Assembly (NCBI GenBank): GCA_003134785.1
Contig: PLCN01000015.1
Span: forward strand, 1-64,000
Direction: 5' to 3'
Length of the DNA: 64,000 nt
DNA from: Spartobacteria bacterium
GTDB lineage: Bacteria > Verrucomicrobiota > Verrucomicrobiia > Chthoniobacterales > UBA10450
In this document: piece after piece, positions 1-64,000 of the stretch
Numbering within the stretch: position 1 is the stretch's first letter
How the letters are laid out: the number at the start of each line of letters is the position of its first letter
Position numbers and translations under genes: made by a program
The notes under the pieces: model-generated
Databases searched by the model: none
Told to the model about the DNA's origin: nothing
What the model saw: only the letters and a program-made list of their open reading frames with translations

Positions 1-99
1 CCAGCAATTGGGGTCAGGCCACAGTCACTCACGCCATCTATAGAGTAACGTTCTTGCTGAGTAAACAAAAATCTTAACTCTTAGGCTTTAGGTGCGGTT
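1..99. other. Left-edge non-coding stretch
   Basis: No gene is visible. The first bases contain the string TTGGGGTCAGGCCACAGT, which resembles short repeat sequences often seen beside tyrosine transposases in related genomes. The match is from memory and the piece is cut by the window edge, so it is only a hint that more mobile DNA lies to the left. Confidence 0.3.
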
Positions 100-876
100 C
101 TATCTTTTCGGCGGCAGGTTCGGCAATATCTTGACTAGGGAGTCTTCGCTGCCGGACGTGGTAAGATTGTCGTTCGACAGCGTTACCTTCGAGTCCTGCG
201 GTTTCACTCGCACAATCCAAAAATATCTCTCGATAATGTTGAACAGAGTGCGGCTCGAAGTCGCCATTAAGGCGTAATCTTGTTCATCTGAAACAGTCAC
301 TTGAAACCGGCCATCGGCGTCAGTCTTGACGCTCGCAATTGGCGTCGGAAGATTATCGAAATATGGCGCGCCAGCGCGAGAAAGTTTTTGCCGCAATAAC
401 ATTTGTGTTACGCGTTCTTTAACCTGTGACACACGCTCCCAAGCTGCATTAAATCTCAACGCGACCTCGTGGCCATCTGCCGGAGAATGCTGATAGCGCC
501 CCACCCACTCCGCGTAAGCTAGCCCGCGCATTTTTTCATCGTACCCGTGCGGACCGGCGACCGCCCGCTCCGCCGCTTGTAAGTCTTCCCGTGCTTTTGC
601 TAAAGCTGTATCGGCTTTTGACCTCTCAGAATCGGGAGCAAGGTCAATATCGCGGATGTGCCGTTCAATATCCGCCTGCGCGAAAAGCCTGACTTCGACT
701 AGAGCGAGTTTTATCGCAGGCCCGGCAGCAGTAACGATGAAGACCTGTCCATCAATGGTCTTGCCGTTCGCATTCGTGAATGCGTAGAGCAGAGCGACCG
801 ATGAGATCAATACCTTTATGAACTTGCGGGATGCCTCGCCTTTAGTAGTAGCTTGCGGAGTAGGTGTGTTTGGCAT
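100..876 (-). CDS. Membrane-anchored hypothetical protein with a C-terminal beta domain
   Basis: This encodes 258 residues that I do not recognise as a named family. Residues about 20-38 (FIKVLISSVALLYAFTNA) form one hydrophobic segment that could be a signal anchor. A charged, probably helical and coiled-coil middle (about 60-160) follows. The C-terminal part contains KTDADGRFQV followed by alternating strands, a pattern typical of carboxypeptidase-regulatory-like beta domains. It lies 36 bp downstream of the 103-aa gene on the same strand, so it may be the last gene of the transposase-led operon. A periplasmic or surface role is inferred from the anchor only. Confidence 0.6.
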   Translation of the reverse strand: MPNTPTPQATTKGEASRKFIKVLISSVALLYAFTNANGKTIDGQVFIVTAAGPAIKLALVEVRLFAQADIERHIRDIDLAPDSERSKADTALAKAREDLQAAERAVAGPHGYDEKMRGLAYAEWVGRYQHSPADGHEVALRFNAAWERVSQVKERVTQMLLRQKLSRAGAPYFDNLPTPIASVKTDADGRFQVTVSDEQDYALMATSSRTLFNIIERYFWIVRVKPQDSKVTLSNDNLTTSGSEDSLVKILPNLPPKR

Positions 877-912
877 AAGGACTAAAGTTAGTTATGAAAC
901 GTTTTGGGCTAG

Positions 913-1224
913 CTATTCGAAATCTGTTATACCGCCTTTTCTCTTCAGCTCATCGAGATGAGCTTGCAGCATCGCAGCTAACGCTGGGTTCTTATCCTCA
1001 ATCGAAACAAGCTCATCCTCAAGTGCGAGGACGCGCTGTTGTGAGAACCAATCAGGGAAAGATATACCCTCAATTGTCTCCACGTGAGCTGCATGAGCAA
1101 CTAGCTCTATACTTCTTAGAAGCACGTCCCTCTCAGCGTTGGCGATCAAGAGCGAAAGACTAATGCTGGCAAATGTGTCCTTAAAATCGTCGCTCATTTC
1201 ATTTTCCGATTCGGATTTTGTCAT
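913..1224 (-). CDS. Small hypothetical protein coupled to the IS1-like transposase
   Basis: This encodes a 103-residue acidic, mostly helical protein with no recognised domain. Its ATG (1224-1222) overlaps the transposase TGA (1223-1221) as ATGA, so it is almost certainly translated by re-initiation from the transposase message. The overlap supports a real gene and a start at this ATG. There is no cysteine cluster, signal peptide or membrane segment. It could be a transposition accessory factor or cargo; the sequence does not decide. Confidence 0.6.
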   Translation of the reverse strand: MTKSESENEMSDDFKDTFASISLSLLIANAERDVLLRSIELVAHAAHVETIEGISFPDWFSQQRVLALEDELVSIEDKNPALAAMLQAHLDELKRKGGITDFE

Positions 1225-2123
1225 TCCAGTTCGGCGAACGCCATCTCAAACTTCGCGTCCTCTTTCCGGCGCATGTATTCCGCCGTCATTTCCACGACAT
1301 CTTCCAAGCCCCACGGCCTAATCTCTACGCCAGCGGCCACGGCTGGCGTCGTGCCGAGCGTCGAATGCTTCCGAACGAAGTTGTAAACGCCGATGAACAG
1401 CGCGACCGCGCTCTTGTGCGTCTCTAGGTCTTTGCTATAGCCCAGCCCTTTGCGCTGGAACCGTTTTAGCTCCTGCCGGACTGTCAGGAACACGCGCTCG
1501 ACGTGACTCGTCGTGAGCATCTCCAAATCCGGCGAGCCGACGACCGCCTTACGCTCTGCCGTTACCAGTTTACGCACGCCTTGATTGCGACCGAAAGACG
1601 CCAGCGTGCCGTCGTTCATTATCGCTTCTCCGAATATCTTCGTTTCCGTGCCGTAGCTGTAGCCCGTGTAGCCGAAGTGAGTTCGGATGTGTCCGGCGTA
1701 GGCAGGCAGTTGATCGGTTGCGATCTGCACCGGCCCTTTAACGCGCTTCCGCACGTCGCCGACGAAAGCGTAGCCGGTTGACCAGTCCCGCTTGCCGACG
1801 CGATGCGACAGAACCAATTTCGTGTCCGCGTCGATTGCCGCCCAAAGCCAAAAGTCGCCCCGGCCCTTTTCCGGCTGCATCATCCGACCGGAGTGACAGC
1901 CGACGTATTGCCATTGCTCGTCCATTTCGATTCGCAGGCAAGGCAGGTCGCGCAGTTCCTTGTCCATGTAGTCGGCGAACGCTTCGCCCGTCTCGCGGAT
2001 TACCCGCGTGATCGCATGCGTGCCGGTCTTGAACATCCGCGCGACGGCTTCAATCGGTGCTCCTTCGCAGAGCGCCGCCAGCACGAAACCTTGCTTTTCT
2101 TTGGAGAGTCTTTTGTTTGCCAT
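1221..2123 (-). CDS. IS1-family DDE transposase
   Basis: This encodes 300 residues. I chose the ATG at 2123 because the IS1 similarity begins there; upstream in-frame codons run into an AT-rich, promoter-like region. Residues 1-50 look like a helix-turn-helix. The catalytic region shows DEQWQYV (68-74), AIDADT (D98), ATDQ (D137) and HVERVFLTVR (E209), matching the IS1-type D, D, E core. The C-terminus ends MRRKEDAKFEMAFAELE. The protein is one uninterrupted frame, unlike classic IS1, which uses a frameshift. No terminal inverted repeats were found immediately around it, so its element is either larger than one gene or decayed. Confidence 0.9.
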   Translation of the reverse strand: MANKRLSKEKQGFVLAALCEGAPIEAVARMFKTGTHAITRVIRETGEAFADYMDKELRDLPCLRIEMDEQWQYVGCHSGRMMQPEKGRGDFWLWAAIDADTKLVLSHRVGKRDWSTGYAFVGDVRKRVKGPVQIATDQLPAYAGHIRTHFGYTGYSYGTETKIFGEAIMNDGTLASFGRNQGVRKLVTAERKAVVGSPDLEMLTTSHVERVFLTVRQELKRFQRKGLGYSKDLETHKSAVALFIGVYNFVRKHSTLGTTPAVAAGVEIRPWGLEDVVEMTAEYMRRKEDAKFEMAFAELE

Positions 2124-2146
2124 AATTTTCTCTTTACTGATTGAGA

Positions 2147-2158
2147 CTATACGTATAG
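2147..2158. promoter_or_regulatory. Palindrome between divergent genes, candidate operator
   Basis: CTATACGTATAG is a perfect 12-bp palindrome in an AT-rich gap between the transposase start (2123) and the divergent 56-aa gene (2197). The position suits an operator or an overlapping pair of promoters. Binding by the neighbouring ribbon-helix-helix-like protein is inference. Confidence 0.4.
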
Positions 2159-2196
2159 AATCAAGAAAGTAAAGAAGAAAATATAAGTATTTTATC

Positions 2197-2367
2197 ATGA
2201 AGAAACTCACCAAATGGGGCGGCAAACGCGAGGGCTCGGGCCGGAAATCCGAGGGGAAAGCGATGTTCACCGTCACGCTTAACGCGAAGAACGTCGCGCG
2301 CGCGAAGAAAAAAGAATCGAACTTTTCCGGCCTGCTCGACCGGCTACTTGCGGGGTGGCTTCGCTGA
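2197..2367 (+). CDS. 56-aa basic protein, ribbon-helix-helix-like
   Basis: The frame runs from ATG 2197 to TGA 2365-2367 and encodes 56 residues. It opens MKKLTKWGGKREGSGRK, resembling the GGKREGAGRK-type leader of many small plasmid and phage DNA-binding proteins. A short strand (MFTVTL) followed by two helices comes next, the layout of a ribbon-helix-helix fold. It is transcribed divergently from the transposase across an AT-rich gap with a palindrome. A repressor or antitoxin role is possible but not shown. No clear ribosome binding site is present. Confidence 0.55.
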   Translation: MKKLTKWGGKREGSGRKSEGKAMFTVTLNAKNVARAKKKESNFSGLLDRLLAGWLR

Positions 2368-2511
2368 CTCCGATTCGGCCCGCTTCTTGGCTGCTCTGAA
2401 CTTCCGCTTGAGCTTGTCGGAGCGAAAGAGTTCCTCGCCATTGACCGGCTCGGATTCAGTGATCCGTTCAACGTTGCGCAACGCTTCTTGGCTCTCGTCG
2501 AGTTTTCTCAC
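2344..2511 (-). CDS. Possible 55-aa charged protein
   Basis: A GTG start (2511) opens a 55-codon frame ending at TAG 2344-2346. The product is very rich in K, R and E. It overlaps the 3' end of the convergent 56-aa gene by 24 bp. There is no recognisable domain or clear ribosome binding site, so it may be a chance frame. It lies between the transposase promoter region and the Ntn hydrolase gene, where no other gene is visible. Confidence 0.3.
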   Translation of the reverse strand: MRKLDESQEALRNVERITESEPVNGEELFRSDKLKRKFRAAKKRAESESAKPPRK

Positions 2512-2553
2512 GGTGGCAGTATAACACGTTCGCTATACAAAAATATAGTTTAG

Positions 2554-3369
2554 TCAGACAATTGGAATGACCGGAACGCCGGTGAACGGTTTCAGTAAGC
2601 CGTCAATTAGCTTTTTCGCTGAATCAGGGACTGGAGGCTTACCTTTGATCTCCCAAATCGCCCGAATATCATCGCACTCGTCCGAGGTCATTTGTCTGCA
2701 CGCTCCTGCCGCGTCCATGACGGTCAAAAAGGTTTTTTTGCCGACGCCTGCCGCCGCTTCGCCCCTGAATTTCGCTTCAAGCAGCCGATAGACGATGTGA
2801 TTGACCGGATGCAGGGAATCTATCGCTCCCATGAGTGCAGCCTGCGCCAGCGTTGCTCCAACTCCGATGGCGTGGAATCCGAGCGGGTCGTGATAGTCAA
2901 TCTTCCCTGGGTCGCTCACCGAAAATATCCGCGACGCATTTCCGATCAGTAAATCGGTATCTAGTCTGACGTTGCCGATCTGGTAGAGCATCTTGCCGAA
3001 TATCTCACGTCCGAACGCCTTTTTGCCGGTCTTCTGAAACTGCTCCCGCGTGATTCCTAGCGGGCTCAATAGCTCGTCGTTTATCTTCTGCTCTAGCTCC
3101 GCTTTGAACGCCATTTCGAACGCGGATTCCATGACGGCAAACGTCTCCGTTTGACCGGCAGTGCTGTTAATAACGCGTTGTATGATTCTGTAGGCGTGCG
3201 TCGTGTCGCCAGCGAACATCACAGCCCAGCGGATTTTCGTCCCGATGAAGCTGGTTTTTACCAAGGTCGGTTCTGCCGACATGCTTGAATTGCTCAGCAT
3301 GTGGTCGGAAACTGTGATGTAGCTCTTGCCGCCGCTGCTCCTAGCGACTGCCGCGATGCATAACGTCAT
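2554..3369 (-). CDS. Orphan proteasome-type Ntn hydrolase
   Basis: This encodes 271 residues from ATG 3369. The open frame continues upstream to 3978, but that part crosses a transposon end and looks non-coding. The N-terminus MTLCIAAV resembles proteasome beta and HslV-like proteins, where Met removal exposes a catalytic Thr. Counting that Thr as 1, Asp21 (VSDHML) and Lys37 (LVKTSFIG) follow at the same 16-residue spacing as Asp17 and Lys33 of proteasome subunits. A strand and glycine pattern (AVMFAGDTTHAYRI) comes after them. No ATPase partner or second subunit is nearby. The fold call is from motif spacing, and the substrate is unknown. Confidence 0.6.
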   Translation of the reverse strand: MTLCIAAVARSSGGKSYITVSDHMLSNSSMSAEPTLVKTSFIGTKIRWAVMFAGDTTHAYRIIQRVINSTAGQTETFAVMESAFEMAFKAELEQKINDELLSPLGITREQFQKTGKKAFGREIFGKMLYQIGNVRLDTDLLIGNASRIFSVSDPGKIDYHDPLGFHAIGVGATLAQAALMGAIDSLHPVNHIVYRLLEAKFRGEAAAGVGKKTFLTVMDAAGACRQMTSDECDDIRAIWEIKGKPPVPDSAKKLIDGLLKPFTGVPVIPIV

Positions 3370-3479
3370 ATTATGCCCGTAATACTCTGCCCTTGGCCGT
3401 ATCGGGGGAAGCGGAAAGATTCGAAACGGGTCTCGCGGAAGATACCGCCCCGGTTCGCGGGCCGCGTGAAAGGCCGTTC

Positions 3480-3498
3480 GGTTATAATCTCTATAACC
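3480..3498. repeat. Small inverted repeat upstream of the Ntn hydrolase
   Basis: GGTTATA and TATAACC are separated by five bases. The pair lies about 110 bp upstream of the Ntn hydrolase start and next to the transposon junction. It may be a promoter or operator, or part of an older element end. Confidence 0.3.
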
Positions 3499-3514
3499 AA
3501 TCGGCGGCAACACC

Positions 3515-3522
3515 AGTCTATT
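3515..3522. repeat. Target site duplication, left copy
   Basis: AGTCTATT lies immediately outside the left terminal inverted repeat. The identical octamer follows the right repeat at 4801-4808. An 8-bp duplication fits IS1-type insertion. Confidence 0.85.
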
Positions 3523-3547
3523 GGTGTTGGGGTGCCTATCGTTATGG
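3523..3547. repeat. Left terminal inverted repeat
   Basis: This 25-bp sequence is perfectly complementary to 4776-4800 and begins GGTGTTGGGG at the outer end. Confidence 0.85.
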
Positions 3548-3593
3548 TTTTTAAGGCTAGACTCTGATCCCTGGGTCGAATCACCATTCGCGC

Positions 3594-3908
3594 ATGCCCG
3601 AAAACGTCGAATCAGAGCCAGAACCGTTTTGGGTAAAATCCAAGTGGACAGTCCAGCAATTAGACGGTCAAACCATTGAGTTCCAACTGCGATTTCCAAA
3701 CGGCGATACCGCGTCTGGCAACGAGCCGATCTATGCGCGTGCGCGCCCACTGGTTGATGACCGGGTCCATCTGGAGTTCGTAATAGAAGAGCAAGTGCAT
3801 GAGTGGAAGAAGCGCCTGATCGTGTTTCAACTCGCACAGAAAGCTGCCGACTGTATCGTTCTGCATCCTGACCAGAGCATTGCCCACTTTCAGCTTGTGA
3901 TGCCGTAA
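3594..3908 (+). CDS. Hypothetical 104-aa passenger protein
   Basis: This encodes 104 residues with alternating hydrophobic strands (VQQLDGQTIEFQLRF, VHLEFVIEE, KRLIVFQLAQ), suggesting a small mostly-beta protein. It starts about 47 bp inside the left end of the element. No signal peptide, membrane segment or known motif is seen. An antisense frame is also open here, but the composition of this strand is more protein-like. The function is unknown. Confidence 0.5.
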   Translation: MPENVESEPEPFWVKSKWTVQQLDGQTIEFQLRFPNGDTASGNEPIYARARPLVDDRVHLEFVIEEQVHEWKKRLIVFQLAQKAADCIVLHPDQSIAHFQLVMP

Positions 3909-3974
3909 CCTCGCGCACGTACCAAGAACCGTAGCCGTCCGCAAGGTTGCCGCTGGCGATTATCTTGTCCTCGC

Positions 3975-4034
3975 TCACGCCTCAAGTTCGGCAAAGGCTG
4001 CTTCAAACTGAGCATCTTCTTTCCGCCTCATGTT
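3975..4034 (-). pseudogene. C-terminal remnant of an IS1-like transposase
   Basis: The minus strand encodes MRRKEDAQFEAAFAELEA and a stop, nearly identical to the tail of the transposase at 1221-2123 (MRRKEDAKFEMAFAELE). Similarity stops abruptly upstream, so only about 19 codons remain. The TGA overlaps a GTG as GTGA, which opens another frame (VSEDKIIASGNLADGYG). This repeats the arrangement in which the intact transposase is coupled to a downstream gene. Confidence 0.65.
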
Positions 4035-4061
4035 AAAGGCAAGCTTGTCACCATCGGCAAT

Positions 4062-4772
4062 ATGGTGGAGGCGCTTGAGGAGGGCGCGGTTATACGCGAC
4101 GCGGAAACGAAGGTAGCGGGTCTGGAAGCGGAGCTTGGCAATCTTAAGATCGAGACGAAAGCGCTTAAGACCGAGGTGGAGGGGTTTCGCGCAGAACGGA
4201 AAAAACAGAAAGAGAAGGAGCGGGAGATACCGCCAGTTCAATTCAAGATTCTCAAGCTGCTGCCAAGCGAACACGCCGGCGGCCTGAAAATGGACGAGAT
4301 TGCCACCGCTATAAAAATCCCGTTGGACGAAGCCGAGCTTTACGTTGGGGCATTGGAGGACGCTAGACTCGTTGGAAGCCGATACAACACTTTGGCGGTC
4401 ATAATATGGTATCGTACCAAGACCGGGAACCAGCTCGTCGTGGCTAAACGCTGGGCTGGCGAAGAAGAAGAGCGAAAAGCATACAAACACGCTGACCTTC
4501 CGCAGATACAGCACGAGGCGTTGTTGATCATTGCGGCGGAACCGCAAGGGGGTGCCATATTTGAACACGAAGGCGTCTATGTGCACGAAATCACCAACAA
4601 GCTTGGCGAGAGCCTTGCCAAGACTCGCTACAATCTGCGGCAACTTCAGAAGGCAGGCATGGCGACCGATGGCAGCGAAGATTTCATTGCCGCCGACTAT
4701 AGCGGCCTTGGGCCTACGTGGACGCTTCTCGACAAGGGCGAGGAATATCTCGGGGAGCGAGACCTTCTCTAA
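4062..4772 (+). CDS. Coiled-coil protein with two winged-helix-like domains (passenger)
   Basis: This encodes 236 residues. Residues about 10-56 form a charged coiled coil (ETKVAGLEAELGNLKIETKA). Residues 58-110 (FKILKLLPSEHAGGLKMDEIATAIKI) and 149-230 (HEALLIIAAEPQGGA, then VYVHEITNKLGESL) read as two winged helix-turn-helix units. The frame stays open upstream of the chosen ATG (KGKLVTIGN precedes it), so the gene may be the surviving 3' part of a longer one. The stop sits three bases before the right terminal repeat. A DNA-binding regulatory role is inferred from the fold only. Confidence 0.55.
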   Translation: MVEALEEGAVIRDAETKVAGLEAELGNLKIETKALKTEVEGFRAERKKQKEKEREIPPVQFKILKLLPSEHAGGLKMDEIATAIKIPLDEAELYVGALEDARLVGSRYNTLAVIIWYRTKTGNQLVVAKRWAGEEEERKAYKHADLPQIQHEALLIIAAEPQGGAIFEHEGVYVHEITNKLGESLAKTRYNLRQLQKAGMATDGSEDFIAADYSGLGPTWTLLDKGEEYLGERDLL

Positions 4773-4775
4773 TTT

Positions 4776-4800
4776 CCATAACGATAGGCACCCCAACACC
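4776..4800. repeat. Right terminal inverted repeat
   Basis: This is the perfect 25-bp inverse of 3523-3547. The 8-bp AGTCTATT duplication follows at 4801-4808. Confidence 0.85.
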
Positions 4801-4808
4801 AGTCTATT
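4801..4808. repeat. Target site duplication, right copy
   Basis: AGTCTATT is identical to 3515-3522 and directly abuts the right terminal repeat. Confidence 0.85.
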
Positions 4809-5070
4809 TTATATGACATATATTGTATGATGTTATTGTTTGGTAGTCCCAGCATGCTGATTCCCGTTCCCCTTGCGATTGACCTAGATCTTTCAAACGC
4901 AATCGACCTTGGGCGATCACTCCCAGTCGTCAGGTATCCATCGATTGCGCTGAGTTCATTAAGCCGGAACAGATTCCGCGGGTGAAGCGGCTTCGGCGAG
5001 CGCACCGGTGAACGTCGCGCGTCGCAAACACACCGAAATCTTCGAGAGAGGCTTCTCCCGATCTGAATTA
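4809..5070. other. Gene-free stretch right of the element
   Basis: The region starts AT-rich (TTATATGACATATATTG) and then returns to average composition. No frame here looks protein-like on either strand, and no structured repeat was noticed. Confidence 0.5.
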
Positions 5071-5256
5071 CTAGGTTGGGAGCGCTTTGGGCCGTCGCAG
5101 GTCCAGGGCGAAGTTGGTGTCCCACTTTTTCAGCACGGCGGCGTGCGAAGCGGCTAGCCGTTCTATCAGTGACGGCGGAATCGACGGGTCTGCGGGAATT
5201 AGATGATCGTCGGAACTACGCACGGTCGAAGGAATCCCCAGTTTTTGGGTGTTCAT
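5071..5256 (-). CDS. Hypothetical 61-aa protein
   Basis: This encodes 61 residues, with PSIPPSLIERLAASHAAVLKKWDTNF as a plausible amphipathic helix. There is no signal, membrane segment or known motif. It lies 10 bp downstream of a possible tiny membrane ORF on the same strand. The composition is protein-like but the frame is short, so it could be accidental. Confidence 0.4.
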   Translation of the reverse strand: MNTQKLGIPSTVRSSDDHLIPADPSIPPSLIERLAASHAAVLKKWDTNFALDLRRPKALPT

Positions 5257-5265
5257 GCTTATCTG

Positions 5266-5337
5266 TTAAAGCATCAAACGTGCGGCGATGTCGGCGATTA
5301 CTACGTAGCTCGCTGTTGCGAGCGCCCCGATTATCAC
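5266..5337 (-). CDS. Possible tiny membrane peptide
   Basis: From GTG 5337, a 23-codon frame encodes VIIGALATASYVVIADIAA, a good transmembrane helix, and ends at TAA 5266-5268. The same frame stays open upstream to about 5410 (GRWCKGFGSRHGRWCGFS precedes it) but has no standard start there. It could be a small holin-like protein or the remnant of a larger one. Confidence 0.25.
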   Translation of the reverse strand: MIIGALATASYVVIADIAARLML

Positions 5338-5523
5338 ACTGAACCCGCACCAACGCCCGTGGCGTGACCCAAAGCCCTTACACCATCGACCAACCAGAAT
5401 TATCCAATCACTATTATGTCAATGGCACGACCTTAAACGGCTTATGAGTTTTCTTATGTCTTTCGAGTGGTTGCGATTTTCGGATAATCCAAGCAAATTC
5501 GGCTGCGAATTCGCCGGGATAAT

Positions 5524-6774
5524 CTATTCGTCGGCTGCACTGGCGGGTTGAGAAGGCGTGAACCGGGCCAGGCCGAATTCCTTATGGGTAAGCTGAGCCG
5601 CGCGATCGGCGTCCTGGCCGTCAATGACGACGGCGATTTTGATTTCGGAGGTGGAAATCAGTTGGATGTTGATTCCGCTCTTGCCCAGGCAATCGAATAA
5701 CCGCGCGGCCACGCCGGAGTGCGAGCGCATCCCGATCCCGACCACGCTCAGTTTGGCGACGCCGCTCTTGGTGATCAGACCCGCGGCCTGAACTTCTTTG
5801 ACCACGGGTTCGAGTAACTTTATTGCGGAGTCGAGGTCGTTCTCGTGAATCGTGAAGGAGATGTCGGTTGTTCCATGCTTGGAAACGCTTTGGACAATCA
5901 TGTCGACCACGATGTTGCCGCTCGCGATCACGGAAAAAATCCGGCCGGCGATTCCCGCTTCGTCGCGGACGTCATCGACCGTGACCTTGGCCTGGTTGCG
6001 ATCGACGCTGATGCCGCGAATGACCACGTCTTCCATGTTCGCGGTTTCCTCTTTCGCAATCGTCCCGATGTCGCTCTTGAGACTCGAGCGCACTTCGAAT
6101 TCCACACCGAATTTCTTGGCGAACTCGACGGCGCGAGATTGCATGACCTTTGAACCAGCGCCGGCCATTTCGAGCAGCTCGTCGTAGGCGACCTCATCGA
6201 TCTTCTTTGCGTCGGACACGATGCGCGGATCGCAAGTGAAGACGCCATCGACATCGGTAAAAATCTGACAGGCATCGGCATTCAACGCGCCGGCCAGCGC
6301 GATCGCGGTCAAATCCGTGCCGCCGCGTCCGAGCGTGGTCGTGTCGCCGTCGGCGTTCTGGCCCTGAAAGCCGGCCACGACCACGATGTAATCATCAGCC
6401 AGCAATTCGTGGATTTGTTTCGGAGAAATATTTGCGATTCTTGCCCGGGTATGAGCGCGGTCCGTGAGAATGCCGGCTTCCGCGCCGGTCAACGAAATGG
6501 CTTTTCCGCCGAGGGCATTGATCGCCATGGCGGTCAGCGCCACGGCGGCGAGTTCGCCGGTGGCGAGCAAGGCGTCGAGCTCGCGCTCGGTTGGCTGGGG
6601 CGAAGTCTCGCGCGCGAGCTTGATCAGGTTGTCGGTCACGCCTGCCATCGCGGAAATAACACCGACGACTTTGCAGCCTTCCTGCTGCGTCGCGAGGAGC
6701 CGCCCCGCGACATTACGGATGCGCTCCGGCGTTCCAACCGAAGTGCCGCCGTACTTTTGAACGATCAGGCGCAT
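5524..6774 (-). CDS. lysC: Aspartate kinase
   Basis: Aspartate kinase phosphorylates L-aspartate, the first step toward lysine, threonine, methionine and diaminopimelate. The 416 residues open MRLIVQKYGGTSVG, the family signature. They continue with VVGVISAMAGVTDNL, a GRGGTDLTA segment and the TDVDGV/DPRIV motif of the catalytic domain (about 1-245). Two ACT domains follow (about 265-405; DISFTI, then GIGMRSHSGVAARLF and IQLISTSEIKIAVVI), which normally sense lysine or threonine. The length is typical. It lies downstream of thrC on the same strand, but a 0.4-kb palindromic region separates them. Confidence 0.97.
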   Translation of the reverse strand: MRLIVQKYGGTSVGTPERIRNVAGRLLATQQEGCKVVGVISAMAGVTDNLIKLARETSPQPTERELDALLATGELAAVALTAMAINALGGKAISLTGAEAGILTDRAHTRARIANISPKQIHELLADDYIVVVAGFQGQNADGDTTTLGRGGTDLTAIALAGALNADACQIFTDVDGVFTCDPRIVSDAKKIDEVAYDELLEMAGAGSKVMQSRAVEFAKKFGVEFEVRSSLKSDIGTIAKEETANMEDVVIRGISVDRNQAKVTVDDVRDEAGIAGRIFSVIASGNIVVDMIVQSVSKHGTTDISFTIHENDLDSAIKLLEPVVKEVQAAGLITKSGVAKLSVVGIGMRSHSGVAARLFDCLGKSGINIQLISTSEIKIAVVIDGQDADRAAQLTHKEFGLARFTPSQPASAADE

Positions 6775-6844
6775 GGCAAGGCCGGGCCAGGATGAAAGCG
6801 AAGGATCACGGAACGGGATGGTTTTCGCTTATGTTCGGTCGCTG

Positions 6845-7180
6845 TCAACTCGCGAAAGCCTTCGGAGTCAACTCTCGAAAGCTTTCGGTATTGGCTCAGT
6901 TTGATTTCGTCTTCTGAAAATAGCCCAGCGTTTTAACGCTGGGCTTCCATGGTAACAGAGTCCGAAGTCCCTTTAGGGACGGCAGAACCGGTTATCTTCC
7001 CGGGCGCTCCTGTCGTCCCTAAAGGGACTCAATGTCTTGATTATCCGATTTTCCCAGCCTTAAAACGCTGGGCTATTTTCAGCGAACACAGACGCCAAAT
7101 ACGACCATATATCTCCAAGAGTTTTCAAACTGAGCCACTACCAAGCTTTCGGAGTCAACTCGTGAAAGCTTTCGGAGCCA
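6845..7180. repeat. Large nested palindromic repeat between thrC and lysC
   Basis: Several inverted repeats share one centre. A 23-bp perfect pair lies at 6914-6936 and 7060-7082 (CTGAAAATAGCCCAGCG at the left edge). Inside it, 6966-6985 and 7010-7029 pair with one mismatch (AGTCCCTTTAGGGACGGCAG). Outside it, GGCTCAGTTTGA at 6893 pairs with TCAAACTGAGCC at 7127. Both flanks carry copies of an AGTCAACTC and GAAAGCTTTCGG motif. The left arm also forms its own perfect hairpin (GCCCAGCGTT, AACGCTGGGC). It resembles a REP or BIME-type cruciform element. Confidence 0.75.
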
Positions 7181-7185
7181 ACGCC

Positions 7186-8298
7186 TCAGAAACCAATTGC
7201 TCGCAGGACTGCCTCCTCGTTCGGCGCCACGGCAGTCAGTTTCATGACGCGATCCATCATCACTTCGGGATCTTTCAATCCATGTCCGGTGACGGTGCAA
7301 ACAATTCGGCTGCCTTCCGGAATTTGCGCGAATGAATAAGCAGGACTGCGCGCAGGCTCGCAACATTTGAAAAGTCCCGCGATGGGAGCGGCGCTGGCCG
7401 GCTCCACGAAAATTCCTTCTTGCGTGGCGAGCCATTGTTGCGCCGCAAGGATTTCGTCATCGGTAACGATGTCGATCGCTCCGTGTGAATCGCGCACCGC
7501 GCGATCGGCCGTTTCCCAACTCGCGGGATTTCCAATCCGAATCGCGGACGCGATCGTTTCCGGATTTTCCACGACGCGACCATGGAACATCGGTGCAGCG
7601 CCTGCTGCCTCGAACCCGATCATCGCCGGCGATCGCGTGGAATTTCCGGCATCGCGATACTCGCGATAACCGGCCCAATAAGCGGAGATGTTCCCCGCGT
7701 TCCCGAGTGGAAGCAGATGCAGATCGGGCGCGTCTCCGAGATCGTCGACTATTTCGAACGCGGCGGTTTTTTGTCCGGCGATGCGATCTGGATTGATGGA
7801 GTTCACGATCGCGAAATCGTCGCGCGCGCCGAGCCTGCGCACGATGCGCAACGCGTCGTCGAAGTTGCCTTCGATGGCGACGACTTTAGCGCCGTACGCG
7901 AAAGCCTGGAGCAACTTGCCGCTTGCGATTTTTCCGGCGGGCAAGACGACGGCGCAGCGAATCCCGGCGCGCGCGGCGTAGGCGGCGGCGGACGCCGAGG
8001 TGTTTCCGGTGGAGGCGCAGATCACCGCGAGCGTCCCGCCTTCGACGGCCTTCGACACGGCTACTGTCATTCCGCGATCCTTGAATGAGCAGGTGGGATT
8101 GAGCCCTTCGTATTTCAAATGGACCTCACAGCCGCGGCCGACGATGGCGCTGAGTCGCGGCGAGGAAATCAACGGGGTGCCACCTTCGCCTAACGAGACG
8201 ATCGGCGTCGAATCGGAGACCGGGAGGAATTCCCGGTAGCGCGCGATCACTCCCCTGCCCCGGTGTGGGGTGACTTGGATCTCTTGCGAAGTGTTCAC
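7186..8298 (-). CDS. thrC: Threonine synthase
   Basis: Threonine synthase is a PLP enzyme converting O-phosphohomoserine to threonine. GVIARYREFLPV and LGEGGTPLI near the N-terminus, NPTCSFKDRGM with the PLP lysine, CASTGNTSASAAAYAARAG and LPLGNAGNISAYWAGY are family motifs. The open frame extends far upstream to 9639, but that extension is antisense to the dehydrogenase gene and not protein-like. GTG 8298 is the best start, giving 370 residues, close to the family length; no ATG exists near it and no good ribosome binding site is visible. Confidence 0.93.
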   Translation of the reverse strand: MNTSQEIQVTPHRGRGVIARYREFLPVSDSTPIVSLGEGGTPLISSPRLSAIVGRGCEVHLKYEGLNPTCSFKDRGMTVAVSKAVEGGTLAVICASTGNTSASAAAYAARAGIRCAVVLPAGKIASGKLLQAFAYGAKVVAIEGNFDDALRIVRRLGARDDFAIVNSINPDRIAGQKTAAFEIVDDLGDAPDLHLLPLGNAGNISAYWAGYREYRDAGNSTRSPAMIGFEAAGAAPMFHGRVVENPETIASAIRIGNPASWETADRAVRDSHGAIDIVTDDEILAAQQWLATQEGIFVEPASAAPIAGLFKCCEPARSPAYSFAQIPEGSRIVCTVTGHGLKDPEVMMDRVMKLTAVAPNEEAVLRAIGF

Positions 8299-8335
8299 TT
8301 GGAAGACACAAGTGTCGCAAACAGATCGCTTTGAC

Positions 8336-8400
8336 AAGGAGGGGCGCTTTCCAAACCACCCACGCTTTTCCTGACGGCGGTTTGTAAACCGCCGCTCCTT
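8336..8400. repeat. REP palindrome (GGCGGTTTGTAAACCGCC type)
   Basis: Imperfect arms AAGGAGGGGCGCTTTCC and GGTTTGTAAACCGCCGCTCC face each other. The same family occurs inside kdsB at 45560 and after pyrG near 47510. A second small hairpin (GCGGAA, TTCCGC) follows at 8403. The gap 8299-8532 holds nothing else. Confidence 0.65.
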
Positions 8401-8532
8401 GAAGCGGAATGACGTTCCGCGAGAGACGCAACTCGATGGGTCAACGGAGAGAAGAGAAGTTGAGAGTTGCTGGTTGAGAGTTGAGTGTTCGCCCGATTCG
8501 ATCAACCATCCAACGATCCCACCTTTCCTAAA

Positions 8533-11500
8533 ATGCCCGCGCTGAGCAAAGAAGATAAGTTGCGCCTCCTCACCCTGTTGTTGGAAAGCCGGCATGGCGA
8601 TCTGCGCGAGCAAAATCTTAATCGTCAGGGCAAGGGTCATTTCCATGTTTCCGGGATGGGCCACGAAGGTTTGGCTGCGCTCGGAATCGCAATGATCGAA
8701 GGCGACTTCGTTTGCCCATACTACCGCGATCGCGGCCTGGTCCTCGGCCGCGGGGTCGCGTCGCGCGAATTGGCGCTCGATTATTTCGCGAAGCGGAAAG
8801 GGCAGAGCCACGGACGGCAAATGCCGTCGCATTACAGTTACGCGGCGCGAAAGATCTGGAGCGTTCCCACGCCGACCGGATCGCAGCTCTTGCCGGCCTG
8901 CGGCATCGCCTGGGGCATCCAGCTGGATGACAAACCAAATGTCGTGGTGACGACAGTTGGCGACGCGGCGACGCGGCAGGGAGATTTTTTCGAAGCCGTT
9001 TGTTTCGCGAAGGAGAGGAAGCTGCCGGTCCTGTTCGTGGTCGAGGATAACAAGTACGGCATCAGCAGTCCGACGAGCAAGATCAACCCGCGTGCGCTCG
9101 ATGTGCTTCAGCCTAACGACTGGCAGGAAATCGACGGCAGCGACGTGCAACAAATCTACGACGCCGGGGTGAAGGCTTTCGAGAACATGCGCGCAGGCCA
9201 GGGACCCGCTTTTTTCTGGGTCAATATGGAACGGCTCTCGAGCCACACGAGTTCCGACGATCACAAACTTTATCGGAGCGCGGAGGAACTGGCGGAAGGC
9301 GAGAAGTTCGATCCGCTCCGGATCTGGAGCGAGCGGCTGATCGCCGAAGGTGTGATGACCGCGGACGATTACGCGAAGCTCGATCAGGAGATTAAGGAGC
9401 GCATTCGCCAGGAATTTGCGGAGGCCGAGCGAGCGGAAGATCCATCCGCCGACGAACTGGAGGTGCAGGTCACGGCGGAGCTGCCGCAACTGGACGATGA
9501 GGTTTTGCCCGCGGGCAAATATCGCATCGGCGATACCATCAACAAAACGCTTCGTCTCGGACTCGAGAAGAATGCGGACCGCATCGTCTTCGGCGAAGAC
9601 GTCGAAGACCCCAAGGGCGGTGTCTTTCGGCTTACCCAAAAACTTTCGACGGAATTCCCCAAGCAGGTTTACAACTCGCCGCTCGCGGAATCGACCATCA
9701 TGGGTGTGGCCTGCGGGCTGGCGTCTTACGGCAAGCGTCCTGTTTTTGAATTACAATTCATCGACTTCATCGGGCCGGGGTGGAATCAGCTCGTGACGAA
9801 TCTGTCCACGCTGCGCTGGCGCTCGTTCGGCACGTGGACTTGTCCGGTGGTGATCTACGCGCCCTACGGTGCATATTTGCCCGGCGGAAGTTTATGGCAT
9901 AGCCAGGCGAACGAAGCCGCGCTGGCGCATTTCCCCGGGATCAACGTCGCCATTCCCAGCACGCCGGAGGATGCGGCCGGCCTTTTGTGGACGGCGATGC
10001 ATTGCGAAGATCCGACCTTCGTTCTTATCCCGAAGCATCTTCTTTGGGCGGAACACGAATCCGCCGAGCCGGTGCGCGCCGTGCCATTGGGCGTCGCGCG
10101 GAAACGCCACAGCGGCTCCGACGTCACTCTGGTCGCCTGGGGAAACACCGTGGAAAAATCTCTCGAAGCGCTCAAGGAAATCGGCGCGGAGATCAGTGTC
10201 GATTTGATTGACTTGCGCTCGATCGTTCCATGGGATCGCGCGGCGATCGAGGAATCCGTTCGTCGCACTGGCCGGCTGGTGGTGGTGCAAGAAGACAGCG
10301 AGAATTGCAGCGTCGGGCAAATGATTGTCTCCCACCTTGCGGCGTTGCCGGATGTTTGGAGCGAGCTGATCGCTCCGCCGGTTCTCGTGAGTAAGACGAA
10401 TGTGATGATCGGTTACAACCCGATCTACGAATACGCCGCGTTGCCTGATGTAAAACGCATCGTCGCCGCCGTCCACCGTGCAATGAGCTCCATGGAGACG
10501 GCGCGCCCCCGTGCCGTGGTCGCAAGTGACGCAGGCAAGACAGCCCGGCTCGAGGGCGAGCCGGCTCCAGAAAGGACGGCGCCAAAGAAGCAAGCGGCCG
10601 CCGGAGCTAAACGCGAACAAAAGATCACGATCCCGATTATGGGCGAAGGAATTCGCAATGCCAAAGTCGTCACGCTCCTGAAGAAACCTGGCGACAAGGT
10701 CGAACTCGACGATCCGCTTTGCGAAGTCGAAACCGACAAGGCCGTCTATCCGATCGAGTCTTCTTTTGCCGGCACGATGGGCGAGTGGAAAACGGAGGTC
10801 GGAGCCACCGTCGACATTGGCCAGGAAATCGGAACCATTCTCGGTGAGGGAGATTCCTTCGGGGATCAATTCGAAGCCGTCGCGGAAATGCCGCAACAAA
10901 ATCCGAATGGCGCGGTGAACGACGGCGCTGCCGCCGGATCGAAGCGCGAGGCCGCGCCCGCTGCTTCGCGCGAGACGGCGATCGAGCCTGCTCTCTCACC
11001 GACCATTGTGCGACGGCTCGGCCGCGTGGTGCCTGCGAATTTGCAAATCGATGCGCGTTGGGAAGCGATTCGCAAGGCGCGCGAAGCGGCCAAGAAAGTC
11101 GACGGAAAAAATGCGCCGTCGCCTTCAGTGATGGTGGCGTGGGCGGTCGTTAGGGCGATGGAGAAACATGCGCCGTTCCGCCGAATTATTCTGGAAGACG
11201 ATCGCATCATCGAGAACGATGAGTTCGATCTCGGCATCGCGGTCTCGCTCGACGACGACCGCCTCGCGACCGCGGTCGTCGCGCACGCGAACAAGCAGGA
11301 CTGGGCGGATTTTGTGCGGTGCTACAATCAAACCGTCGGGGAAACTCGCGGCGGCCGGGTCGATGCGGTGAATGCACCGATCGTGATCAGCAGTCTCGGC
11401 GCCTTTGGTGTTCGCGCGGCCGCGCCGATCGTGGTGCCGCCATCCGTCGGGACCTTGTTTGTCGGATCAGCGCATTACGAAACATTCGGCGACGGGAAGA

Positions 11501-11637
11501 AGAGGCAGACTGCGGAGGTCATTACCTTATCCTTAACCTTCGATCATCGCGTAGTGAATGGCGCAGGCGCCGCGAGTTTTGTCCGCGAGATCAAGGAGCA
11601 GGTCGAACATTTCGAGGTCCCCGTAGCTACTCGATAG
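8533..11637 (+). CDS. Single-chain 2-oxoacid dehydrogenase E1alpha-E1beta-E2 fusion
   Basis: This encodes 1034 residues from ATG 8533; GTG 8485 is an alternative. Residues 1-320 are E1alpha with a thiamine-diphosphate site (GDAATRQGDFFEA, then VEDNKYGIS). From about 324 comes E1beta (GEDVEDPKGGVF, YNSPLAESTIMGVACG). A lipoyl domain begins near 697, with ETDKAV placing the lipoyl lysine at 736. The E2 acyltransferase core runs from about 820 to the end. The catalytic histidine is in DHRVVNG (H1005), but the usual Asp of DHRxxDG is Asn1009. No clear E1/E3-binding domain is seen between lipoyl and core. E3 is not in the window. The pyruvate or branched-chain substrate is undecided. Confidence 0.9.
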   Translation: MPALSKEDKLRLLTLLLESRHGDLREQNLNRQGKGHFHVSGMGHEGLAALGIAMIEGDFVCPYYRDRGLVLGRGVASRELALDYFAKRKGQSHGRQMPSHYSYAARKIWSVPTPTGSQLLPACGIAWGIQLDDKPNVVVTTVGDAATRQGDFFEAVCFAKERKLPVLFVVEDNKYGISSPTSKINPRALDVLQPNDWQEIDGSDVQQIYDAGVKAFENMRAGQGPAFFWVNMERLSSHTSSDDHKLYRSAEELAEGEKFDPLRIWSERLIAEGVMTADDYAKLDQEIKERIRQEFAEAERAEDPSADELEVQVTAELPQLDDEVLPAGKYRIGDTINKTLRLGLEKNADRIVFGEDVEDPKGGVFRLTQKLSTEFPKQVYNSPLAESTIMGVACGLASYGKRPVFELQFIDFIGPGWNQLVTNLSTLRWRSFGTWTCPVVIYAPYGAYLPGGSLWHSQANEAALAHFPGINVAIPSTPEDAAGLLWTAMHCEDPTFVLIPKHLLWAEHESAEPVRAVPLGVARKRHSGSDVTLVAWGNTVEKSLEALKEIGAEISVDLIDLRSIVPWDRAAIEESVRRTGRLVVVQEDSENCSVGQMIVSHLAALPDVWSELIAPPVLVSKTNVMIGYNPIYEYAALPDVKRIVAAVHRAMSSMETARPRAVVASDAGKTARLEGEPAPERTAPKKQAAAGAKREQKITIPIMGEGIRNAKVVTLLKKPGDKVELDDPLCEVETDKAVYPIESSFAGTMGEWKTEVGATVDIGQEIGTILGEGDSFGDQFEAVAEMPQQNPNGAVNDGAAAGSKREAAPAASRETAIEPALSPTIVRRLGRVVPANLQIDARWEAIRKAREAAKKVDGKNAPSPSVMVAWAVVRAMEKHAPFRRIILEDDRIIENDEFDLGIAVSLDDDRLATAVVAHANKQDWADFVRCYNQTVGETRGGRVDAVNAPIVISSLGAFGVRAAAPIVVPPSVGTLFVGSAHYETFGDGKKRQTAEVITLSLTFDHRVVNGAGAASFVREIKEQVEHFEVPVATR

Positions 11638-11651
11638 CCCTGGGCCCTTCG

Positions 11652-11675
11652 GAACACAGGCTTCCAAGCCTGTGC
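11652..11675. repeat. Short REP hairpin
   Basis: CACAGGCTT and AAGCCTGTG pair across two bases just after the dehydrogenase stop. It may work as an attenuating hairpin, but no T-run follows. Confidence 0.5.
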
Positions 11676-11804
11676 GCTGGGAAGGAACTTTGTTCTTGAT
11701 TGAACGCGAGCTTCCTTCTATCCATAAAACCAACCCGAAGGAACGAGACTTACCTCGGTTCCATTACCGGGCGCAGTAGTAATCCCCAAGCAAACCCCAA
11801 TCAT

Positions 11805-12218
11805 ATGCCTACCTCCTCCACTAAAGTAGTTCCCGTCGGTCCCAAAATCTGCAAGCCGTTCCTTCTCGATGTAATGGTCTTTAGCCCCGAAGCCGGGTTC
11901 AAATTCAATGTCAGCGTGGAACGGGACTGCACCCCTACCGCCGATTCCATTTGGAAAATTGTTTTCGATCTTTCCCAGGTGGTTGCTGGCAGCCCGGATG
12001 TTCTTCTGGTTCACGTCTCGTTTACTTCCGGCACGCCCGTGGAGCAGCAGGCGGTGCAGAATATGGCTTCGCAGGGAGTTACACAGGCGCAGGCCAATGT
12101 CCTGGTTAACCAAGTCTATCCGGCGGCTAAGGCCATAGCGGGGAATCAGAATCCTACCGCCGCGCAAAAGCAACAAGTCCACGACGCGATGTCACAGGTA
12201 GTGAATCTTGACGTTTAG
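11805..12218 (+). CDS. Hypothetical protein
   Basis: This encodes 137 residues from ATG 11805 (a GTG-like extension to 11700 is possible but less protein-like). It has no signal peptide. The first half is beta-rich (FLLDVMVFSPEAGFKFNVSV, then VLLVHVSFTSG); the second half is helical and rich in Q and A (QAVQNMASQGVTQAQANVL). I do not recognise the family. It stands alone between the dehydrogenase and an outer-membrane protein gene. Confidence 0.6.
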   Translation: MPTSSTKVVPVGPKICKPFLLDVMVFSPEAGFKFNVSVERDCTPTADSIWKIVFDLSQVVAGSPDVLLVHVSFTSGTPVEQQAVQNMASQGVTQAQANVLVNQVYPAAKAIAGNQNPTAAQKQQVHDAMSQVVNLDV

Positions 12219-12327
12219 AAGCCCTGACAAATACGGGCGCGGTAGTAGCCCCGCTCAGTCGGGGTGGACTGGCCGCGCGACATGGCGCCAGAATGCCGTG
12301 GCTACAGCATGAGACGTTATTTGTGAA
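12219..12327. repeat. Intergenic REP-like repeat
   Basis: Palindromic pieces GTAGCCCCGCTCAGTCGGGG and GCCGTGGCTACAG lie in the gap before the outer-membrane gene. They match the general style of the other REP families in the window. Confidence 0.4.
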
Positions 12328-14247
12328 ATGGCTTCCAGCTCTTTCAGCGTTATCGGGAAAGGGCTAGATGCAGGTCGTAGACAGGTCGCACGCGTGAAAT
12401 ACCCGCACCGTTTCGTCGTTTTGTCGAAGACCGGCGTAAAGTATGGGAGTTTCCTTAGCCTGGGCCTCTTTCTATGCAGCAGCCTATGTTTGGGCCAGGA
12501 CGCGGCGCCGGTAAACCTGGATTTTAGTCCGCAGAAGGAGACGACCCGTCAGAATAGTCGAGACGTGGCGACCGCGGCGGAACAGCATGGGGTCTACGAT
12601 CTTCGGGTCCGCTACGTAAAAGTGGAAGGGCGATGGGTCGGTAACCTTCCATTACCACTGGCCGCAGGCGATAGGCTTACGCGAGAGAAATTATCGGCCA
12701 CTATGGCTGCACTAAGGGATGCTATCACGTCGAGCTCGAATACGAGCTACGGCCTGCATTCGAAAGGCGAGGTCGGCGTCCTGTATATCGATGTCAACTA
12801 CGATAGTACTCCTTCGGATGGAACGGTCGGCGTTATTTTCCGGCCGTTCTACATCGATATCTCGCTCGTGCAGGTGGGTAACAACGTGCTGCCCATCCCA
12901 CGCTCTCCCTGGCCAACCTTTTACCAAAACGTGCCTGAGCCGCTCCTGGCTCTGAACCCAACCGTCGGTTTCACTTATGATAGGGTTTTCGGTTCGGCTA
13001 TCTCCGCCAGCTTGGGTGGAAATCTTGTGCCCTTGTTTAGTAAAGATAAGACCTTCGAAACGACTCACGAACTCGATCTGATCGCGGAAGGTACGAAATC
13101 GCTGGAGGAATCATTCTATCGCGCCGATGGCGGGCTTACCTACACTGTTCACCATAACAGCTCCTTTCTGCAGGAGCTGAACTTCTCCGGCAGGTTCGAT
13201 GGATTAAAGGAACCGCTCGGCAACAGCGAGCACACTCGGAACGCAGGCGCGGCCAACCTGGGCCTCAAGTTGAAGCTGGCGCCTAACACTCATCTCACCC
13301 TCAACGCCGGTTATCGGCGGACCAGCGATGACTTTCTGGATGGCGACACTTCTCTCGAGACAAACACGACCGCTAACGAACAAACCGCCCGCCTCCTTCT
13401 GGATACCATCCCGCCTTCCATCAACGGATTCTTGCGCGCAGCCTTCTGGCAGGAAAGCGGGTGGGAAACCGGCTCGGGGAATGCCTACCAGCGTTTCGTA
13501 GGGCGCGCCGGCTATGAGAAGGAAGTTGCGGTGGCCCCGAATCAAACGATCGGGATAGAAATCGTAGCTGGTGGTGGCAGAGCGACGGGGAACATCCCCA
13601 GCTACGCCAGTTTCTTCGGCGGCAATGCGCCCGGCCAATTTCTCTACGACAGCCCGAATGCTACTGCGTTAATGAACATGCCGTCGGGACCGATCATCCG
13701 CAGCCTGGGAGAGAACGAGGCCCGATTGCGGGACGCGAATGGCAGAACGATCGGTGGCGATAGCTTCTGGCATGTGAACCTGAATGTTACCTTGCCGATT
13801 CCGGCCTGGTCGATGCCTTTGATTCCGAACGAGCTGACTGACATCCCCGATGCCAATGGGAATCCTATTTCCATCAAGGAGCTACTCCGAAGGCAGATCG
13901 ACGTAACCGGCCCGAGCATGCTTGCGGCCGTTCTCCAGGGACAAGGCCTGAGTGCGGCGGAGGCAGCGCGGCGGGCGAAGCAGATCCTCCAGGAAGTAAC
14001 ACCGGCCACTCACTTCATCATTGATGACGCCAACCTTTACTCGATCAAACCGCTGATCATGGTGGACACCGCTGGCATGTCTGGTCGGGGTGGCTCAAGC
14101 GAAACCTGGCTGGCCGCGGGAGCCGGAGTGCAGTTGACGGTGGTGACGGCCAAGTTTGAATTCGGCTATATGCGCACCCTCTCCGGACCTACTTTCGGCC
14201 AGCAAGGCAATGCATTCGTTAGGCTAGTCTTTCAGAATCTTTTTTGA
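12328..14247 (+). CDS. Omp85/TPS-like outer-membrane beta-barrel protein
   Basis: This encodes up to 639 residues. A hydrophobic segment (GSFLSLGLFLCSSLCLGQ, about 44-61) is a likely signal peptide, so the true start may be internal. Residues about 90-170 (YDLRVRYVKVEGRWVGNLPL, VGVLYIDVNYDS) resemble a POTRA-type strand-helix pattern. The rest is a run of amphipathic strands with glycine-rich turns, ending FVRLVFQNLF with the terminal aromatic residue typical of beta-barrel proteins recognised by BamA. It is probably an outer-membrane transporter or secretion pore. No partner gene is adjacent. Confidence 0.6.
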   Translation: MASSSFSVIGKGLDAGRRQVARVKYPHRFVVLSKTGVKYGSFLSLGLFLCSSLCLGQDAAPVNLDFSPQKETTRQNSRDVATAAEQHGVYDLRVRYVKVEGRWVGNLPLPLAAGDRLTREKLSATMAALRDAITSSSNTSYGLHSKGEVGVLYIDVNYDSTPSDGTVGVIFRPFYIDISLVQVGNNVLPIPRSPWPTFYQNVPEPLLALNPTVGFTYDRVFGSAISASLGGNLVPLFSKDKTFETTHELDLIAEGTKSLEESFYRADGGLTYTVHHNSSFLQELNFSGRFDGLKEPLGNSEHTRNAGAANLGLKLKLAPNTHLTLNAGYRRTSDDFLDGDTSLETNTTANEQTARLLLDTIPPSINGFLRAAFWQESGWETGSGNAYQRFVGRAGYEKEVAVAPNQTIGIEIVAGGGRATGNIPSYASFFGGNAPGQFLYDSPNATALMNMPSGPIIRSLGENEARLRDANGRTIGGDSFWHVNLNVTLPIPAWSMPLIPNELTDIPDANGNPISIKELLRRQIDVTGPSMLAAVLQGQGLSAAEAARRAKQILQEVTPATHFIIDDANLYSIKPLIMVDTAGMSGRGGSSETWLAAGAGVQLTVVTAKFEFGYMRTLSGPTFGQQGNAFVRLVFQNLF

Positions 14248-14263
14248 GTGGTGGAATCGAAAA

Positions 14264-14345
14264 CGTGGCCCTCGTCCTAACCTTTTCCCGGCGGGAGAAG
14301 GAACTCCCTCTCCTTTTGGAAGAGGGCTGGGGTGAGGTGCAGGTG
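14264..14345. repeat. Intergenic repeat with GGGAGAAGG/CTCTCC arms
   Basis: The sequence contains CCCTCGTCCTAACC, CCCGGCGGGAGAAGG and GAGGGCTGGGGTGAGG, a pattern common as a dispersed intergenic repeat in many bacteria. It lies between convergent genes and could help terminate transcription. Confidence 0.45.
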
Positions 14346-14364
14346 CAGCGTCGGTAAGAGATAG

Positions 14365-16185
14365 CTACTTCTTCGCGGCCTGAATGTAAACTGTTACCTG
14401 CTCCTCGAGAATCTCGAGAGGTAAGGCGCCATTCTTCAGCACGGTGTCATGGAACTGTCGTTGGTCGAACTTCTGCCCTAACTCTGTTTGCGCGCGCTTG
14501 CGCAATTCCTGTATTTTCAGCATTCCCACCTTATAGGCGCACGCTTGTCCGGGCATCACGATGTAGCGCTCGATCTCCGCGGTTACTTCCTTCTCGCCCA
14601 TTCCGGTCTTGTCGCGCATGTAAGTAATTGCCTGTTCGCGCGGCCAGCGCTTCGCATGAATGCCCGTATCCACCACCAATCGCACCGCGCGGAAAAGTTC
14701 GGCCTGCAAACGTCCCAGGTCGCCAAAAGGATCGCCTTCGTACCAGCCCGCTTCCTTCGCCAGCCATTCCGTGTAGAGCGCCCAGCCTTCTTGATAGGCC
14801 GTGAAAGGAATCAGCTTCCGAAATTGCGGCAGGCCCTTCAACTCCTGCGCGGTGGAAATCTGCCAATGATGTCCGGGCACGCCTTCGTGATAAGCCAGCG
14901 TTGGCATGGCCCATTTCGAAACTTCGCTCATGTCGCGCAGGTTCGCGTAAAAGACGCCGGGGCGGCTCCCATCCAGCGAAGCTCCTTGATAGTAGGCTCC
15001 GGCCGAGGTGGCCTCCTTGAACTCCGGCACGCGGCGCACTTCGCATCGGGCCTTTGGCACGGTCGCGAATAATTCCCGGCAGCGCTCCGTCGCCTGTGCG
15101 ATCAAACGAGTGTATTCGGCCAGCGCATCCGTGCGTCCTTTGTCATCGTTGGTGAACTGGAACTTCGGGTCCTTTCCTAATGCGTCCATGGAATCTCCAA
15201 TCGTTCGATCGCTAAATCCATTCGCGTCCAAAATGCTGCGCATCTCTGCTTCGATCCTGGCCACCTCACGCACACCCAGGTCGTGCACCTCGTCCGGCTT
15301 GAGTGTCGTCGTCGTGTTCTTGCGCAGCATATAGGCGTAAAACGCCTCGCCGTCCGGCAGCTTCCAGACGCCATCATCGGTCGTGGTCTTGGGCAGGAGG
15401 CCATTGAAATAATCGATCAGCTTATGGTAGGCGGGGTAGACTCGATCAGTCATCGCGGTCTCGACCCGCCTTTGGAAGGCCGCACGCTGTTCGTCCGTCA
15501 ATTCGCTAATGTTTGCCGCGCGGGTTTTGAACGAAGTGTAGAGAATGTTTTCCGTGGCCGGCTGCTCCACGAAGCCGTTCATTTCCTTGAGCACTTTTTC
15601 CACCACAAAACGCGGCGGAATAATTCCCTTCTGCTCGCGCACCCGGAGGCCCTCGAGCAATTGATCAAACTTCGTGCCCACCGCGTTAAGCCGCTGGACA
15701 TAATAGTCGCAATCGCGCGGCGCCAGGAGCCGGTGGATGTTCGCCATGAAGGAGGGGAACTCATTCTGCACGCCGAAAAGCTGGTTCACGGGATAGTCGT
15801 GCCATTGGTATTTTTCGCCTTCGAGCTCGCGGTCGATATACCAATCGAGAATGTGGGTCGAAAGGCGTTGCGACGGCGTCTGCCGATCAATCGAGTAGGC
15901 GCGCAAGTCCGCCAGGTTTTGTCGCGCGCGATCGAACTGGCGCTGCTGATGCGCGGGCGATACGTCGCCGAGCTTGCCGTTATGGCCGGTAATCCCGAAC
16001 CGCTCGACCAGTCCGAGCGATGAGAGCAGTTCCGGCTCTTCGAACAGAACCTGTGCAAAAACTTTCTCGTAAAAGAGATTCAGGCTCCAGGGACGGAACC
16101 AGATGAGATTGACCAGGAATATCGCCACCACGACTAGCAACAGCGCCACAATCCGGAAAAGCCACTTCAACGTTTTTCTGATCAT
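14365..16185 (-). CDS. DUF885 family peptidase-like protein, membrane anchored
   Basis: This encodes 606 residues from ATG 16185; an upstream in-frame Met at 16221 adds 12 unlikely residues. An N-terminal anchor helix (WLFRIVALLLVVVAIFLVNLI) places the body outside the inner membrane. The long helical domain contains YHEGVPGHHWQ and GWALYTEWLAKEAG, conserved in DUF885 and resembling a zinc metallopeptidase H-E-x-x-x-H layout. The C-terminus includes MPGQACAYKVGMLKI, also typical. The length fits the family. Substrates are unknown. It stands alone between repeat-filled gaps. Confidence 0.85.
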   Translation of the reverse strand: MIRKTLKWLFRIVALLLVVVAIFLVNLIWFRPWSLNLFYEKVFAQVLFEEPELLSSLGLVERFGITGHNGKLGDVSPAHQQRQFDRARQNLADLRAYSIDRQTPSQRLSTHILDWYIDRELEGEKYQWHDYPVNQLFGVQNEFPSFMANIHRLLAPRDCDYYVQRLNAVGTKFDQLLEGLRVREQKGIIPPRFVVEKVLKEMNGFVEQPATENILYTSFKTRAANISELTDEQRAAFQRRVETAMTDRVYPAYHKLIDYFNGLLPKTTTDDGVWKLPDGEAFYAYMLRKNTTTTLKPDEVHDLGVREVARIEAEMRSILDANGFSDRTIGDSMDALGKDPKFQFTNDDKGRTDALAEYTRLIAQATERCRELFATVPKARCEVRRVPEFKEATSAGAYYQGASLDGSRPGVFYANLRDMSEVSKWAMPTLAYHEGVPGHHWQISTAQELKGLPQFRKLIPFTAYQEGWALYTEWLAKEAGWYEGDPFGDLGRLQAELFRAVRLVVDTGIHAKRWPREQAITYMRDKTGMGEKEVTAEIERYIVMPGQACAYKVGMLKIQELRKRAQTELGQKFDQRQFHDTVLKNGALPLEILEEQVTVYIQAAKK

Positions 16186-16474
16186 GCGGGAGTCTTGCCT
16201 GCTCCACCCCCTCCCGGTCAATCCAAACCTGCTGTCACCCTGTAGCGGCGGTCTATGACCGCCGAACGCTCCGATCAGTGGTGATCACGCGGCAACCTTC
16301 TACCGCGGATGACACGGATCGCACGGATGACGATGATATCTTGATTTCAAATCCGAGTTATCCGCGAAATCCGCGGTTAAGAAATCACTAACACCGCAAC
16401 TTCCGAGACCCTTTCGGGGTTATCCCTCACATAACAAGCGCGCTCGTCGCGCTGACCGACCGGAGAAACAACAA
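16186..16474. repeat. REP copies before the Spy-like gene
   Basis: The gap holds TAGCGGCGGTCTATGACCGC (from about 16240), the same family as the hairpin at 36645-36715. It also holds a CGCGGATGACACGGATCGCA stretch repeated in altered form near 16370. No gene is seen in it. Confidence 0.55.
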
Positions 16475-16870
16475 ATGAAACTAAGACTAATCACTCTCAC
16501 CGCCGTGTGCGCAGCTACGCTGGCCACGATTTCAATCGCCAAAGCGCAGGATCCCGCCGCGCAAGATGCAGGCGGGAAGAGGCATCGTCATCACAGATGG
16601 GGCAACGCACTCGAGCACATGACGAAAACCCTTGCACTCACTGCTGATCAACAGGCAAAGATCCGAACGATTATCGAGCAAGCGAAGCCGCAGATCGTCT
16701 CAGCGCGTCAGGAATCGAAAGAGAAGGTAAAAGCGATCCGCGACAATATCCGGTCGCAGATTCGTCCAATCCTGACGGCAGCTCAGCAGCAAAAATGGGA
16801 TGCCATCCAAAAGGCGCGCGAAGACATACGCAAAGCTCGCCAGGAAATGCGCGACGCCGCAAAGCAATAA
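16475..16870 (+). CDS. Spy/CpxP-like periplasmic LTxxQ protein
   Basis: This encodes 131 residues. A clear signal peptide (MKLRLITLTAVCAATLATIS, cleavage after about AKA) is followed by a His/Arg-rich patch (GGKRHRHHRW) and a long helical part. That part contains LALTADQQAKIRTII and ILTAAQQQKWDAI, two LTxxQ-type repeats of the Spy/CpxP chaperone family. Spy-like proteins bind unfolded periplasmic proteins or metals under envelope stress; that role is inferred by family. GGAGAAAC about 10 bp upstream of the ATG is one of the better ribosome binding sites here. A strong terminator follows. Confidence 0.8.
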   Translation: MKLRLITLTAVCAATLATISIAKAQDPAAQDAGGKRHRHHRWGNALEHMTKTLALTADQQAKIRTIIEQAKPQIVSARQESKEKVKAIRDNIRSQIRPILTAAQQQKWDAIQKAREDIRKARQEMRDAAKQ

Positions 16871-16891
16871 CGTTAGGGTAACAAAGGGAAG

Positions 16892-16924
16892 GCGGCGGCC
16901 TGATCAGTCGCCGCCGCTTTGTTT
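16892..16924 (+). terminator. Rho-independent terminator
   Basis: GCGGCGG (16892) pairs with CCGCCGC (16911-16917) and is followed by TTTGTTT. It sits 21 bp after the Spy-like stop codon. Confidence 0.75.
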
Positions 16925-16929
16925 ATGCG

Positions 16930-17040
16930 CTCGGTGAACGGCGTAGCACAGCCATCCTGGCTGTGGGGACAGCAGGCATCCTGTCTGTTGGTCTCAAACG
17001 CAGAACCGGCAAGACGACTGTGCTACTGAGAAGGTCGCGA
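16930..17040. repeat. REP-like repeat
   Basis: GTAGCACAGCCATCCTGGCT at one end and GACTGTGCTAC at the other form imperfect arms, with internal ACAGCAGGCATCCTGTCTGT. It separates convergent genes. Confidence 0.45.
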
Positions 17041-17052
17041 GGCGATTCTTAG

Positions 17053-18759
17053 CTATGGCAGGTTATAAACCTCAACCAAACCAATTCCAGTCGTGCTATT
17101 CGTCCCGCGGACTGTGGCTGTGTAGTTACCAGGAGCGAGAGATGCAATAAGGGCTGATTCCGCATCGTTGGAAGGTTGAAGTGTGGTCGCACGGATGGCA
17201 GCTTCCTGAGATTGGCCGTTCTGATCGTTGATTTTCCAGTTATCGTTGCTCGCAATCGTAGCTCCGTTTACGTCTTTCAGTTCCAGAGTCGGATCGGCTA
17301 ATGCACCTGGCACAGGAACCGACGGCCCCAATGCGCGCACGATTACCCTGGCAGATCCGGCTTGGCCGGCACCGCCGACAATCAGGCCACCGATCATGAC
17401 GTTATCACCTGTGTTGACAAACCCGCGCGTGCTGATGTTCGCCAGATTTGAGCTCGTGCCCTGCTGGAGATCATAGACCTCGACTACGCCCACACCCGTC
17501 CCGCCATTCTTGCCCGCAAGAATTGCCGTGTAGGTCCCAGGGTTAAGAGTTGTCAGGATAGCTGATTCCAAATCGTTCGTCGGTGGAATTGTTGTAGCAG
17601 TAATGGCAGCTTGCTGCGATAGCTGGGTTTGATCGTCAATCTTCCAGTTGTCATTCGTGGCTAATGTCGTGTTGCCTTGATGTAATTCCAAGGTGGGATC
17701 GGACAAAGTAGTTCCTACACCACTAAGCGAAGGTCCGATGCCGCGAATAAGGACCTGCTTAGGATCGGTGCCAGTAATGATAAAGCCGGCGATGAGGACC
17801 TGATCGGCAGTCTTGACCGCGAGGCGCGTCGCGATGTTCAGGACCGGCGCACGGAACACGTCCACGATCGGGTTACGCATGGCATCGGTGGCGGCGTTAC
17901 ACGTGCCCAGGCCGTACAGGTTTTCGATCGTTCGCAGAATATTATAGTGATCGACGCCGAGCCCCGGTCCGCGCTCGATGCCGCTCTCGGCGTAAGTGCC
18001 AGGTCTTACGTTCTGACCGCTGAAGATCGTGGCGATCTGATTTGTCGCTCCGTTGTCGTCTTCGTCCCAGGTCACAAGAAGAATACTGTTATGCGCCGCG
18101 GCCCACTGCCGGTAAGCCTCCATGTTTTGGCTCAGCCAGGTATCACCCATGGCGACGGTTCCATCGTGCATGTCGTTCTGCTCGTTAGGCACGACGATCG
18201 ACACCGTCGGCAGCGCGGCGAATCCCGCATCGGTCGTCGGGAAAGCGGTGAACGGTTGGTTAGCCGATACCGGAAGGTGATTGCTAGCCGGCGCGTCGTT
18301 CGCCTGCCAGTTTACCACCGGGTTATGCTTGCGCTGATATTGGTTCTGGCCGGGGACGGTCGTAAAGTTATCGCCGTTGAATCCCACCGAGGGCAAGCTC
18401 TCCGAATAGGTTGTGAACGTGAAGCCCTTAGCCAGCAATTCCGCTCCGAGGTTTGGCGCCGAGAACGGGAGGTTTGCCGGCGTCGAGTCACCGACGACGC
18501 CCTGATTCAATCCCGAAAAGAGGTCGAGGTAGTTTGGCTGACTCGGGTGTTCAATGGCGTGAGAGTTAGTCAGCAGCGCACCATTGGCGGCCAGGGTATT
18601 ATTGAGATAGGGCGCGTCGGCGCTGCCGATAATCTCACCATAAGCATGATTCTCCATGATGACGATGACCAGGTGAGAAGGCGCGCCAAAGGCAACACCG
18701 GCTGCGCTGGAAAAACCGAGTGCTAAGGCACCGGCCGTAAGGTAACGCAATATTTTCAT
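17053..18759 (-). CDS. Secreted phosphoesterase (acid-phosphatase-like) with tandem C-terminal beta domains
   Basis: This encodes 568 residues. A signal peptide (ILRYLTAGALALGFSSAAGVAFG) is followed by a phosphoesterase/acid phosphatase domain (about 27-315). Motifs are VIVIMENHAYGEIIG, AIEHPSQPNYLDLFSG, LLVTWDEDDNG and DHYNILRTIENLYGL. The remainder is two copies of an approximately 120-residue beta module. Each has a DPTLEL strand, a TNDNWKI or SNDNWKI turn and an ending like GTGVGVVEVYDL or TGIGLVEVYNL. These modules are common on secreted proteins of this phylum and may bind the surface or polymers. The likely job is release of phosphate from organic esters outside the cell. Confidence 0.85.
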   Translation of the reverse strand: MKILRYLTAGALALGFSSAAGVAFGAPSHLVIVIMENHAYGEIIGSADAPYLNNTLAANGALLTNSHAIEHPSQPNYLDLFSGLNQGVVGDSTPANLPFSAPNLGAELLAKGFTFTTYSESLPSVGFNGDNFTTVPGQNQYQRKHNPVVNWQANDAPASNHLPVSANQPFTAFPTTDAGFAALPTVSIVVPNEQNDMHDGTVAMGDTWLSQNMEAYRQWAAAHNSILLVTWDEDDNGATNQIATIFSGQNVRPGTYAESGIERGPGLGVDHYNILRTIENLYGLGTCNAATDAMRNPIVDVFRAPVLNIATRLAVKTADQVLIAGFIITGTDPKQVLIRGIGPSLSGVGTTLSDPTLELHQGNTTLATNDNWKIDDQTQLSQQAAITATTIPPTNDLESAILTTLNPGTYTAILAGKNGGTGVGVVEVYDLQQGTSSNLANISTRGFVNTGDNVMIGGLIVGGAGQAGSARVIVRALGPSVPVPGALADPTLELKDVNGATIASNDNWKINDQNGQSQEAAIRATTLQPSNDAESALIASLAPGNYTATVRGTNSTTGIGLVEVYNLP

Positions 18760-18980
18760 AATTTAGGTCCTATAGATTAACATGTTTCAAACCGAGCGCA
18801 TCTCGCGCTCGGAACAAAGTGATTCGCCGGCCTTCCCCGCCGCGCCAAAGAGTCGTTGACAGGTCGAGGGAATCTGATCAAGCCCTTTCGGCGACATTCC
18901 AACCTTTACCCGCAGTACCACTTGCTCCCGCGCTGCGGTAGCTGATCATATTCTTCCTTAAGCCTACTCCCTGCGCGACA

Positions 18981-19403
18981 ATGAACCACCGACTTGCGAT
19001 TTTAGCGACGTTGCTCGCCTGCGCTCTTTTGCATCCGGCTTCTGCAGCGGAACAACTCAACGAAGAGCAACTTGAGCAATTAGCTCAACAATCGCCCAAG
19101 CTCTATCTTCCGAAGCTCATTGCTTTCACCGAAGCAAAGCTGGAGAGAGTTTATGAGGCCAGGCTTAAGGCATCTGGCCCCGAATACCGCGAAGCACTCC
19201 AAAGGGCTCAGGAGGCTTGGAGGAGGTTCTACGAGGCAGACCTCGTCGTCGGAGCGCTCGATACGGAAGGCGGAAGTGGACAAGCCGTCTTCGCGATGAA
19301 ACGACACATTTACCAGTTACGACTTCGCATTTACCAGCTCAGCACAGATTTTCTACAGGGGTGGATTCAAATTCCGAACGTCGATGAACCCGTGCCCAAG
19401 TGA
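18981..19403 (+). CDS. LprI/DUF1311-like secreted protein
   Basis: This encodes 140 residues. A signal peptide (HRLAILATLLACALLHPASA) is followed by a helical domain. EYREALQRAQEAWRRFYEAD and VGALDTEGGSGQAVFAMKRH match the pattern of the LprI/DUF1311 lysozyme-inhibitor-type domain: an aromatic-rich helix, then an EGGS turn. The paired cysteines usual in that family are absent from the mature part, so lysozyme inhibition is uncertain. It stands alone. Confidence 0.65.
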   Translation: MNHRLAILATLLACALLHPASAAEQLNEEQLEQLAQQSPKLYLPKLIAFTEAKLERVYEARLKASGPEYREALQRAQEAWRRFYEADLVVGALDTEGGSGQAVFAMKRHIYQLRLRIYQLSTDFLQGWIQIPNVDEPVPK

Positions 19404-19604
19404 TAGGCGTTACCATCGATCTGTTTGCAGCTACGCTGTGCGGGTGGTTCATTCGGACGCGTTTGGTAGCGACGCGACAAAATCTAGCCGCCGTGTGGTA
19501 CTGGTATGCGGTTTAAGTGAAGGCATGCTTCGAGAGTGGATGGAATAGACCGCTAACAAAGGCTTGCATGGAAGGCTCTCGGGGTTCAATTTGTTACCAA
19601 GCTC
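19404..19604. other. Short gene-free gap
   Basis: No coding frame, hairpin or repeat of note was seen here. Confidence 0.4.
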
Positions 19605-19856
19605 ATGAAGAGGACGCGCGAAGAAGTTGCGAATACGATCGAGGCGCTCATTAACGGGACGGGCCGGCAATGGGATTGGGATGGCTTCACTTCAATCCGG
19701 CTCGACGATCCTCAGCTGGAGGCGATTCGGCAACGCTGCGTCTCTCTTCCAGTGGAGTTTCCGCCGACCACGAAGACCGAATATTGCAGCGAAGCCGGGC
19801 TGCAAGTCATGCGCGGTCTGGTCCAGACGCTGCGATCAAAAGCTGAAGCCCGATAA
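19605..19856 (+). CDS. Hypothetical 83-aa protein
   Basis: This encodes an 83-residue soluble protein with no known motif. MKRTREEVANTIEALINGTG and WDWDGFTSIRLDDPQLEAI suggest an alpha-beta fold. The composition (acidic patches, conserved-looking W and P positions) favours a real gene. No neighbouring gene is close enough for an operon. Confidence 0.55.
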   Translation: MKRTREEVANTIEALINGTGRQWDWDGFTSIRLDDPQLEAIRQRCVSLPVEFPPTTKTEYCSEAGLQVMRGLVQTLRSKAEAR

Positions 19857-19983
19857 GCTCGGACAACTTCCGCAGGCGAGACGCCCGTCGACCCCAAAAG
19901 CAAGCTGCCCGTGCGACATCACATTCCGGCGTTTTATTCTTCGATGCGCCTGCTCAGCGCCTCGGCTTCGATAAGTGAAGACT

Positions 19984-20118
19984 ATGGATCATAAAACGCG
20001 CTCCGCACAATCGACCACGCTGAATAAGGTCCCCCAGGTCACGCTCGCGGTTTGGGTCATAAAAATCCTGGCGACCACGCCGGGTGCAATTGGCAGTGAT
20101 GCGTTGTCGGGCAAGTAG
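19984..20118 (+). pseudogene. Truncated duplicate of the COG4705-type membrane protein
   Basis: This is a 44-codon frame, MDHKTRSAQSTTLNKVPQVT continuing with LAVWVIKILATTPG, ending at TAG. It is clearly homologous to the first 44 residues of the next gene (KVPQVTLVFWIVKILATTLG), so the next gene's 5' end was duplicated and truncated. It is either a dead fragment or, less likely, a one-helix small protein. It ends 28 bp before the full gene. Confidence 0.7.
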
Positions 20119-20145
20119 CGAACGATTGATTTTGGGAGGATAAAA

Positions 20146-20931
20146 ATGGACGAAAAGAGATCGGAGTTCGTTGCTAAGGTACCCCAGGTAACGTTGGTAT
20201 TCTGGATCGTTAAGATCCTCGCGACCACGCTGGGCGAGACCGGCGGCGACGCCGTCACCATGTCGTGGCTTGGCGAAACTACTGCCGCGGCCAAAGGCAC
20301 CGGCTATCTTATCGGCACGGCAATATTCAGCGTTATTTTTGTTGCCGCGGTCCTCGTCCAGATCAAGGCGAAGAAATTTCACCCGTTTCTATACTGGCTG
20401 ACGATCGTCGCAACGACGACAGTCGGCACCACGCTGGCCGATTATTGCACCAGATCGCTCGGCATCGGCTACACCGGCGGTTCGACCATATTGCTAATCC
20501 TGGTAATGGCGTCGCTTTTGGCGTGGCGTTGGTCAACTGGGAGCATCTCTGTTGAGACGGTGAGTACGCCGAAGGTTGAGACCTTTTACTGGGTCACGAT
20601 AATGTTTTCACAGACGCTGGGTACGGCACTCGGTGACTGGGTAGCGGATACCAACCAAATGGGCTACCTCGGGGCTGCAGCGGTTTTTGGTGGTTTACTC
20701 CTTCTGACCGCACTTCTCTACTACTTCACAAGCATTTCGCGCGCTATTTTGTTTTGGGCGGCATTCATCTTGACCCGCCCCCTCGGAGCCGTCGTCGGCG
20801 ATTTTCTGGATAAGCCTCTGAAGGAAGGAGGGTTGGCTCTGAGCCGCTACACCGCATCTCTCGCGCTCCTGGTGGTAATCGTCACGTTGATCCTAATTTT
20901 CCCGCAAAAGCCGGCTTCAAAAGCGCATTGA
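20146..20931 (+). CDS. COG4705-type integral membrane protein
   Basis: This encodes 261 residues with about eight hydrophobic helices. The protein looks internally duplicated: KVPQVTLVFWIVKILATTLGETGGD and KVETFYWVTIMFSQTLGTALGD are parallel starts of the two halves. TTxGxTLADY and TRPLGAVVGDFLDKP repeat the theme of small residues followed by G-D. The features match uncharacterised membrane proteins of the COG4705 type. Function is unknown; transport is plausible. GGGAGGATAAAA upstream gives a clear ribosome binding site, which fixes the ATG at 20146. Confidence 0.8.
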   Translation: MDEKRSEFVAKVPQVTLVFWIVKILATTLGETGGDAVTMSWLGETTAAAKGTGYLIGTAIFSVIFVAAVLVQIKAKKFHPFLYWLTIVATTTVGTTLADYCTRSLGIGYTGGSTILLILVMASLLAWRWSTGSISVETVSTPKVETFYWVTIMFSQTLGTALGDWVADTNQMGYLGAAAVFGGLLLLTALLYYFTSISRAILFWAAFILTRPLGAVVGDFLDKPLKEGGLALSRYTASLALLVVIVTLILIFPQKPASKAH

Positions 20932-20953
20932 AGAAATCCGAAGAGGGCGCCGT

Positions 20954-21712
20954 TCAGTAGAGCAACTGCACGCCGCAGTAGCCGATAGTCGCGAGCGGAT
21001 CGGGCGAACGAATCTCGCGACCGAGCGACACGATCAGGATCCGGCTCGCGGAAAATTCGTGGTGGACGCCGACGTTCACGGTCAACGCGTCGCGCGTAAA
21101 ATTCATCCGTGACGTGCCGTGAAGCTCCGCCATTAACAGCGTCGCCCTCGAGACGTCCAGGCCGGCGACGACGCCATAAAACCACTCACTTCGCGCGACG
21201 CTGCTGACATGCGGGCCGAACTCAAAGTCGGCGTGCCAGCGACCCAACGTCTTCGCCATCTGTATCGGGATTTGAAAACGAGTCCCCTCCTGGGAAAGAC
21301 CTCGCCGCGCGGAGGAACTGACGACGTTGAAAATCACCCGCGGAAACATCGACATGTCGAAACCGTCGCCGTTCCTTTGTTGGTCGAGGAAACGCCATTT
21401 GACCGCGGCCTCGGTGCCGCCGAGTCCACCGATCAGGCCGCGTCCCCTGCGTTTCAAGAAGACCGGCGCGGTCTGCAAGGTGAGCTGGATGTGCTCGCCG
21501 ACTCCGTAGTTCAAATCGATCGCCGGCAGATCGGATGATGTTTCCCCCGGCCGATGTTCGAACGCGAGCGCCAGGTTGATCTCCCATTTTTTATCGCCCG
21601 GCGTGCCCGGATCGTCGGTGATCATCGGCGGCCCGCCTTGCGCCGGCGCGTTGTGCGCGGCAAACGCGGAGATCACGCAGGCGAGACAAAGAAATGTGTA
21701 TAGCTGACGCAA
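20954..21712 (-). CDS. Secreted beta-barrel-like hypothetical protein
   Basis: This encodes 252 residues. The signal peptide is QLYTFLCLACVISAFAAHNAPAQ. The mature part begins GGPPMITDDPGTPGDKKWEINLA, then alternates amphipathic strands (IDLNYGVGEHIQLTLQTAPV, TLLMAELHGTSRMNF) and ends in an aromatic residue (QLLY). This resembles the transporter-type or DUF-type outer-membrane barrels whose genes often begin PMITDDPGTPG. It lies 18 bp downstream of the beta-propeller gene on the same strand, so the two are probably cotranscribed. Confidence 0.7.
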   Translation of the reverse strand: MRQLYTFLCLACVISAFAAHNAPAQGGPPMITDDPGTPGDKKWEINLALAFEHRPGETSSDLPAIDLNYGVGEHIQLTLQTAPVFLKRRGRGLIGGLGGTEAAVKWRFLDQQRNGDGFDMSMFPRVIFNVVSSSARRGLSQEGTRFQIPIQMAKTLGRWHADFEFGPHVSSVARSEWFYGVVAGLDVSRATLLMAELHGTSRMNFTRDALTVNVGVHHEFSASRILIVSLGREIRSPDPLATIGYCGVQLLY

Positions 21713-21730
21713 CGAGCGCGCGCTTCTCGT

Positions 21731-22771
21731 TTACGGTTTCGCCGCGTCGGCCGGCCCGTAGACCAAAAGCTTCAAAGTATTCGGCACAATCGTCGGCCGC
21801 CCCGGCGAAGCACCGGGTGACGGAGATGGCGGTGCCTGGAATTGCGCGGTGGGCAAATAAATCCGATGAGTCATTGGGTCAAGAGCCATCGTGCGTGCGC
21901 CCCGTTCAGTCTTGAGCGTCTGAACGACGGTCAGCTTCTGCGGTGTTTCCTCTTTCGCGATAGTGGTGACGCCTTCCCCACACGACGCGAATGCAAGCTG
22001 CGTCCCGTCGTCAAACGCCGCGCCGTCCACGCCGGTGCCGATCGGCACGCTTCCCACCACCTTGCCCGATTCCGTGTCGACCATCTCCATCATCTTGTTG
22101 TGGCAAGTCGTGAACAAACGATGATGCGCCGCATCGAGCGCGATCCCGCTCGGCTCTTCCCCGGGCGCGAGCGGCCAGTGTGCCGTCACCTCGTGTCTCG
22201 CCGCGTCAATCACCACGACCTCGCTCTTGTCCTCGATGTTGCAATAAACCCGGCCGGCTCCGCTATCGACCGCCGCAAACTCCGGAGCGCCCCCGAGCGG
22301 GATCGTGGCCACCACTTTTGCCGCCTTCGCGTCAATCACCGTCGCCGAATTCCCCGTGTGATTGAAAACGTAAACCTCGCCCCGCTTTGGATCGTAAACG
22401 ATCGCGTCCGGGTTCGCGCCGCTGTCGAGCTTTGAAATTGTCTTGAGCGTCTTGAGATCGACCACGCTGATTTTGTTCTCCTTGCCGTTCGACGAGAACC
22501 CGCGATCAACTTCCGGCACCGCAATGAACCCGTGCACCCCCGGTGTATCCGTGATCTCGCCCGCGACTGCGTTCTTCGTGAGATCGACTACCACCACTTT
22601 CGTCGCGTGCGACAGGTAAAGCCGATGCGCCGGGGAATCGATGGTGAGAATATCCCAGCCGCCTTCCCCGCCGATTGGAATTTCCTTGATGAGTTTATAT
22701 TCCCCTTCGCCACGCACCGCGTTCGTGGATAACAGAGCCAACGCCGTCAAAGCACAAATGATCGATTTCAT
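21731..22771 (-). CDS. YncE-like secreted beta-propeller protein
   Basis: This encodes 346 residues. After a signal peptide (SIICALTALALLSTNAVRG), repeated YVTN-type blades follow: GWDILTIDSPAHRLYLSHA, VHGFIAVPEVDRGFSSNG, PDAIVYDPKRGEVYVFNHTG, PSGIALDAAHHRLFTTCHN and ARTMALDPMTHRIYLPTA. The length fits a seven-bladed YncE-like propeller. Such proteins are periplasmic or surface scaffolds, sometimes binding DNA or redox partners; nothing here selects among these. It is first in a probable two-gene unit with the downstream barrel-like gene. Confidence 0.85.
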   Translation of the reverse strand: MKSIICALTALALLSTNAVRGEGEYKLIKEIPIGGEGGWDILTIDSPAHRLYLSHATKVVVVDLTKNAVAGEITDTPGVHGFIAVPEVDRGFSSNGKENKISVVDLKTLKTISKLDSGANPDAIVYDPKRGEVYVFNHTGNSATVIDAKAAKVVATIPLGGAPEFAAVDSGAGRVYCNIEDKSEVVVIDAARHEVTAHWPLAPGEEPSGIALDAAHHRLFTTCHNKMMEMVDTESGKVVGSVPIGTGVDGAAFDDGTQLAFASCGEGVTTIAKEETPQKLTVVQTLKTERGARTMALDPMTHRIYLPTAQFQAPPSPSPGASPGRPTIVPNTLKLLVYGPADAAKP

Positions 22772-22831
22772 TCGATGACAGTAGCCGCGCCTGCCTGCCT
22801 GTCATACACGCGATGGAGAAGAGCCACCCTC

Positions 22832-23512
22832 CTAGACAGCGATGGTCTCGCCGATCGCAGCAAGAAGCAGCTCCTTGCCGGCAGCGCGCGCCGCCGCCAG
22901 CGCGGCTTCGTGATCGAGCTTGATCGGCGGGAACGTGTCGTAATGCACGCCGACAAATTTTGACACGCCTGCGAATTCCGCCGCTCGGAGTGCGTCCTCG
23001 ATTCCCATCGTAAAAAAATCGCCGATCGGGAAGACGGCGAAATCCAATTTGGTCCCCTCGCCGATCAGCTTCATGTCGGAGGTCAGCGCGGTATCGCCGG
23101 AGTAATAGAAATTTACGTCGCTCGATTCGACGACGAAGCCGCAGGGATTACCGCCGTAAGAACCGTCCGGCATCGAGCTGCTGTGAATGGCGCTGGTGAG
23201 TTTGACGCGGCCGAAATCCATTTTCGCCGCGCCGCCATGATTCATCGCCTGGACATTCTTCACGCCTTTGGCTTCGAACCAGGATCCGACTTCGTAAGGA
23301 GCGATCACCGTCGCGCCGGTTCGTGCGGCGATGTCGACGACGTCCGCGATGTGATCGCCGTGACCGTGCGAGACCAGAATAAAATCCGCCGCGATCTTTT
23401 CGACGTCGATTTTTTTCGCCAGCGGATTGGGCGAAATGAAGGGGTCGAAGAGAAGAATTTTGCCGCCGGCGGCGACCGAGAAACAAGCATGCCCGTAATA
23501 GGTAAATTTCAT
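22832..23512 (-). CDS. UPF0173-type metal-dependent hydrolase
   Basis: This encodes 226 residues with a metallo-beta-lactamase fold. MKFTYYGHACFSV opens it. LVSHGHGDHIAD is the metal-binding HxHxDH, AMNHGG and AIHSSS supply further ligands, and YYSGDTALTSDM supplies the bridging Asp. Length and order match the UPF0173 (YtkL-like) group of uncharacterised hydrolases. Cytosolic, substrate unknown. It is monocistronic as far as seen. Confidence 0.88.
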   Translation of the reverse strand: MKFTYYGHACFSVAAGGKILLFDPFISPNPLAKKIDVEKIAADFILVSHGHGDHIADVVDIAARTGATVIAPYEVGSWFEAKGVKNVQAMNHGGAAKMDFGRVKLTSAIHSSSMPDGSYGGNPCGFVVESSDVNFYYSGDTALTSDMKLIGEGTKLDFAVFPIGDFFTMGIEDALRAAEFAGVSKFVGVHYDTFPPIKLDHEAALAAARAAGKELLLAAIGETIAV

Positions 23513-23727
23513 GACCGGAACAGATCGGCCACTGAACGCGCAGATTCACGCAGATTCTTCGACTGAGAGCAGGAGGGAAAATGAGAGGAGGAGGATCGTT
23601 CGTTTTCTCAGGTCCTCTTCAGGCGCGCCGTTTGTGGGTCGAACCTAACGCCTCCAAAAGATTGTGATTGCATTCGCTCCGGCTGTTCCCTATCTCTGGC
23701 GTCCACCTTCACAAAATCCAAATATCT

Positions 23728-24177
23728 ATGACTTCACTCATCCAATTCCCGCTCCATTCCTTCGCCACTCTCCTGGGGGCGGACTTCGACTATAACTACA
23801 GCGCCAATTACCAGATGGGCCCGGTTGGCTGGACCTGTTACGCGGTTTTCGTCCTGCTGATGATCGCCTCCATGTGGAAGGTGTTCGCCAAGGCAGGCGA
23901 GCCTGGCTGGGCGTCCATCGTTCCTATTTATAACATCATCGTCTGGTGCAAAATCGTCGGCCGGCCGGCGTGGTGGTTCATCCTGCTCTTAATCCCGTGC
24001 GTCGGCATCGTCATCGCCATTATGCTTTGCATCGATCTGGCAAAAAGTTTCGGCAAGGGCGCAGGCTTCGGCATCGGCATGGTCTTGCTTCCGTTTATCT
24101 TTATCCCGATCCTTGGCTTCGGCAGTGCCCAATACGTAGGACCTGCCGCATCCACCGCGGCGCGACCGATTGCGTAA
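23728..24177 (+). CDS. DUF5684-like membrane protein
   Basis: This encodes 149 residues from ATG 23728; the frame is open to 23668 but the upstream part lacks family features. Hydrophobic helices are CYAVFVLLMIASMWKVF, AWWFILLLIPCVGIVIAIML and IGMVLLPFIFIPILGFG. KAGEPGWASIVPIYNIIVWC is the hallmark of DUF5684 or signal-peptidase-associated small membrane proteins. The function is unknown. Confidence 0.8.
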   Translation: MTSLIQFPLHSFATLLGADFDYNYSANYQMGPVGWTCYAVFVLLMIASMWKVFAKAGEPGWASIVPIYNIIVWCKIVGRPAWWFILLLIPCVGIVIAIMLCIDLAKSFGKGAGFGIGMVLLPFIFIPILGFGSAQYVGPAASTAARPIA

Positions 24178-24304
24178 CCCGCAAAGCGCCAGTTAAGAAT
24201 TTCCGTTGCGGGCTGGCCGAAGTCCGGAGACAAACTCCGCCCGGCCAGCCGCATCGGTATCGGTGAATCAAAAGGACGAGAGCTTTCGCGCAATGCGGTG
24301 GTAG

Positions 24305-24366
24305 GGCGAGACTCTGTCGAGCCGAGAGCACGATTCCCGACGGCTCCGCGGAGCGTCGTCCTACCA
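24305..24366. repeat. REP-like inverted repeat
   Basis: GGTAGGGCGAGACTCTGTCG at the left and GCGGAGCGTCGTCCTACC at the right form imperfect arms between two plus-strand genes. The rest of the gap 24178-24420 holds nothing recognised. Confidence 0.5.
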
Positions 24367-24420
24367 AAAACCCCAAACGCAATAATGGAAACGGCTCCGT
24401 TCCTGGCGCAAAGTTGAAGG

Positions 24421-25479
24421 GTGCAGGGAGAGCCAGCGCACCGCGCCATTATTCACCTCGATATGGATTGCTTCTACGCGGCAATCGAGGTGCGGGACCG
24501 CCCATCATTGAAGGGAAAGCCGGTCGGCGTGGGCGGCGCACGCGACCGCCGGGGCGTCCTCACGACGTGCAACTACGAGGCCCGCGAGTTCGGCGTGCGC
24601 TCGGCCATGCCGACTTTCATGGCCCTGCAACGCTGTCCGAATCTCATCATCCTGCCAACGCGGTTCGATGTGTACCGGAAAGAATCGGCCGCGATTCGCG
24701 GGATCCTGCATCGCTTTACGGCGCTGGTGGAACCGCTCTCGCTCGATGAAGCGTACCTCGATGTGACCGCGCATCCCGGCGCGCCCGCACCGCTCGCCCA
24801 GGTGATTCGCGGTCTCATTTTTCGCAAGACGAAGCTGACGGCGTCGGCTGGAATCGGTCCGAACAAGCTGGTGGCGAAAATCGCCAGCGACCTGAAAAAG
24901 CCGAATGGCCAGTTCGAAGTGAAACCGGAAGACGTGCCGGAATTCATGAAGAAACTGCCGGTGCGCAAACTGTGGGGTATCGGCGATGTGACCGAGCAGA
25001 AACTCGAGCGCCTTGGCATCGCGACCTGTGGCGAGATGCAACGATTATCGCGAACGGAGCTGCAGGCGTATTTCGGGAAGTTTGGGAGCGAGCTCTATGA
25101 ACTTTGCCGCGGGATCGACGATCGGCCGGTTGAACCAGATCGGGAACGGAAGTCGTTGAGCAACGAAGAAACGTTCTCCAGCGATCTCGAGACGTTGACG
25201 GAGTGCGAAGAAAAGCTGCCTGAGTTATTTGAGGAGTTGATGGCGGACCTCGACCAAAAGGAATCGACGCGGGCCGTGACAAAGATTTTCGTGAAGCTAA
25301 AGTTTCACGATTTCTCCCGCACCACGGTTGAACGCGCCGGGCTTCCCCCTACCCTCGATCAGTTTCAATCCCTCTTGGCCGAAGGATTCGCGCGCACGAA
25401 AAAAAGTGTGCGGCTGATTGGGCTCGGCGTGCGATTCGCCAGTGTAGACGTTCCCGATTCACAGCTGTCGCTGCTCTGA
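24421..25479 (+). CDS. dinB: DNA polymerase IV (Y family)
   Basis: This encodes 352 residues from GTG 24421. HLDMDCFYAAIEVRD carries the first catalytic Asp, and VEPLSLDEAYLDVT the second acidic pair. KLTASAGIGPNKLVAKIASD and RKLWGIGDVTEQKLERLGI form the fingers-palm and helix-hairpin-helix parts, and the little-finger domain lies after about 240. The length is normal. It is an error-prone translesion polymerase. It heads a possible unit with the following small membrane protein and trhO, although 49 bp separate the first two. Confidence 0.95.
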   Translation: MQGEPAHRAIIHLDMDCFYAAIEVRDRPSLKGKPVGVGGARDRRGVLTTCNYEAREFGVRSAMPTFMALQRCPNLIILPTRFDVYRKESAAIRGILHRFTALVEPLSLDEAYLDVTAHPGAPAPLAQVIRGLIFRKTKLTASAGIGPNKLVAKIASDLKKPNGQFEVKPEDVPEFMKKLPVRKLWGIGDVTEQKLERLGIATCGEMQRLSRTELQAYFGKFGSELYELCRGIDDRPVEPDRERKSLSNEETFSSDLETLTECEEKLPELFEELMADLDQKESTRAVTKIFVKLKFHDFSRTTVERAGLPPTLDQFQSLLAEGFARTKKSVRLIGLGVRFASVDVPDSQLSLL

Positions 25480-25528
25480 TCGCGCTCCGCATTGCGCAAA
25501 TCGCTCATTTCAAAAGACACCTCTTCAC

Positions 25529-25981
25529 ATGGCCGGCAAGAGATCACGAAAGACGAGTTGGCTTCATTATCATTCTTTGAGCATCGTCAGCGTACTCCTG
25601 CTGGTGATCTGGATCGTCGCCTATCGCTGGAGCGATCCGGCGAGTCACCTCGGCGCCTTCTTTGGAAACGCGATCGCGGATTGGAGTGGCTCCGTCGTCA
25701 TCATTTTGGGGACCAAGTTTCTCTACGAAATCGGCTCGGCCGAGAGTCGCCCGCTGAAGAGCAGGAAAGGGAATCGGTTGCTGGAACTGATGTACGAGCA
25801 TTCCCTTCTCATTTTTCTCGCTGTGACCGGCATCGGCTGGCTCATTTTGTATCTCCACATGAATCCGCAGGACAAATGGGGCCAGGTCGTTGGCAATATC
25901 GTTTCCGAATGGTTGCAGATGGCCGGCCTCGTTTATTTGACCAAGAGCCTGCTCGAGCGCGGCTCAAAGGAAAGCCGATGA
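25529..25981 (+). CDS. Small integral membrane protein
   Basis: This encodes 150 residues. Four hydrophobic helices are visible: IVSVLLLVIWIVAYRWS, WSGSVVIILGTKFLYEI, SLLIFLAVTGIGWLILYLHM and WLQMAGLVYLTKSLL. There is no signature motif. The stop overlaps the ATG of trhO as ATGA, so the two are translationally coupled. The function is unknown. Confidence 0.75.
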   Translation: MAGKRSRKTSWLHYHSLSIVSVLLLVIWIVAYRWSDPASHLGAFFGNAIADWSGSVVIILGTKFLYEIGSAESRPLKSRKGNRLLELMYEHSLLIFLAVTGIGWLILYLHMNPQDKWGQVVGNIVSEWLQMAGLVYLTKSLLERGSKESR

Positions 25982-26895
25982 CCTCTGACGCAAATCTTGC
26001 CCCAGCACCGATGCGTGATGTCTACCCGGTGATCCTCTTCTATAAGTACGTTCCGATTTCCGATCCCGATTCATTTGCGGCCGAGCAACGCACCCTTTGC
26101 TCTTCGCTCGGATTGAAAGGCCGGGTTCTGGTTGCGGCGGAGGGAATCAACGGGACGCTCGCGGGACCGGCCGCTCAGATCGACCGATACGCTACAGCTA
26201 TTAAAACGGATTCGCGTTTTGGCGACATCGAAATCAAACTCAGCGCGGGCGACGCCGGGACTTTTCCGAAGCTCGTCGTGAAGGTCCGTGCCGAAATCGT
26301 GACTCTGAACGCCGGCAACATCGTGCCGGACAAGGATAATCACCTCAGCCCGTGCGAGTGGAAAAAGATGCTCGAGGAAAACCCCGATGCGGTGCCGCTC
26401 GATATTCGCAATCGATTCGAATCGGCCGCGGGGAGATTTGAAAACGCCGTGACCTGCGAGATCGAACATTTTCGCGAGCTGCCTCGATACATCGATCAAT
26501 TGCAAAATCTGAAAGAGAAAACGGTGCTGATGTATTGTACCGGAGGCATTCGTTGCGAAAAGGCGTCAGCGCTGTTGCGGGGCCAGGGATTCCAGAAAGT
26601 CTTTCAGCTTCACGGCGGGATCGCGGCTTACCAGGAGCAATTCGGAAACGAACATTGGCAGGGAGAATGTTTCGTCTTCGATCAACGGATGACGGTGCGA
26701 GTGGAAGAAAATCTCGTGCAGATCGGTCGTTGCGCTCACACGGCCCGGGCGACCAGCCGATTCGTCAACTGCCTGCACGATCCCTGTCACACGCTCTTCA
26801 TTTTATCCGAAGAAGCGGAAGCGGAAAACCGAGATCATCGCCTCTGCCCGGAATGTCTGTCTGCGGGAATATCCTTCGAGACGGCGAAATATTGA
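25978..26895 (+). CDS. trhO: tRNA uridine(34) hydroxylase (rhodanese-domain TrhO/YceA)
   Basis: This encodes 305 residues from ATG 25978, which overlaps the previous stop. The N-terminal domain holds ILFYKYVPISDP and LVAAEGINGTLAGP. A rhodanese domain follows, with LDIRNRFE and the catalytic Cys in MYCTGGIRCEKASALL. The C-terminal Cys-rich zinc-like part has FVNCLHDPCHTLF and LCPECL. TrhO proteins hydroxylate uridine 34 of some tRNAs. The longer open frame to 25492 is antifeature sequence overlapping the previous gene. Confidence 0.93.
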   Translation: MTSDANLAPAPMRDVYPVILFYKYVPISDPDSFAAEQRTLCSSLGLKGRVLVAAEGINGTLAGPAAQIDRYATAIKTDSRFGDIEIKLSAGDAGTFPKLVVKVRAEIVTLNAGNIVPDKDNHLSPCEWKKMLEENPDAVPLDIRNRFESAAGRFENAVTCEIEHFRELPRYIDQLQNLKEKTVLMYCTGGIRCEKASALLRGQGFQKVFQLHGGIAAYQEQFGNEHWQGECFVFDQRMTVRVEENLVQIGRCAHTARATSRFVNCLHDPCHTLFILSEEAEAENRDHRLCPECLSAGISFETAKY

Positions 26896-26911
26896 TTGAG
26901 GTTTGACCTCG

Positions 26912-27079
26912 AGTCATCCTGAGCCGCGCCAGACGGCGAAGGAGCTCACAATGGCTCGAGGATCACGCAATCGACGACCGGCACTTCCACATCTCGGCTG
27001 CGCGGATCGCGGAAGCGATCTTGCGTAGATTTCCCCACGCTTTCGAGGTCCCTCGCCGTCTGCGCGGCTCGGGATGACA
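26912..27079. repeat. GTCATCC-GAGCC inverted repeat element, copy 1
   Basis: The left end GTCATCCTGAGCCGCGCC and right end GCGCGGCTCGGGATGAC are imperfect inverted copies about 165 bp apart. Copies 2 and 3 lie at 30591-30752 and 44911-45031. The element fills the gap between two convergent genes and ends 32 bp before the enoyl-CoA hydratase stop. Confidence 0.75.
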
Positions 27080-27110
27080 CGTTTTTCCACCGGCTCCGTA
27101 GTGACGTCGC

Positions 27111-27875
27111 TTAACGCGTCCACTTTGGCGGACGCTTTTCGAGAAAGGCGGCGATGCCTTCTTTGGCTTCGGCGGATTCGCGAGCTTTCATGTGGTGACT
27201 TAACGCGAGTTCGATGTCTTCCCGAAACGACGTCGACCAAAGCTCCTCGATTAGTCGCTTCGAATTCGTGATCGCATCAGGGGCTCCTTGTAAGATGGAA
27301 GTGGCGATTTTTTGCGCTTCGTTTTCCAACTCGCCAAGCGGGACTACTCGATTAACAAGTCCGATTTCATACGCGCGTTCGGCGCTAATGAGCTCCGAAC
27401 CGAGAAGCAACTCGCGGAGATCTCGTTCGCGCAGTTGGCGCCGGAGAAATGTCATGACAAGACCTGCGACCAATCCCCGCCTCACTTCCGGGTAGCCGAT
27501 TTTTGTCCGCTCCGCCGCGACCACAAAATCGCAGGCCGACATGATCCCGGCCCCGCCGGCGACAGCAGCGCCATGGACGGTAGCAATCGTGATGAGCCGC
27601 GTCTCTGCCAGAGCGAGCAACAGTCGCGCGACGATTTCCGCTGAGGCATGCGCCTTCGCACTCTCGGCCGCCTCCTGCAAATCCAGGCCAGTGCAAAACG
27701 CTTTTCCAGCTCCGCGCAGAATCAAAATGCGCTGCTTGGAATCAGCCGCGACGTCGTCAATCGTAGCGGCCAACTCGCTCATCAATTCAATCGTGAGCGC
27801 ATTGCGGCGCTCCGGCCGGTTGAGCGTGACCAGCGTAATCTGCGGTGTTTGTTTTTCGACGAGAACGACGGGCAT
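27111..27875 (-). CDS. Enoyl-CoA hydratase/isomerase family protein
   Basis: This encodes 254 residues of the crotonase fold. LVTLNRPERRNALTIELM, ILRGAGKAFCTGLDLQEA, HGAAVAGGAGIMSACDFV and IGYPEVRRGLVAGL are characteristic, with the glycine-rich oxyanion hole and the Glu-type region present. Its ATG (27875-27873) overlaps a possible ATG of the divergent HMG-CoA-lyase-like gene. The neighbours (HMG-CoA lyase-like, acyl-CoA carboxylase) suggest the methylglutaconyl-CoA hydration step of leucine degradation. That assignment is contextual. Confidence 0.88.
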   Translation of the reverse strand: MPVVLVEKQTPQITLVTLNRPERRNALTIELMSELAATIDDVAADSKQRILILRGAGKAFCTGLDLQEAAESAKAHASAEIVARLLLALAETRLITIATVHGAAVAGGAGIMSACDFVVAAERTKIGYPEVRRGLVAGLVMTFLRRQLRERDLRELLLGSELISAERAYEIGLVNRVVPLGELENEAQKIATSILQGAPDAITNSKRLIEELWSTSFREDIELALSHHMKARESAEAKEGIAAFLEKRPPKWTR

Positions 27876-27909
27876 GAGCTACGTTACCTTTTCAGTAACA
27901 CCCGTCACG

Positions 27910-28776
27910 ATGGAATCCGTCAAGCTCATCGAATGTCCGCGCGACGCCTGGCAGGGGCTGCCACGCCAAATCCCCACCGAGCGGAAGGTGGAATATTTGC
28001 ACGGGCTGGTGGTGGCGGGTTTCCGGCATATCGACGCGGTAAGCTTCGTCTCCCCCAAAGCTGTGCCGCAAATGGCCGACAGCGAAGCCGTGCTCGACCA
28101 ACTCGGGCCGCTCGACGGTGTCGAGATTATCAGCATCGTTGTCAACGAGAAGGGCGCCGCGCGCGCCATCGCGACCGGAACCGTGAAGACGCTCGGTTAT
28201 CCCTGCTCCATTTCCGAGACGTTCCTGCGCCGAAATCAAGACCAGTCGCCGGAGGAGAACCAGTCGGTGCTGAAGAGGGTTAAGGAGATGGCGGATGGAT
28301 CGGGGTTGGGGATGGTCGCCTACATTTCAATGGCATTCGGTAACCCTTATGGCGATTCGTGGAACGAAGAAAAGGTCGTGGACGCGGCGCGAGCAATCTT
28401 CAGCATGGGAATCAGCGCAATTTCTCTGGCGGATACTGTCGGAGCCGCGGAGCCGGAACGGATTCATCGCGTCGTGGCAGCGGTTTTGCACGGCTTTCCA
28501 GAACGCGAGGTTGGAATTCATATGCACAGCACGCGCGCCGCAGCGGGTGCAAAGGTGCTGGCTGCGTTTGACGCTGGGTGCCGGCGCTTCGATTCGGCCA
28601 ACGGTGGGCTGGGCGGATGCCCGTTCGCGCAAGATGTGCTGGTCGGAAACATTCCGACGGAAGAAGTCGTTCAGGCTCTGGAACAGCGCGGTATTGCTTT
28701 ACCCATCAAGGACTCGATGGCGTCCGTTTTGAGAATGAACGAGGCGATCAGCGACGAGTTTTCAGTTAAGCATTAG
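27910..28776 (+). CDS. Hydroxymethylglutaryl-CoA lyase-like protein
   Basis: This encodes 288 residues from ATG 27910; ATG 27874 is possible but overlaps the divergent start. It has a TIM-barrel lyase fold: VKLIECPRDAWQGLP corresponds to the EVGPRDGLQ motif, GFRHIDAVSFVSPKAVPQMAD is typical, SLADTVGAAEPERI is strong, and GGLGGCPFAQ matches the flexible loop with the catalytic Cys. Two deviations stand out. GLQNE is replaced by AWQGLP, and the HxHDT metal motif reads HMHSTRAAAGA. The reaction would split HMG-CoA to acetoacetate and acetyl-CoA, but the changes make a different 3-hydroxyacyl substrate possible. Confidence 0.8.
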   Translation: MESVKLIECPRDAWQGLPRQIPTERKVEYLHGLVVAGFRHIDAVSFVSPKAVPQMADSEAVLDQLGPLDGVEIISIVVNEKGAARAIATGTVKTLGYPCSISETFLRRNQDQSPEENQSVLKRVKEMADGSGLGMVAYISMAFGNPYGDSWNEEKVVDAARAIFSMGISAISLADTVGAAEPERIHRVVAAVLHGFPEREVGIHMHSTRAAAGAKVLAAFDAGCRRFDSANGGLGGCPFAQDVLVGNIPTEEVVQALEQRGIALPIKDSMASVLRMNEAISDEFSVKH

Positions 28777-28784
28777 CTCCTGCG

Positions 28785-28872
28785 GCTTGGTAGGGACGCC
28801 GCGCTGCGACGTCCGCAGAGATATCCAGCGCTTAGCCAGCGCCGCGGACAGTGCAGCGCGCCATCCCTACAA
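28785..28872. repeat. REP-like inverted repeat between convergent genes
   Basis: GGTAGGGACGCCGCGCTGCG on the left and GTGCAGCGCGCCATCCCTAC on the right form imperfect arms. The sequence ends immediately before the carboxylase stop codon. Confidence 0.55.
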
Positions 28873-30504
28873 TCACGTCTGTACGACGCCGGTGTGGAAT
28901 CGCGCTTTCGGCATCGGACGGGAAACATACTGCAGCAGGCGGCTAAGAACTTCGCGCGTTTCGTGCGGTTGAATGATCGCGTCGACCCAGCCGCGGGCAG
29001 CACCGTAACGGATGTCGGTTTGCTCTTCGTAATTTTTTTTAACGGTCGCGCGCAATTTTTCGAGTTCTTCAGGCGATGATTTCTTGTCGCCGCGATCCTG
29101 CGCTCGCGCCAGAATACTGAAGATCGTATCGGAAGCCTGCGCCGCACCCATCACGGCATAACGCGCGTTCGGCCAAGCCAGAATGAAACGCGGATCGTAG
29201 GCTTTGCCGCAAAGCGCATAGTTGCCGGCGCCAAATGAGCCACCGACGACGACGGTGATTTTCGGCACGGTCGAATTGCTGACGGCGTTCACCAATTTTG
29301 CGCCGCTGCGAATGATTCCGCTTTGTTCGGCATCTCGGCCGACCATGAATCCGGTCACGTCCTGGAAAAAAATAATCGGCAATCCCGTTTGGTTGCAATC
29401 CATGATGAAGCGCGCGGCTTTGTCCGCGCTATCCGTGTAGATGACGCCGCCCATCTGAATGCCTTCTTTTTTCGTGCGCACTTGCAGACGCTGGCTCGCC
29501 ACGATTCCGACGGGCCGCCCCCCGATGCGCGCGTAAGCGGTCACGAGCGTTTTGCCGTAATCGGCTTTGTATTCATCGAGCGAATCGGCGTCGATGATCG
29601 ACGCGAGAAGATCTCGCGCGTCGTAAGGTTTGTGGCCGTCGAGGCTCATCAGCTCGTAGACCGCTTCCGGCTTATTCGCGGGAACGAGTTTGCCATTTTG
29701 TTGCTCACGCTTTGCTGCCTCTTCGGCCTCGGGCAGCAGGGCAACGAGTGAACGCAACCGCTTTAAACAAGATGGGTCGTCCTTCTCATAGAAATCGACG
29801 GTGCCGCTGATTTCGGCATGCATTTTGGCGCCGCCCAGTTCCTCGGCCTCGACGATCTGACCGATCGCCGCTTTGACGAGTGACGGACCGGCGAGATAAA
29901 GACCGCTGCCTTCAGTCATCAGAATCTTGTCGCAGAGAACCGGGAGATACGCACCGCCCGCGACGCAATTTCCCATTATTGCGGCGAATTGCGGAAGACC
30001 CGCCGCGGAGATGACGGAGTTATTGCGAAAGATGCGCCCGAAGTCGTCTTCATCCGGAAAAATTTCGTCTTGCATCGGTAGAAAGACGCCCGCCGAATCG
30101 ACCAGGTAGACAAGCGGCAGCGCGCATTCAAAGGCGATCCGTTGCGATCGAATCAGCTTTTTGCAGGTGGCGGGGAAAAACGCACCGGCTTTTACGGTCG
30201 CGTCGTTCGCGATCACCATGCAGGGAACGCCCGCGATATTTCCGATGCCCGCGACCGCTCCTGCGGCGGGAATTTTGCCCACCTGCTCGTACATTTTGTA
30301 GGCGGCCCAAAGCTCGATTTCGAAAAAGGGCGAACTCGGATCGAGCAGCTGGCTAATGCGTTCGCGCGCGAGCAAGCGACCCATTTTGTGCTGACGGTCC
30401 TGACCGGCTTTGCCGCCGCCTTCGCGCAAGACGCTTTCTTCGCGGGCGACGGCCGCACAGCGTTCACGCAAACCTTCAGGCAGAGGAGCAGGAGATCGTG
30501 ACAT
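28873..30504 (-). CDS. Acyl-CoA carboxylase carboxyltransferase subunit (methylcrotonyl-CoA type)
   Basis: This encodes 543 residues from ATG 30504; an upstream in-frame Met (30555) adds an unlikely 17 residues. It is a two-half carboxyltransferase: KMGRLLARERISQLLDPSSPF, VANDATVKAGAFFP-type and SAGVFLPMQDEIFPDEDDFGRIF motifs, and later FFQDVTGFMVGRDAEQSGI and VVGGSFGAGNYALCGKAYDPRF. These are characteristic of MCC beta subunits. No biotin carboxylase subunit or biotin carrier is in the window. It faces the HMG-CoA-lyase-like gene, so the pair converge and share the catabolic context. Confidence 0.9.
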   Translation of the reverse strand: MSRSPAPLPEGLRERCAAVAREESVLREGGGKAGQDRQHKMGRLLARERISQLLDPSSPFFEIELWAAYKMYEQVGKIPAAGAVAGIGNIAGVPCMVIANDATVKAGAFFPATCKKLIRSQRIAFECALPLVYLVDSAGVFLPMQDEIFPDEDDFGRIFRNNSVISAAGLPQFAAIMGNCVAGGAYLPVLCDKILMTEGSGLYLAGPSLVKAAIGQIVEAEELGGAKMHAEISGTVDFYEKDDPSCLKRLRSLVALLPEAEEAAKREQQNGKLVPANKPEAVYELMSLDGHKPYDARDLLASIIDADSLDEYKADYGKTLVTAYARIGGRPVGIVASQRLQVRTKKEGIQMGGVIYTDSADKAARFIMDCNQTGLPIIFFQDVTGFMVGRDAEQSGIIRSGAKLVNAVSNSTVPKITVVVGGSFGAGNYALCGKAYDPRFILAWPNARYAVMGAAQASDTIFSILARAQDRGDKKSSPEELEKLRATVKKNYEEQTDIRYGAARGWVDAIIQPHETREVLSRLLQYVSRPMPKARFHTGVVQT

Positions 30505-30590
30505 GAACGCGAAAGGCTTACGCTGGTCGAAGGACGGAATCAAGCGGGAGTACACCTACGGCCACCGCGCGTAGCGTGCGCTTGCGTGTG

Positions 30591-30752
30591 CCTGTCATCC
30601 CGAGCCGCGCAGACGGCGAGGGACCTCGCATTTGATCACCCGCTCGCTTGCGCGAAGGGCACGCGTGCTAGGGTGAGAGCGTTGTAGGGCGCAAGCTAAT
30701 CCGCACTGCTGTTGTGAGGTCCCTTGTCGTCTGCGCGACTCGGGATGACAGG
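30591..30752. repeat. GTCATCC-GAGCC inverted repeat element, copy 2
   Basis: CCTGTCATCCCGAGCCGCGC on the left faces GCGACTCGGGATGACAGG on the right. An inner portion GGCGAGGGACCTCGCA faces GAGGTCCCTTGTCG. This is the same family as copies 1 and 3. Confidence 0.75.
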
Positions 30753-30768
30753 CCTTCCCATTCTCACT

Positions 30769-31071
30769 CTAATAGACGTCGGTTTCCGACGGATAACCAG
30801 AATCGTCGCGAATCGACCGCAATCGATTTCGGCTGCCGCGCTCGGATTCCGGCCGGTTGATTCGCTCCATTGCCATCTTCACCAGCAACGGCACCGCGGC
30901 GAGCGCGCCGACTGAGACCAAGGCGATCGCGGTGGCCTGGCGAATGGGGCGGCGGATTTTGTCGGCCACAAGCATGCCGATCCCAAGTCCAAACGCGGTG
31001 CGGGTTAGCACGAGCAAACCATCGAGCGGAATCTGCTCGCCGGTTTTTGGAATGGATATCGAGAGAGACAT
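30769..31071 (-). CDS. Hypothetical small membrane protein
   Basis: This encodes 100 residues. Two hydrophobic segments (VLTRTAFGLGIGMLVADKI and ATAIALVSVGALAAVPLLVKM) are separated by a basic turn, and the tail is highly charged. There is no known motif. It lies between a repeat and the divergent manC. The gene call rests on the strong membrane pattern. Confidence 0.55.
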   Translation of the reverse strand: MSLSISIPKTGEQIPLDGLLVLTRTAFGLGIGMLVADKIRRPIRQATAIALVSVGALAAVPLLVKMAMERINRPESERGSRNRLRSIRDDSGYPSETDVY

Positions 31072-31164
31072 CGCATACCCTTATACGTCTCGTTTTGGAA
31101 AAGGAAACGGGAAAATCTCGCGGCCCGCGTGATCGGGTAAGGCGGCCTTTTCGCACCATCAACC

Positions 31165-32238
31165 ATGTCCAATCCGATCTATGCGCTCATCCTCGCCGGG
31201 GGCAGTGGCGAGCGCTTCTGGCCGCTCAGCCGCCGCTGTCGCCCGAAACAACTGTTGCGTCTCGTGGCCAAAGAAACGCTGCTCGAGCAGACGGTTGCGC
31301 GCCTCGAGGGATTGATCGCGCGAGACCGCATCTTGATTTTGACGAATGTCGAGCAGGAGGCGGCCGTGCGTGAACTCCTGCCAGATCTTCCGAAGGAAAA
31401 TATCGTGGCCGAACCGGCGAAACGCGACACTGCGGCGGCGGTCGCTCTCGGCGCGGGTTGGGTGGCGGTGCGCGATCATTCCGCCACCATGATCGTGTTG
31501 CCCGCGGATCACGTCATCAAAGACACGGCGGCGTTCCAGAAAACGTTGACGACGGCGGCGGCGGCGGCGGAAGAAACGGGCGCGCTCGTAACCATCGGCG
31601 TGAAACCGACCTGGGCTTGTCCTGGATTCGGTTACATCGAGCAAGGTGAAGCAGTGCCGCTACACAGTGTCGCGTCGGGAAGCGGCGTTCATCGCGTGGT
31701 CCGATTCCGGGAAAAACCAAACACAGACCTGGCCGAAGCTTTTTTGCGCAAAGGGAATTTTCGCTGGAACGCCGGCATGTTCGTCTGGTCGGTGCCGTCG
31801 GTGCTGAGTGAGTTCAATCGCCACACGCCCGAGCTCGCCAGCTTCATCTCGCAATTGCGCGCACCGGGCAACTTCGAAAAAACGGTGCGCGACCGGTTCG
31901 AGAAATTGCCACGAATCTCGTTCGACTACGCGATCATGGAGAAGGCCGATCGCGTGCTGGTGGTGGAAGCGACATTCGATTGGGATGACGTCGGAAGCTG
32001 GCGCGCGGTGGCGAAATATTTCAAGAACGACGCGGAAGGCAACGCCGCTAACTGCGAAATCACGACGTTGGATTCGACCAACAACATCGTCTTCAATCCC
32101 GATGGCACGAGCATCGCGCTCCTCGGGGTTCATAATTTGATCGTGGTCCGGACGCCGGACGCCGTTTTGATTTGTCACCGACATCAGGCCGAGAAAATCA
32201 AGAATCTTGTCGGCAAACTTCCGGAGGGATTGCAATGA
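31165..32238 (+). CDS. manC: Mannose-1-phosphate guanylyltransferase
   Basis: This encodes 357 residues. LILAGGSGERFWPLSRRCRPKQLL is the nucleotide-binding signature, VLPADHVIKD and FREKPNTDLAEAFL are typical of the GMP family, and FRWNAGMFVW plus DWDDVGSW complete the active site. The enzyme makes GDP-mannose for capsule, LPS or glycoprotein sugars. The C-terminal isomerase domain found in long ManC proteins is absent. Its stop overlaps ruvX as ATGA. Confidence 0.93.
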   Translation: MSNPIYALILAGGSGERFWPLSRRCRPKQLLRLVAKETLLEQTVARLEGLIARDRILILTNVEQEAAVRELLPDLPKENIVAEPAKRDTAAAVALGAGWVAVRDHSATMIVLPADHVIKDTAAFQKTLTTAAAAAEETGALVTIGVKPTWACPGFGYIEQGEAVPLHSVASGSGVHRVVRFREKPNTDLAEAFLRKGNFRWNAGMFVWSVPSVLSEFNRHTPELASFISQLRAPGNFEKTVRDRFEKLPRISFDYAIMEKADRVLVVEATFDWDDVGSWRAVAKYFKNDAEGNAANCEITTLDSTNNIVFNPDGTSIALLGVHNLIVVRTPDAVLICHRHQAEKIKNLVGKLPEGLQ

Positions 32239-32705
32239 GCAGCATGTCCATCCGGAGACGAATTCTCGGCGTGGACCTTGGCCGCGCGCGCATCGGAGTT
32301 GCGGTTTCGGATGAACTCGGAATGCTGGCCCACCCGGTAGAAACAATTCCGGCATCGCGGGACGCGGCGAAGCGAGTCGCTGAAATCGTGCGCGAAAAAA
32401 ACGCGGAGCGGGTGGTGATCGGTTTGCCTCGCCATATGAACGGCAGCGCCGGTGAATCCGCGGAAGAAGCGCTCGCTTTCGCGGAGAAATTGCGAGGCTT
32501 GGTTTCGTGTGAAGTGGTGACCTGGGACGAACGTCTCACCACGGTGGCCGCGAACCGCGCCTTGCGTGAAGGGGGACAGAAGACGCGAAACTCGCGCAGC
32601 TTCGTTGATCAAGTGGCGGCGCAAATGATTTTGCAAGGTTATCTCGACGGAATGCAAAGTGCGCGTGATCGCGAGATGACGCGCGCGATTCTCCCGGCCG
32701 AATAA
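32235..32705 (+). CDS. ruvX: Putative pre-16S rRNA nuclease / RuvX (YqgF)
   Basis: This encodes 156 residues from ATG 32235, which overlaps the manC stop. ILGVDLGRARIGVAVSDELGML is the first RNase H-fold acidic motif, VIGLPRHMNGS the second strand, VTWDERLTT the third motif, and DQVAAQMILQGYLD the C-terminal helix with the last acidic residue. YqgF proteins process pre-16S rRNA ends. The stop TAA directly abuts the truA ATG, which supports one operon. Confidence 0.92.
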   Translation: MSSMSIRRRILGVDLGRARIGVAVSDELGMLAHPVETIPASRDAAKRVAEIVREKNAERVVIGLPRHMNGSAGESAEEALAFAEKLRGLVSCEVVTWDERLTTVAANRALREGGQKTRNSRSFVDQVAAQMILQGYLDGMQSARDREMTRAILPAE

Positions 32706-33455
32706 ATGCCGGCGCGGCTCAAGCTGATCGTTTCGTATGACGGCGCCGCTTTCGCCGGATGGCAACGCCAAGCCAACGGCGACACGATTCAAGATCGTCT
32801 CGAAGAAGCGTTCCATCGCATTTGTTCGCGGCACGTGCGAGTGCATGGCGCCGGGCGCACAGACGCAGGCGTCCACGCTTTGGCGCAATGCGCGCACGTA
32901 GATTTGCCGGAGCGTCGTTACCAGCCCGATCGTTGGGTCTCCGCGCTGAACGGAGTTTTGCCGCCGGCCATTCGCGTTATGCGGTGCAGATTTGTCTCGG
33001 AGAAATTTCACGCGCGATTTTCCGCGAAAGGAAAAACGTATCGCTATCGCATCTGGAATGCGCGCGTGCTGCCGCCGTTTGAAAGCGGTCGCGCCTGGCA
33101 CGTGATGAATCCGCTCGACGTTCAGCGCATGAAAATTGCGGCGCAAGAGTTCTGCGGTGAACACGACTTTGCAGCGTTTGCTGCGAACAGGGGGACGCCG
33201 GCAACGGACACCGTCCGAATTATTCGCGCGGTTGGACTGCGGCGCGCCGGGTCTTGTCTTGCGATTGAATTCGATGGCGACGGCTTTCTTTACAAGATGG
33301 TTCGCATGATGGTGGGAACAATCGTGCGAGTTGGTCTCGGAATTTCTCTTCCACAAGAAATCCATGCTCGACTCAGATCGCCGCGACAGCCGAATCCGCA
33401 TCGGCGAGTCGCGGCGCCAGCGGACGGATTATTTCTCGTCCGCGTGCGGTACTAA
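32706..33455 (+). CDS. truA: tRNA pseudouridine(38-40) synthase
   Basis: This encodes 249 residues. KLIVSYDGAAFAGWQRQANG opens the fold. VRVHGAGRTDAGVHALAQCA carries the catalytic Asp, and FHARFSAKGKTYRYRI and FDGDGFLYKMVRMMVGT are conserved. It starts directly after the ruvX stop with no gap. It modifies the tRNA anticodon stem. Confidence 0.95.
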   Translation: MPARLKLIVSYDGAAFAGWQRQANGDTIQDRLEEAFHRICSRHVRVHGAGRTDAGVHALAQCAHVDLPERRYQPDRWVSALNGVLPPAIRVMRCRFVSEKFHARFSAKGKTYRYRIWNARVLPPFESGRAWHVMNPLDVQRMKIAAQEFCGEHDFAAFAANRGTPATDTVRIIRAVGLRRAGSCLAIEFDGDGFLYKMVRMMVGTIVRVGLGISLPQEIHARLRSPRQPNPHRRVAAPADGLFLVRVRY

Positions 33456-33537
33456 GCTTGCTTTCCTACCCTCGACGCTGGGGCGCGCCTTCGAGCTTCA
33501 GAGATATGGCAGGCTACCTGTTTTTGTGGAATTTATA

Positions 33538-36500
33538 ATGACGCAGCCCGACGCTCCCAATTCAACAGCGATCATACCCCGAGGAATTTTCCGGCGCTGC
33601 GTAGCGTGGCTTTTCAGCCCAAAACATTTTCATTTCAAGCTTCTGTCCGGCACTGCGGTCGGCATCGTTGTCATCACATTTCTCGCGGGTCTGTTTCTGT
33701 TCGTCACGCTCCAGAACCATCAACAGGAAACGTTGCGCTCGCATACGATCGAAGTCATGCGGCTGAGCAGCGTGATTGAAACTGACATCGCTGCTCTTGA
33801 AAGCGGTCATCGCGGATTTCTGCTAACCGGCCACAAACTTTATTTGGAACCGTTCGAGCGTCGTCGCGAGCTGATTAAGAAGCGCGTGGAAGACCTGACA
33901 GTTTTGATTTTGGACAGCCAGCGCCAGCGAAAGCGCGTAATGAAAATACAGGAGATCGTCCAGAAATGGCTGGACACAGTCGCTTTGCCGCAAATCAGCA
34001 ATCGGCAAACAAAAGGCGTTACTTCGCTCGCGGAACCGGCTGGCGGTCCTTCCTCCGCCCTGGGGAATTCATTGCTCGATCAAGCACGCGACATCCTCCA
34101 GTCGCTGCAAAACGACGAACAGATCGTCCTCAACCAGCGCATCCGAGATCAGGAATGGGCTGCGCAATCAACCCAGATTCTGGACTTCCTGGCCAAGCTC
34201 GAACGTTCTGTGATCGAGATGCAAAAGGAAAAGGGCGGTTACCTCCTCACGGGTGACAACAACTTCGTGGAGGGATACAAACGAGCGACGGCGGACTTCA
34301 CTACTTACCGCGGCTATCTGTCGATTCTCATCGCGAATTCTCCGGAACAATCGGACGCGTTGACTAATATCCACAAAGAAGTGGACCGCTGGATCACCAC
34401 GGCCGCGGTGCCAGAAATGGAAGCGAGACGGGCCGGAAGAGATCTGACTCCTCTGGTCGCGAAAAGCAACGGCGAAGCGTTGATGACGGAGATCCGGCAG
34501 ATGCTGAAGGCTTTCGAGGCGAACGAAATGGGAGTCTATGAGCTCCGCTCAAATTCGGCTGCGCGGGAGCGGATCATCAAGACTTCCGCGCTGGCGATCC
34601 TATGCGTTTTCGCGGTGGGACTGCTCATCGTCTCAAATAGTTATAGTTTCGTGCTGGTTCGCCGGCAGCTGGCAAAACTTGACGGCGTCGAAACGCGCAT
34701 CAAGTCGATCATCGAGAACATCCTCGACGGCATGATCACCGTGGACGCGCTGGGCGTGATTTGTTCGATGAATCCATCGGCCGAAAAAATGTTCGATTGC
34801 ATCAACAATGAGATGATCGGTCACAAGTTCACCAAGCTCGTTCCGAAATGCTACGGAGACGAGGCCGAACCGGCTGTCTGGGCCTGGGATGATCTGGCGC
34901 GGCGCACCGGCAGCACCACCATGGCCGTCGGCCGCACGCGACGGCACGCCACTTTCCCGATCGAAATCTCGTTAAGCGAAATGGTGGTGGATGGACGAAA
35001 ACTTTTTGTCGCCATGGTTCGCGACGTGACCGAGCGGAAGCGTTTCGAACTGGAGATCGCCGCGGACAAGGAGAGCCTCGCCGTGACGCTGCGCTCGATC
35101 GGAGACGGCGTCATCACCACCGACGTGCAGGGCAAGATCATCATGATCAATAACGCCGGCGAAAACCTGACCGGCTGGACTTCGAAGGAAGCGATCGGGC
35201 AACCGCTCAAGTCTGTTTTTAACATCGCGATCGATCTGGCGGCGCAGGCCCGCGCACAGAAGAGCGGCTATCGCAGCGAAGCGCAGTCGATTCTCTTGAG
35301 CACGCCCGAGAACGCGACCTTGCGATCACGCGATGGCACTGAGCACGTGATCGAGCAGGTCGCCTCCCCCATTCGCGACAGCAAAAACGAAGTCGCTGGC
35401 GTGGTGCTGGTGTTCCGCGACATCACCGAACGTCAACGCAACGAAGCCGAGCGACGCAAAGCCGAGACCCTGGAACAACTCGGCTTGCTCGCCGGCGGAA
35501 TTGCGCACGACTTCAACAATCTGCTCACAGCGATCATTGGAAACATTTCGCTCGCCTCCTTGTTGCTGCCGCCAGACGACGAGATGGCAACGCGACTGAA
35601 CGATGCGAAAAACGCTTCGTTGCGCGCGCGCGATCTGGCTCAACAGCTTCTGACGTTCGCCCGCGGCGGAGCACCGATCAAGAAGACGGCGTCGATCGGG
35701 AAGCTCATTCAGGATACGGTCAGCTTCTCCTTGCGCGGCACGCATAGCCGGAGCGAGTTTTCTTTCAGCGCCGATCTCTGGCCGGCGGAAATTGATCCCG
35801 GGCAAATCAGCCAGGTCGTGGCGAATCTGGTAGTAAATGCCGACCAGGCGATGCCGAACGGCGGCACGCTTCGAGTAAGTTGCGATAATTTTAGCTACTC
35901 TTCCGAGACCACGCCGGTCATTCCTGATCTTCTTCCGGGCGAATACGTCCGAATCGCAATCCGCGATGAAGGCATGGGGATTCCCGAGAATTGCCTCAAA
36001 CGAATCTTCGACCCCTACTTCACCACCAAACCCAAAGGCAACGGGCTCGGCCTGGCCACGACATACTCGATCATCAAGAATCACAACGGCCTCATCTGCG
36101 TCGAATCGCAAGTCCACTACGGGACCACGTTCACCCTTTATCTGCCGGCTTCCCAACACCAGGAATTGCCGGCCGAGCCACCGCGCCAGCTCAATCAGGT
36201 CGTGTCCGGCACGGGCCGGATTCTGATTGTGGATGACGAGGAAGCGATCCGCGCGCTGGTGGAGTTCACGCTCGAGCGGCTGGGTTATCAGGTGACGCAA
36301 GCGGAAAGCGCGGTCGGAGGCGTGGAGATCTACCGGCAGAAACTCGACGCAGGCGAACGCTTCGACGTGGTCATTCTCGACCTCACCTTACCCGGCGGCA
36401 TGGGTGGAAAAGAGGCGCTGAAGAAATTGATCGAGATCGATCCGACGGTGAACGCGATCGTCTCAAGCGGCTACGCGATGGACGCGACGATGAGCCGCTA

Positions 36501-36633
36501 CCAGGACTTCGGATTCCGAGGCGTAATCGCGAAGCCATACGAAGCGGCCGAGCTGGGCAGGATCGTGCACGAAGTCATCTCTTCCAGCCACGTGAACCTC
36601 GTAGCCGATTACCCGATGCAGGCCGCTGGGTAG
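33538..36633 (+). CDS. Membrane hybrid histidine kinase (CHASE3-CHASE3-PAS-PAS-HisKA-HATPase-REC)
   Basis: This encodes 1031 residues from ATG 33538; the frame is open to 33331, but that part overlaps truA. The first membrane helix is TAVGIVVITFLAGLFLFVTL. Two CHASE3-like sensor domains follow (ESGHRGFLLTGHKLYLEPF and KEKGGYLLTGDNNFVEGY), then a second helix (ALAILCVFAVGLLIVSNSYSF). Two PAS domains come next (IIENILDGMITVDALGVI and SIGDGVITTDVQGKIIMI). The phosphoacceptor His is residue 657 in GIAHDFNNLLTAIIGN. An HATPase domain has DEGMGIPEN and GNGLGLATTYSI. A receiver domain carries the phosphoacceptor Asp948 (VILDLTLPGGMGG). No partner regulator is adjacent. Confidence 0.93.
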   Translation: MTQPDAPNSTAIIPRGIFRRCVAWLFSPKHFHFKLLSGTAVGIVVITFLAGLFLFVTLQNHQQETLRSHTIEVMRLSSVIETDIAALESGHRGFLLTGHKLYLEPFERRRELIKKRVEDLTVLILDSQRQRKRVMKIQEIVQKWLDTVALPQISNRQTKGVTSLAEPAGGPSSALGNSLLDQARDILQSLQNDEQIVLNQRIRDQEWAAQSTQILDFLAKLERSVIEMQKEKGGYLLTGDNNFVEGYKRATADFTTYRGYLSILIANSPEQSDALTNIHKEVDRWITTAAVPEMEARRAGRDLTPLVAKSNGEALMTEIRQMLKAFEANEMGVYELRSNSAARERIIKTSALAILCVFAVGLLIVSNSYSFVLVRRQLAKLDGVETRIKSIIENILDGMITVDALGVICSMNPSAEKMFDCINNEMIGHKFTKLVPKCYGDEAEPAVWAWDDLARRTGSTTMAVGRTRRHATFPIEISLSEMVVDGRKLFVAMVRDVTERKRFELEIAADKESLAVTLRSIGDGVITTDVQGKIIMINNAGENLTGWTSKEAIGQPLKSVFNIAIDLAAQARAQKSGYRSEAQSILLSTPENATLRSRDGTEHVIEQVASPIRDSKNEVAGVVLVFRDITERQRNEAERRKAETLEQLGLLAGGIAHDFNNLLTAIIGNISLASLLLPPDDEMATRLNDAKNASLRARDLAQQLLTFARGGAPIKKTASIGKLIQDTVSFSLRGTHSRSEFSFSADLWPAEIDPGQISQVVANLVVNADQAMPNGGTLRVSCDNFSYSSETTPVIPDLLPGEYVRIAIRDEGMGIPENCLKRIFDPYFTTKPKGNGLGLATTYSIIKNHNGLICVESQVHYGTTFTLYLPASQHQELPAEPPRQLNQVVSGTGRILIVDDEEAIRALVEFTLERLGYQVTQAESAVGGVEIYRQKLDAGERFDVVILDLTLPGGMGGKEALKKLIEIDPTVNAIVSSGYAMDATMSRYQDFGFRGVIAKPYEAAELGRIVHEVISSSHVNLVADYPMQAAG

Positions 36634-36644
36634 GTGTTGTTTTC

Positions 36645-36716
36645 TGCAGCGACGGTCTATGACCGCCATCCTCTCGTCAAGAAAGAACAACGGCGGTCAT
36701 AGACCGCCGCTAGAGG
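36645..36716. repeat. REP hairpin (GGCGGTCTATGACCGCC type)
   Basis: GCGACGGTCTATGACCGCC and GGCGGTCATAGACCGCCGC face each other around an AAGAAAGAAC loop. The same family is present at about 16240. Confidence 0.7.
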
Positions 36717-36763
36717 AAATGGATTCTTCTTGCGACGCTTTAGCGCGACTCTAGTGTTTCGCC

Positions 36764-37300
36764 ATGCGAGAAATCCGTCCCGCAGCCTACGATTCGAAGA
36801 TCGAGGGCAACGTTATTTTCACGCGCCTGGACGCGGCCATGAACTGGATGCGCAAGAATTCCCTTTGGCCGATGCCGATGGGTCTGGCCTGTTGCGCCAT
36901 CGAGTTGATGGCAGCCGCAGCCTCGCGTTTTGATATCTCGCGGTTCGGCGCGGAAGTGATGCGGTTTTCGCCACGGCAGTGCGATGTCATGATCGTGGCC
37001 GGCACCGTCACCTACAAAATGGCGCTGGCAGTCAAACGGATTTACGAGCAGATGCCGGAACCAAAATGGGTGATCGCGATGGGCGCGTGCGCTTCCACGG
37101 GCGGAATGTACCGGTCCTATGCGGTCTTGCAGGGCATCGATCAATTACTGCCGGTGGACGTTTACGTTTCCGGCTGTCCGCCGCGGCCGGAAGCGTTGCT
37201 CGAGGGCTTGATGAAACTTCAGAGCAAGATTTCAGGAGAAAGTTCGTTCCGGGAACAGAAACGCGAGTTGGTCGAGCAACTCGACGACGTCATGGCATGA
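36764..37300 (+). CDS. nuoB: NADH-quinone oxidoreductase subunit B
   Basis: This encodes 178 residues. [20 protein letters not shown] gives the paired Cys, [20 protein letters not shown] the third, and [20 protein letters not shown] the fourth ligand of the N2 [4Fe-4S] cluster. It belongs to the peripheral arm of complex I. The start fits the family. It overlaps nuoC as ATGA; the remaining nuo genes are not in the window. Confidence 0.95.
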
Positions 37301-37875
37301 CGGGCCCGGAACTGATCGCGTCGCTCGGAGAACTGCTGGGCGCGAAGATTCAGGAGAAAACTGAATTTCGCGGCGAGACCACTTTCCTGATTCTCGCGAC
37401 CGATCTTCGCGAGGTGGCCCAATTCTGCAAGGACGAACTCTCCTTCGATTATCTTCTCGACATCACGAGCGTGGATAATTTTGGCGAAGAGCCCCGGTTC
37501 GAAATTGTTTACGAACTCTATTCGATGACGCTCGCGATCCATTTGCGGCTGAAGCTGCGTGTTTCAGAGGACGAGGGCGAAGTCGCAACGATTTCCGACA
37601 TGTGGCCCACGGCCAACTGGCACGAACGCGAGATCTACGACATGATGGGTTTGCGTTTCAGCGGTCACCCCGATCTGCGCCGGATCCTGATGTGGGATGG
37701 TTATCCTTACTTCCCGCTCCGAAAAGAATTTCCCTTGGAAGGCTTGCCCAGCGAGATGCCCGATGTCGCGTTTACCTCGGCAGCTCCGCTTGAAGGGGGC
37801 CCTTTCGTCACGTCGCCCAGCACCGCGACGGCGAAGGACCGCGAACCGCGCGCGCGACGACCGATGGATAGCTAG
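37297..37875 (+). CDS. nuoC: NADH-quinone oxidoreductase subunit C
   Basis: This encodes 192 residues from ATG 37297, which overlaps the nuoB stop. [54 protein letters not shown] and KEFPLEG are the family motifs of the 30-kDa subunit. The C-terminal 25 residues are low-complexity and charged. The last base of its TAG is the first base of the GTG start of the next gene. Confidence 0.94.
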
Positions 37876-38396
37876 TGAAGGTGCTTTTGCTCCTTCTCCT
37901 CCTTTGTTGCCTCATCGCTGTCGGCGTGATGGCCGGCGCGCACCTGAACCTGCATCCCCTGCCCTCGAACATCACGGCGGACCGTGTCCTAGTTGAAAAA
38001 GCCGCGCGACGCCTAACCCTTTTCCGCAAGGGCGCGTCGTTGAAAACCTATCGCGTGGCGTTAGGCCGCGCGCCGGTCGGTTCCAAAGAGCAGGAAGGCG
38101 ATCAACGGACGCCGGAAGGAATTTATCTGATCGACTTCCACAAGGAAGACAGCGACTACCATCGCGCGTTGCATGTCTCTTATCCGGAGCAGCGAGATAT
38201 TAATCGCGCGACCGCCGCCGGAGTTCCGCCGGGATCCGATATCATGGTTCACGGACTTCCCAATGGAAAGGGCTGGATTGGAGCCTTTCACCGGCGGACC
38301 GATTGGACCGCTGGATGCATCGCGGTGACCGACTTCGAAATAGAAGAAATCTGGCGCGCTGTTCCCGATGGCACTCCGATCGAGATCAGGCCCTAA
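37875..38396 (+). CDS. L,D-transpeptidase-like (YkuD) protein
   Basis: This encodes 173 residues from GTG 37875. It has an N-terminal hydrophobic segment (VLLLLLLLCCLIAVGVMAG). The domain contains RVLVEKAARRLTLFRKG, KTYRVALGRAPVGSKE and EGDQRTPEGIYLIDF. It then has the catalytic His in IMVHGLPNGKG and the catalytic Cys in DWTAGCIAVTD. YkuD proteins cross-link or anchor peptidoglycan in the periplasm. It overlaps nuoC by one base, so it may be translated with it although functionally unrelated. Confidence 0.88.
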   Translation: MKVLLLLLLLCCLIAVGVMAGAHLNLHPLPSNITADRVLVEKAARRLTLFRKGASLKTYRVALGRAPVGSKEQEGDQRTPEGIYLIDFHKEDSDYHRALHVSYPEQRDINRATAAGVPPGSDIMVHGLPNGKGWIGAFHRRTDWTAGCIAVTDFEIEEIWRAVPDGTPIEIRP

Positions 38397-38420
38397 AAAC
38401 GACCGACCGGCTACCTCTCG

Positions 38421-39212
38421 TTAGGCATCGCGACCGAGCGCGAGGCACTCCTTCAACAAGCGCGAGAAAGGTCCCGCCGCGGCTTTTCCCATCTCCAGCA
38501 CTTCATCGTGGCTCAGGCTTTCAGTTCCAATGCCCGCTGCCCAATTCGTTAGGCAAGAGAAGGCCGCGACTTCCAATCCGAGCGCGCGAGCCTGAATCAC
38601 TTCGAGGACAGTTGACATGCCGATCGCGTCCGCACCTAACGAGTGCAACATGCGCGCTTCCGCCGGCGTCTCGTACTGCGGCCCGAGCAATCCGGCGTAG
38701 ATGCCCTCGTGCAGGACCACGCCTTGCGACTTGGCTGTTTGCGCGAATCCTGTCCGCCACTTTTTTGAATAAGCGTCAGTCATATCGATGAACTCAGCGC
38801 ATTCGAGCAGCGGTGTAGTCCCGGTGAGATTAATGTGATCCGCGATCATCATCCAGGAGCCGGGAGCGAAGGTTTCATTCGCCGTTCCTGCCGCGTTAGT
38901 GAGGATCAGGCGCTTGATTCCGGTCGCGGCCAGGATTCGCACTCCTGCGGTTACATCCCGCGCGGAATGTCCTTCGTAGAGATGAACTCGCCCCTGCGCG
39001 TAGACGACCGATCGGCCATTTGCGTCAACGCGAACAAACCGGCCGACATGTCCGGGCACGGAAGTCTTCGGTAGCTCGCCAAATTCCGAATAGGAAATTG
39101 TATCTCCCGCCGCTGCTTCGGGCACGAATGTGTTCAGCCCCGAACCCAGGATGATCGCTGTATCGGCGCCCCAGCTGCGGAGACGTTCAAGAGCGCCGTC
39201 GCTCACGATCAC
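38421..39212 (-). CDS. Purine-nucleoside phosphorylase (trimeric type)
   Basis: This encodes 263 residues. AIILGSGLNTFVPEA, GRVHLYEGHSARDV, LTNAAGTANETFAPGSWMMI and INLTGTTPL match the PNP family, as does AIGMSTVLEVIQARALGLEVAAFSCLTNWAAGI. The enzyme cleaves inosine and guanosine. The start overlaps the end of the HD-domain gene by four bases (ATGA), so it is cotranscribed with phoH and the HD protein. Confidence 0.92.
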   Translation of the reverse strand: MIVSDGALERLRSWGADTAIILGSGLNTFVPEAAAGDTISYSEFGELPKTSVPGHVGRFVRVDANGRSVVYAQGRVHLYEGHSARDVTAGVRILAATGIKRLILTNAAGTANETFAPGSWMMIADHINLTGTTPLLECAEFIDMTDAYSKKWRTGFAQTAKSQGVVLHEGIYAGLLGPQYETPAEARMLHSLGADAIGMSTVLEVIQARALGLEVAAFSCLTNWAAGIGTESLSHDEVLEMGKAAAGPFSRLLKECLALGRDA

Positions 39213-40849
39213 GCCGCGGAAACTGGCGGCGCCGATTCCGGCTTTCTCGTCTCGGCCATCACGTCTGGGCGCAATCTGTCATCGCGGATGATGCTCGTCT
39301 TCGCGTCCGGCTTCGGATAGGCGATGCGCGTGTGCAGCATCGTCATGAGCGTGAAGCGAAAGCGCTCCGCGATCATATTCAAATCCGCCAGGGTCAAATC
39401 GCATTCGACCAATTGGCCGTCCGCGATCCTTTGACCGATCAACTCCGTGACGAGCTGCTCGATTTTTTGCGGTGTCGGTTTCTCCAGACTTCGGGAAGCG
39501 CTTTCCACCATGTCGGCCAGGCTGATGATTGCGCTCTCCTTGGTTTGCGGTTTCGGACCGCTGTAACGAAATGTTTCTTCCCGCACTTCCGGAACGTCCC
39601 CTTCCCGCAAGTTCATGATCTTGCCTCCGATGCGCGCGTCCTCCTGCTGCTGAAGCGCGCGCTTGTAGAAATAATAGACCAACGACGTGCCGTGGTGTTC
39701 CTGGATGATGTCGACGATTCGCCGATTCAGTCCGTGCTTCAACGCGAGGTCCACGCCTTCTTTCACGTGCGCAATGATGATGAGCGCACTCATCGTCGGC
39801 GCGAGATCGTCATGCGGGTTGCGCTCGAAGTTCATGTTCTCCGTGTAGTAGTCCGGCTTCACCAGCTTCCCGACGTCGTGGAAATAAGAGCAGACGCGGC
39901 AAAGCGTCGCGTTCGCGCCGATCGCTTCCGCAGCAGATTCCGCAAGGTTCGCCACGACCAAACTGTGATGATAAGTGCCCGGCGCCTCGATCGTCATGCG
40001 GCGCAGCAACGGGTGGTTCAGATCGGAAGCTTCGAGCCAGGAAATATCCGTCGTGATCTGGAACAGATGTTCGAGAATCGGAAGAATGCCGCCGACGATC
40101 GTGGCGGTGAGAATGCCGTTGCCAATCGCGAACGCGCTTTGAATGCCAATCATCTTCCAATCGTTCCCACCCTGAGAAAAGAAATCGATTGGCCCGATGA
40201 GACCGAAGGTGAGCGAAAGGGCCCAGATGGCCACCCCCACTCCAAAGCCGGCCCGAATCAAACGGCTCCGCCGGCGAACTTGCAGCGTGAGATAAACCGC
40301 GGTGAAGCCGCTGATCAATCCGCAAACCAACAAAGGCGCGTCGACTTTCCCGAAAAGAATGCTGCTCCAGAGGCTGACGAAAACGGAAGCGTAGAGACCG
40401 TGGTTGCGCCCGAGCAGCACGCTGAGGACGAGCGGCGCAAACGCGTAGGGCGCGATCAGCCCGACGGTCTCCGGCCGCAGGAACGAATACGTTCCGCTGT
40501 TGCAAAGGACGAGGACGAACTTCGTCGCGGCGAGTTGCACGAAGATGACGCCAAACACGAGAAGCAGCCGCGAGCTGCGCAGAAAAGTCGTGGGTTGATT
40601 GATCCAAAGCTGGGTTAGCGCCGTGGCGAAGAAGAGAAGCGCGATGACGAAATTCTTCGTCGGCTCGGGCTGCTGGCCGCTGAAAATGAGAAACGCGATA
40701 CCCGCGACGAAGGCCGCGAAGATCAACCACTTGATGTAGGGCGCGAACTCGAGGTTGTGCAGCAATTCATTCTTCGAGCGCCGTCGCCGCATCTTGCGGG
40801 AGGCGAGCCCGCGCTTCACTAGTTGGCTGCGTTTAAGAAAATCGAACAT
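39209..40849 (-). CDS. Membrane HD-domain phosphohydrolase (7TMR-HD/PgpH-like)
   Basis: This encodes 546 residues. About seven membrane helices occupy residues 35-245 (for example YIKWLIFAAFVAGIAFLIF). They are followed by an HD domain: APGTYHHSLVVANLAESAAEAIG, VCSYFHDVGKLVKPDYYTEN, and the later helix HVKEGVDLALKHGLNRRIVDIIQEHHG. Family members degrade cyclic di-AMP. The extracellular 7TMR-HDED domain of full-length PgpH is missing, so the protein is a short version. It follows phoH by 3 bp and overlaps PNP. Confidence 0.88.
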   Translation of the reverse strand: MFDFLKRSQLVKRGLASRKMRRRRSKNELLHNLEFAPYIKWLIFAAFVAGIAFLIFSGQQPEPTKNFVIALLFFATALTQLWINQPTTFLRSSRLLLVFGVIFVQLAATKFVLVLCNSGTYSFLRPETVGLIAPYAFAPLVLSVLLGRNHGLYASVFVSLWSSILFGKVDAPLLVCGLISGFTAVYLTLQVRRRSRLIRAGFGVGVAIWALSLTFGLIGPIDFFSQGGNDWKMIGIQSAFAIGNGILTATIVGGILPILEHLFQITTDISWLEASDLNHPLLRRMTIEAPGTYHHSLVVANLAESAAEAIGANATLCRVCSYFHDVGKLVKPDYYTENMNFERNPHDDLAPTMSALIIIAHVKEGVDLALKHGLNRRIVDIIQEHHGTSLVYYFYKRALQQQEDARIGGKIMNLREGDVPEVREETFRYSGPKPQTKESAIISLADMVESASRSLEKPTPQKIEQLVTELIGQRIADGQLVECDLTLADLNMIAERFRFTLMTMLHTRIAYPKPDAKTSIIRDDRLRPDVMAETRKPESAPPVSAA

Positions 40850-40852
40850 GTG

Positions 40853-41839
40853 TCATTTACGCGCGGCGATGGCGGCGACATTCGCAGGCGAACGATGCAG
40901 CTGGTAGGCATTGATGACCGCGCGAACCAGTTCGTGCCGGACGACGTCGCGCTCGTTGAAATAAACGAAGGCGATTCCATTCACATTTTTCAAGGCCTGA
41001 AGCGCTTCGACCAGGCCGGAGCGTTTGTTCGACGGCAAATCGATTTGAGTCACGTCGCCCGTGACGACGCATTTCGAATTCGGCCCAATGCGCGTCAGGA
41101 GCATGAACATCTGCTCCGTCGTCGTGTTCTGCGCTTCGTCCAAAATCACGAATGCGTTGCTTAGCGTGCGTCCGCGCATGTAAGCAAGCGGCGCGACCTC
41201 GATGGTCTGGCGCGCCACGGCCCGTTCGATTTCCTCGGGGTCGAGCATGTCGCGGAGCGAATCATAAAGCGGCCGCAGATAAGGCGTGATTTTCTCCTGC
41301 AAGTCGCCCGGCAGAAAACCGAGTGCTTCACCCGCTTCCACTGCGGGTCTGGTCAAGATAATGCGGCTGACTTGTTCTTTCTTAAGCGCGGCCACCGCCA
41401 TCGCCACCGCGAGATAAGTTTTCCCGGTCCCGGCTGGGCCGATCCCAAAGACGATGTCGTGCTTTTGAATCGCCTCGACATAATTGCGCTGGCCGATCGT
41501 TCGCGCCATGATCGGCGGTTTGCGCGACGAAGTGGAAATCTTCACGTCCAGCACGTCGTTGAGATTGTCGGGGCGCGATTCCGTCACGGAATTGAGCGCA
41601 TAGCTGAACTCATGCTTCTGAATGTTTACTCCCTTTTGCCGCGCCTGTTCCAATTGCTCGAAGACGCGCTGCGCACGGTCGACCTGTTCCGGTTCGCCGT
41701 CGAGTTTCACCCAGCCATCACGAGTGGTGACTTTCACTCCGAGTGAATCTTCGAGTGTCTTCAAGAGTTTGAGATCGTTCGCGTAAAGCGACTGCACAGC
41801 ACGTGCGCTCTCGAACTGGAGCGTGCGGCTTTCAGTCAT
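40853..41839 (-). CDS. phoH: PhoH-like ATPase (YbeZ)
   Basis: This encodes 328 residues. An N-terminal KH-like region (KTLEDSLGVKVTTRDGWVKLDG) precedes the ATPase, with the Walker A in FGIGPAGTGKTYLAVAMA and the Walker B-like FVILDEAQNTTTEQMFML. The conserved SKCVVTGDVTQIDLP is also present. PhoH/YbeZ proteins act in RNA metabolism, usually with YbeY. The usual order phoH-PgpH-ybeY is kept here except that ybeY is replaced by a PNP gene. Confidence 0.94.
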   Translation of the reverse strand: MTESRTLQFESARAVQSLYANDLKLLKTLEDSLGVKVTTRDGWVKLDGEPEQVDRAQRVFEQLEQARQKGVNIQKHEFSYALNSVTESRPDNLNDVLDVKISTSSRKPPIMARTIGQRNYVEAIQKHDIVFGIGPAGTGKTYLAVAMAVAALKKEQVSRIILTRPAVEAGEALGFLPGDLQEKITPYLRPLYDSLRDMLDPEEIERAVARQTIEVAPLAYMRGRTLSNAFVILDEAQNTTTEQMFMLLTRIGPNSKCVVTGDVTQIDLPSNKRSGLVEALQALKNVNGIAFVYFNERDVVRHELVRAVINAYQLHRSPANVAAIAARK

Positions 41840-41929
41840 TTAGGTGGGAAACCAAGGGGGGCTGATGATACCGCCACGACGGGAAGTGTCAAACCGCGCA
41901 TAGGCCGGCGCACTCTGGGGGCGGAAAGG

Positions 41930-42379
41930 TTAGCGGAACCCGTAGACAAGCGCCCAATGAGTCCGTTCCTCCGGCGATTGCTCGATCTCTACGATGACAA
42001 AATAGCTGCCCGTGTTTTTCGGAATGATATGGGCCGCGGCGAAATGCCCTTTCTGCCAGCCATCAGGTTGCTCGACCAATTTGCCCTCCGAGTCGTAAAC
42101 ATGAACGGAAACCTTCGCTGCTTCCACCTCGGTCCCGAGCCAAAACCAATATTCGTTTCCTTTGAATAATTGCTGGCGCACCGCTTTCTTTTCGCCGGAT
42201 CCGAGATCGCCGCCCCAATAATCTTCCCGCACTTGGAAACCTTCTTTTACATAAGGCTCGGCCGCCTGAAGAGCGAAGGATTGTGCGTCATCGACCGACG
42301 CACGCGCCCCTGGCGCGAGGCCGAAAACGCAGGCCATCAGCAAACTCGCGCACCAGGCGGATTTCAGGAAAGCAGTCAT
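41930..42379 (-). CDS. Secreted hypothetical beta-sandwich protein
   Basis: This encodes 149 residues. The signal peptide is SAWCASLLMACVFGLAPGARA. The mature part (VREDYWGGDLGSGEKKAVRQ, then YWFWLGTEVEAAKVSVHVYD and TGSYFVIVEIEQSP) has the strand pattern of pre-peptidase C-terminal-like domains. It lies 7 bp downstream of the next gene on the same strand, suggesting one transcript. The function is unknown. Confidence 0.7.
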   Translation of the reverse strand: MTAFLKSAWCASLLMACVFGLAPGARASVDDAQSFALQAAEPYVKEGFQVREDYWGGDLGSGEKKAVRQQLFKGNEYWFWLGTEVEAAKVSVHVYDSEGKLVEQPDGWQKGHFAAAHIIPKNTGSYFVIVEIEQSPEERTHWALVYGFR

Positions 42380-42386
42380 CGGCGCT

Positions 42387-43184
42387 TTATTTCTTGGTGA
42401 TCGCGTCGCCCAATCGAGTGGTGATCTCGTTGATTTTCTTCACGGAGGCTGGAGAAATATGCGCGTCGCCGACATCGATCAGCGGCCGCACTTCAATCAA
42501 AGCGGAGTGAATATCCAGGAGGAGCTTTAGGTTAAATTCGGGCATCGATTGCAGTTTGGTTTCGAAGTAAGAGAGCAAATCCGGCTGATGGAGAAGCTCC
42601 GCGCCATCCTCCGAGTAGCGCTTGTTCACGACGGCGGTGAGAACCTCGGTGCCGCGGAGCCAGCCACCGAGACTAACCAGTTGCGAGAGTTTTTCGTCGT
42701 GCACTTCGTTCATCGCCTGCTGGACGCTGTTCTGCGTGCGATCGAGCTCCTGACGCACGCTGGCCCAATTCCGCCGGTCGGCCGCGTCCATGATCGCCTT
42801 GGCATGCGAGGTGATCGAACTGCCCACGCCGATTCCCTTCGCCAACGCCTGGACCCGCTCGCCGATCTCCTTCACCGTGGGCGCGTCCTGCGCCTGCACC
42901 GCGATAAAGCCGTCGGCAATCACCGCGCCGAGGAGGAGCGCAATGCGCGGGCGTTCCGTGAAATTGCTTCCCTTGTCGTTCCGCACATACTCGCGCCAGT
43001 TCACGCCCCCGAGCTTATTCAGCGCGCCAAAAACCTCGTTAGGCAGCGGCACAACGACGTCGTCCACTTTTTTCGAGAGCTGCTTAACGTCGATGTGTTT
43101 CGCCGTTTCGGCGGCGTCGGCACAGAGCGACAGGGCCGCGATAAACGCAACGGTTAGTCTACAAAATTTCGCGAATGGGATCAT
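42387..43184 (-). CDS. Secreted helical hypothetical protein
   Basis: This encodes 265 residues. A signal peptide (CRLTVAFIAALSLCADAAE) is followed by a long all-helical body. Recurring segments are NEVFGALNKLGGVNWREYV, IALLLGAVIADGFIAVQA and SLGGWLRGTEVLTAVVNKRYS. No named family is recognised. It may form a periplasmic or outer-membrane assembly with the coupled downstream beta protein. Confidence 0.7.
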   Translation of the reverse strand: MIPFAKFCRLTVAFIAALSLCADAAETAKHIDVKQLSKKVDDVVVPLPNEVFGALNKLGGVNWREYVRNDKGSNFTERPRIALLLGAVIADGFIAVQAQDAPTVKEIGERVQALAKGIGVGSSITSHAKAIMDAADRRNWASVRQELDRTQNSVQQAMNEVHDEKLSQLVSLGGWLRGTEVLTAVVNKRYSEDGAELLHQPDLLSYFETKLQSMPEFNLKLLLDIHSALIEVRPLIDVGDAHISPASVKKINEITTRLGDAITKK

Positions 43185-43359
43185 CGGCTTGCTTCGACTG
43201 TTGATTTCGCCTTCGTATTCAGGTTAATGAGTCACTCTAAGCAGAAGTCCGTGCCACACAAATTTAGCCGCTTAAGATCTTGACTCTCCTGAATCGAACC
43301 AACGTCTCAAGCCGGTGGCATTCCCCGGAATTTCTTTTCTTCCGCCGCTCCTCACTAAT

Positions 43360-44370
43360 ATGAATGCGCGCCGCTTGAAAGAGATTTTGGCGCAGGCCGG
43401 AGCGAAGCGCATTCTTGTTATTGGCGACTTGATGCTGGATGAGTTCGTCTGGGGCAAGGTCGGCCGGATTTCGCCCGAGGCGCCCGTGCCGGTAGTCGAA
43501 GTGACGGGTGAGAGCTTTTATCCCGGCGGCGCGGCGAACGTGGCGCGCAATCTCCGCGAATTCATTGAGCGGGTAGCGGTCATTGGCCTGATGGGGTCCG
43601 ATCGCGGCGGACGGCAGTTGCGTGAACTTTTGGCTGAGCAAAAGATCGACACTGCGGATGCGATCGAAGACCCGGAATTCCGGACGATCGTGAAGACCCG
43701 CATTATCGCGCGCAACCAGCAGATCGTGCGCGTGGATCGGGAGCAGATTCGCTCCCCTTCCCCAGCGCAGATTTCGCACATCGCCGAGAACGTCCGGCGC
43801 CGACTCTCCAAAACTGACGCCATCATCTTTGAAGATTATGGCAAAGGTTTCCTCAATGCCGAACTTGTCGCGCAGATCTGCAACGACGCGATCGGCGCGG
43901 GAAAGATTGTCTCGGGAGATCCGAACCCACGGCACCCATTGGAATGGAAGAACATCACGGCAGTAAAGCCGAATCGGAACGAAGCGTTCCTTGCTGCGGG
44001 ATTGCCTTGGAGCGATCCGGTGGATCCCGCCGACGAGGATGGGGCGCTGCTGAAAGTGGGGGAAACGCTGCTCGAGAAATGGGACACCAAGTTCGTGCTC
44101 ATCACTCTAGGCGAACAGGGCATGATGCTTTTTCAGAAAGGGAATCGCCCTCATTACATTCCCACGAAGGCGAGACAAGTCTTCGACGTCTCGGGCGCGG
44201 GTGACACCGCCATCGCTCTCTTCACGCTCGCGCTCTCCTGCGAAGCCACGCCGGCGGAAGCCGCGGAAATCGCGAACCACGCCAGCGCGGTGGTGGTAGG
44301 CAAACTCGGCACCGCGACGGTCACCCACGAGGAACTTGTTGCCAGCTTCCAAGATGACAGTCTCGTCTAA
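43360..44370 (+). CDS. rfaE1: D-glycero-beta-D-manno-heptose-7-phosphate kinase (RfaE1/HldE domain I)
   Basis: This encodes 336 residues from ATG 43360. It has a PfkB fold: ILVIGDLMLDEFVWGKVGRISPEAPVPVV is the heptose-kinase signature and FYPGGAANVARNL the sugar site. DYGKGFLNAELV and FDVSGAGDTAIALFTLAL carry the anion hole and catalytic Asp. The second HldE domain (nucleotidyltransferase) is absent, so the enzyme is the kinase only. The ADP-heptose branch of LPS core synthesis is indicated by the next gene. Confidence 0.9.
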   Translation: MNARRLKEILAQAGAKRILVIGDLMLDEFVWGKVGRISPEAPVPVVEVTGESFYPGGAANVARNLREFIERVAVIGLMGSDRGGRQLRELLAEQKIDTADAIEDPEFRTIVKTRIIARNQQIVRVDREQIRSPSPAQISHIAENVRRRLSKTDAIIFEDYGKGFLNAELVAQICNDAIGAGKIVSGDPNPRHPLEWKNITAVKPNRNEAFLAAGLPWSDPVDPADEDGALLKVGETLLEKWDTKFVLITLGEQGMMLFQKGNRPHYIPTKARQVFDVSGAGDTAIALFTLALSCEATPAEAAEIANHASAVVVGKLGTATVTHEELVASFQDDSLV

Positions 44371-44899
44371 CGAGACCTCGCCCGCGATTTTCCTCGATCG
44401 CGATGGAACGCTCATGCGCGATGTCGATTATTGCGGCGATCCGGGGCGCGTCGAAGTTTATCCCGGTGCGGCAGATGCGTTGCGGCGGCTGAAACAAGCG
44501 GGCTACAAATTGATCGTTGTCACCAACCAAAGCGGAATCGGGCGAGGTTATTTTAGCGAAAACGATTATCTTGCGGTCCAGGGTGAATTTCTCCACCAAC
44601 TGGGAGACGGCTTGATCGACGATACGTATTATTGCCCCGACCTGCCTGACACAGGTTCAGTACGCCGAAAACCAGAGCCTGGGATGATCTTCGAAGCCCA
44701 ACGCGATCATCATCTCGATCTGATGCGGTCGTACTTTATCGGCGACAAGAGCAGTGATATCGGGTGCGGCCGAAATGCGGGCGTGCGAACGATTCTCGTG
44801 CAAATCGGATATGGCGCGCAGGAAGTAAGTTGCCGGGCCGATTGGATCGTATCCGATCTCGCCCGTGCGGCGGAGATAATCCTCGGAGCGCACGCATGA
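44354..44899 (+). CDS. gmhB: D-glycero-beta-D-manno-heptose 1,7-bisphosphate 7-phosphatase
   Basis: This encodes 181 residues from ATG 44354, which overlaps the kinase gene by 17 bp. It is a HAD phosphatase: AIFLDRDGTLMRDVDYCGDP carries the nucleophile Asp, and LIVVTNQSGIGRGYF the second motif. YYCPDLPD with a Cys-rich loop and YFIGDKSSDIGCGRNAGV complete the site. It dephosphorylates the product of the preceding kinase in ADP-heptose synthesis. Confidence 0.93.
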   Translation: MTVSSNETSPAIFLDRDGTLMRDVDYCGDPGRVEVYPGAADALRRLKQAGYKLIVVTNQSGIGRGYFSENDYLAVQGEFLHQLGDGLIDDTYYCPDLPDTGSVRRKPEPGMIFEAQRDHHLDLMRSYFIGDKSSDIGCGRNAGVRTILVQIGYGAQEVSCRADWIVSDLARAAEIILGAHA

Positions 44900-44910
44900 A
44901 AAAACGCGCC

Positions 44911-45031
44911 GTCATCCCGAGCCGCGCCGACGGCGAGGGGCCTCTCAATTGCAAGTTACGTCACGCTTTAGTTAGGAAGGCACCTATTGCAGGTGCGAGG
45001 TCCCTCGCCGTCTGCGCTGCTCGGGATGACA
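44911..45031. repeat. GTCATCC-GAGCC inverted repeat element, copy 3
   Basis: GTCATCCCGAGCCGCGCC faces GCGCTGCTCGGGATGAC. This is the shortest copy (about 120 bp), sitting between gmhB and kdsB without breaking either gene. Confidence 0.75.
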
Positions 45032-45068
45032 CGCGTTTCCTTCCTTCTTTGACTTTTCGTTGGCGGAC

Positions 45069-47506
<2,438 letters not shown>

Positions 47507-47507
47507 A

Positions 47508-47541
47508 TCGGTCGGCGGTTTGGAGGCCGCCGCTCCTTGGA
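47508..47541. repeat. REP hairpin between convergent pyrG and sua5
   Basis: GGCGGTTTGGAGGCCGCCGC and CTCCTT belong to the same family as the repeat in kdsB. There is no T-run, so termination by it is unproven. Confidence 0.5.
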
Positions 47542-47546
47542 GCCGA

Positions 47547-49271
47547 TCAATCTCGCGCTGCGGCACGTCGAAGACGATCCATGATAGCGCTGCCGAGACC
47601 CTCGTCCGGCAATGCCTCGGCGACGATCAGATTGAGATGCAGTTGGTCCAGTTCGCGCAGAAAACGGAATAGATTTGCGGCGGCCTCCCGCAAATCTTTC
47701 GTTTCGCTCAAGTTGCGAACCGCGACAAATCGATTGTTGGCTTCAATCGGACCCCAGGCGAGCAATGCGACTCGCTGATCGCTACCCGGCGAAAAGGAGC
47801 GCACTTCGTCGACCAAACGCAGCGGTGTGTTTGGCGCATAATGCGAGGCCAATTGTCCGGGTGCGGAAATTTTCGTGGCATCGGCATCTTGCGGACGAGA
47901 CACGGGCTGGAAGCCCGTGCCACGCCAGGGCCAGGCTTTCAAACCAGCCTTATCCGGATTCTCCAACACGTACCGGATTTGATTTCTGAACTCTTGCTCG
48001 TTTCGAACTAAACGATCATACGTTTCCGGTTGCCAAACGGTTCCTTCCCGGTTCAGCACACGATTCGCTTGTTTCGCCGTGAATGATTTCCATGAGTGCA
48101 GAATCTGGGTAAGCGTGTGCCCAGATTTCGGGCGCACGACAACGTGAACGTGGTTTGGCATGATGCACCACGCCGCAAGCTGGTAATGTTTGTTTTCAAA
48201 ATGCGAAAGTGCATCCCGCACGACACTGGCAATTCGTGCTTCGCTCAACCAACATTCTCCATGACCCTCGTCCAGATAACGCTCGATCTTCTCGGAAAAC
48301 AACCTGGCTAATCGTTCCTGCTCAACTTTGCTGATTTCGCGTTTCTGGAGTCCCGCGGTTCGGAGAATATCACGTCGTTCAAATTCCCAATCCGCTAGAA
48401 TATTCTTGGGCAGTGAGTCGATTAAACGAAACGTGACGGCGTAGGTGGCGCCTGATTGTGTCCAATGCGGAAGGTAAGCGCCCTGGCGGATTGAGAGGTG
48501 TTCGTAAGGATCCATCGGCTGGAAGCCTCTGGCGCGGGCCGCATCCGTGGCATCGGCATCTTGCCGATGAGACATGGGCTGGAAGCCCATGCCACGTAGT
48601 TGCTCTCCGGTCACCGGACCGCGCCGCAGGATCTCGATCTTGCCGTGGCGCAGGGCGACGATAGTCGATTCGATTCCGTGAGTTGTCGGTCCCGCATCAA
48701 CGATCAACGGAATGCGCCCGTCCAGCTCATCAAGAACATGATGAGCGGTCGTTGGACTGACGCGCCCAAATCGATTTGCGCTGGGAGCGGCTAACGGCGC
48801 ACCGAACGCGCGAACCACTGCGGCGAAAACCGGATGCGCGCTGATTCGAACCGCAACCGTGCCGAGACCGGCGGTGACAATCTCGGGAACATTTTCACGC
48901 TTCGGCAAAACGATCGTGAACGGTCCTGGCCAAAAAGCATCCGCAAGCCTGGAGATTAGTTTCCCATCTTGCGCCTGTAGGTCGGCGATTCTTTCCAGCC
49001 ACTCACGATCGGGCAAATGAACAATCAACGGATCGAAGCGCGGACGCTCTTTCGCTTCGAATATTTTCGCGACTGCTGCCGCGTTCAAGGCGTCGGCGGC
49101 CAGCCCGTAAACCGTTTCGGTTGGCAGCGCGACGACTTCACCATTTCGCAGCAGGTTGACCGCTTCAGCTATGGCGGCTTTCGTGGCCCTCTCTCCCAGC
49201 TCGGGATCATCGGCAGGATGCCGATGCCACATTCGGTGATCAGAAATCGCCTCTACAGTTTTAGTCTTCAA
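47547..49271 (-). CDS. sua5: Sua5/YrdC threonylcarbamoyl-AMP synthase with an in-frame RAYT transposase insertion
   Basis: One 574-residue frame. Residues about 20-226 are the YrdC/Sua5 domain ([38 protein letters not shown]) that makes threonylcarbamoyl-AMP for tRNA t6A. Residues about 469-574 are the Sua5 C-terminal domain ([20 protein letters not shown]). Between them, about 254-449 is a complete REP-associated tyrosine transposase domain: [20 protein letters not shown], the HUH motif in [10 protein letters not shown] (H374, H376), and [13 protein letters not shown] with a candidate nucleophile Tyr. Both borders encode [14 protein letters not shown] or [14 protein letters not shown], which are REP palindromes. 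The start is TTG 49271, overlapping purE; ATG 49232 is an alternative. Confidence 0.93.
47874..47925. repeat. REP palindrome at one border of the insertion
   Basis: CGTGGCATCGGCATCTTGCG followed by CACGGGCTGGAAGCCCGTGC forms two linked hairpins. It is nearly identical to the repeat at the other border (48546-48596), in the same orientation. Confidence 0.85.
47925..48512 (-). mobile_element. RAYT (REP-associated tyrosine transposase) insertion inside sua5
   Basis: This is the coding core of an IS200-type single-strand transposase domain, about 196 codons, held in frame with the sua5 domains on either side. REP palindromes flank it at 47874-47925 and 48546-48596. RAYTs are known to be associated with REP sequences; an in-frame merger inside an essential-type gene is unusual. 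Confidence 0.85.
48546..48596. repeat. REP palindrome at the other border of the insertion
   Basis: CGTGGCATCGGCATCTTGCC and ACATGGGCTGGAAGCCCATG form the same two-hairpin structure as 47874-47925. A partial copy (GGCTGGAAGCCTCTGG) lies just beside it near 48516. Confidence 0.85.
49204..49232. repeat. Half REP palindrome at the 5' end of sua5
   Basis: GGATCATCGGCAGGATGCCG with ATGCCAC matches the first hairpin of the border repeats. It encodes residues about 14-23 ([10 protein letters not shown]) of the sua5 product, ahead of the conserved domain. Confidence 0.65.
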
Positions 49272-49768
49272 CTCGGCACCCGCGTAGCGAGCACCGCGTC
49301 AGTCTGCTTCTTTCGAAAGGCCAGGAGTTTTTCGCGAACTTTTTCGTCGGTAATTCCGATGATGCTGGCCGCAAGCAGCGCGGCATTTTTCGCCCCCGCG
49401 TTTCCAATGGCGAGCGTTCCGACGGGAATGCCACCGGGCATTTGCGCGATGGATAGAAGCGAATCCAATCCGTGGAGCGCCTGCGATTGAATGGGCACGC
49501 CGAGCACCGGGAGCCAGGTGTGCGCGGCGATCACTCCAGCCAAATGCGCGGCGCCGCCGGCGCCGGCAATGATCACGCGCAGTCCGCGGTCCACGGCGTT
49601 GCGAGCAAATTCCGTTGTCGCCTCCGGCGTGCGATGCGCGGAGAGGACATGAGACTCGTTAGGCACGCCGAGCTCATCCAGCATCTCAGCGGAGTGCCGC
49701 ATCGTATCCCAATCCGATTTGCTGCCCATAATGATGGCCACGAGCGAGGTGGATCTTGATTCAGCCAT
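49268..49768 (-). CDS. purE: N5-carboxyaminoimidazole ribonucleotide mutase
   Basis: This encodes 166 residues from ATG 49768; the longer open frame crosses a palindrome. [20 protein letters not shown] opens it, [16 protein letters not shown] carries the catalytic His, and [19 protein letters not shown] and [18 protein letters not shown] follow. It acts in purine synthesis. The stop overlaps the sua5 TTG, so sua5 is translated downstream of purE. No purK is seen nearby. Confidence 0.95.
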
Positions 49769-49814
49769 GGCTCCAGTTCCCCATAACCGGTCGGGTTGTA
49801 AAGGGCTTTTTTGC

Positions 49815-49878
49815 TGTAGAGGCGCTTGTGCCAAGCGCCTGTTGTTTCGCGTAGGCGCTTGGCACAAGCGCCTCTACA
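49815..49878. repeat. Perfect 26-bp inverted repeat between divergent purE and aroK
   Basis: The arms at 49815-49840 and 49853-49878 are perfectly complementary and start TGTAGAGGCGCTTGTGCC, with a 12-base loop. It ends eight bases before the aroK start, so it would lie in the aroK leader and could affect its expression. Confidence 0.85.
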
Positions 49879-49885
49879 TTCCGGT

Positions 49886-50407
49886 ATGACCGGGCGCGGC
49901 CAGTCCATTGTGCTCATCGGGTTCATGGGAGCGGGAAAGTCCTCGACCGGGAAAGCGCTGGCGCGGAGAACCGGACTCCCCCGTTTCGACACGGATGAAA
50001 TTGTTTCGATCCGATTTGGTTTGGCGATCGCGGAGATTTTCGCCCGGTTTGGCGAGGAGAAATTCCGGGATGCGGAATCGGAGGCGCTCGGGCAATTGTC
50101 CGACGCCGCGCCAGCCATCATCGTGACGGGCGGCGGCATCGTGCTGCGTCCGGAGAATGTGAGACGGCTTCAGGAACTCGGCAGCGTGGTGAGCCTCGAG
50201 GCCGACGAGGAAACGCTTTTCCGCCGGATTTTACGGCGTGCGACGCGACCGCTCTTGCAGACGGAAGACCCGCGCGCAACGATGGTGGAATTATTGCGGG
50301 TGCGTGAGCCGCTCTATCGCGAAGCGGCCGACGTTCGAGTGGACACATCGCTCCTTACGCACGACGAAGTGGCAGACGCCATTCTGAAGAGCCTCGAGAA
50401 GTTGTGA
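49886..50407 (+). CDS. aroK: Shikimate kinase
   Basis: This encodes 173 residues from ATG 49886. SIVLIGFMGAGKSSTGKALARR is the P-loop, LPRFDTDEIVSIR holds the substrate-binding DxD-type site, FRDAESEALGQL a conserved ERE-like stretch, and VTGGGIVLRPENVRRL the GGG loop. ATRPLLQTEDPRA is the lid. It phosphorylates shikimate for aromatic synthesis. It overlaps queG as GTGA. Confidence 0.93.
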   Translation: MTGRGQSIVLIGFMGAGKSSTGKALARRTGLPRFDTDEIVSIRFGLAIAEIFARFGEEKFRDAESEALGQLSDAAPAIIVTGGGIVLRPENVRRLQELGSVVSLEADEETLFRRILRRATRPLLQTEDPRATMVELLRVREPLYREAADVRVDTSLLTHDEVADAILKSLEKL

Positions 50408-51501
50408 CTTCGACCTTTCCAATATTCAACCGATCGCAGCAGGAAGCGGCCGCCGATTTGAAGCGGGAAATTGAGGAGCAGGCGAGAGCGCTGGGGTTCG
50501 ATTCGTGTCGAATCGCGGCTGCTGCTCCGGCACGACACGGCGAGGAATTTCGGGCGTGGCTGGATGCGGGAGCGGCGGGTGAGATGGATTGGCTGGCCCG
50601 CGGAGAAGAGAAGCGGTGTGATCCGCAACAAGTTTTGCCCGGTGCGCGTTCGGTGGTCGTGGTCGCGCTGAATTATTGGCAGGGAAATACGACGCTGCGC
50701 GCGATGCCAATCAAGGGGCGACCGCTCCACGCCACAGGGAGAATTGCGCGTTATGCCTGGGGCGAAGACTACCATAGCGTCATGCTCCCGAAGCTGGAGC
50801 AATTGAGTGCCTGTCTCGACGATCATGGCGGCAGGCAAAAGTGTTACGTGGACACGGGGCCAATCCTGGAACGCGATTACGCGGCGGACGCCGGGATCGG
50901 ATGGCATGGGAAGAGCACGATGCTGGTCGATCCAAAACTCGGCACCTGGTTTTTCCTGGGGGAAATTCTGACTACGCTTGAACTTCCTCCGGACGCGCCG
51001 CAGCCAGCTCGCTGCGGGACGTGCACGCTCTGTATCACCGCCTGCCCGACCGGAGCGATTACGGAGGCCCATCGGCTCGACGCACGCCGTTGCATCTCTT
51101 ACCTGACCATCGAACTCAAGGGCGCGATCCCTCTGGAGCTACGGCCCCTCATCGGCGATCGGATTTACGGTTGCGATGATTGTTTGGATGCTTGCCCCTG
51201 GAACCGCTTCGCCGAGGTCTCGCGCGAAGCTGCCTTCGCGGCGCGACCGGCCATCGGCAGGCCTTTGCGCGATTACCTGGCGCTGGACGACGCGCAGTTC
51301 CGCGCGCTTTTCCGCGGCTCTCCCATCAAGCGAATCAAGCGCCGGGGACTATTGCGAAATGTCTGCGTCGCGCTCGGAAACACGGGTGACGCTACCGACC
51401 TGCCCGCGCTCCAGCGCGCGGCGCGTGATTCCGAACCGCTCATTGCGGAGCATGCCCTTTGGGCGATCGATCGGATCGGGGAGCGGGCCGGGATGGCCTA
51501 A
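50404..51501 (+). CDS. queG: Epoxyqueuosine reductase
   Basis: This encodes 365 residues from GTG 50404. FDSCRIAAAAPARH and DWLARGEEKRCDPQQVLPGARSVV mark the corrinoid-binding N-terminal part. CGTCTLCITACPTGAI and CDDCLDACPWNRFAEV supply two [4Fe-4S] clusters. A short C-terminal HEAT-like repeat (LRNVCVALGNTGDATDLPAL) follows. QueG performs the last step of queuosine synthesis on tRNA. It is coupled to aroK. Confidence 0.95.
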   Translation: MTSTFPIFNRSQQEAAADLKREIEEQARALGFDSCRIAAAAPARHGEEFRAWLDAGAAGEMDWLARGEEKRCDPQQVLPGARSVVVVALNYWQGNTTLRAMPIKGRPLHATGRIARYAWGEDYHSVMLPKLEQLSACLDDHGGRQKCYVDTGPILERDYAADAGIGWHGKSTMLVDPKLGTWFFLGEILTTLELPPDAPQPARCGTCTLCITACPTGAITEAHRLDARRCISYLTIELKGAIPLELRPLIGDRIYGCDDCLDACPWNRFAEVSREAAFAARPAIGRPLRDYLALDDAQFRALFRGSPIKRIKRRGLLRNVCVALGNTGDATDLPALQRAARDSEPLIAEHALWAIDRIGERAGMA

Positions 51502-51676
51502 CAATATCTTGAATCCATTCCTTGCCCCGGCGGCATCTTACTAATATATGAGCATCCGCAGGTTGCCTCGCACGGTTCCTGCACTACTAGTCTGCGCCCT
51601 CCCAAATGAACGAGATTTGCTTTCCAAAGGTCTAAAAAGCCACTAATTCTCTCGGCTGAAATTCACCTCCCAAGAA

Positions 51677-53032
51677 ATGCATCAAGTCGCTACCAGTCCC
51701 GCCCCGCATAAGAAGAAGAAGAAGAGACCGTTTTGGCGCAGATGGTACTCCATCGTTGGGTTCCTCCTGCTCATCTGGATCATTGTCTCGACGATCCTCG
51801 GGAAGCGGGAAAAGCCGATCCCGGTCACGACTGAGAAAGCAATTAAGAAAACCATCCTGCAAACTGTTTCGGCGACGGGAAAAGTGCAGCCGGAAGTGGA
51901 AGTGAAAATTTCGCCCGAGGTCGCTGGCGAAATCATCGAGCTGCCGGTCGAGGATGGCATGGCGGTGAAAAAAGGCGACTTGCTCCTGAAGATCAGGCCC
52001 GACTCTTACAAGGCTTTGGTCGAGCAGCAGGACGCCGCGATCAGCGGAGCGAAGGCAGTTTACTTGCAACAGAAGGCCACGCTGGCCAAGACAGAACAGG
52101 ATTTGAGGCGCGCTCAGGATTTGTTTACCAAGAAAATGATTTCGGAGTCCGAATTTTCGGTCGCGCAAACCGCACGAGATGTCGCGCGATCCACCGTCGA
52201 CAGTTCGCAGCACGCAATCGAGAGCGCGGAGGCGGCCTCCAGTCAGGCGCGTGATCAGCTTTCCAAGACTACGATTTACTCGCCGATCGATGGGACTATC
52301 ACGGTTCTCAACAGCAAGCTCGGGGAACGGGTGGTCGCGACGAACCAGTTCGCGGGGACAGAAGTCATGCGGGTGGCCGACCTTAGCCACATGGAAGCGC
52401 GCGTGGACGTTAATGAAAACGACGTGGTGAACGTGAAGGTGGGCCAGAAGACTACCGTCACGATCGACGCCTACACGGAACGCAAATTCAAAGGCACGGT
52501 TCAACTGATCGCGAACACGGGCAAAACCACGGGCGCCGGGACGCAGGAAGAGGTGACGAATTTTGAAGTAAAGATTCGCATCGAAGATCACGACGTGGCG
52601 CTGCGTCCCAGTTTGAGCTGCACGGCTGATATCGAAACCAACATGGTCAAGGATGTGGTCGCGGTGCCGATGCAAAGCGTAACGATTCGTACAGGCGACA
52701 CGAACCTGAGCCCGGAGGAAATCGAAAAGCGGAAACAGCGAGTGGCCGAGCGAGACCAAGTCGACAATAATGCCGAGGTGTCGAACGATCGTCAGGAAAA
52801 AACGACCGCGAAACTGGACCGCGAAAAGCTGTCGAAGGTCGTGTTCCTCAAAAAGGGAGACAAAGCGCAGATGGTCAAGGTGACCACCGGAATCGCGGAC
52901 GATACTTCCATGGAAATCAAGACTGGGATCAATGTCGGCGACGAAGTGATTTCCGGGAGCTACAGTGCGATTAGCCGAAAATTGAAGGACGGAGCGAAGG
53001 TCACCATCGACAAGGAAACCACGACGAAATAG
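51677..53032 (+). CDS. HlyD/MacA-like membrane fusion protein
   Basis: This encodes 451 residues. A membrane anchor ([19 protein letters not shown]) is followed by [24 protein letters not shown], the barrel-sandwich strand, then a long hairpin coiled coil (about 115-200, including [20 protein letters not shown]). The second half-motif [19 protein letters not shown] and a beta-barrel domain follow. It links the inner-membrane ABC transporter to the outer membrane in tripartite efflux. The three following genes complete the MacAB-type pump; no TolC-like gene is in the window. Confidence 0.88.
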
Positions 53033-53085
53033 GCCGCGCTCCGGTGCGGATTTTGCCAGCACGTCTGGCTGACCTTGAGACGAAT

Positions 53086-53832
53086 ATGCTGAACACCGAG
53101 ACGATGCGACCGCGCGGCCCGATCGTCATCGACATCGAAAACATCACGAAGCATTACGTCATGGGCGAGGAAACCGTCCATGCCTTGCGCGGAGTGACGC
53201 TCCAGATTCATCGCAACGAGTATCTCGCGATCATGGGGCCGAGCGGCAGCGGCAAATCTACGCTGATGAACATGCTCGGCTGTCTGGATACGCCGAGTTC
53301 CGGCCGCTATGAGTTCAACGGTAAAGACGTCTCGGCGATGGATGACGACGAGCTGGCCGCGATCCGAAATCGCGAGATCGGTTTCGTCTTTCAGACTTTC
53401 AATCTTCTTCCCCGCGCCACCAGCCTGCGAAATGTCGAGCTTCCCCTGATTTATGCGGGAATTGATCCGGTGACGCGCCAGGAACGAGCCGCGCAAACCT
53501 TGCGTGATGTCGGGCTCGGGGAACGGCTCCTGCACAAGCCTAACGAGTTATCCGGCGGTCAGCGCCAGCGCGTGGCCATTGCCCGGGCGCTGGTCAACAA
53601 TCCCTCCATCATTCTCGCGGACGAACCGACCGGCAATCTGGATTCGAAGACCGGTGAAGAAATCATGGCGCTTCTGGAAAATTTGTATCAAGCCGGCAAC
53701 ACCATCATTCTGGTCACGCACGAGGCGGATATCGCGCATCACGCTCGGCGCACGGTCCATTTGCGCGACGGCTTGATCGAGAGCGATGCTCTTTCGGAGG
53801 CGACGGAGATCCAAACGCTCGCCTTCACGTAA
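53086..53832 (+). CDS. ABC transporter ATPase (MacB-type)
   Basis: This encodes 248 residues from ATG 53086; GTG 53044 is possible. [20 protein letters not shown] is Walker [19 protein letters not shown] the signature, and [19 protein letters not shown] Walker [22 protein letters not shown] ends the domain. It belongs to the LolD/MacB export group that powers lipoprotein or macrolide-type efflux with the next two permeases. Confidence 0.93.
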
Positions 53833-53846
53833 CGCTAGGGCATTCG

Positions 53847-55097
53847 ATGAAACGTTTTCTCTACGAACTCACGGAAAGTTGGAAAATCGCCGCCGCGCAA
53901 ATGTACGCGAACAAGACCCGTTCCATGCTGACCGCGCTCGGCGTGATTATCGGCATAGTGGCGGTCACGCTGATGGGCACCGCCATCAACGGCATTTCGA
54001 CCGGATTCGACAAAAGCATGGCTGTGCTCGGCGACGATGTGCTCTACGTCGATCAGCAGCCTTGGATTCGAAAGGATGATTGGTGGAACTTTCGCAGCCG
54101 TAAGAAGATCAAGACCGAATACGCGGAGCAAATCAACCGCATGATCGGGGCGGCGCCGAAATCGAATTTGCTGATCGCGGTCCCGGCTTCGAGCTGGTTT
54201 CGGAGCGTCAAGTACAACGAGAACCAGGTGAACAACGTTTACATGCTCGGGACTACGTCCGATTTCCTCGCGATCTCCACGGTGGATTGCGCGAAAGGTC
54301 GCTTCTTCAACGAAATCGAATCGCGCGGCGGAGCGAACGTCGTGGTCATCGGTTACGACGTGGCCGACGGACTGTTTCCTTCCGAGAATCCGATCGACAA
54401 AATGGTGCTGATCAATGGTCAGCCCTTTAAAGTGATAGGGGTAAACACGCGGCAGGGCACCTTTCTGGGATTGTTCAGTTGGGATTCGATGGTGGCGATC
54501 CCGTTGCCAGCCTTCAAAAGATATTTCAGCGCGCAAAGCGAATCCGAGATTCGGGTGAAAGTGAAAGACAAGACCAAGCTCGCGGAGTCCAAAGACGAAT
54601 TAATTGGTTACATGCGACGCGTGCGCGAATTGCCGCCCGAGAAAGACAACGACTTCGCCATCAACGAGCAGCAGGCTTTCAAGAGTACGCTGGATCCGGT
54701 GAAGAATTCGATCGCGGTCGCGGGTTTGTTTATCACCGGCCTATCGCTTTTCGTTGGCGCGATCGGAATCATGAACATCACTTTCGTGAGTGTGAAGGAG
54801 CGGACGAAAGAGATCGGAACACGAAAGGCACTGGGCGCGCGCCGGCGGACGATCCTGCTGCAATTTCTGATCGAATCGACCGCGCTCTGCCTCGTGGGCG
54901 GTTTGATCGGACTTACCTTCGCCTTCTTCATGTGCCTCGCGATCGGGAAGGCGTTGCCCTCGTTCCCGATCGAAATTTCGCTCGGACTCGTCGTCACGAG
55001 CATGATCGTTTCGGTCCTGACCGGATTGGTCTCAGGCTTCGCGCCCGCGTGGTCGGCTTCACGGCTCGATCCGGTCACCGCTCTTCGATACGAGTGA
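53847..55097 (+). CDS. ABC transporter permease (MacB-type), first copy
   Basis: This encodes 416 residues. The first helix is MLTALGVIIGIVAVTLMGTAI. A large periplasmic domain (about 65-270) follows, then three helices including VAGLFITGLSLFVGAIGIMN and a signature TFVSVKERTKEIGTRKALGARR coupling region. It ends SASRLDPVTALRYE. This is the usual MacB_PCD-FtsX layout. It is followed almost directly by a paralogous permease. Confidence 0.92.
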   Translation: MKRFLYELTESWKIAAAQMYANKTRSMLTALGVIIGIVAVTLMGTAINGISTGFDKSMAVLGDDVLYVDQQPWIRKDDWWNFRSRKKIKTEYAEQINRMIGAAPKSNLLIAVPASSWFRSVKYNENQVNNVYMLGTTSDFLAISTVDCAKGRFFNEIESRGGANVVVIGYDVADGLFPSENPIDKMVLINGQPFKVIGVNTRQGTFLGLFSWDSMVAIPLPAFKRYFSAQSESEIRVKVKDKTKLAESKDELIGYMRRVRELPPEKDNDFAINEQQAFKSTLDPVKNSIAVAGLFITGLSLFVGAIGIMNITFVSVKERTKEIGTRKALGARRRTILLQFLIESTALCLVGGLIGLTFAFFMCLAIGKALPSFPIEISLGLVVTSMIVSVLTGLVSGFAPAWSASRLDPVTALRYE

Positions 55098-55098
55098 T

Positions 55099-56334
55099 AT
55101 GCGCTTCCGCGAAATCATCACCATGGCTGTCATTTCGCTTGGGGCGAATAAGCTGCGATCGGCGCTCACTATGACGGGCATCACCATCGGCGTCTTTTCC
55201 GTCATCTCGGTCATGACCGCGATTGGGGCGTTGCAGACTTCCATCGAGAGCGGCATCAGTTTTCTCGGCTCGAATATTTTTCAGTTCGCGAAGTATCCCG
55301 CGAACGTCAACGCCGGCGGCCGCGCCCAGAAAAAGTATGAGAACCGGCACAACATCAGCTACCGGCAAGCGCTGAAATATTATGAATTAATGGAAGGGAA
55401 CGCGCGCGAGATCTGCCTGAAGAGCTTCGATTTCAAAGGCCAGGCCGTTTACAACGGCATGAAAACCACACCGAGCCTGACCGTGGCCGGCTCGAATAAA
55501 AGCTTTCTCGTCGCCAATTCCTACACGCTCGCCTACGGCCGGAATATTAACGATGAAGACGTCGCTTTCTCGCGAAGTGTGATCGTCGTCGGAAAGGCGG
55601 TCGAGAAGCGATTGTTCCCGCATGAATCACCGATTGGGCGGACGATCAAATTGAACGGTCATAATTTTACCATCATCGGCGGGATGGCGGAAAAGGGCAC
55701 TGCTTTCGGTCAGAGCCAGGACGATATTTGCGTCATTCCGATCACGCGATTTTTTGAAAACTTCGGCGAATCGAATCGCACGGTGAATATCGCCACTCAA
55801 TCGTTTTCGCAGGAACTCTATAATACGACGCTGGACAAAGGAATGGGTGCGATGCGAATCGCTCGGGGACTTCGCGCGGAACAGGAAAACGATTTCGAGC
55901 TTTATTCGAATGACTCTCTCAAAAGCGCCTTTGAATCGATTGCCGGCGTGGTGCGAATCGGAGCTTTCGTCATTAGCTTGATCGCGCTCGTCGCGGCTGG
56001 GATCGGGATCATGAACATCATGTTAGTGAGCGTGACGGAGCGGACGAAAGAGATTGGGATTCGCAAATCGATTGGAGCCCGGAGCCGCGATATTCTGCGC
56101 CAGTTTCTGACCGAAGCGGTTTTCATTTCGGAGGCGGGTGGCGTTCTCGGAATTATCTTTGGTGTGATCGGCGGCGACTTGCTCGCGCTGTGGTTGAAGG
56201 CCAATTTAATCTTCCCGTTTGGATGGGCCCTGGCCGGCCTGATTGTTTGCTCTGCGATTGGAATCGGATTCGGATTTTATCCGGCCTACCGCGCCGCGAG
56301 ACTGGACCCGATCGACGCCTTGCGCTTCGAGTAA
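55099..56334 (+). CDS. ABC transporter permease (MacB-type), second copy
   Basis: This encodes 411 residues and starts two bases after the previous stop codon. It has the same topology: LTMTGITIGVFSVISVMTAIG, a periplasmic domain and MNIMLVSVTERTKEIGIRKSIG, ending ARLDPIDALRFE. The two permeases are diverged paralogues that may form a heterodimer with the shared ATPase. Confidence 0.92.
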   Translation: MRFREIITMAVISLGANKLRSALTMTGITIGVFSVISVMTAIGALQTSIESGISFLGSNIFQFAKYPANVNAGGRAQKKYENRHNISYRQALKYYELMEGNAREICLKSFDFKGQAVYNGMKTTPSLTVAGSNKSFLVANSYTLAYGRNINDEDVAFSRSVIVVGKAVEKRLFPHESPIGRTIKLNGHNFTIIGGMAEKGTAFGQSQDDICVIPITRFFENFGESNRTVNIATQSFSQELYNTTLDKGMGAMRIARGLRAEQENDFELYSNDSLKSAFESIAGVVRIGAFVISLIALVAAGIGIMNIMLVSVTERTKEIGIRKSIGARSRDILRQFLTEAVFISEAGGVLGIIFGVIGGDLLALWLKANLIFPFGWALAGLIVCSAIGIGFGFYPAYRAARLDPIDALRFE

Positions 56335-56403
56335 CGGATCGAGGCACTCGTTCAGGACACCCGGAGGCACGCAACTTGCGCTTGCTTTGCTTTGACATGC
56401 TGA

Positions 56404-58509
56404 GTGCTCCTTCTATCCTCGCGTCTTTCAGCCGCTATCGCCGTGCCTGCATCCCTCGAATCTCCTGCCGGGACAGCGCCTAGCGTTCTTCTCATCGAAG
56501 AATACGACGCGCTGGCTGCGGCGATCACGTCCGCGCTGAAGAAATTTGCTCCCGGTCACCGGACGCACGTGGTGGAATCCATTAGCGACGCGGGGTCCGC
56601 CGCAGCGGAAAAGCTGCCGCAGCTTTTCATTGTCGATTTCGATCCGCCCCAGGCTAACGCGATCGAATTCCTGAACCGGATGTCCCTCGCGCATCCCGAA
56701 GCTCGCGTGCTTGCCATTGCCTCCGGGACATCGCCGGCGCTGGCCTCCGAACGTTACGGGAAAAATGCCATTCAATTCATCGAAAAGCCTTTTGAGCTGG
56801 CTGATTTCGGCGCGGCGGTGCAGGCGCTGCTGGGGCCATGGACCGAATCGCGCTCCGGCGATTCGCGCGGCACCCTGCGCGATCTAAACCTCAGGGATCT
56901 CATTCCGCTGGAAGCGGTGAGCGGTGCGACCGCGGTCTTGAGCATCGAAGCGGAGGGAGGTCGAACGGGTGAGGTGCACTTTGTTGAGGGACAAATCTGT
57001 CATGCGATTGCGTCCGGCCAATTCGGAATCAGCGCGTTGCATGAGTTGCTGCGTTGGAAAAACGCCCGAGGAAGAGAAGCGGAGCGAGACGTGAACTCCC
57101 CTCGCACTATTCAAGGACCTTGGCAGCACCATTTTCTCGAGGCTCTCCGCGCGACGAAACCCAGTGCCAAAGAGCTAAGGGCGCCGACGCCTCCGGCCGC
57201 TTCTGTTCCCGCTCCGTCGCCCTCACCCCGCGGGACAAAGCAGCCGAAAACGGCTACCCGAACGGGAAAGAAGATCGTCGTGATCGACGACACGGAAATG
57301 CTCTTGATTTTCGTGGAGGACGTTCTCTCCACAGCGGATCCGAGTCTGCAAATTACCACCGCGTTTACCGGCGCCGAAGGGGCGCGACGTGCGGAAGTGC
57401 TGATTCCCGATCTGATCCTGCTCGATTACGACCTACCCGATCTCCGAGGCGACCAGGTTTGTGAGCGGCTTCTCCGAAACGAAGCGACAGCTCGGATTCC
57501 AGTGGTGATGATGTCCGGGCATGTGCCGGAGATGATGGCAACGGCAGAGCGCTGCAGCAACGTGGTGGCTACAATCGCGAAGCCGTTTGTGTCGGACGCG
57601 CTCGTGGCGCTGGTCCGGGAAACTCTGGTGAAGGGGCCCCCGCCGGTCACTGTTCGAAAGGACAAAATGCCGGTTCAAGCACGCGAAGAACCCGGGTCTG
57701 CTACCGCTGATGAGCCCAAGCCGGCGGGGCACGGGAATGGTAAGAAACCGGTTAAGAAAACTCCTTTGGCTAAGCCAGAACCCGAAGCTGTTCATCAAGC
57801 GCCAGTCGTTCCGCCACCGCTTCCAGCGATTGCACCACAGCCCGCTGCGCATACGCCAGCCGCGCGCGAAGTCCGTCCGGTCGAGCCGGCCATTCTCGAG
57901 CCGCCCCAAATTACGGTCCGGCCTTCGCCATCCGCGAAGATTGCGACCTCGAACGGGAGCGCGGTTATTCTCGGGTTGGGCATGCAGGTGATCTCAGTTC
58001 AGTTTACGCCACGGCTCCAGATCGGAACCATCCGTGCCAAGCCATCTGCCACTACGTTATCGTTGACCCAACTTCTGGCGGTCGCCGGCGCCGAGAATCC
58101 CTGGGGGCCCGGCTTCGAACTCGGGATGGTGGAGCTCGATTCCCGCGGACAAATCAGGACCCTGCGCGTGGTGCCGACACGTCGTCCCGCCGACTCAATT
58201 CGCACTCACAATGGATTCGATATCAATCAGGTCGAGTTGGTGAACGAAACTGCGTGCATTCAGCTAATCGCTGGGACCGTTGCACCCATGACCTTGCAGC
58301 TGGTGGCGATCTGCAAAGTCGCGGCCGTCGAATTGTCCGATCGCTTCGAAGTAGCTCAGCTCGTGCTGCAACCCGAAAGCAGCCGCGTCCGCATCACCCT
58401 TGATCCGCAGGCGCGCGCGTCGGTGGGGACAGAATTCGAAACGGCAAGTGTGAGTCTCGATTCCTTCGCTCGAATAGCCGAATTCGTTTTGAACTCCGCG
58501 GCTGCTTGA
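56404..58509 (+). CDS. Double-receiver regulator with a DUF4388-like domain and novel C-terminus
   Basis: This encodes up to 701 residues (GTG 56443 is an alternative start). A first receiver-like domain (SVLLIEEYDALAAAITSALK, LFIVDFDPPQANAIEFL, QFIEKPFEL) is followed by a DUF4388-like section (TLRDLNLRDLIPLEAVSG, GEVHFVEGQICHAIA). A second receiver comes next (KKIVVIDDTEMLLIFVEDVL, DLILLDYDLPDLRGDQV, VVMMSGHVP). A Pro/Ala/Lys-rich linker (about 400-510) precedes a C-terminal beta-rich region of about 190 residues (MQVISVQFTPRLQIGTIRAK, AVELSDRFEVAQLVL) that I do not recognise. No output DNA-binding domain is seen. Confidence 0.75.
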   Translation: MLLLSSRLSAAIAVPASLESPAGTAPSVLLIEEYDALAAAITSALKKFAPGHRTHVVESISDAGSAAAEKLPQLFIVDFDPPQANAIEFLNRMSLAHPEARVLAIASGTSPALASERYGKNAIQFIEKPFELADFGAAVQALLGPWTESRSGDSRGTLRDLNLRDLIPLEAVSGATAVLSIEAEGGRTGEVHFVEGQICHAIASGQFGISALHELLRWKNARGREAERDVNSPRTIQGPWQHHFLEALRATKPSAKELRAPTPPAASVPAPSPSPRGTKQPKTATRTGKKIVVIDDTEMLLIFVEDVLSTADPSLQITTAFTGAEGARRAEVLIPDLILLDYDLPDLRGDQVCERLLRNEATARIPVVMMSGHVPEMMATAERCSNVVATIAKPFVSDALVALVRETLVKGPPPVTVRKDKMPVQAREEPGSATADEPKPAGHGNGKKPVKKTPLAKPEPEAVHQAPVVPPPLPAIAPQPAAHTPAAREVRPVEPAILEPPQITVRPSPSAKIATSNGSAVILGLGMQVISVQFTPRLQIGTIRAKPSATTLSLTQLLAVAGAENPWGPGFELGMVELDSRGQIRTLRVVPTRRPADSIRTHNGFDINQVELVNETACIQLIAGTVAPMTLQLVAICKVAAVELSDRFEVAQLVLQPESSRVRITLDPQARASVGTEFETASVSLDSFARIAEFVLNSAAA

Positions 58510-58539
58510 TTAGCCACGCCCGGTCTTAACGAATCGGAT

Positions 58540-59835
58540 TCATTCCAAACCAACCGCTCGAAACGTCTCGTCGACATGTCTCAGATGAACGTCGAGCGAA
58601 CAAAGCGCGTCGATCTCCGATTCTGAAAGCCGCTCCGTAATTTCCGGCTCTTGTTTCGCATTGCTCGCGAATGGCTGGTCGCCTTTCCACGTTCGCATCG
58701 CGGCCCGCTGGACCGCTTCGTAGGCGGCTTTCCGTTCGGCACCGGCTCGAGTCAGCGCCAGCAAGATCGACTGGCTGAAGTAGAGCCCTTTGCTCAGTTC
58801 AAGATTCTGCTGCATCCGCTCCGGGTAAACCTGCAAGCCGTCCACCAACTCGTTCAGCTTCGCGAGCATATAGTCCAGCAGGATGCAGGAATCAGGGAGA
58901 ATGATTCGCTCGGCGCTGGAATGGCTGATGTCCCGTTCGTGCCAGAGCGCGACATTTTCCAGCGCTGCCACGGCATTCCCCCGGAGCACACGCGCCAGCC
59001 CGCTCAAGCGTTCGCCGGTAATCGGATTCCGTTTGTGCGGCATAGCCGAACTGCCCTTTTGCCCTTCGGCGAAAAATTCCTCCACCTCGAGAACCTCGGT
59101 GCGCTGGAGATGGCGAAATTCAGTGGCCCAGCGATCGATGCTCGATGCGATCAACGCGAGCGTCGTGCAAAATTCCGCGTGGCGATCGCGTTGAATAATC
59201 TGCGTGGAGATATTTGCCGCTTTCAATCCGAGTTTTTCGCAAACAGCGCGTTCAGTCGCCGGATCCAAGTGCGCGTGGGTCCCCACGGCGCCGCTGAGTT
59301 TCCCCACGCGGATGCGCTCCTTTGTTTGCGCCAATCGCTCCTCGGCGCGGCCGAACTCGTCGAACATCAAGGCGAGCTTCAGCCCGAACGTGATCGGCTC
59401 CGCGTGGATGCCATGGCTGCGGCCGATCATCGGCGTCATCTTGAAGGTGCGCGCACGCGCGGCGACAGTCTTCCGCAAAGTGGCCAGATCGGTGGCCAGA
59501 ACCCGGCACGCTTCGGTTAATTGCACTGCCAGCGTTGTGTCCAGAACATCGGATGACGTCAGGCCCTGGTGCATCCAGCGGGCCGCCGGACCCACGGAAG
59601 AGGCGACGTTTTCCAGGAAGGCGATCACATCGTGGTTCGTGCGTTTTTCGATCTCCGCTATCTCCGGAATGGAAAAACAGGCCCGCTTCCGGATTTCCAC
59701 CGCGTCGGTCCTGGGGATCTGACCGAGTTCGGCCATTGCTTCACAGGCTAGGATTTCGATCTCGAGCCAGATTTCGAATTTGCGCTGGTCCGACCAAAGT
59801 TCGCTCATCTGCGGCCGGGAATATCGATCGATCAC
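58540..59835 (-). CDS. purB: Adenylosuccinate lyase
   Basis: This encodes 431 residues. RYSRPQMSELWSDQRKFEIW opens it, HQGLTSSDVLDTTLAVQL and GRSHGIHAEPITFGLKLAL hold catalytic His regions, and GSSAMPHKRNPITGERL is the flexible signature loop with the catalytic Ser. It acts twice in purine and AMP synthesis. It is transcribed toward the regulator gene, with a terminator upstream of it. Confidence 0.96.
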   Translation of the reverse strand: MIDRYSRPQMSELWSDQRKFEIWLEIEILACEAMAELGQIPRTDAVEIRKRACFSIPEIAEIEKRTNHDVIAFLENVASSVGPAARWMHQGLTSSDVLDTTLAVQLTEACRVLATDLATLRKTVAARARTFKMTPMIGRSHGIHAEPITFGLKLALMFDEFGRAEERLAQTKERIRVGKLSGAVGTHAHLDPATERAVCEKLGLKAANISTQIIQRDRHAEFCTTLALIASSIDRWATEFRHLQRTEVLEVEEFFAEGQKGSSAMPHKRNPITGERLSGLARVLRGNAVAALENVALWHERDISHSSAERIILPDSCILLDYMLAKLNELVDGLQVYPERMQQNLELSKGLYFSQSILLALTRAGAERKAAYEAVQRAAMRTWKGDQPFASNAKQEPEITERLSESEIDALCSLDVHLRHVDETFRAVGLE

Positions 59836-59882
59836 TGGAGGAAGATAAAAGCGCGAAGTGAAACGGAAAGCGTTTTGTACGC

Positions 59883-59929
59883 AAAAAAGCGCCGCTCCGG
59901 CGGATCGACCGCTGAGGCGACGCTTTTGA
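59883..59929 (-). terminator. Rho-independent terminator between the 60-aa gene and purB
   Basis: On the minus strand AAAAGCGTCGCC and GCGGCGCTTTTTT pair, with an inner CTC/GAG and GCGG/CCGC stem. The T-run follows the stem on that strand. It lies 19 bp after the stop of the 60-aa gene and about 50 bp before the purB start. Confidence 0.7.
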
Positions 59930-59947
59930 AAGCTTAAGAGACCGCGC

Positions 59948-60130
59948 TTAGCAAACCCGGGCGCGCGTGAAATGGCCGTTGCTCTCGAGGCGCACCTGAC
60001 CGCTGCCCAAAAGATCGGCCACCGCAGCGACGGTTTCCTTGGTGTTCTTCGTGCAGGAACTCACGGCAAAAATGAGATCGCCGAGGGAAAGTTTTTGACG
60101 CGGCTTGAGGATTTGATTGGTCTGTTTCAT
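59948..60130 (-). CDS. Small 60-aa hypothetical protein
   Basis: This encodes 60 residues from ATG 60130: MKQTNQILKPRQKLSLGDLI, then FAVSSCTKNTKETVAAVADLL and a basic C-terminus. The LSLGDLIFAVSS segment and a helix rich in Val/Ala suggest a compact folded protein. An AT-rich upstream gap and a well-formed terminator after the stop support a free-standing gene. I recognise no family. Confidence 0.65.
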   Translation of the reverse strand: MKQTNQILKPRQKLSLGDLIFAVSSCTKNTKETVAAVADLLGSGQVRLESNGHFTRARVC

Positions 60131-60292
60131 AAAGGTTGTGTCCAAAATTAAGCAATATAGATGCCACGTGGCCGCTAGATTACATGTCCACTGAGGATCG
60201 CGAGATTCGACACTAATCTTGAACCGCCGTTCGAAAATAGCGTTACATCCGTGTCCGGATTTCGAACACGTCTGGAACTTCTGGCGAAGCAA

Positions 60293-60949
60293 TCAGGCTT
60301 CGCTCGCCGCCGCTGCTTTGGGGGCGGTGAGCTTCATCGCCACAAAATAGAGGACGCAAACCAGCAACACCGCACCGATGATCGGGAATGACTCGGACTT
60401 GGTCGCCTTGACAATCGCGTCTGCGTTCTGGAGTTGCTCTGGAGTCAGCTTCGCTCCGACCCTTCCTCCCAGCCACGCCAGCACGCTGCACCAAGTGCCC
60501 GCGCCGACGAACGTAAGGATGCTGAATTTCACAAACCCCATGCGAATGATCCCGGCCGGAATGGAAATGAGATGACGAATCACCGGCAGCAGACGGGCGA
60601 AAAAAATTCCTCCAGCTTCGTACCGATGCATGAAAACTTCTGCGCGGGCGAATTTGGCCGGTGGAACCAAAAAATATTTACCCCAGCGCAGCATCGCCAC
60701 GCGCCCCAGCCAGCGCGCCACCCAATACATGATGGCGGAGCCGAACCACGAACCGAGCGTGCCGGCGATGACCACTCCGATCAGCGACATCCCCGCCCCC
60801 TGTTGCGTCGCGGCCACGATCGCGGCCGGAGGAATCACCACCTCGCTCGGGATCGGACAGACGGTGCTTTCGAGCGCCATGAGCCAAAAAACCGCCGCGT
60901 ACCCGCCGGTTAGCACCCAATGGAACCAGATTTCAATAAGATGTTGCAT
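60293..60949 (-). CDS. DedA family membrane protein
   Basis: This encodes 218 residues. YAAVFWLMALESTVCPIPSEVVIPPA is the DedA entry motif. GTLGSWFGSAIMYWVARWLGR is the glycine-rich re-entrant loop, FFARLLPVIRHLISIPAGIIRM the conserved R-rich second motif, and a final helix (IIGAVLLVCVLYFVAM) ends it. DedA proteins are involved in undecaprenyl-phosphate recycling and membrane homeostasis. The gene is divergent from the MsbA-like exporter. Confidence 0.93.
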   Translation of the reverse strand: MQHLIEIWFHWVLTGGYAAVFWLMALESTVCPIPSEVVIPPAAIVAATQQGAGMSLIGVVIAGTLGSWFGSAIMYWVARWLGRVAMLRWGKYFLVPPAKFARAEVFMHRYEAGGIFFARLLPVIRHLISIPAGIIRMGFVKFSILTFVGAGTWCSVLAWLGGRVGAKLTPEQLQNADAIVKATKSESFPIIGAVLLVCVLYFVAMKLTAPKAAAASEA

Positions 60950-61055
60950 GGGAGAATTTCAGATTTTCGATTTTCGATTTCGGACTTAGCATGAGCCGCG
61001 ACGAAGCCGCGCGTTAGTTCGATCTGAAATCGGCAATCCGCAATCATAAATTCCA

Positions 61056-62813
61056 ATGTCGATTTATCGCCGCACCCTCAAATACTACCGGCCATTTCTA
61101 GGTCAGACGGTGATCGGCCTTCTCCTTTCGCTCTGTGGCATCGCGCTAAGTCTCCTCAAACCGTGGCCCTTCAAGATCATCGTGGACGACATCCTGCCGC
61201 GGAATCCTCACGCGCGCTTCGGCACGTCGCCCGATCTCATTCCCCTGCTCTGCCTGGGCTTGGTCGGGATTCAAATTCTTTGGGGCCTAACGAACATGGC
61301 CAGCAATTACATCTTCGTTAAAGCTGGCTTGCAGGCTCTGCTGAAATTGCGCACCGATCTCTATGCGTATCTGCAATCGCTCTCGTTGAAATATCACGAC
61401 GCGCGCCGCTCGAGCGATTCAAGTTTTCGCGTGGCCTATGATTCGCAGTCGATTCAGACGATCTACAACAAGGGCTTCACGAATATTTTCGGTTCCATCA
61501 TTACGTTGATCGGGACTTTTTTCGTGATGGTTCACATCGACTGGCAATTGACTCTACTTTCGCTCGCGGTCGTGCCCGCAATCGTAGCCGCGATTTACTT
61601 TTTCGCGCATCGCATTCGGCGCGATTCCACCTCGATCCAGGAACAGGAAAGCGCTCTGCTCGCCCAGGCGCAGGAAGGTCTCAGCTCGGTGCGAATGGTC
61701 CATGCCTTCGGTCGCGAGGAATGGGAAGTCCGCCAGTTCCAACTACAGGCGCAGCAAAGCCTGCAGGCAAATCTGCGGCTCACCCTCACGAACGTGAACA
61801 GCGCTCTCGTGATCAGCACGCTCATGGTCATCGGCACCGCCGCGATGTATTACCTGGGCACTTTGCACGTCCTTGCCGGCACGCTCACACTTGGGTCGCT
61901 GCTTGTTTTCAGCGCCTATCTCCTCATGCTTTACCAGCCGCTCGAATCGCTCACTTACACTGCGTGGGCGATGGAAGGGGCCACGGCTGGCGCCCGTCGC
62001 TGCTTCGAGGTCCTTGATCGAGAGGATGACGTCTTGGATGCACCGGACGCGCTGCAAATCACAGAGGCGACCGGCGCAATTCGTTTTGAGAACGTTGCCT
62101 TCGGTTATGCCAGCAACCAGCCTGTCTTGCGCGGGATCGACCTTTCGATCTCACCAAACCAGATCGTCGCGTTAGTCGGCGGAACGGGTGCAGGAAAGAG
62201 CACTCTGCTAAGCCTCGTGCCGCGTTTTTATGATCCGGATGAAGGCCGCGTCACGCTTGACGGTCGCGACTTGCGCCAGATAACGAAAAAATCGTTGCGC
62301 GACAAGATCGCGATCGTCCTTCAGGACACGCTTCTTTTTTCCACGACGATCCGCGAGAACATCGCCTATGGACGACCCGACGCGACCGATGTCGAAATTC
62401 GCGAGGCCGCCCGTCGCGCCCAGGCCGATGAATTCATCAGTCGACTGCCCGCTGGTTATGATAGCCCGGTGGGCGAACGCGGCGGCCATCTCAGCGTGGG
62501 CCAGCGGCAGCGCATCGGAATCGCCCGGGCCTTTCTGAAGAACGCGCCGATCCTGCTTCTGGACGAACCAACTTCCGCGCTCGATCCCACCACGGAAGCT
62601 GCCATCATGGAAACGATCAAAGACCTCATGCACGGACGCACTACTCTCATCGTCACGCATCGGCTGGCGACCATTCACGGCGTAGACCGGATCGTTGTCC
62701 TCGAGAATGGCCGCATCGTCGAACAAGGCTCGGGCGCGGATCTCCTAACGAAACGCGGCGTTTACGCCACCTTGTACGCGGCCGGCAATTATCCTTCTCG
62801 TCCCAATGAGTAA
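61056..62813 (+). CDS. MsbA-like ABC exporter
   Basis: This encodes 585 residues. Six membrane helices lie in residues 15-310 (for example VIGLLLSLCGIALSLL). The ATPase has ALVGGTGAGKSTLLSLVPRF (Walker A), GGHLSVGQRQRIGIARAFLK (signature) and ILLLDEPTSALDPTTEAA (Walker B). It is a fused half-transporter that would work as a homodimer flipping lipid A or another glycolipid. It overlaps the acyltransferase gene by 8 bp, suggesting an envelope-polysaccharide operon. Confidence 0.93.
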   Translation: MSIYRRTLKYYRPFLGQTVIGLLLSLCGIALSLLKPWPFKIIVDDILPRNPHARFGTSPDLIPLLCLGLVGIQILWGLTNMASNYIFVKAGLQALLKLRTDLYAYLQSLSLKYHDARRSSDSSFRVAYDSQSIQTIYNKGFTNIFGSIITLIGTFFVMVHIDWQLTLLSLAVVPAIVAAIYFFAHRIRRDSTSIQEQESALLAQAQEGLSSVRMVHAFGREEWEVRQFQLQAQQSLQANLRLTLTNVNSALVISTLMVIGTAAMYYLGTLHVLAGTLTLGSLLVFSAYLLMLYQPLESLTYTAWAMEGATAGARRCFEVLDREDDVLDAPDALQITEATGAIRFENVAFGYASNQPVLRGIDLSISPNQIVALVGGTGAGKSTLLSLVPRFYDPDEGRVTLDGRDLRQITKKSLRDKIAIVLQDTLLFSTTIRENIAYGRPDATDVEIREAARRAQADEFISRLPAGYDSPVGERGGHLSVGQRQRIGIARAFLKNAPILLLDEPTSALDPTTEAAIMETIKDLMHGRTTLIVTHRLATIHGVDRIVVLENGRIVEQGSGADLLTKRGVYATLYAAGNYPSRPNE

Positions 62814-63396
62814 CGTCAACGCCGACCGCCGCGTGGAAAGCGATTGGTGGGTGCATCCCATTCCACCGAACGTGATTTTCGGCGAAGGATTTTATTGCGA
62901 GACCGCGCAGATTTTCCGCCATCTCCACACCACTGCACCGGGAGCGGTCCGGATCGGCGATCACGTTTCCTGTTACGCCGGATGCTCCTTCGCTCTGGGC
63001 AAAAACGGAACGTGCTCGATCGGTGATTTCACGCTCGTGAACGGCGCGCTGATCATGGCGGAAGAACGCATCGAGATCGGCTCGCATTGCCTGATCTCAT
63101 GGAACGTTGGCATCGCCGACTCCGATTTTCATCCGCTCGAACCCGCACAAAGGCTCATCGATGCCCAGGCGCTGGCGCCCTTCTTCAAAAACCGGCCGCC
63201 GCGCCCGAAGCTGCGCACCATGCCTGTGATCATCGCGGATAACGTCTGGATCGGAATGAATGCGACGATTTTGAAAGGCGTGACGATCGGAGAAAATTCC
63301 GTGGTCGCTGCGGGCTCGGTGGTGACGAAGAGCGTGCCGGCCAATGTGGTCGTAGCCGGCAATCCAGCCATCGTGGTCAAGAAGTTCAACGATTAA
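62806..63396 (+). CDS. Hexapeptide-repeat acyltransferase
   Basis: This encodes 196 residues with a left-handed beta-helix: IGDHVSCYAGCSFALGKNGT, IGDFTLVNGALIMAEE, IGSHCLISWNVGIADSDFHP with the catalytic His, then VWIGMNATILKGVTIGENSV and VTKSVPANVVVAGNPA. This matches the WbbJ/Maa-type O-acetyltransferases. It probably acetylates a sugar of surface polysaccharide, given the overlap with the exporter and the following glycosyltransferase-like gene. Confidence 0.9.
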   Translation: MSNVNADRRVESDWWVHPIPPNVIFGEGFYCETAQIFRHLHTTAPGAVRIGDHVSCYAGCSFALGKNGTCSIGDFTLVNGALIMAEERIEIGSHCLISWNVGIADSDFHPLEPAQRLIDAQALAPFFKNRPPRPKLRTMPVIIADNVWIGMNATILKGVTIGENSVVAAGSVVTKSVPANVVVAGNPAIVVKKFND

Positions 63397-63419
63397 GCGT
63401 GCGCTCTTCGATTTTCAGA

Positions 63420-63527
63420 AACGTCCAACGCTCAACGTCCAACGTCCAACGTCCAACTCCAGAGAGGCAAGCTCTGCCTTTCCTCCAAGTTCGATGTTGG
63501 ACGTTGGACGTTGGACGTTGGACGTTT
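63420..63527. repeat. GTCCAAC repeat array in inverted orientation
   Basis: The left part repeats CAACGTC about four times, the right part repeats GTTGGAC about five times, and about 40 bp separate them. They can fold into one long hairpin. The array lies 15 bp before the next gene. Confidence 0.8.
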
Positions 63528-63541
63528 CCCCCTTCTTCCCC

Positions 63542-64000
63542 ATGAAACGAAAGCGTCTCATCGTCATGGGCTTCATGGGCTCCTGTCCCATCGCGGGCGT
63601 TATCTGGCAGCACATCCACTACATCGTTGGCCTGCAAAAGCTCGGGCACGATGTCTTTTACATCGAGGACTCCGCGCGACTCCCATATAACCCCGACACT
63701 TTCGAGGTGAACAACGAATTCGATTACGCCGCGAAGATCCTCAAACACCTCGCCACGGAGTTCGATTTCAAACAACGCTGGAGCTTCTGCGCCCGCTACC
63801 TGCCTGGCAACCCGACCGCGGGCCTTCCCCTAAAAAGAATTCGGCAACTGTACCGCGAAGCCGACGCAATCCTAAACGTCTGCGGCACGCAGGAATTCAA
63901 TGAAGACCTCCTCACCAGCGATCGCATTCTCTACCTCGAGAGCGATCCCGGCGTGGAACAGATCAAGGTGGATCATCGAGTAAAAGCCACGATCAAGTAT
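63542..64000 (+). CDS. Glycosyltransferase-like protein, truncated at the window edge
   Basis: ATG 63542 opens a frame of 153 codons that runs off the end. The start MKRKRLIVMGFMGSCPIAGV, then HIHYIVGLQKLGHDVFYIED, has the N-terminal Rossmann layout of GT-B type glycosyltransferases: a glycine-rich turn, then H-x-x-x-GLxxLGHDVxYIE. RILYLESDPGVEQIKV later fits a second strand. The rest of the gene is outside. The context (exporter, acyltransferase) agrees with polysaccharide synthesis. Confidence 0.6.
   Translation, partial: MKRKRLIVMGFMGSCPIAGVIWQHIHYIVGLQKLGHDVFYIEDSARLPYNPDTFEVNNEFDYAAKILKHLATEFDFKQRWSFCARYLPGNPTAGLPLKRIRQLYREADAILNVCGTQEFNEDLLTSDRILYLESDPGVEQIKVDHRVKATIKY

Follow-up and report, generated by a model that had tools for sequence, protein, structure and literature searches.

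The window, by which we mean the whole 64,000-nucleotide stretch analysed (G000:C23:1-64000, G000 being the window's own genome), holds a 1.28-kb element that most probably (about 0.8) arose by internal deletion from a passenger-carrying, IS1-family-like transposon of a kind that has the chromosomal dif site as its target and builds stacks in which the newest member lies next to dif. This cassette spans positions 3523-4800 (1278 bp), and the order in the window is neighbouring element, AGTCTATT, cassette, AGTCTATT, dif, aspartokinase gene, with the following features:

1224-2129, minus strand: IS1-family-like transposase of ~301 aa, attributed to the neighbouring element from its position
3480-3514, minus strand: right end of the neighbouring element of the same kind, reading GGTGTTGCCGCCGATTGGTTATAGAGATTATAACC inward (sequence)
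3515-3522: left copy of the 8-bp target duplication, AGTCTATT, the spacer between cassette and neighbouring element (sequence)
3523-3547, plus strand: left 25-bp terminal inverted repeat, GGTGTTGGGGTGCCTATCGTTATGG (repeat search, shuffle test, end alignment)
3594-3908, plus strand: passenger ORF of 104 aa (ORF list)
3975-4033, minus strand: last 19 codons of an IS1-family-like transposase gene, its sole remnant (DNA homology)
4030-4036: deletion joint, with the transposase tail on one side and codon 31 of the coiled-coil/winged-helix gene on the other (homology borders)
4032-4772, plus strand: coiled-coil and winged-helix passenger gene, 5'-truncated (listed as a 236-aa ORF, 4062-4772)
4776-4800, minus strand: right 25-bp terminal inverted repeat (repeat search, shuffle test, end alignment)
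4801-4808: right-hand copy of the duplicated 8-bp target, AGTCTATT, directly adjoining dif (sequence)
4809-4836, plus strand: very probable chromosomal dif site, TTATATGACATATATTGTATGATGTTAT (copy number, synteny, skew; XerC arm by analogy)
5524-6774, minus strand: aspartokinase gene on the far side of dif (amino acid kinase and ACT domains)

The two 25-bp ends of the cassette are identical to each other and the identity stops past base 25; the repeat search reports 26 bases (3522-3547) because the base just outside each end pairs too. A chance origin of the repeat pair was ruled out, as it was seen in 0 of 100 shuffles. Within positions 1-6000, AGTCTATT is present exactly twice, at 3515-3522 and 4801-4808. 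Both copies are preceded by CAACACC, and the direct repeat thus measures 15 bp (3508-3522 and 4794-4808) rather than 8 bp because an element of the same kind ends at 3514. The initial annotation had set these exact bounds from perfect 25-bp terminal repeats and an 8-bp duplication, all of which we confirm; it was silent on the adjacency to dif and on the neighbour 8 bp from the cassette.

Regarding the contents, the 104-aa ORF had no match in Pfam or PHROGs within the limits applied and a single weak NCBIfam match, far below the cut-off of that model. The winged-helix gene product is 38% identical to a 276-aa relative in G005 (258 aligned columns, E 5.6e-50) and matches HTH_20 slightly below the cut-off. 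Its structure model (mean pLDDT 58.3) found no PDB match at E 0.001 or better, and the best PDB matches of this predicted fold are ArsR/MarR-type regulators (E ~0.01). The DNA of the transposase tail is 75-82% identical to the same stretch in the transposases of several relatives. This homology spans 3978-4033, while the match to the G005 protein begins at residue 31, corresponding to window position ~4032, so that ~30 N-terminal codons of the winged-helix gene are missing at the joint (~4033). Because the homology borders coincide at ~4033, a single deletion must have taken nearly all of the transposase, the intergenic space and the start of the winged-helix gene. Judged from its sequence, the cassette is a deletion remnant of a larger IS1-family-like transposon, the parent of which would have carried, in order, a terminal repeat, the 104-aa gene, the transposase, the divergent coiled-coil/winged-helix gene and the second terminal repeat. 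The cassette would then either have moved in trans or have lost its transposase after landing. An undeleted plan is seen in an element of G016 (G016a), in which a winged-helix-like gene, a divergent transposase and a third gene lie between nearly the same ends; since its winged-helix-like protein shares only 21% identity with that of the window, G016a represents the plan and not the parent of the cassette. The description in the initial annotation of an IS1-like element without a transposase, holding a 104-aa gene, a coiled-coil/winged-helix gene and a 19-codon transposase tail, is supported, and passenger-carrying relatives with longer transposase genes do exist. Its "two passenger genes" is half right and fails as stated, because the winged-helix gene was cut by the deletion that removed the transposase.

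The neighbouring element resembles the IS1 family in its transposase, which scores above the cut-off for PF03400 (DDE_Tnp_IS1; 45.3 bits, cut-off 24.1) and below it for the NCBI equivalog of the IS1 transposase, NF033558 (64.7 bits, cut-off 100). Because of the latter score we use the label "IS1-family-like", denoting a distant group. The structure model of this protein (mean pLDDT 42.1) was too low for use, and its profile yielded no match to PDB sequences at E 0.01. The left end of the neighbouring element was found neither in the window nor at the edge of contig C6, on which nadK sits. The dif-side edge of C6 shows no end matching the window stack, so that closing the stack via C6 failed, and the third AGTCTATT that the stack model predicts beyond the neighbour, off the contig, was not found at the C6 edge. 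Two further frames lie in this region: a 56-aa ORF divergent from the transposase (2197-2367, plus strand) with a weak CcdA-antitoxin-like match below the cut-off, and a 271-aa frame in the neighbouring element (2554-3369, minus strand) whose one match, to an HslV-peptidase-like phage family, is weak (E 0.08).

In mobile insertion cassettes (MICs) and transporter IS, terminal repeats enclose non-transposase genes, and MICs lack a transposase. The cassette could accordingly be a purpose-built MIC, in which two intact passengers replaced the transposase and which the neighbouring IS1-family enzyme regularly mobilises in trans. Its perfect repeats and duplication do point to an insertion in the recent past, a suitable enzyme is encoded 1.4 kb away, and the 25-bp end also occurs in G005. 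We nevertheless consider such an origin unlikely: there is one copy of the cassette in the genome, the end presumed to belong to the enzyme's own element (the right end of the neighbouring element) matches the cassette end at just 11 of 25 positions, and, unlike a MIC, the cassette is a deletion remnant whose passenger lacks its start at the very joint that removed the transposase. At up to three mismatches the 25-bp repeat has no third copy in G000. Among the 58 genomes searched, the own one included, it recurs exactly at one end in G005, and with two and three mismatches at the two ends of the 2488-bp element in G016, so that a complete lack of other copies, which the initial annotation had named as grounds against its reading, was not observed. 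A 14-base piece of the repeat matches at least 120 viral-contig stretches, the piece being too short to inform.

The main result concerns TTATATGACATATATTGTATGATGTTAT, which lies beyond the bounds of the cassette and which its right target duplication abuts. The motif was found in 36 of 58 relatives, as a single copy in 33 and as two copies in three (G011, G031, G050), and the remaining 22 lack it at up to three mismatches; the reversed-motif control gave 0. In a class sample it occurs in 30 of 284 genomes, comprising 30 of the 64 members of this order and none of the 220 genomes outside; within the order it is spread over many families, and 34 members lack it at up to three mismatches. Where family members are readable on both sides, the motif lies between the NAD kinase gene and the aspartokinase gene, as it does beside the latter in the window. 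In sites free of elements, nadK homology ends 78 (G009), 129 (G027) and 330 bp (G022) before dif. Empty sites bearing a single AGTCTATT, as foreseen by the initial annotation, did not turn up; the empty dif sites carry other octamers. On a 3.76-Mb contig (G180:C2), 22 of 25 samples below the motif show positive GC skew and 11 of 15 samples at or above it negative skew (four positive), which places a clear skew switch within ~100 kb of the motif. The genome encodes XerD (335.4 bits, cut-off 329.6) and a XerC-like recombinase (301.3 bits, below the cut-off of 335.15). The sequence of dif varies between phyla, and likeness to the Escherichia coli site is helpful and not required. Such likeness was dropped as proof, since, when the AT-rich region was shuffled 20000 times, 7246 of the shuffles reached the 14 of 28 identities to E. 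coli dif.

This lack of significant likeness to E. coli dif, together with the GC skew of the G004 and G005 contigs, which gave no clear switch at the motif, would fit a different single-copy intergenic signal that attracts the transposase and is not dif. We regard this as quite improbable, given that the motif is single in 33 of the 36 relatives having it, is confined in the class sample to one order while reaching many of its families, lies near the skew switch in the sole long contig tested, and is flanked by arrays of half-site-bounded units, and that xerD and xerC-like genes are present. TTATATGACATATATTGTATGATGTTAT is therefore very probably the chromosomal dif as far as can be judged from sequence, and its element-facing arm is presumably the XerC arm, an assignment made because of the analogy to ISAjo2 (see below) and because this half is retained in secondary sites.

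The elements stand at a fixed distance from dif. In family f1, 24 dif sites were examined (from 23 G genomes and from L210, which is apparently the same genome as G543; one site with <70 bp upstream); a repeat end lies exactly 8 bp away in 11, on the same side, and at 9 bp in one; the other offsets between 0 and 59 bp hold zero to two ends each. At the other 12 sites neither distance is occupied by a repeat end, and the same is true of all 22 sites from the order's other families. The f1 test covers one site per genome in G011 and G031 and leaves aside their second sites as well as G012, G024 and G025. A composite of repeat end, N8 and dif half-site was present at up to three mismatches in 29 of 83 family genomes (43 places) and at up to two mismatches in 24 genomes (32 places); several of the 11 places with three mismatches are the motif read on the other strand. 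Read backwards, the composite occurred in 0 of 83 genomes. Because some of the composite places are secondary sites with just the half TTATATGACATATA in common, this half seems sufficient as a target. Exact 8-bp duplications surround the cassette, G016a, a second G016 element (G016b) and the elements of G005 and L210, and the occurrence of multiple terminal-repeat types and octamers at dif points to independent insertions. In G002, G004, G011 and G019, the element next to dif yielded no matching-octamer far end in a search that covered loci other than G006, G013, G014 and G020. Targeting of dif is not absolute, since elements with exact 8-bp duplications are inserted elsewhere in G002:C9 (CTTCTTTA) and IMG/VR L128 (AAAAAAAC). 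In L360 (G007) and L339 (G013), two opposed terminal repeats abut to form a palindrome or near-palindrome of ~30 bp that stands 8 bp from dif or a dif-like site; these are perhaps extreme remnants of such elements.

Transposases 71-77% identical to that of the window (alignment A1) lie in elements with exact 8-bp duplications, which include:

G016a: 2488 bp
G016b: 4080 bp
G002:C9: 3190 bp
L128: 2468 bp

The G005 element belongs to this group as well, with ends ~2.0 kb apart; the ends of the L210 element, whose transposase is 73% identical, are ~2.3 kb apart. The relatives with octamers at both ends thus measure 2.0-4.1 kb and have further ORFs aboard. Their passengers are shared between loci and include a family of ~190 aa at five loci (two were run against Pfam, without a match), DUF3800 at three loci and P63C at two (Pfam run on one locus each), and coiled-coil/winged-helix proteins, of which five were aligned, the other four being 21-43% identical to that of the window. 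In a phylum sample of 288 genomes, which holds at least three f1 genomes and in which most rows without a match were not itemised, the transposase was found at E 1e-60 or better in two, G000 itself and G019. A scan of genome contigs returned eight loci, titled Spartobacteria (five), Chthoniobacterales (one) and Verrucomicrobia (two), several of them the same contigs as our G loci; in six of the eight, dif is present and preceded at 8 or 9 bp by a repeat end. Among ten plasmid records with a relative (24-47% identity), five are annotated as IS1 family transposase. Eight transposase genes, or tails of such genes, were read at dif or a half-site: six point toward the site and two away. G019 is omitted from this count, since its transposase could not be linked to the end on the dif side.

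The same 8-bp distance recurs inside the stacks. At ten stack loci, comprising 322 repeat-like ends and 30 half-sites, 11 pairs of end and half-site are spaced by 8 bp, one by 9 bp, and single pairs by 14, 24 and 77 bp. Among the opposed ends at 11 stack loci, nine pairs have gaps of at most 40 bp; five of these (in G000, G016, G002, G004 and G020) are spaced by exactly 8 bp and the others by 0, 20, 33 and 37 bp. The 8-bp spacing of neighbours is as predicted by repeated insertion beside dif. In G000 and G016 the octamer between two elements recurs beyond the dif-side element; in G016, CTCCGACT stands between an older end and G016b and again between G016b and the half-site. In the stacks of G002, G004 and G020 the junction alone is visible, and the dif-side octamer of G004 is unlike its junction octamer. 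As a separate observation, L167 (G004:C40:50000-64000) contains five dif-like half-sites in direct repetition, at 918, 1718, 2575, 3500 and 4528. Each consists of TGACATATA and then an arm resembling CAATYGTSATTTT, and the intervals of 0.8-1.0 kb between them hold ORFs. This array next to dif looks like Xer-type gene modules, and similar half-sites occur in G002, G007, G016 and L210.

Could the elements at dif instead be integrative, using host XerC/XerD in an IMEX-like manner, with the terminal repeats irrelevant? Their location at dif and the dif-like half-sites in which neighbouring stack units end are in line with such a mode, and phage dif-like sites with degenerate XerD arms are mentioned in PMC3025954. 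Against this stand the exact 8-bp duplications outside the GGTGTTG repeats, the IS1-family-like transposases and the fact that dif is not part of the element. On account of the duplications and transposases, Xer integration of these elements was rejected, and we give it next to no credence.

Under the preferred reading of transposition beside dif, elements would insert with one end 8 bp, the length of the target duplication, from the same dif arm, leaving dif intact. A later insertion would reuse the 8 bp beside dif and land between dif and the earlier element, so that the stack would grow with its newest member nearest dif and one copy of the same 8 bp between members. The position in a stack would then reflect the order of arrival. 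A passenger acting as the targeting factor was rejected, as BLAST clusters revealed no single passenger family common to all dif-adjacent elements. Because passenger content varies among these elements, the transposase is the likelier selector; it may pick the site alone, through contact with dif-bound XerC or by reading the half-site. In a broader interpretation, which we hold tentatively and at slightly below even odds, dif would be the docking point of an integron-like gene-acquisition island built by DDE transposition, with exchangeable passengers, interleaved half-site units, a stack order equal to the order of arrival, a transposase that recognises XerC on the half-site, and dif hunting that is independent of IS1202.

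Targeting of dif is already known from the ISAjo2 group of the IS1202 family, the Acinetobacter "dif site hunters" (PMC10132070). As far as the text of that paper describes them, these too are DDE elements beside the chromosomal dif, separated from it by the target duplication, on the XerC side and with dif intact, and they also occupy secondary dif-like and pdif sites (PMC10132070). They are described there as 1.5 kb long, with a Tn7-like (TnsB-like) transposase of 441-457 aa, TGT/ACA ends, a 5-bp duplication and an orientation that is always the same; Harmer and colleagues suggested XerC contact for ISAjo2, and the word "tandem" is absent from the main text (PMC10132070). In contrast, the elements described here have a ~300-aa IS1-family-like transposase, GGTGTTG ends and an 8-bp duplication, carry passenger genes, occur in both orientations and stack. 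They thus differ from the ISAjo2 group in transposase size, ends and duplication, and share its fixed spacing from dif or dif-like sites, G002:C9 and L128 excepted.

With the IS1 family, the elements share the DDE_Tnp_IS1 domain, the 8-bp duplication and GGTG..TG ends. Members of this family generate 8-9 bp target duplications, have GGT..TG ends and are typically small (~0.7-1.2 kb) and devoid of passenger genes; ISfinder also lists a large-sized IS1 subgroup (ISMhu11). The duplication and ends found here agree with the family, whereas the size of 2.0-4.1 kb, the passengers and the preferred target do not. Tn5053/Tn402, the "res hunters", insert beside a resolution site, and differ from the present elements by another transposition system and by using serine-resolvase res sites. 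Among open-licence papers we found no report of an IS1-family, passenger-carrying, stacking element at dif. Should the present interpretation be correct, the hunting of dif sites has evolved in a second, unrelated IS family, and in another phylum. Family f1 offers a natural set of insertions made at the same position, to which empty sites can be compared, and makes it testable how a small single-protein transposase finds one chromosomal site and whether XerC is the bait. Moreover, stacks whose members are separated by one octamer could allow a relative dating of the elements that arrived in such a gene island, located at the replication terminus.

Two further elements deserve mention. The dif-adjacent element of G005:C15 (~329480-331480, L168) has two different terminal repeats, one identical to that of the cassette, and is flanked on both sides by the same octamer, CTACTATT, despite its unlike ends, possibly due to an exchange of ends. 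On G000:C20 (L174:4117-8287), a 4171-bp IS1-family-like element with 19 of 20 end bases alike and the duplication TGCGTGGC carries ORFs of 322 aa and 216 aa (NYN domain) and a distant transposase (35-37%, PF03400 over the cut-off) that stops inside the aligned stretch. As this element is inserted in an rtcB-type gene, passenger-carrying elements off dif also exist in G000.
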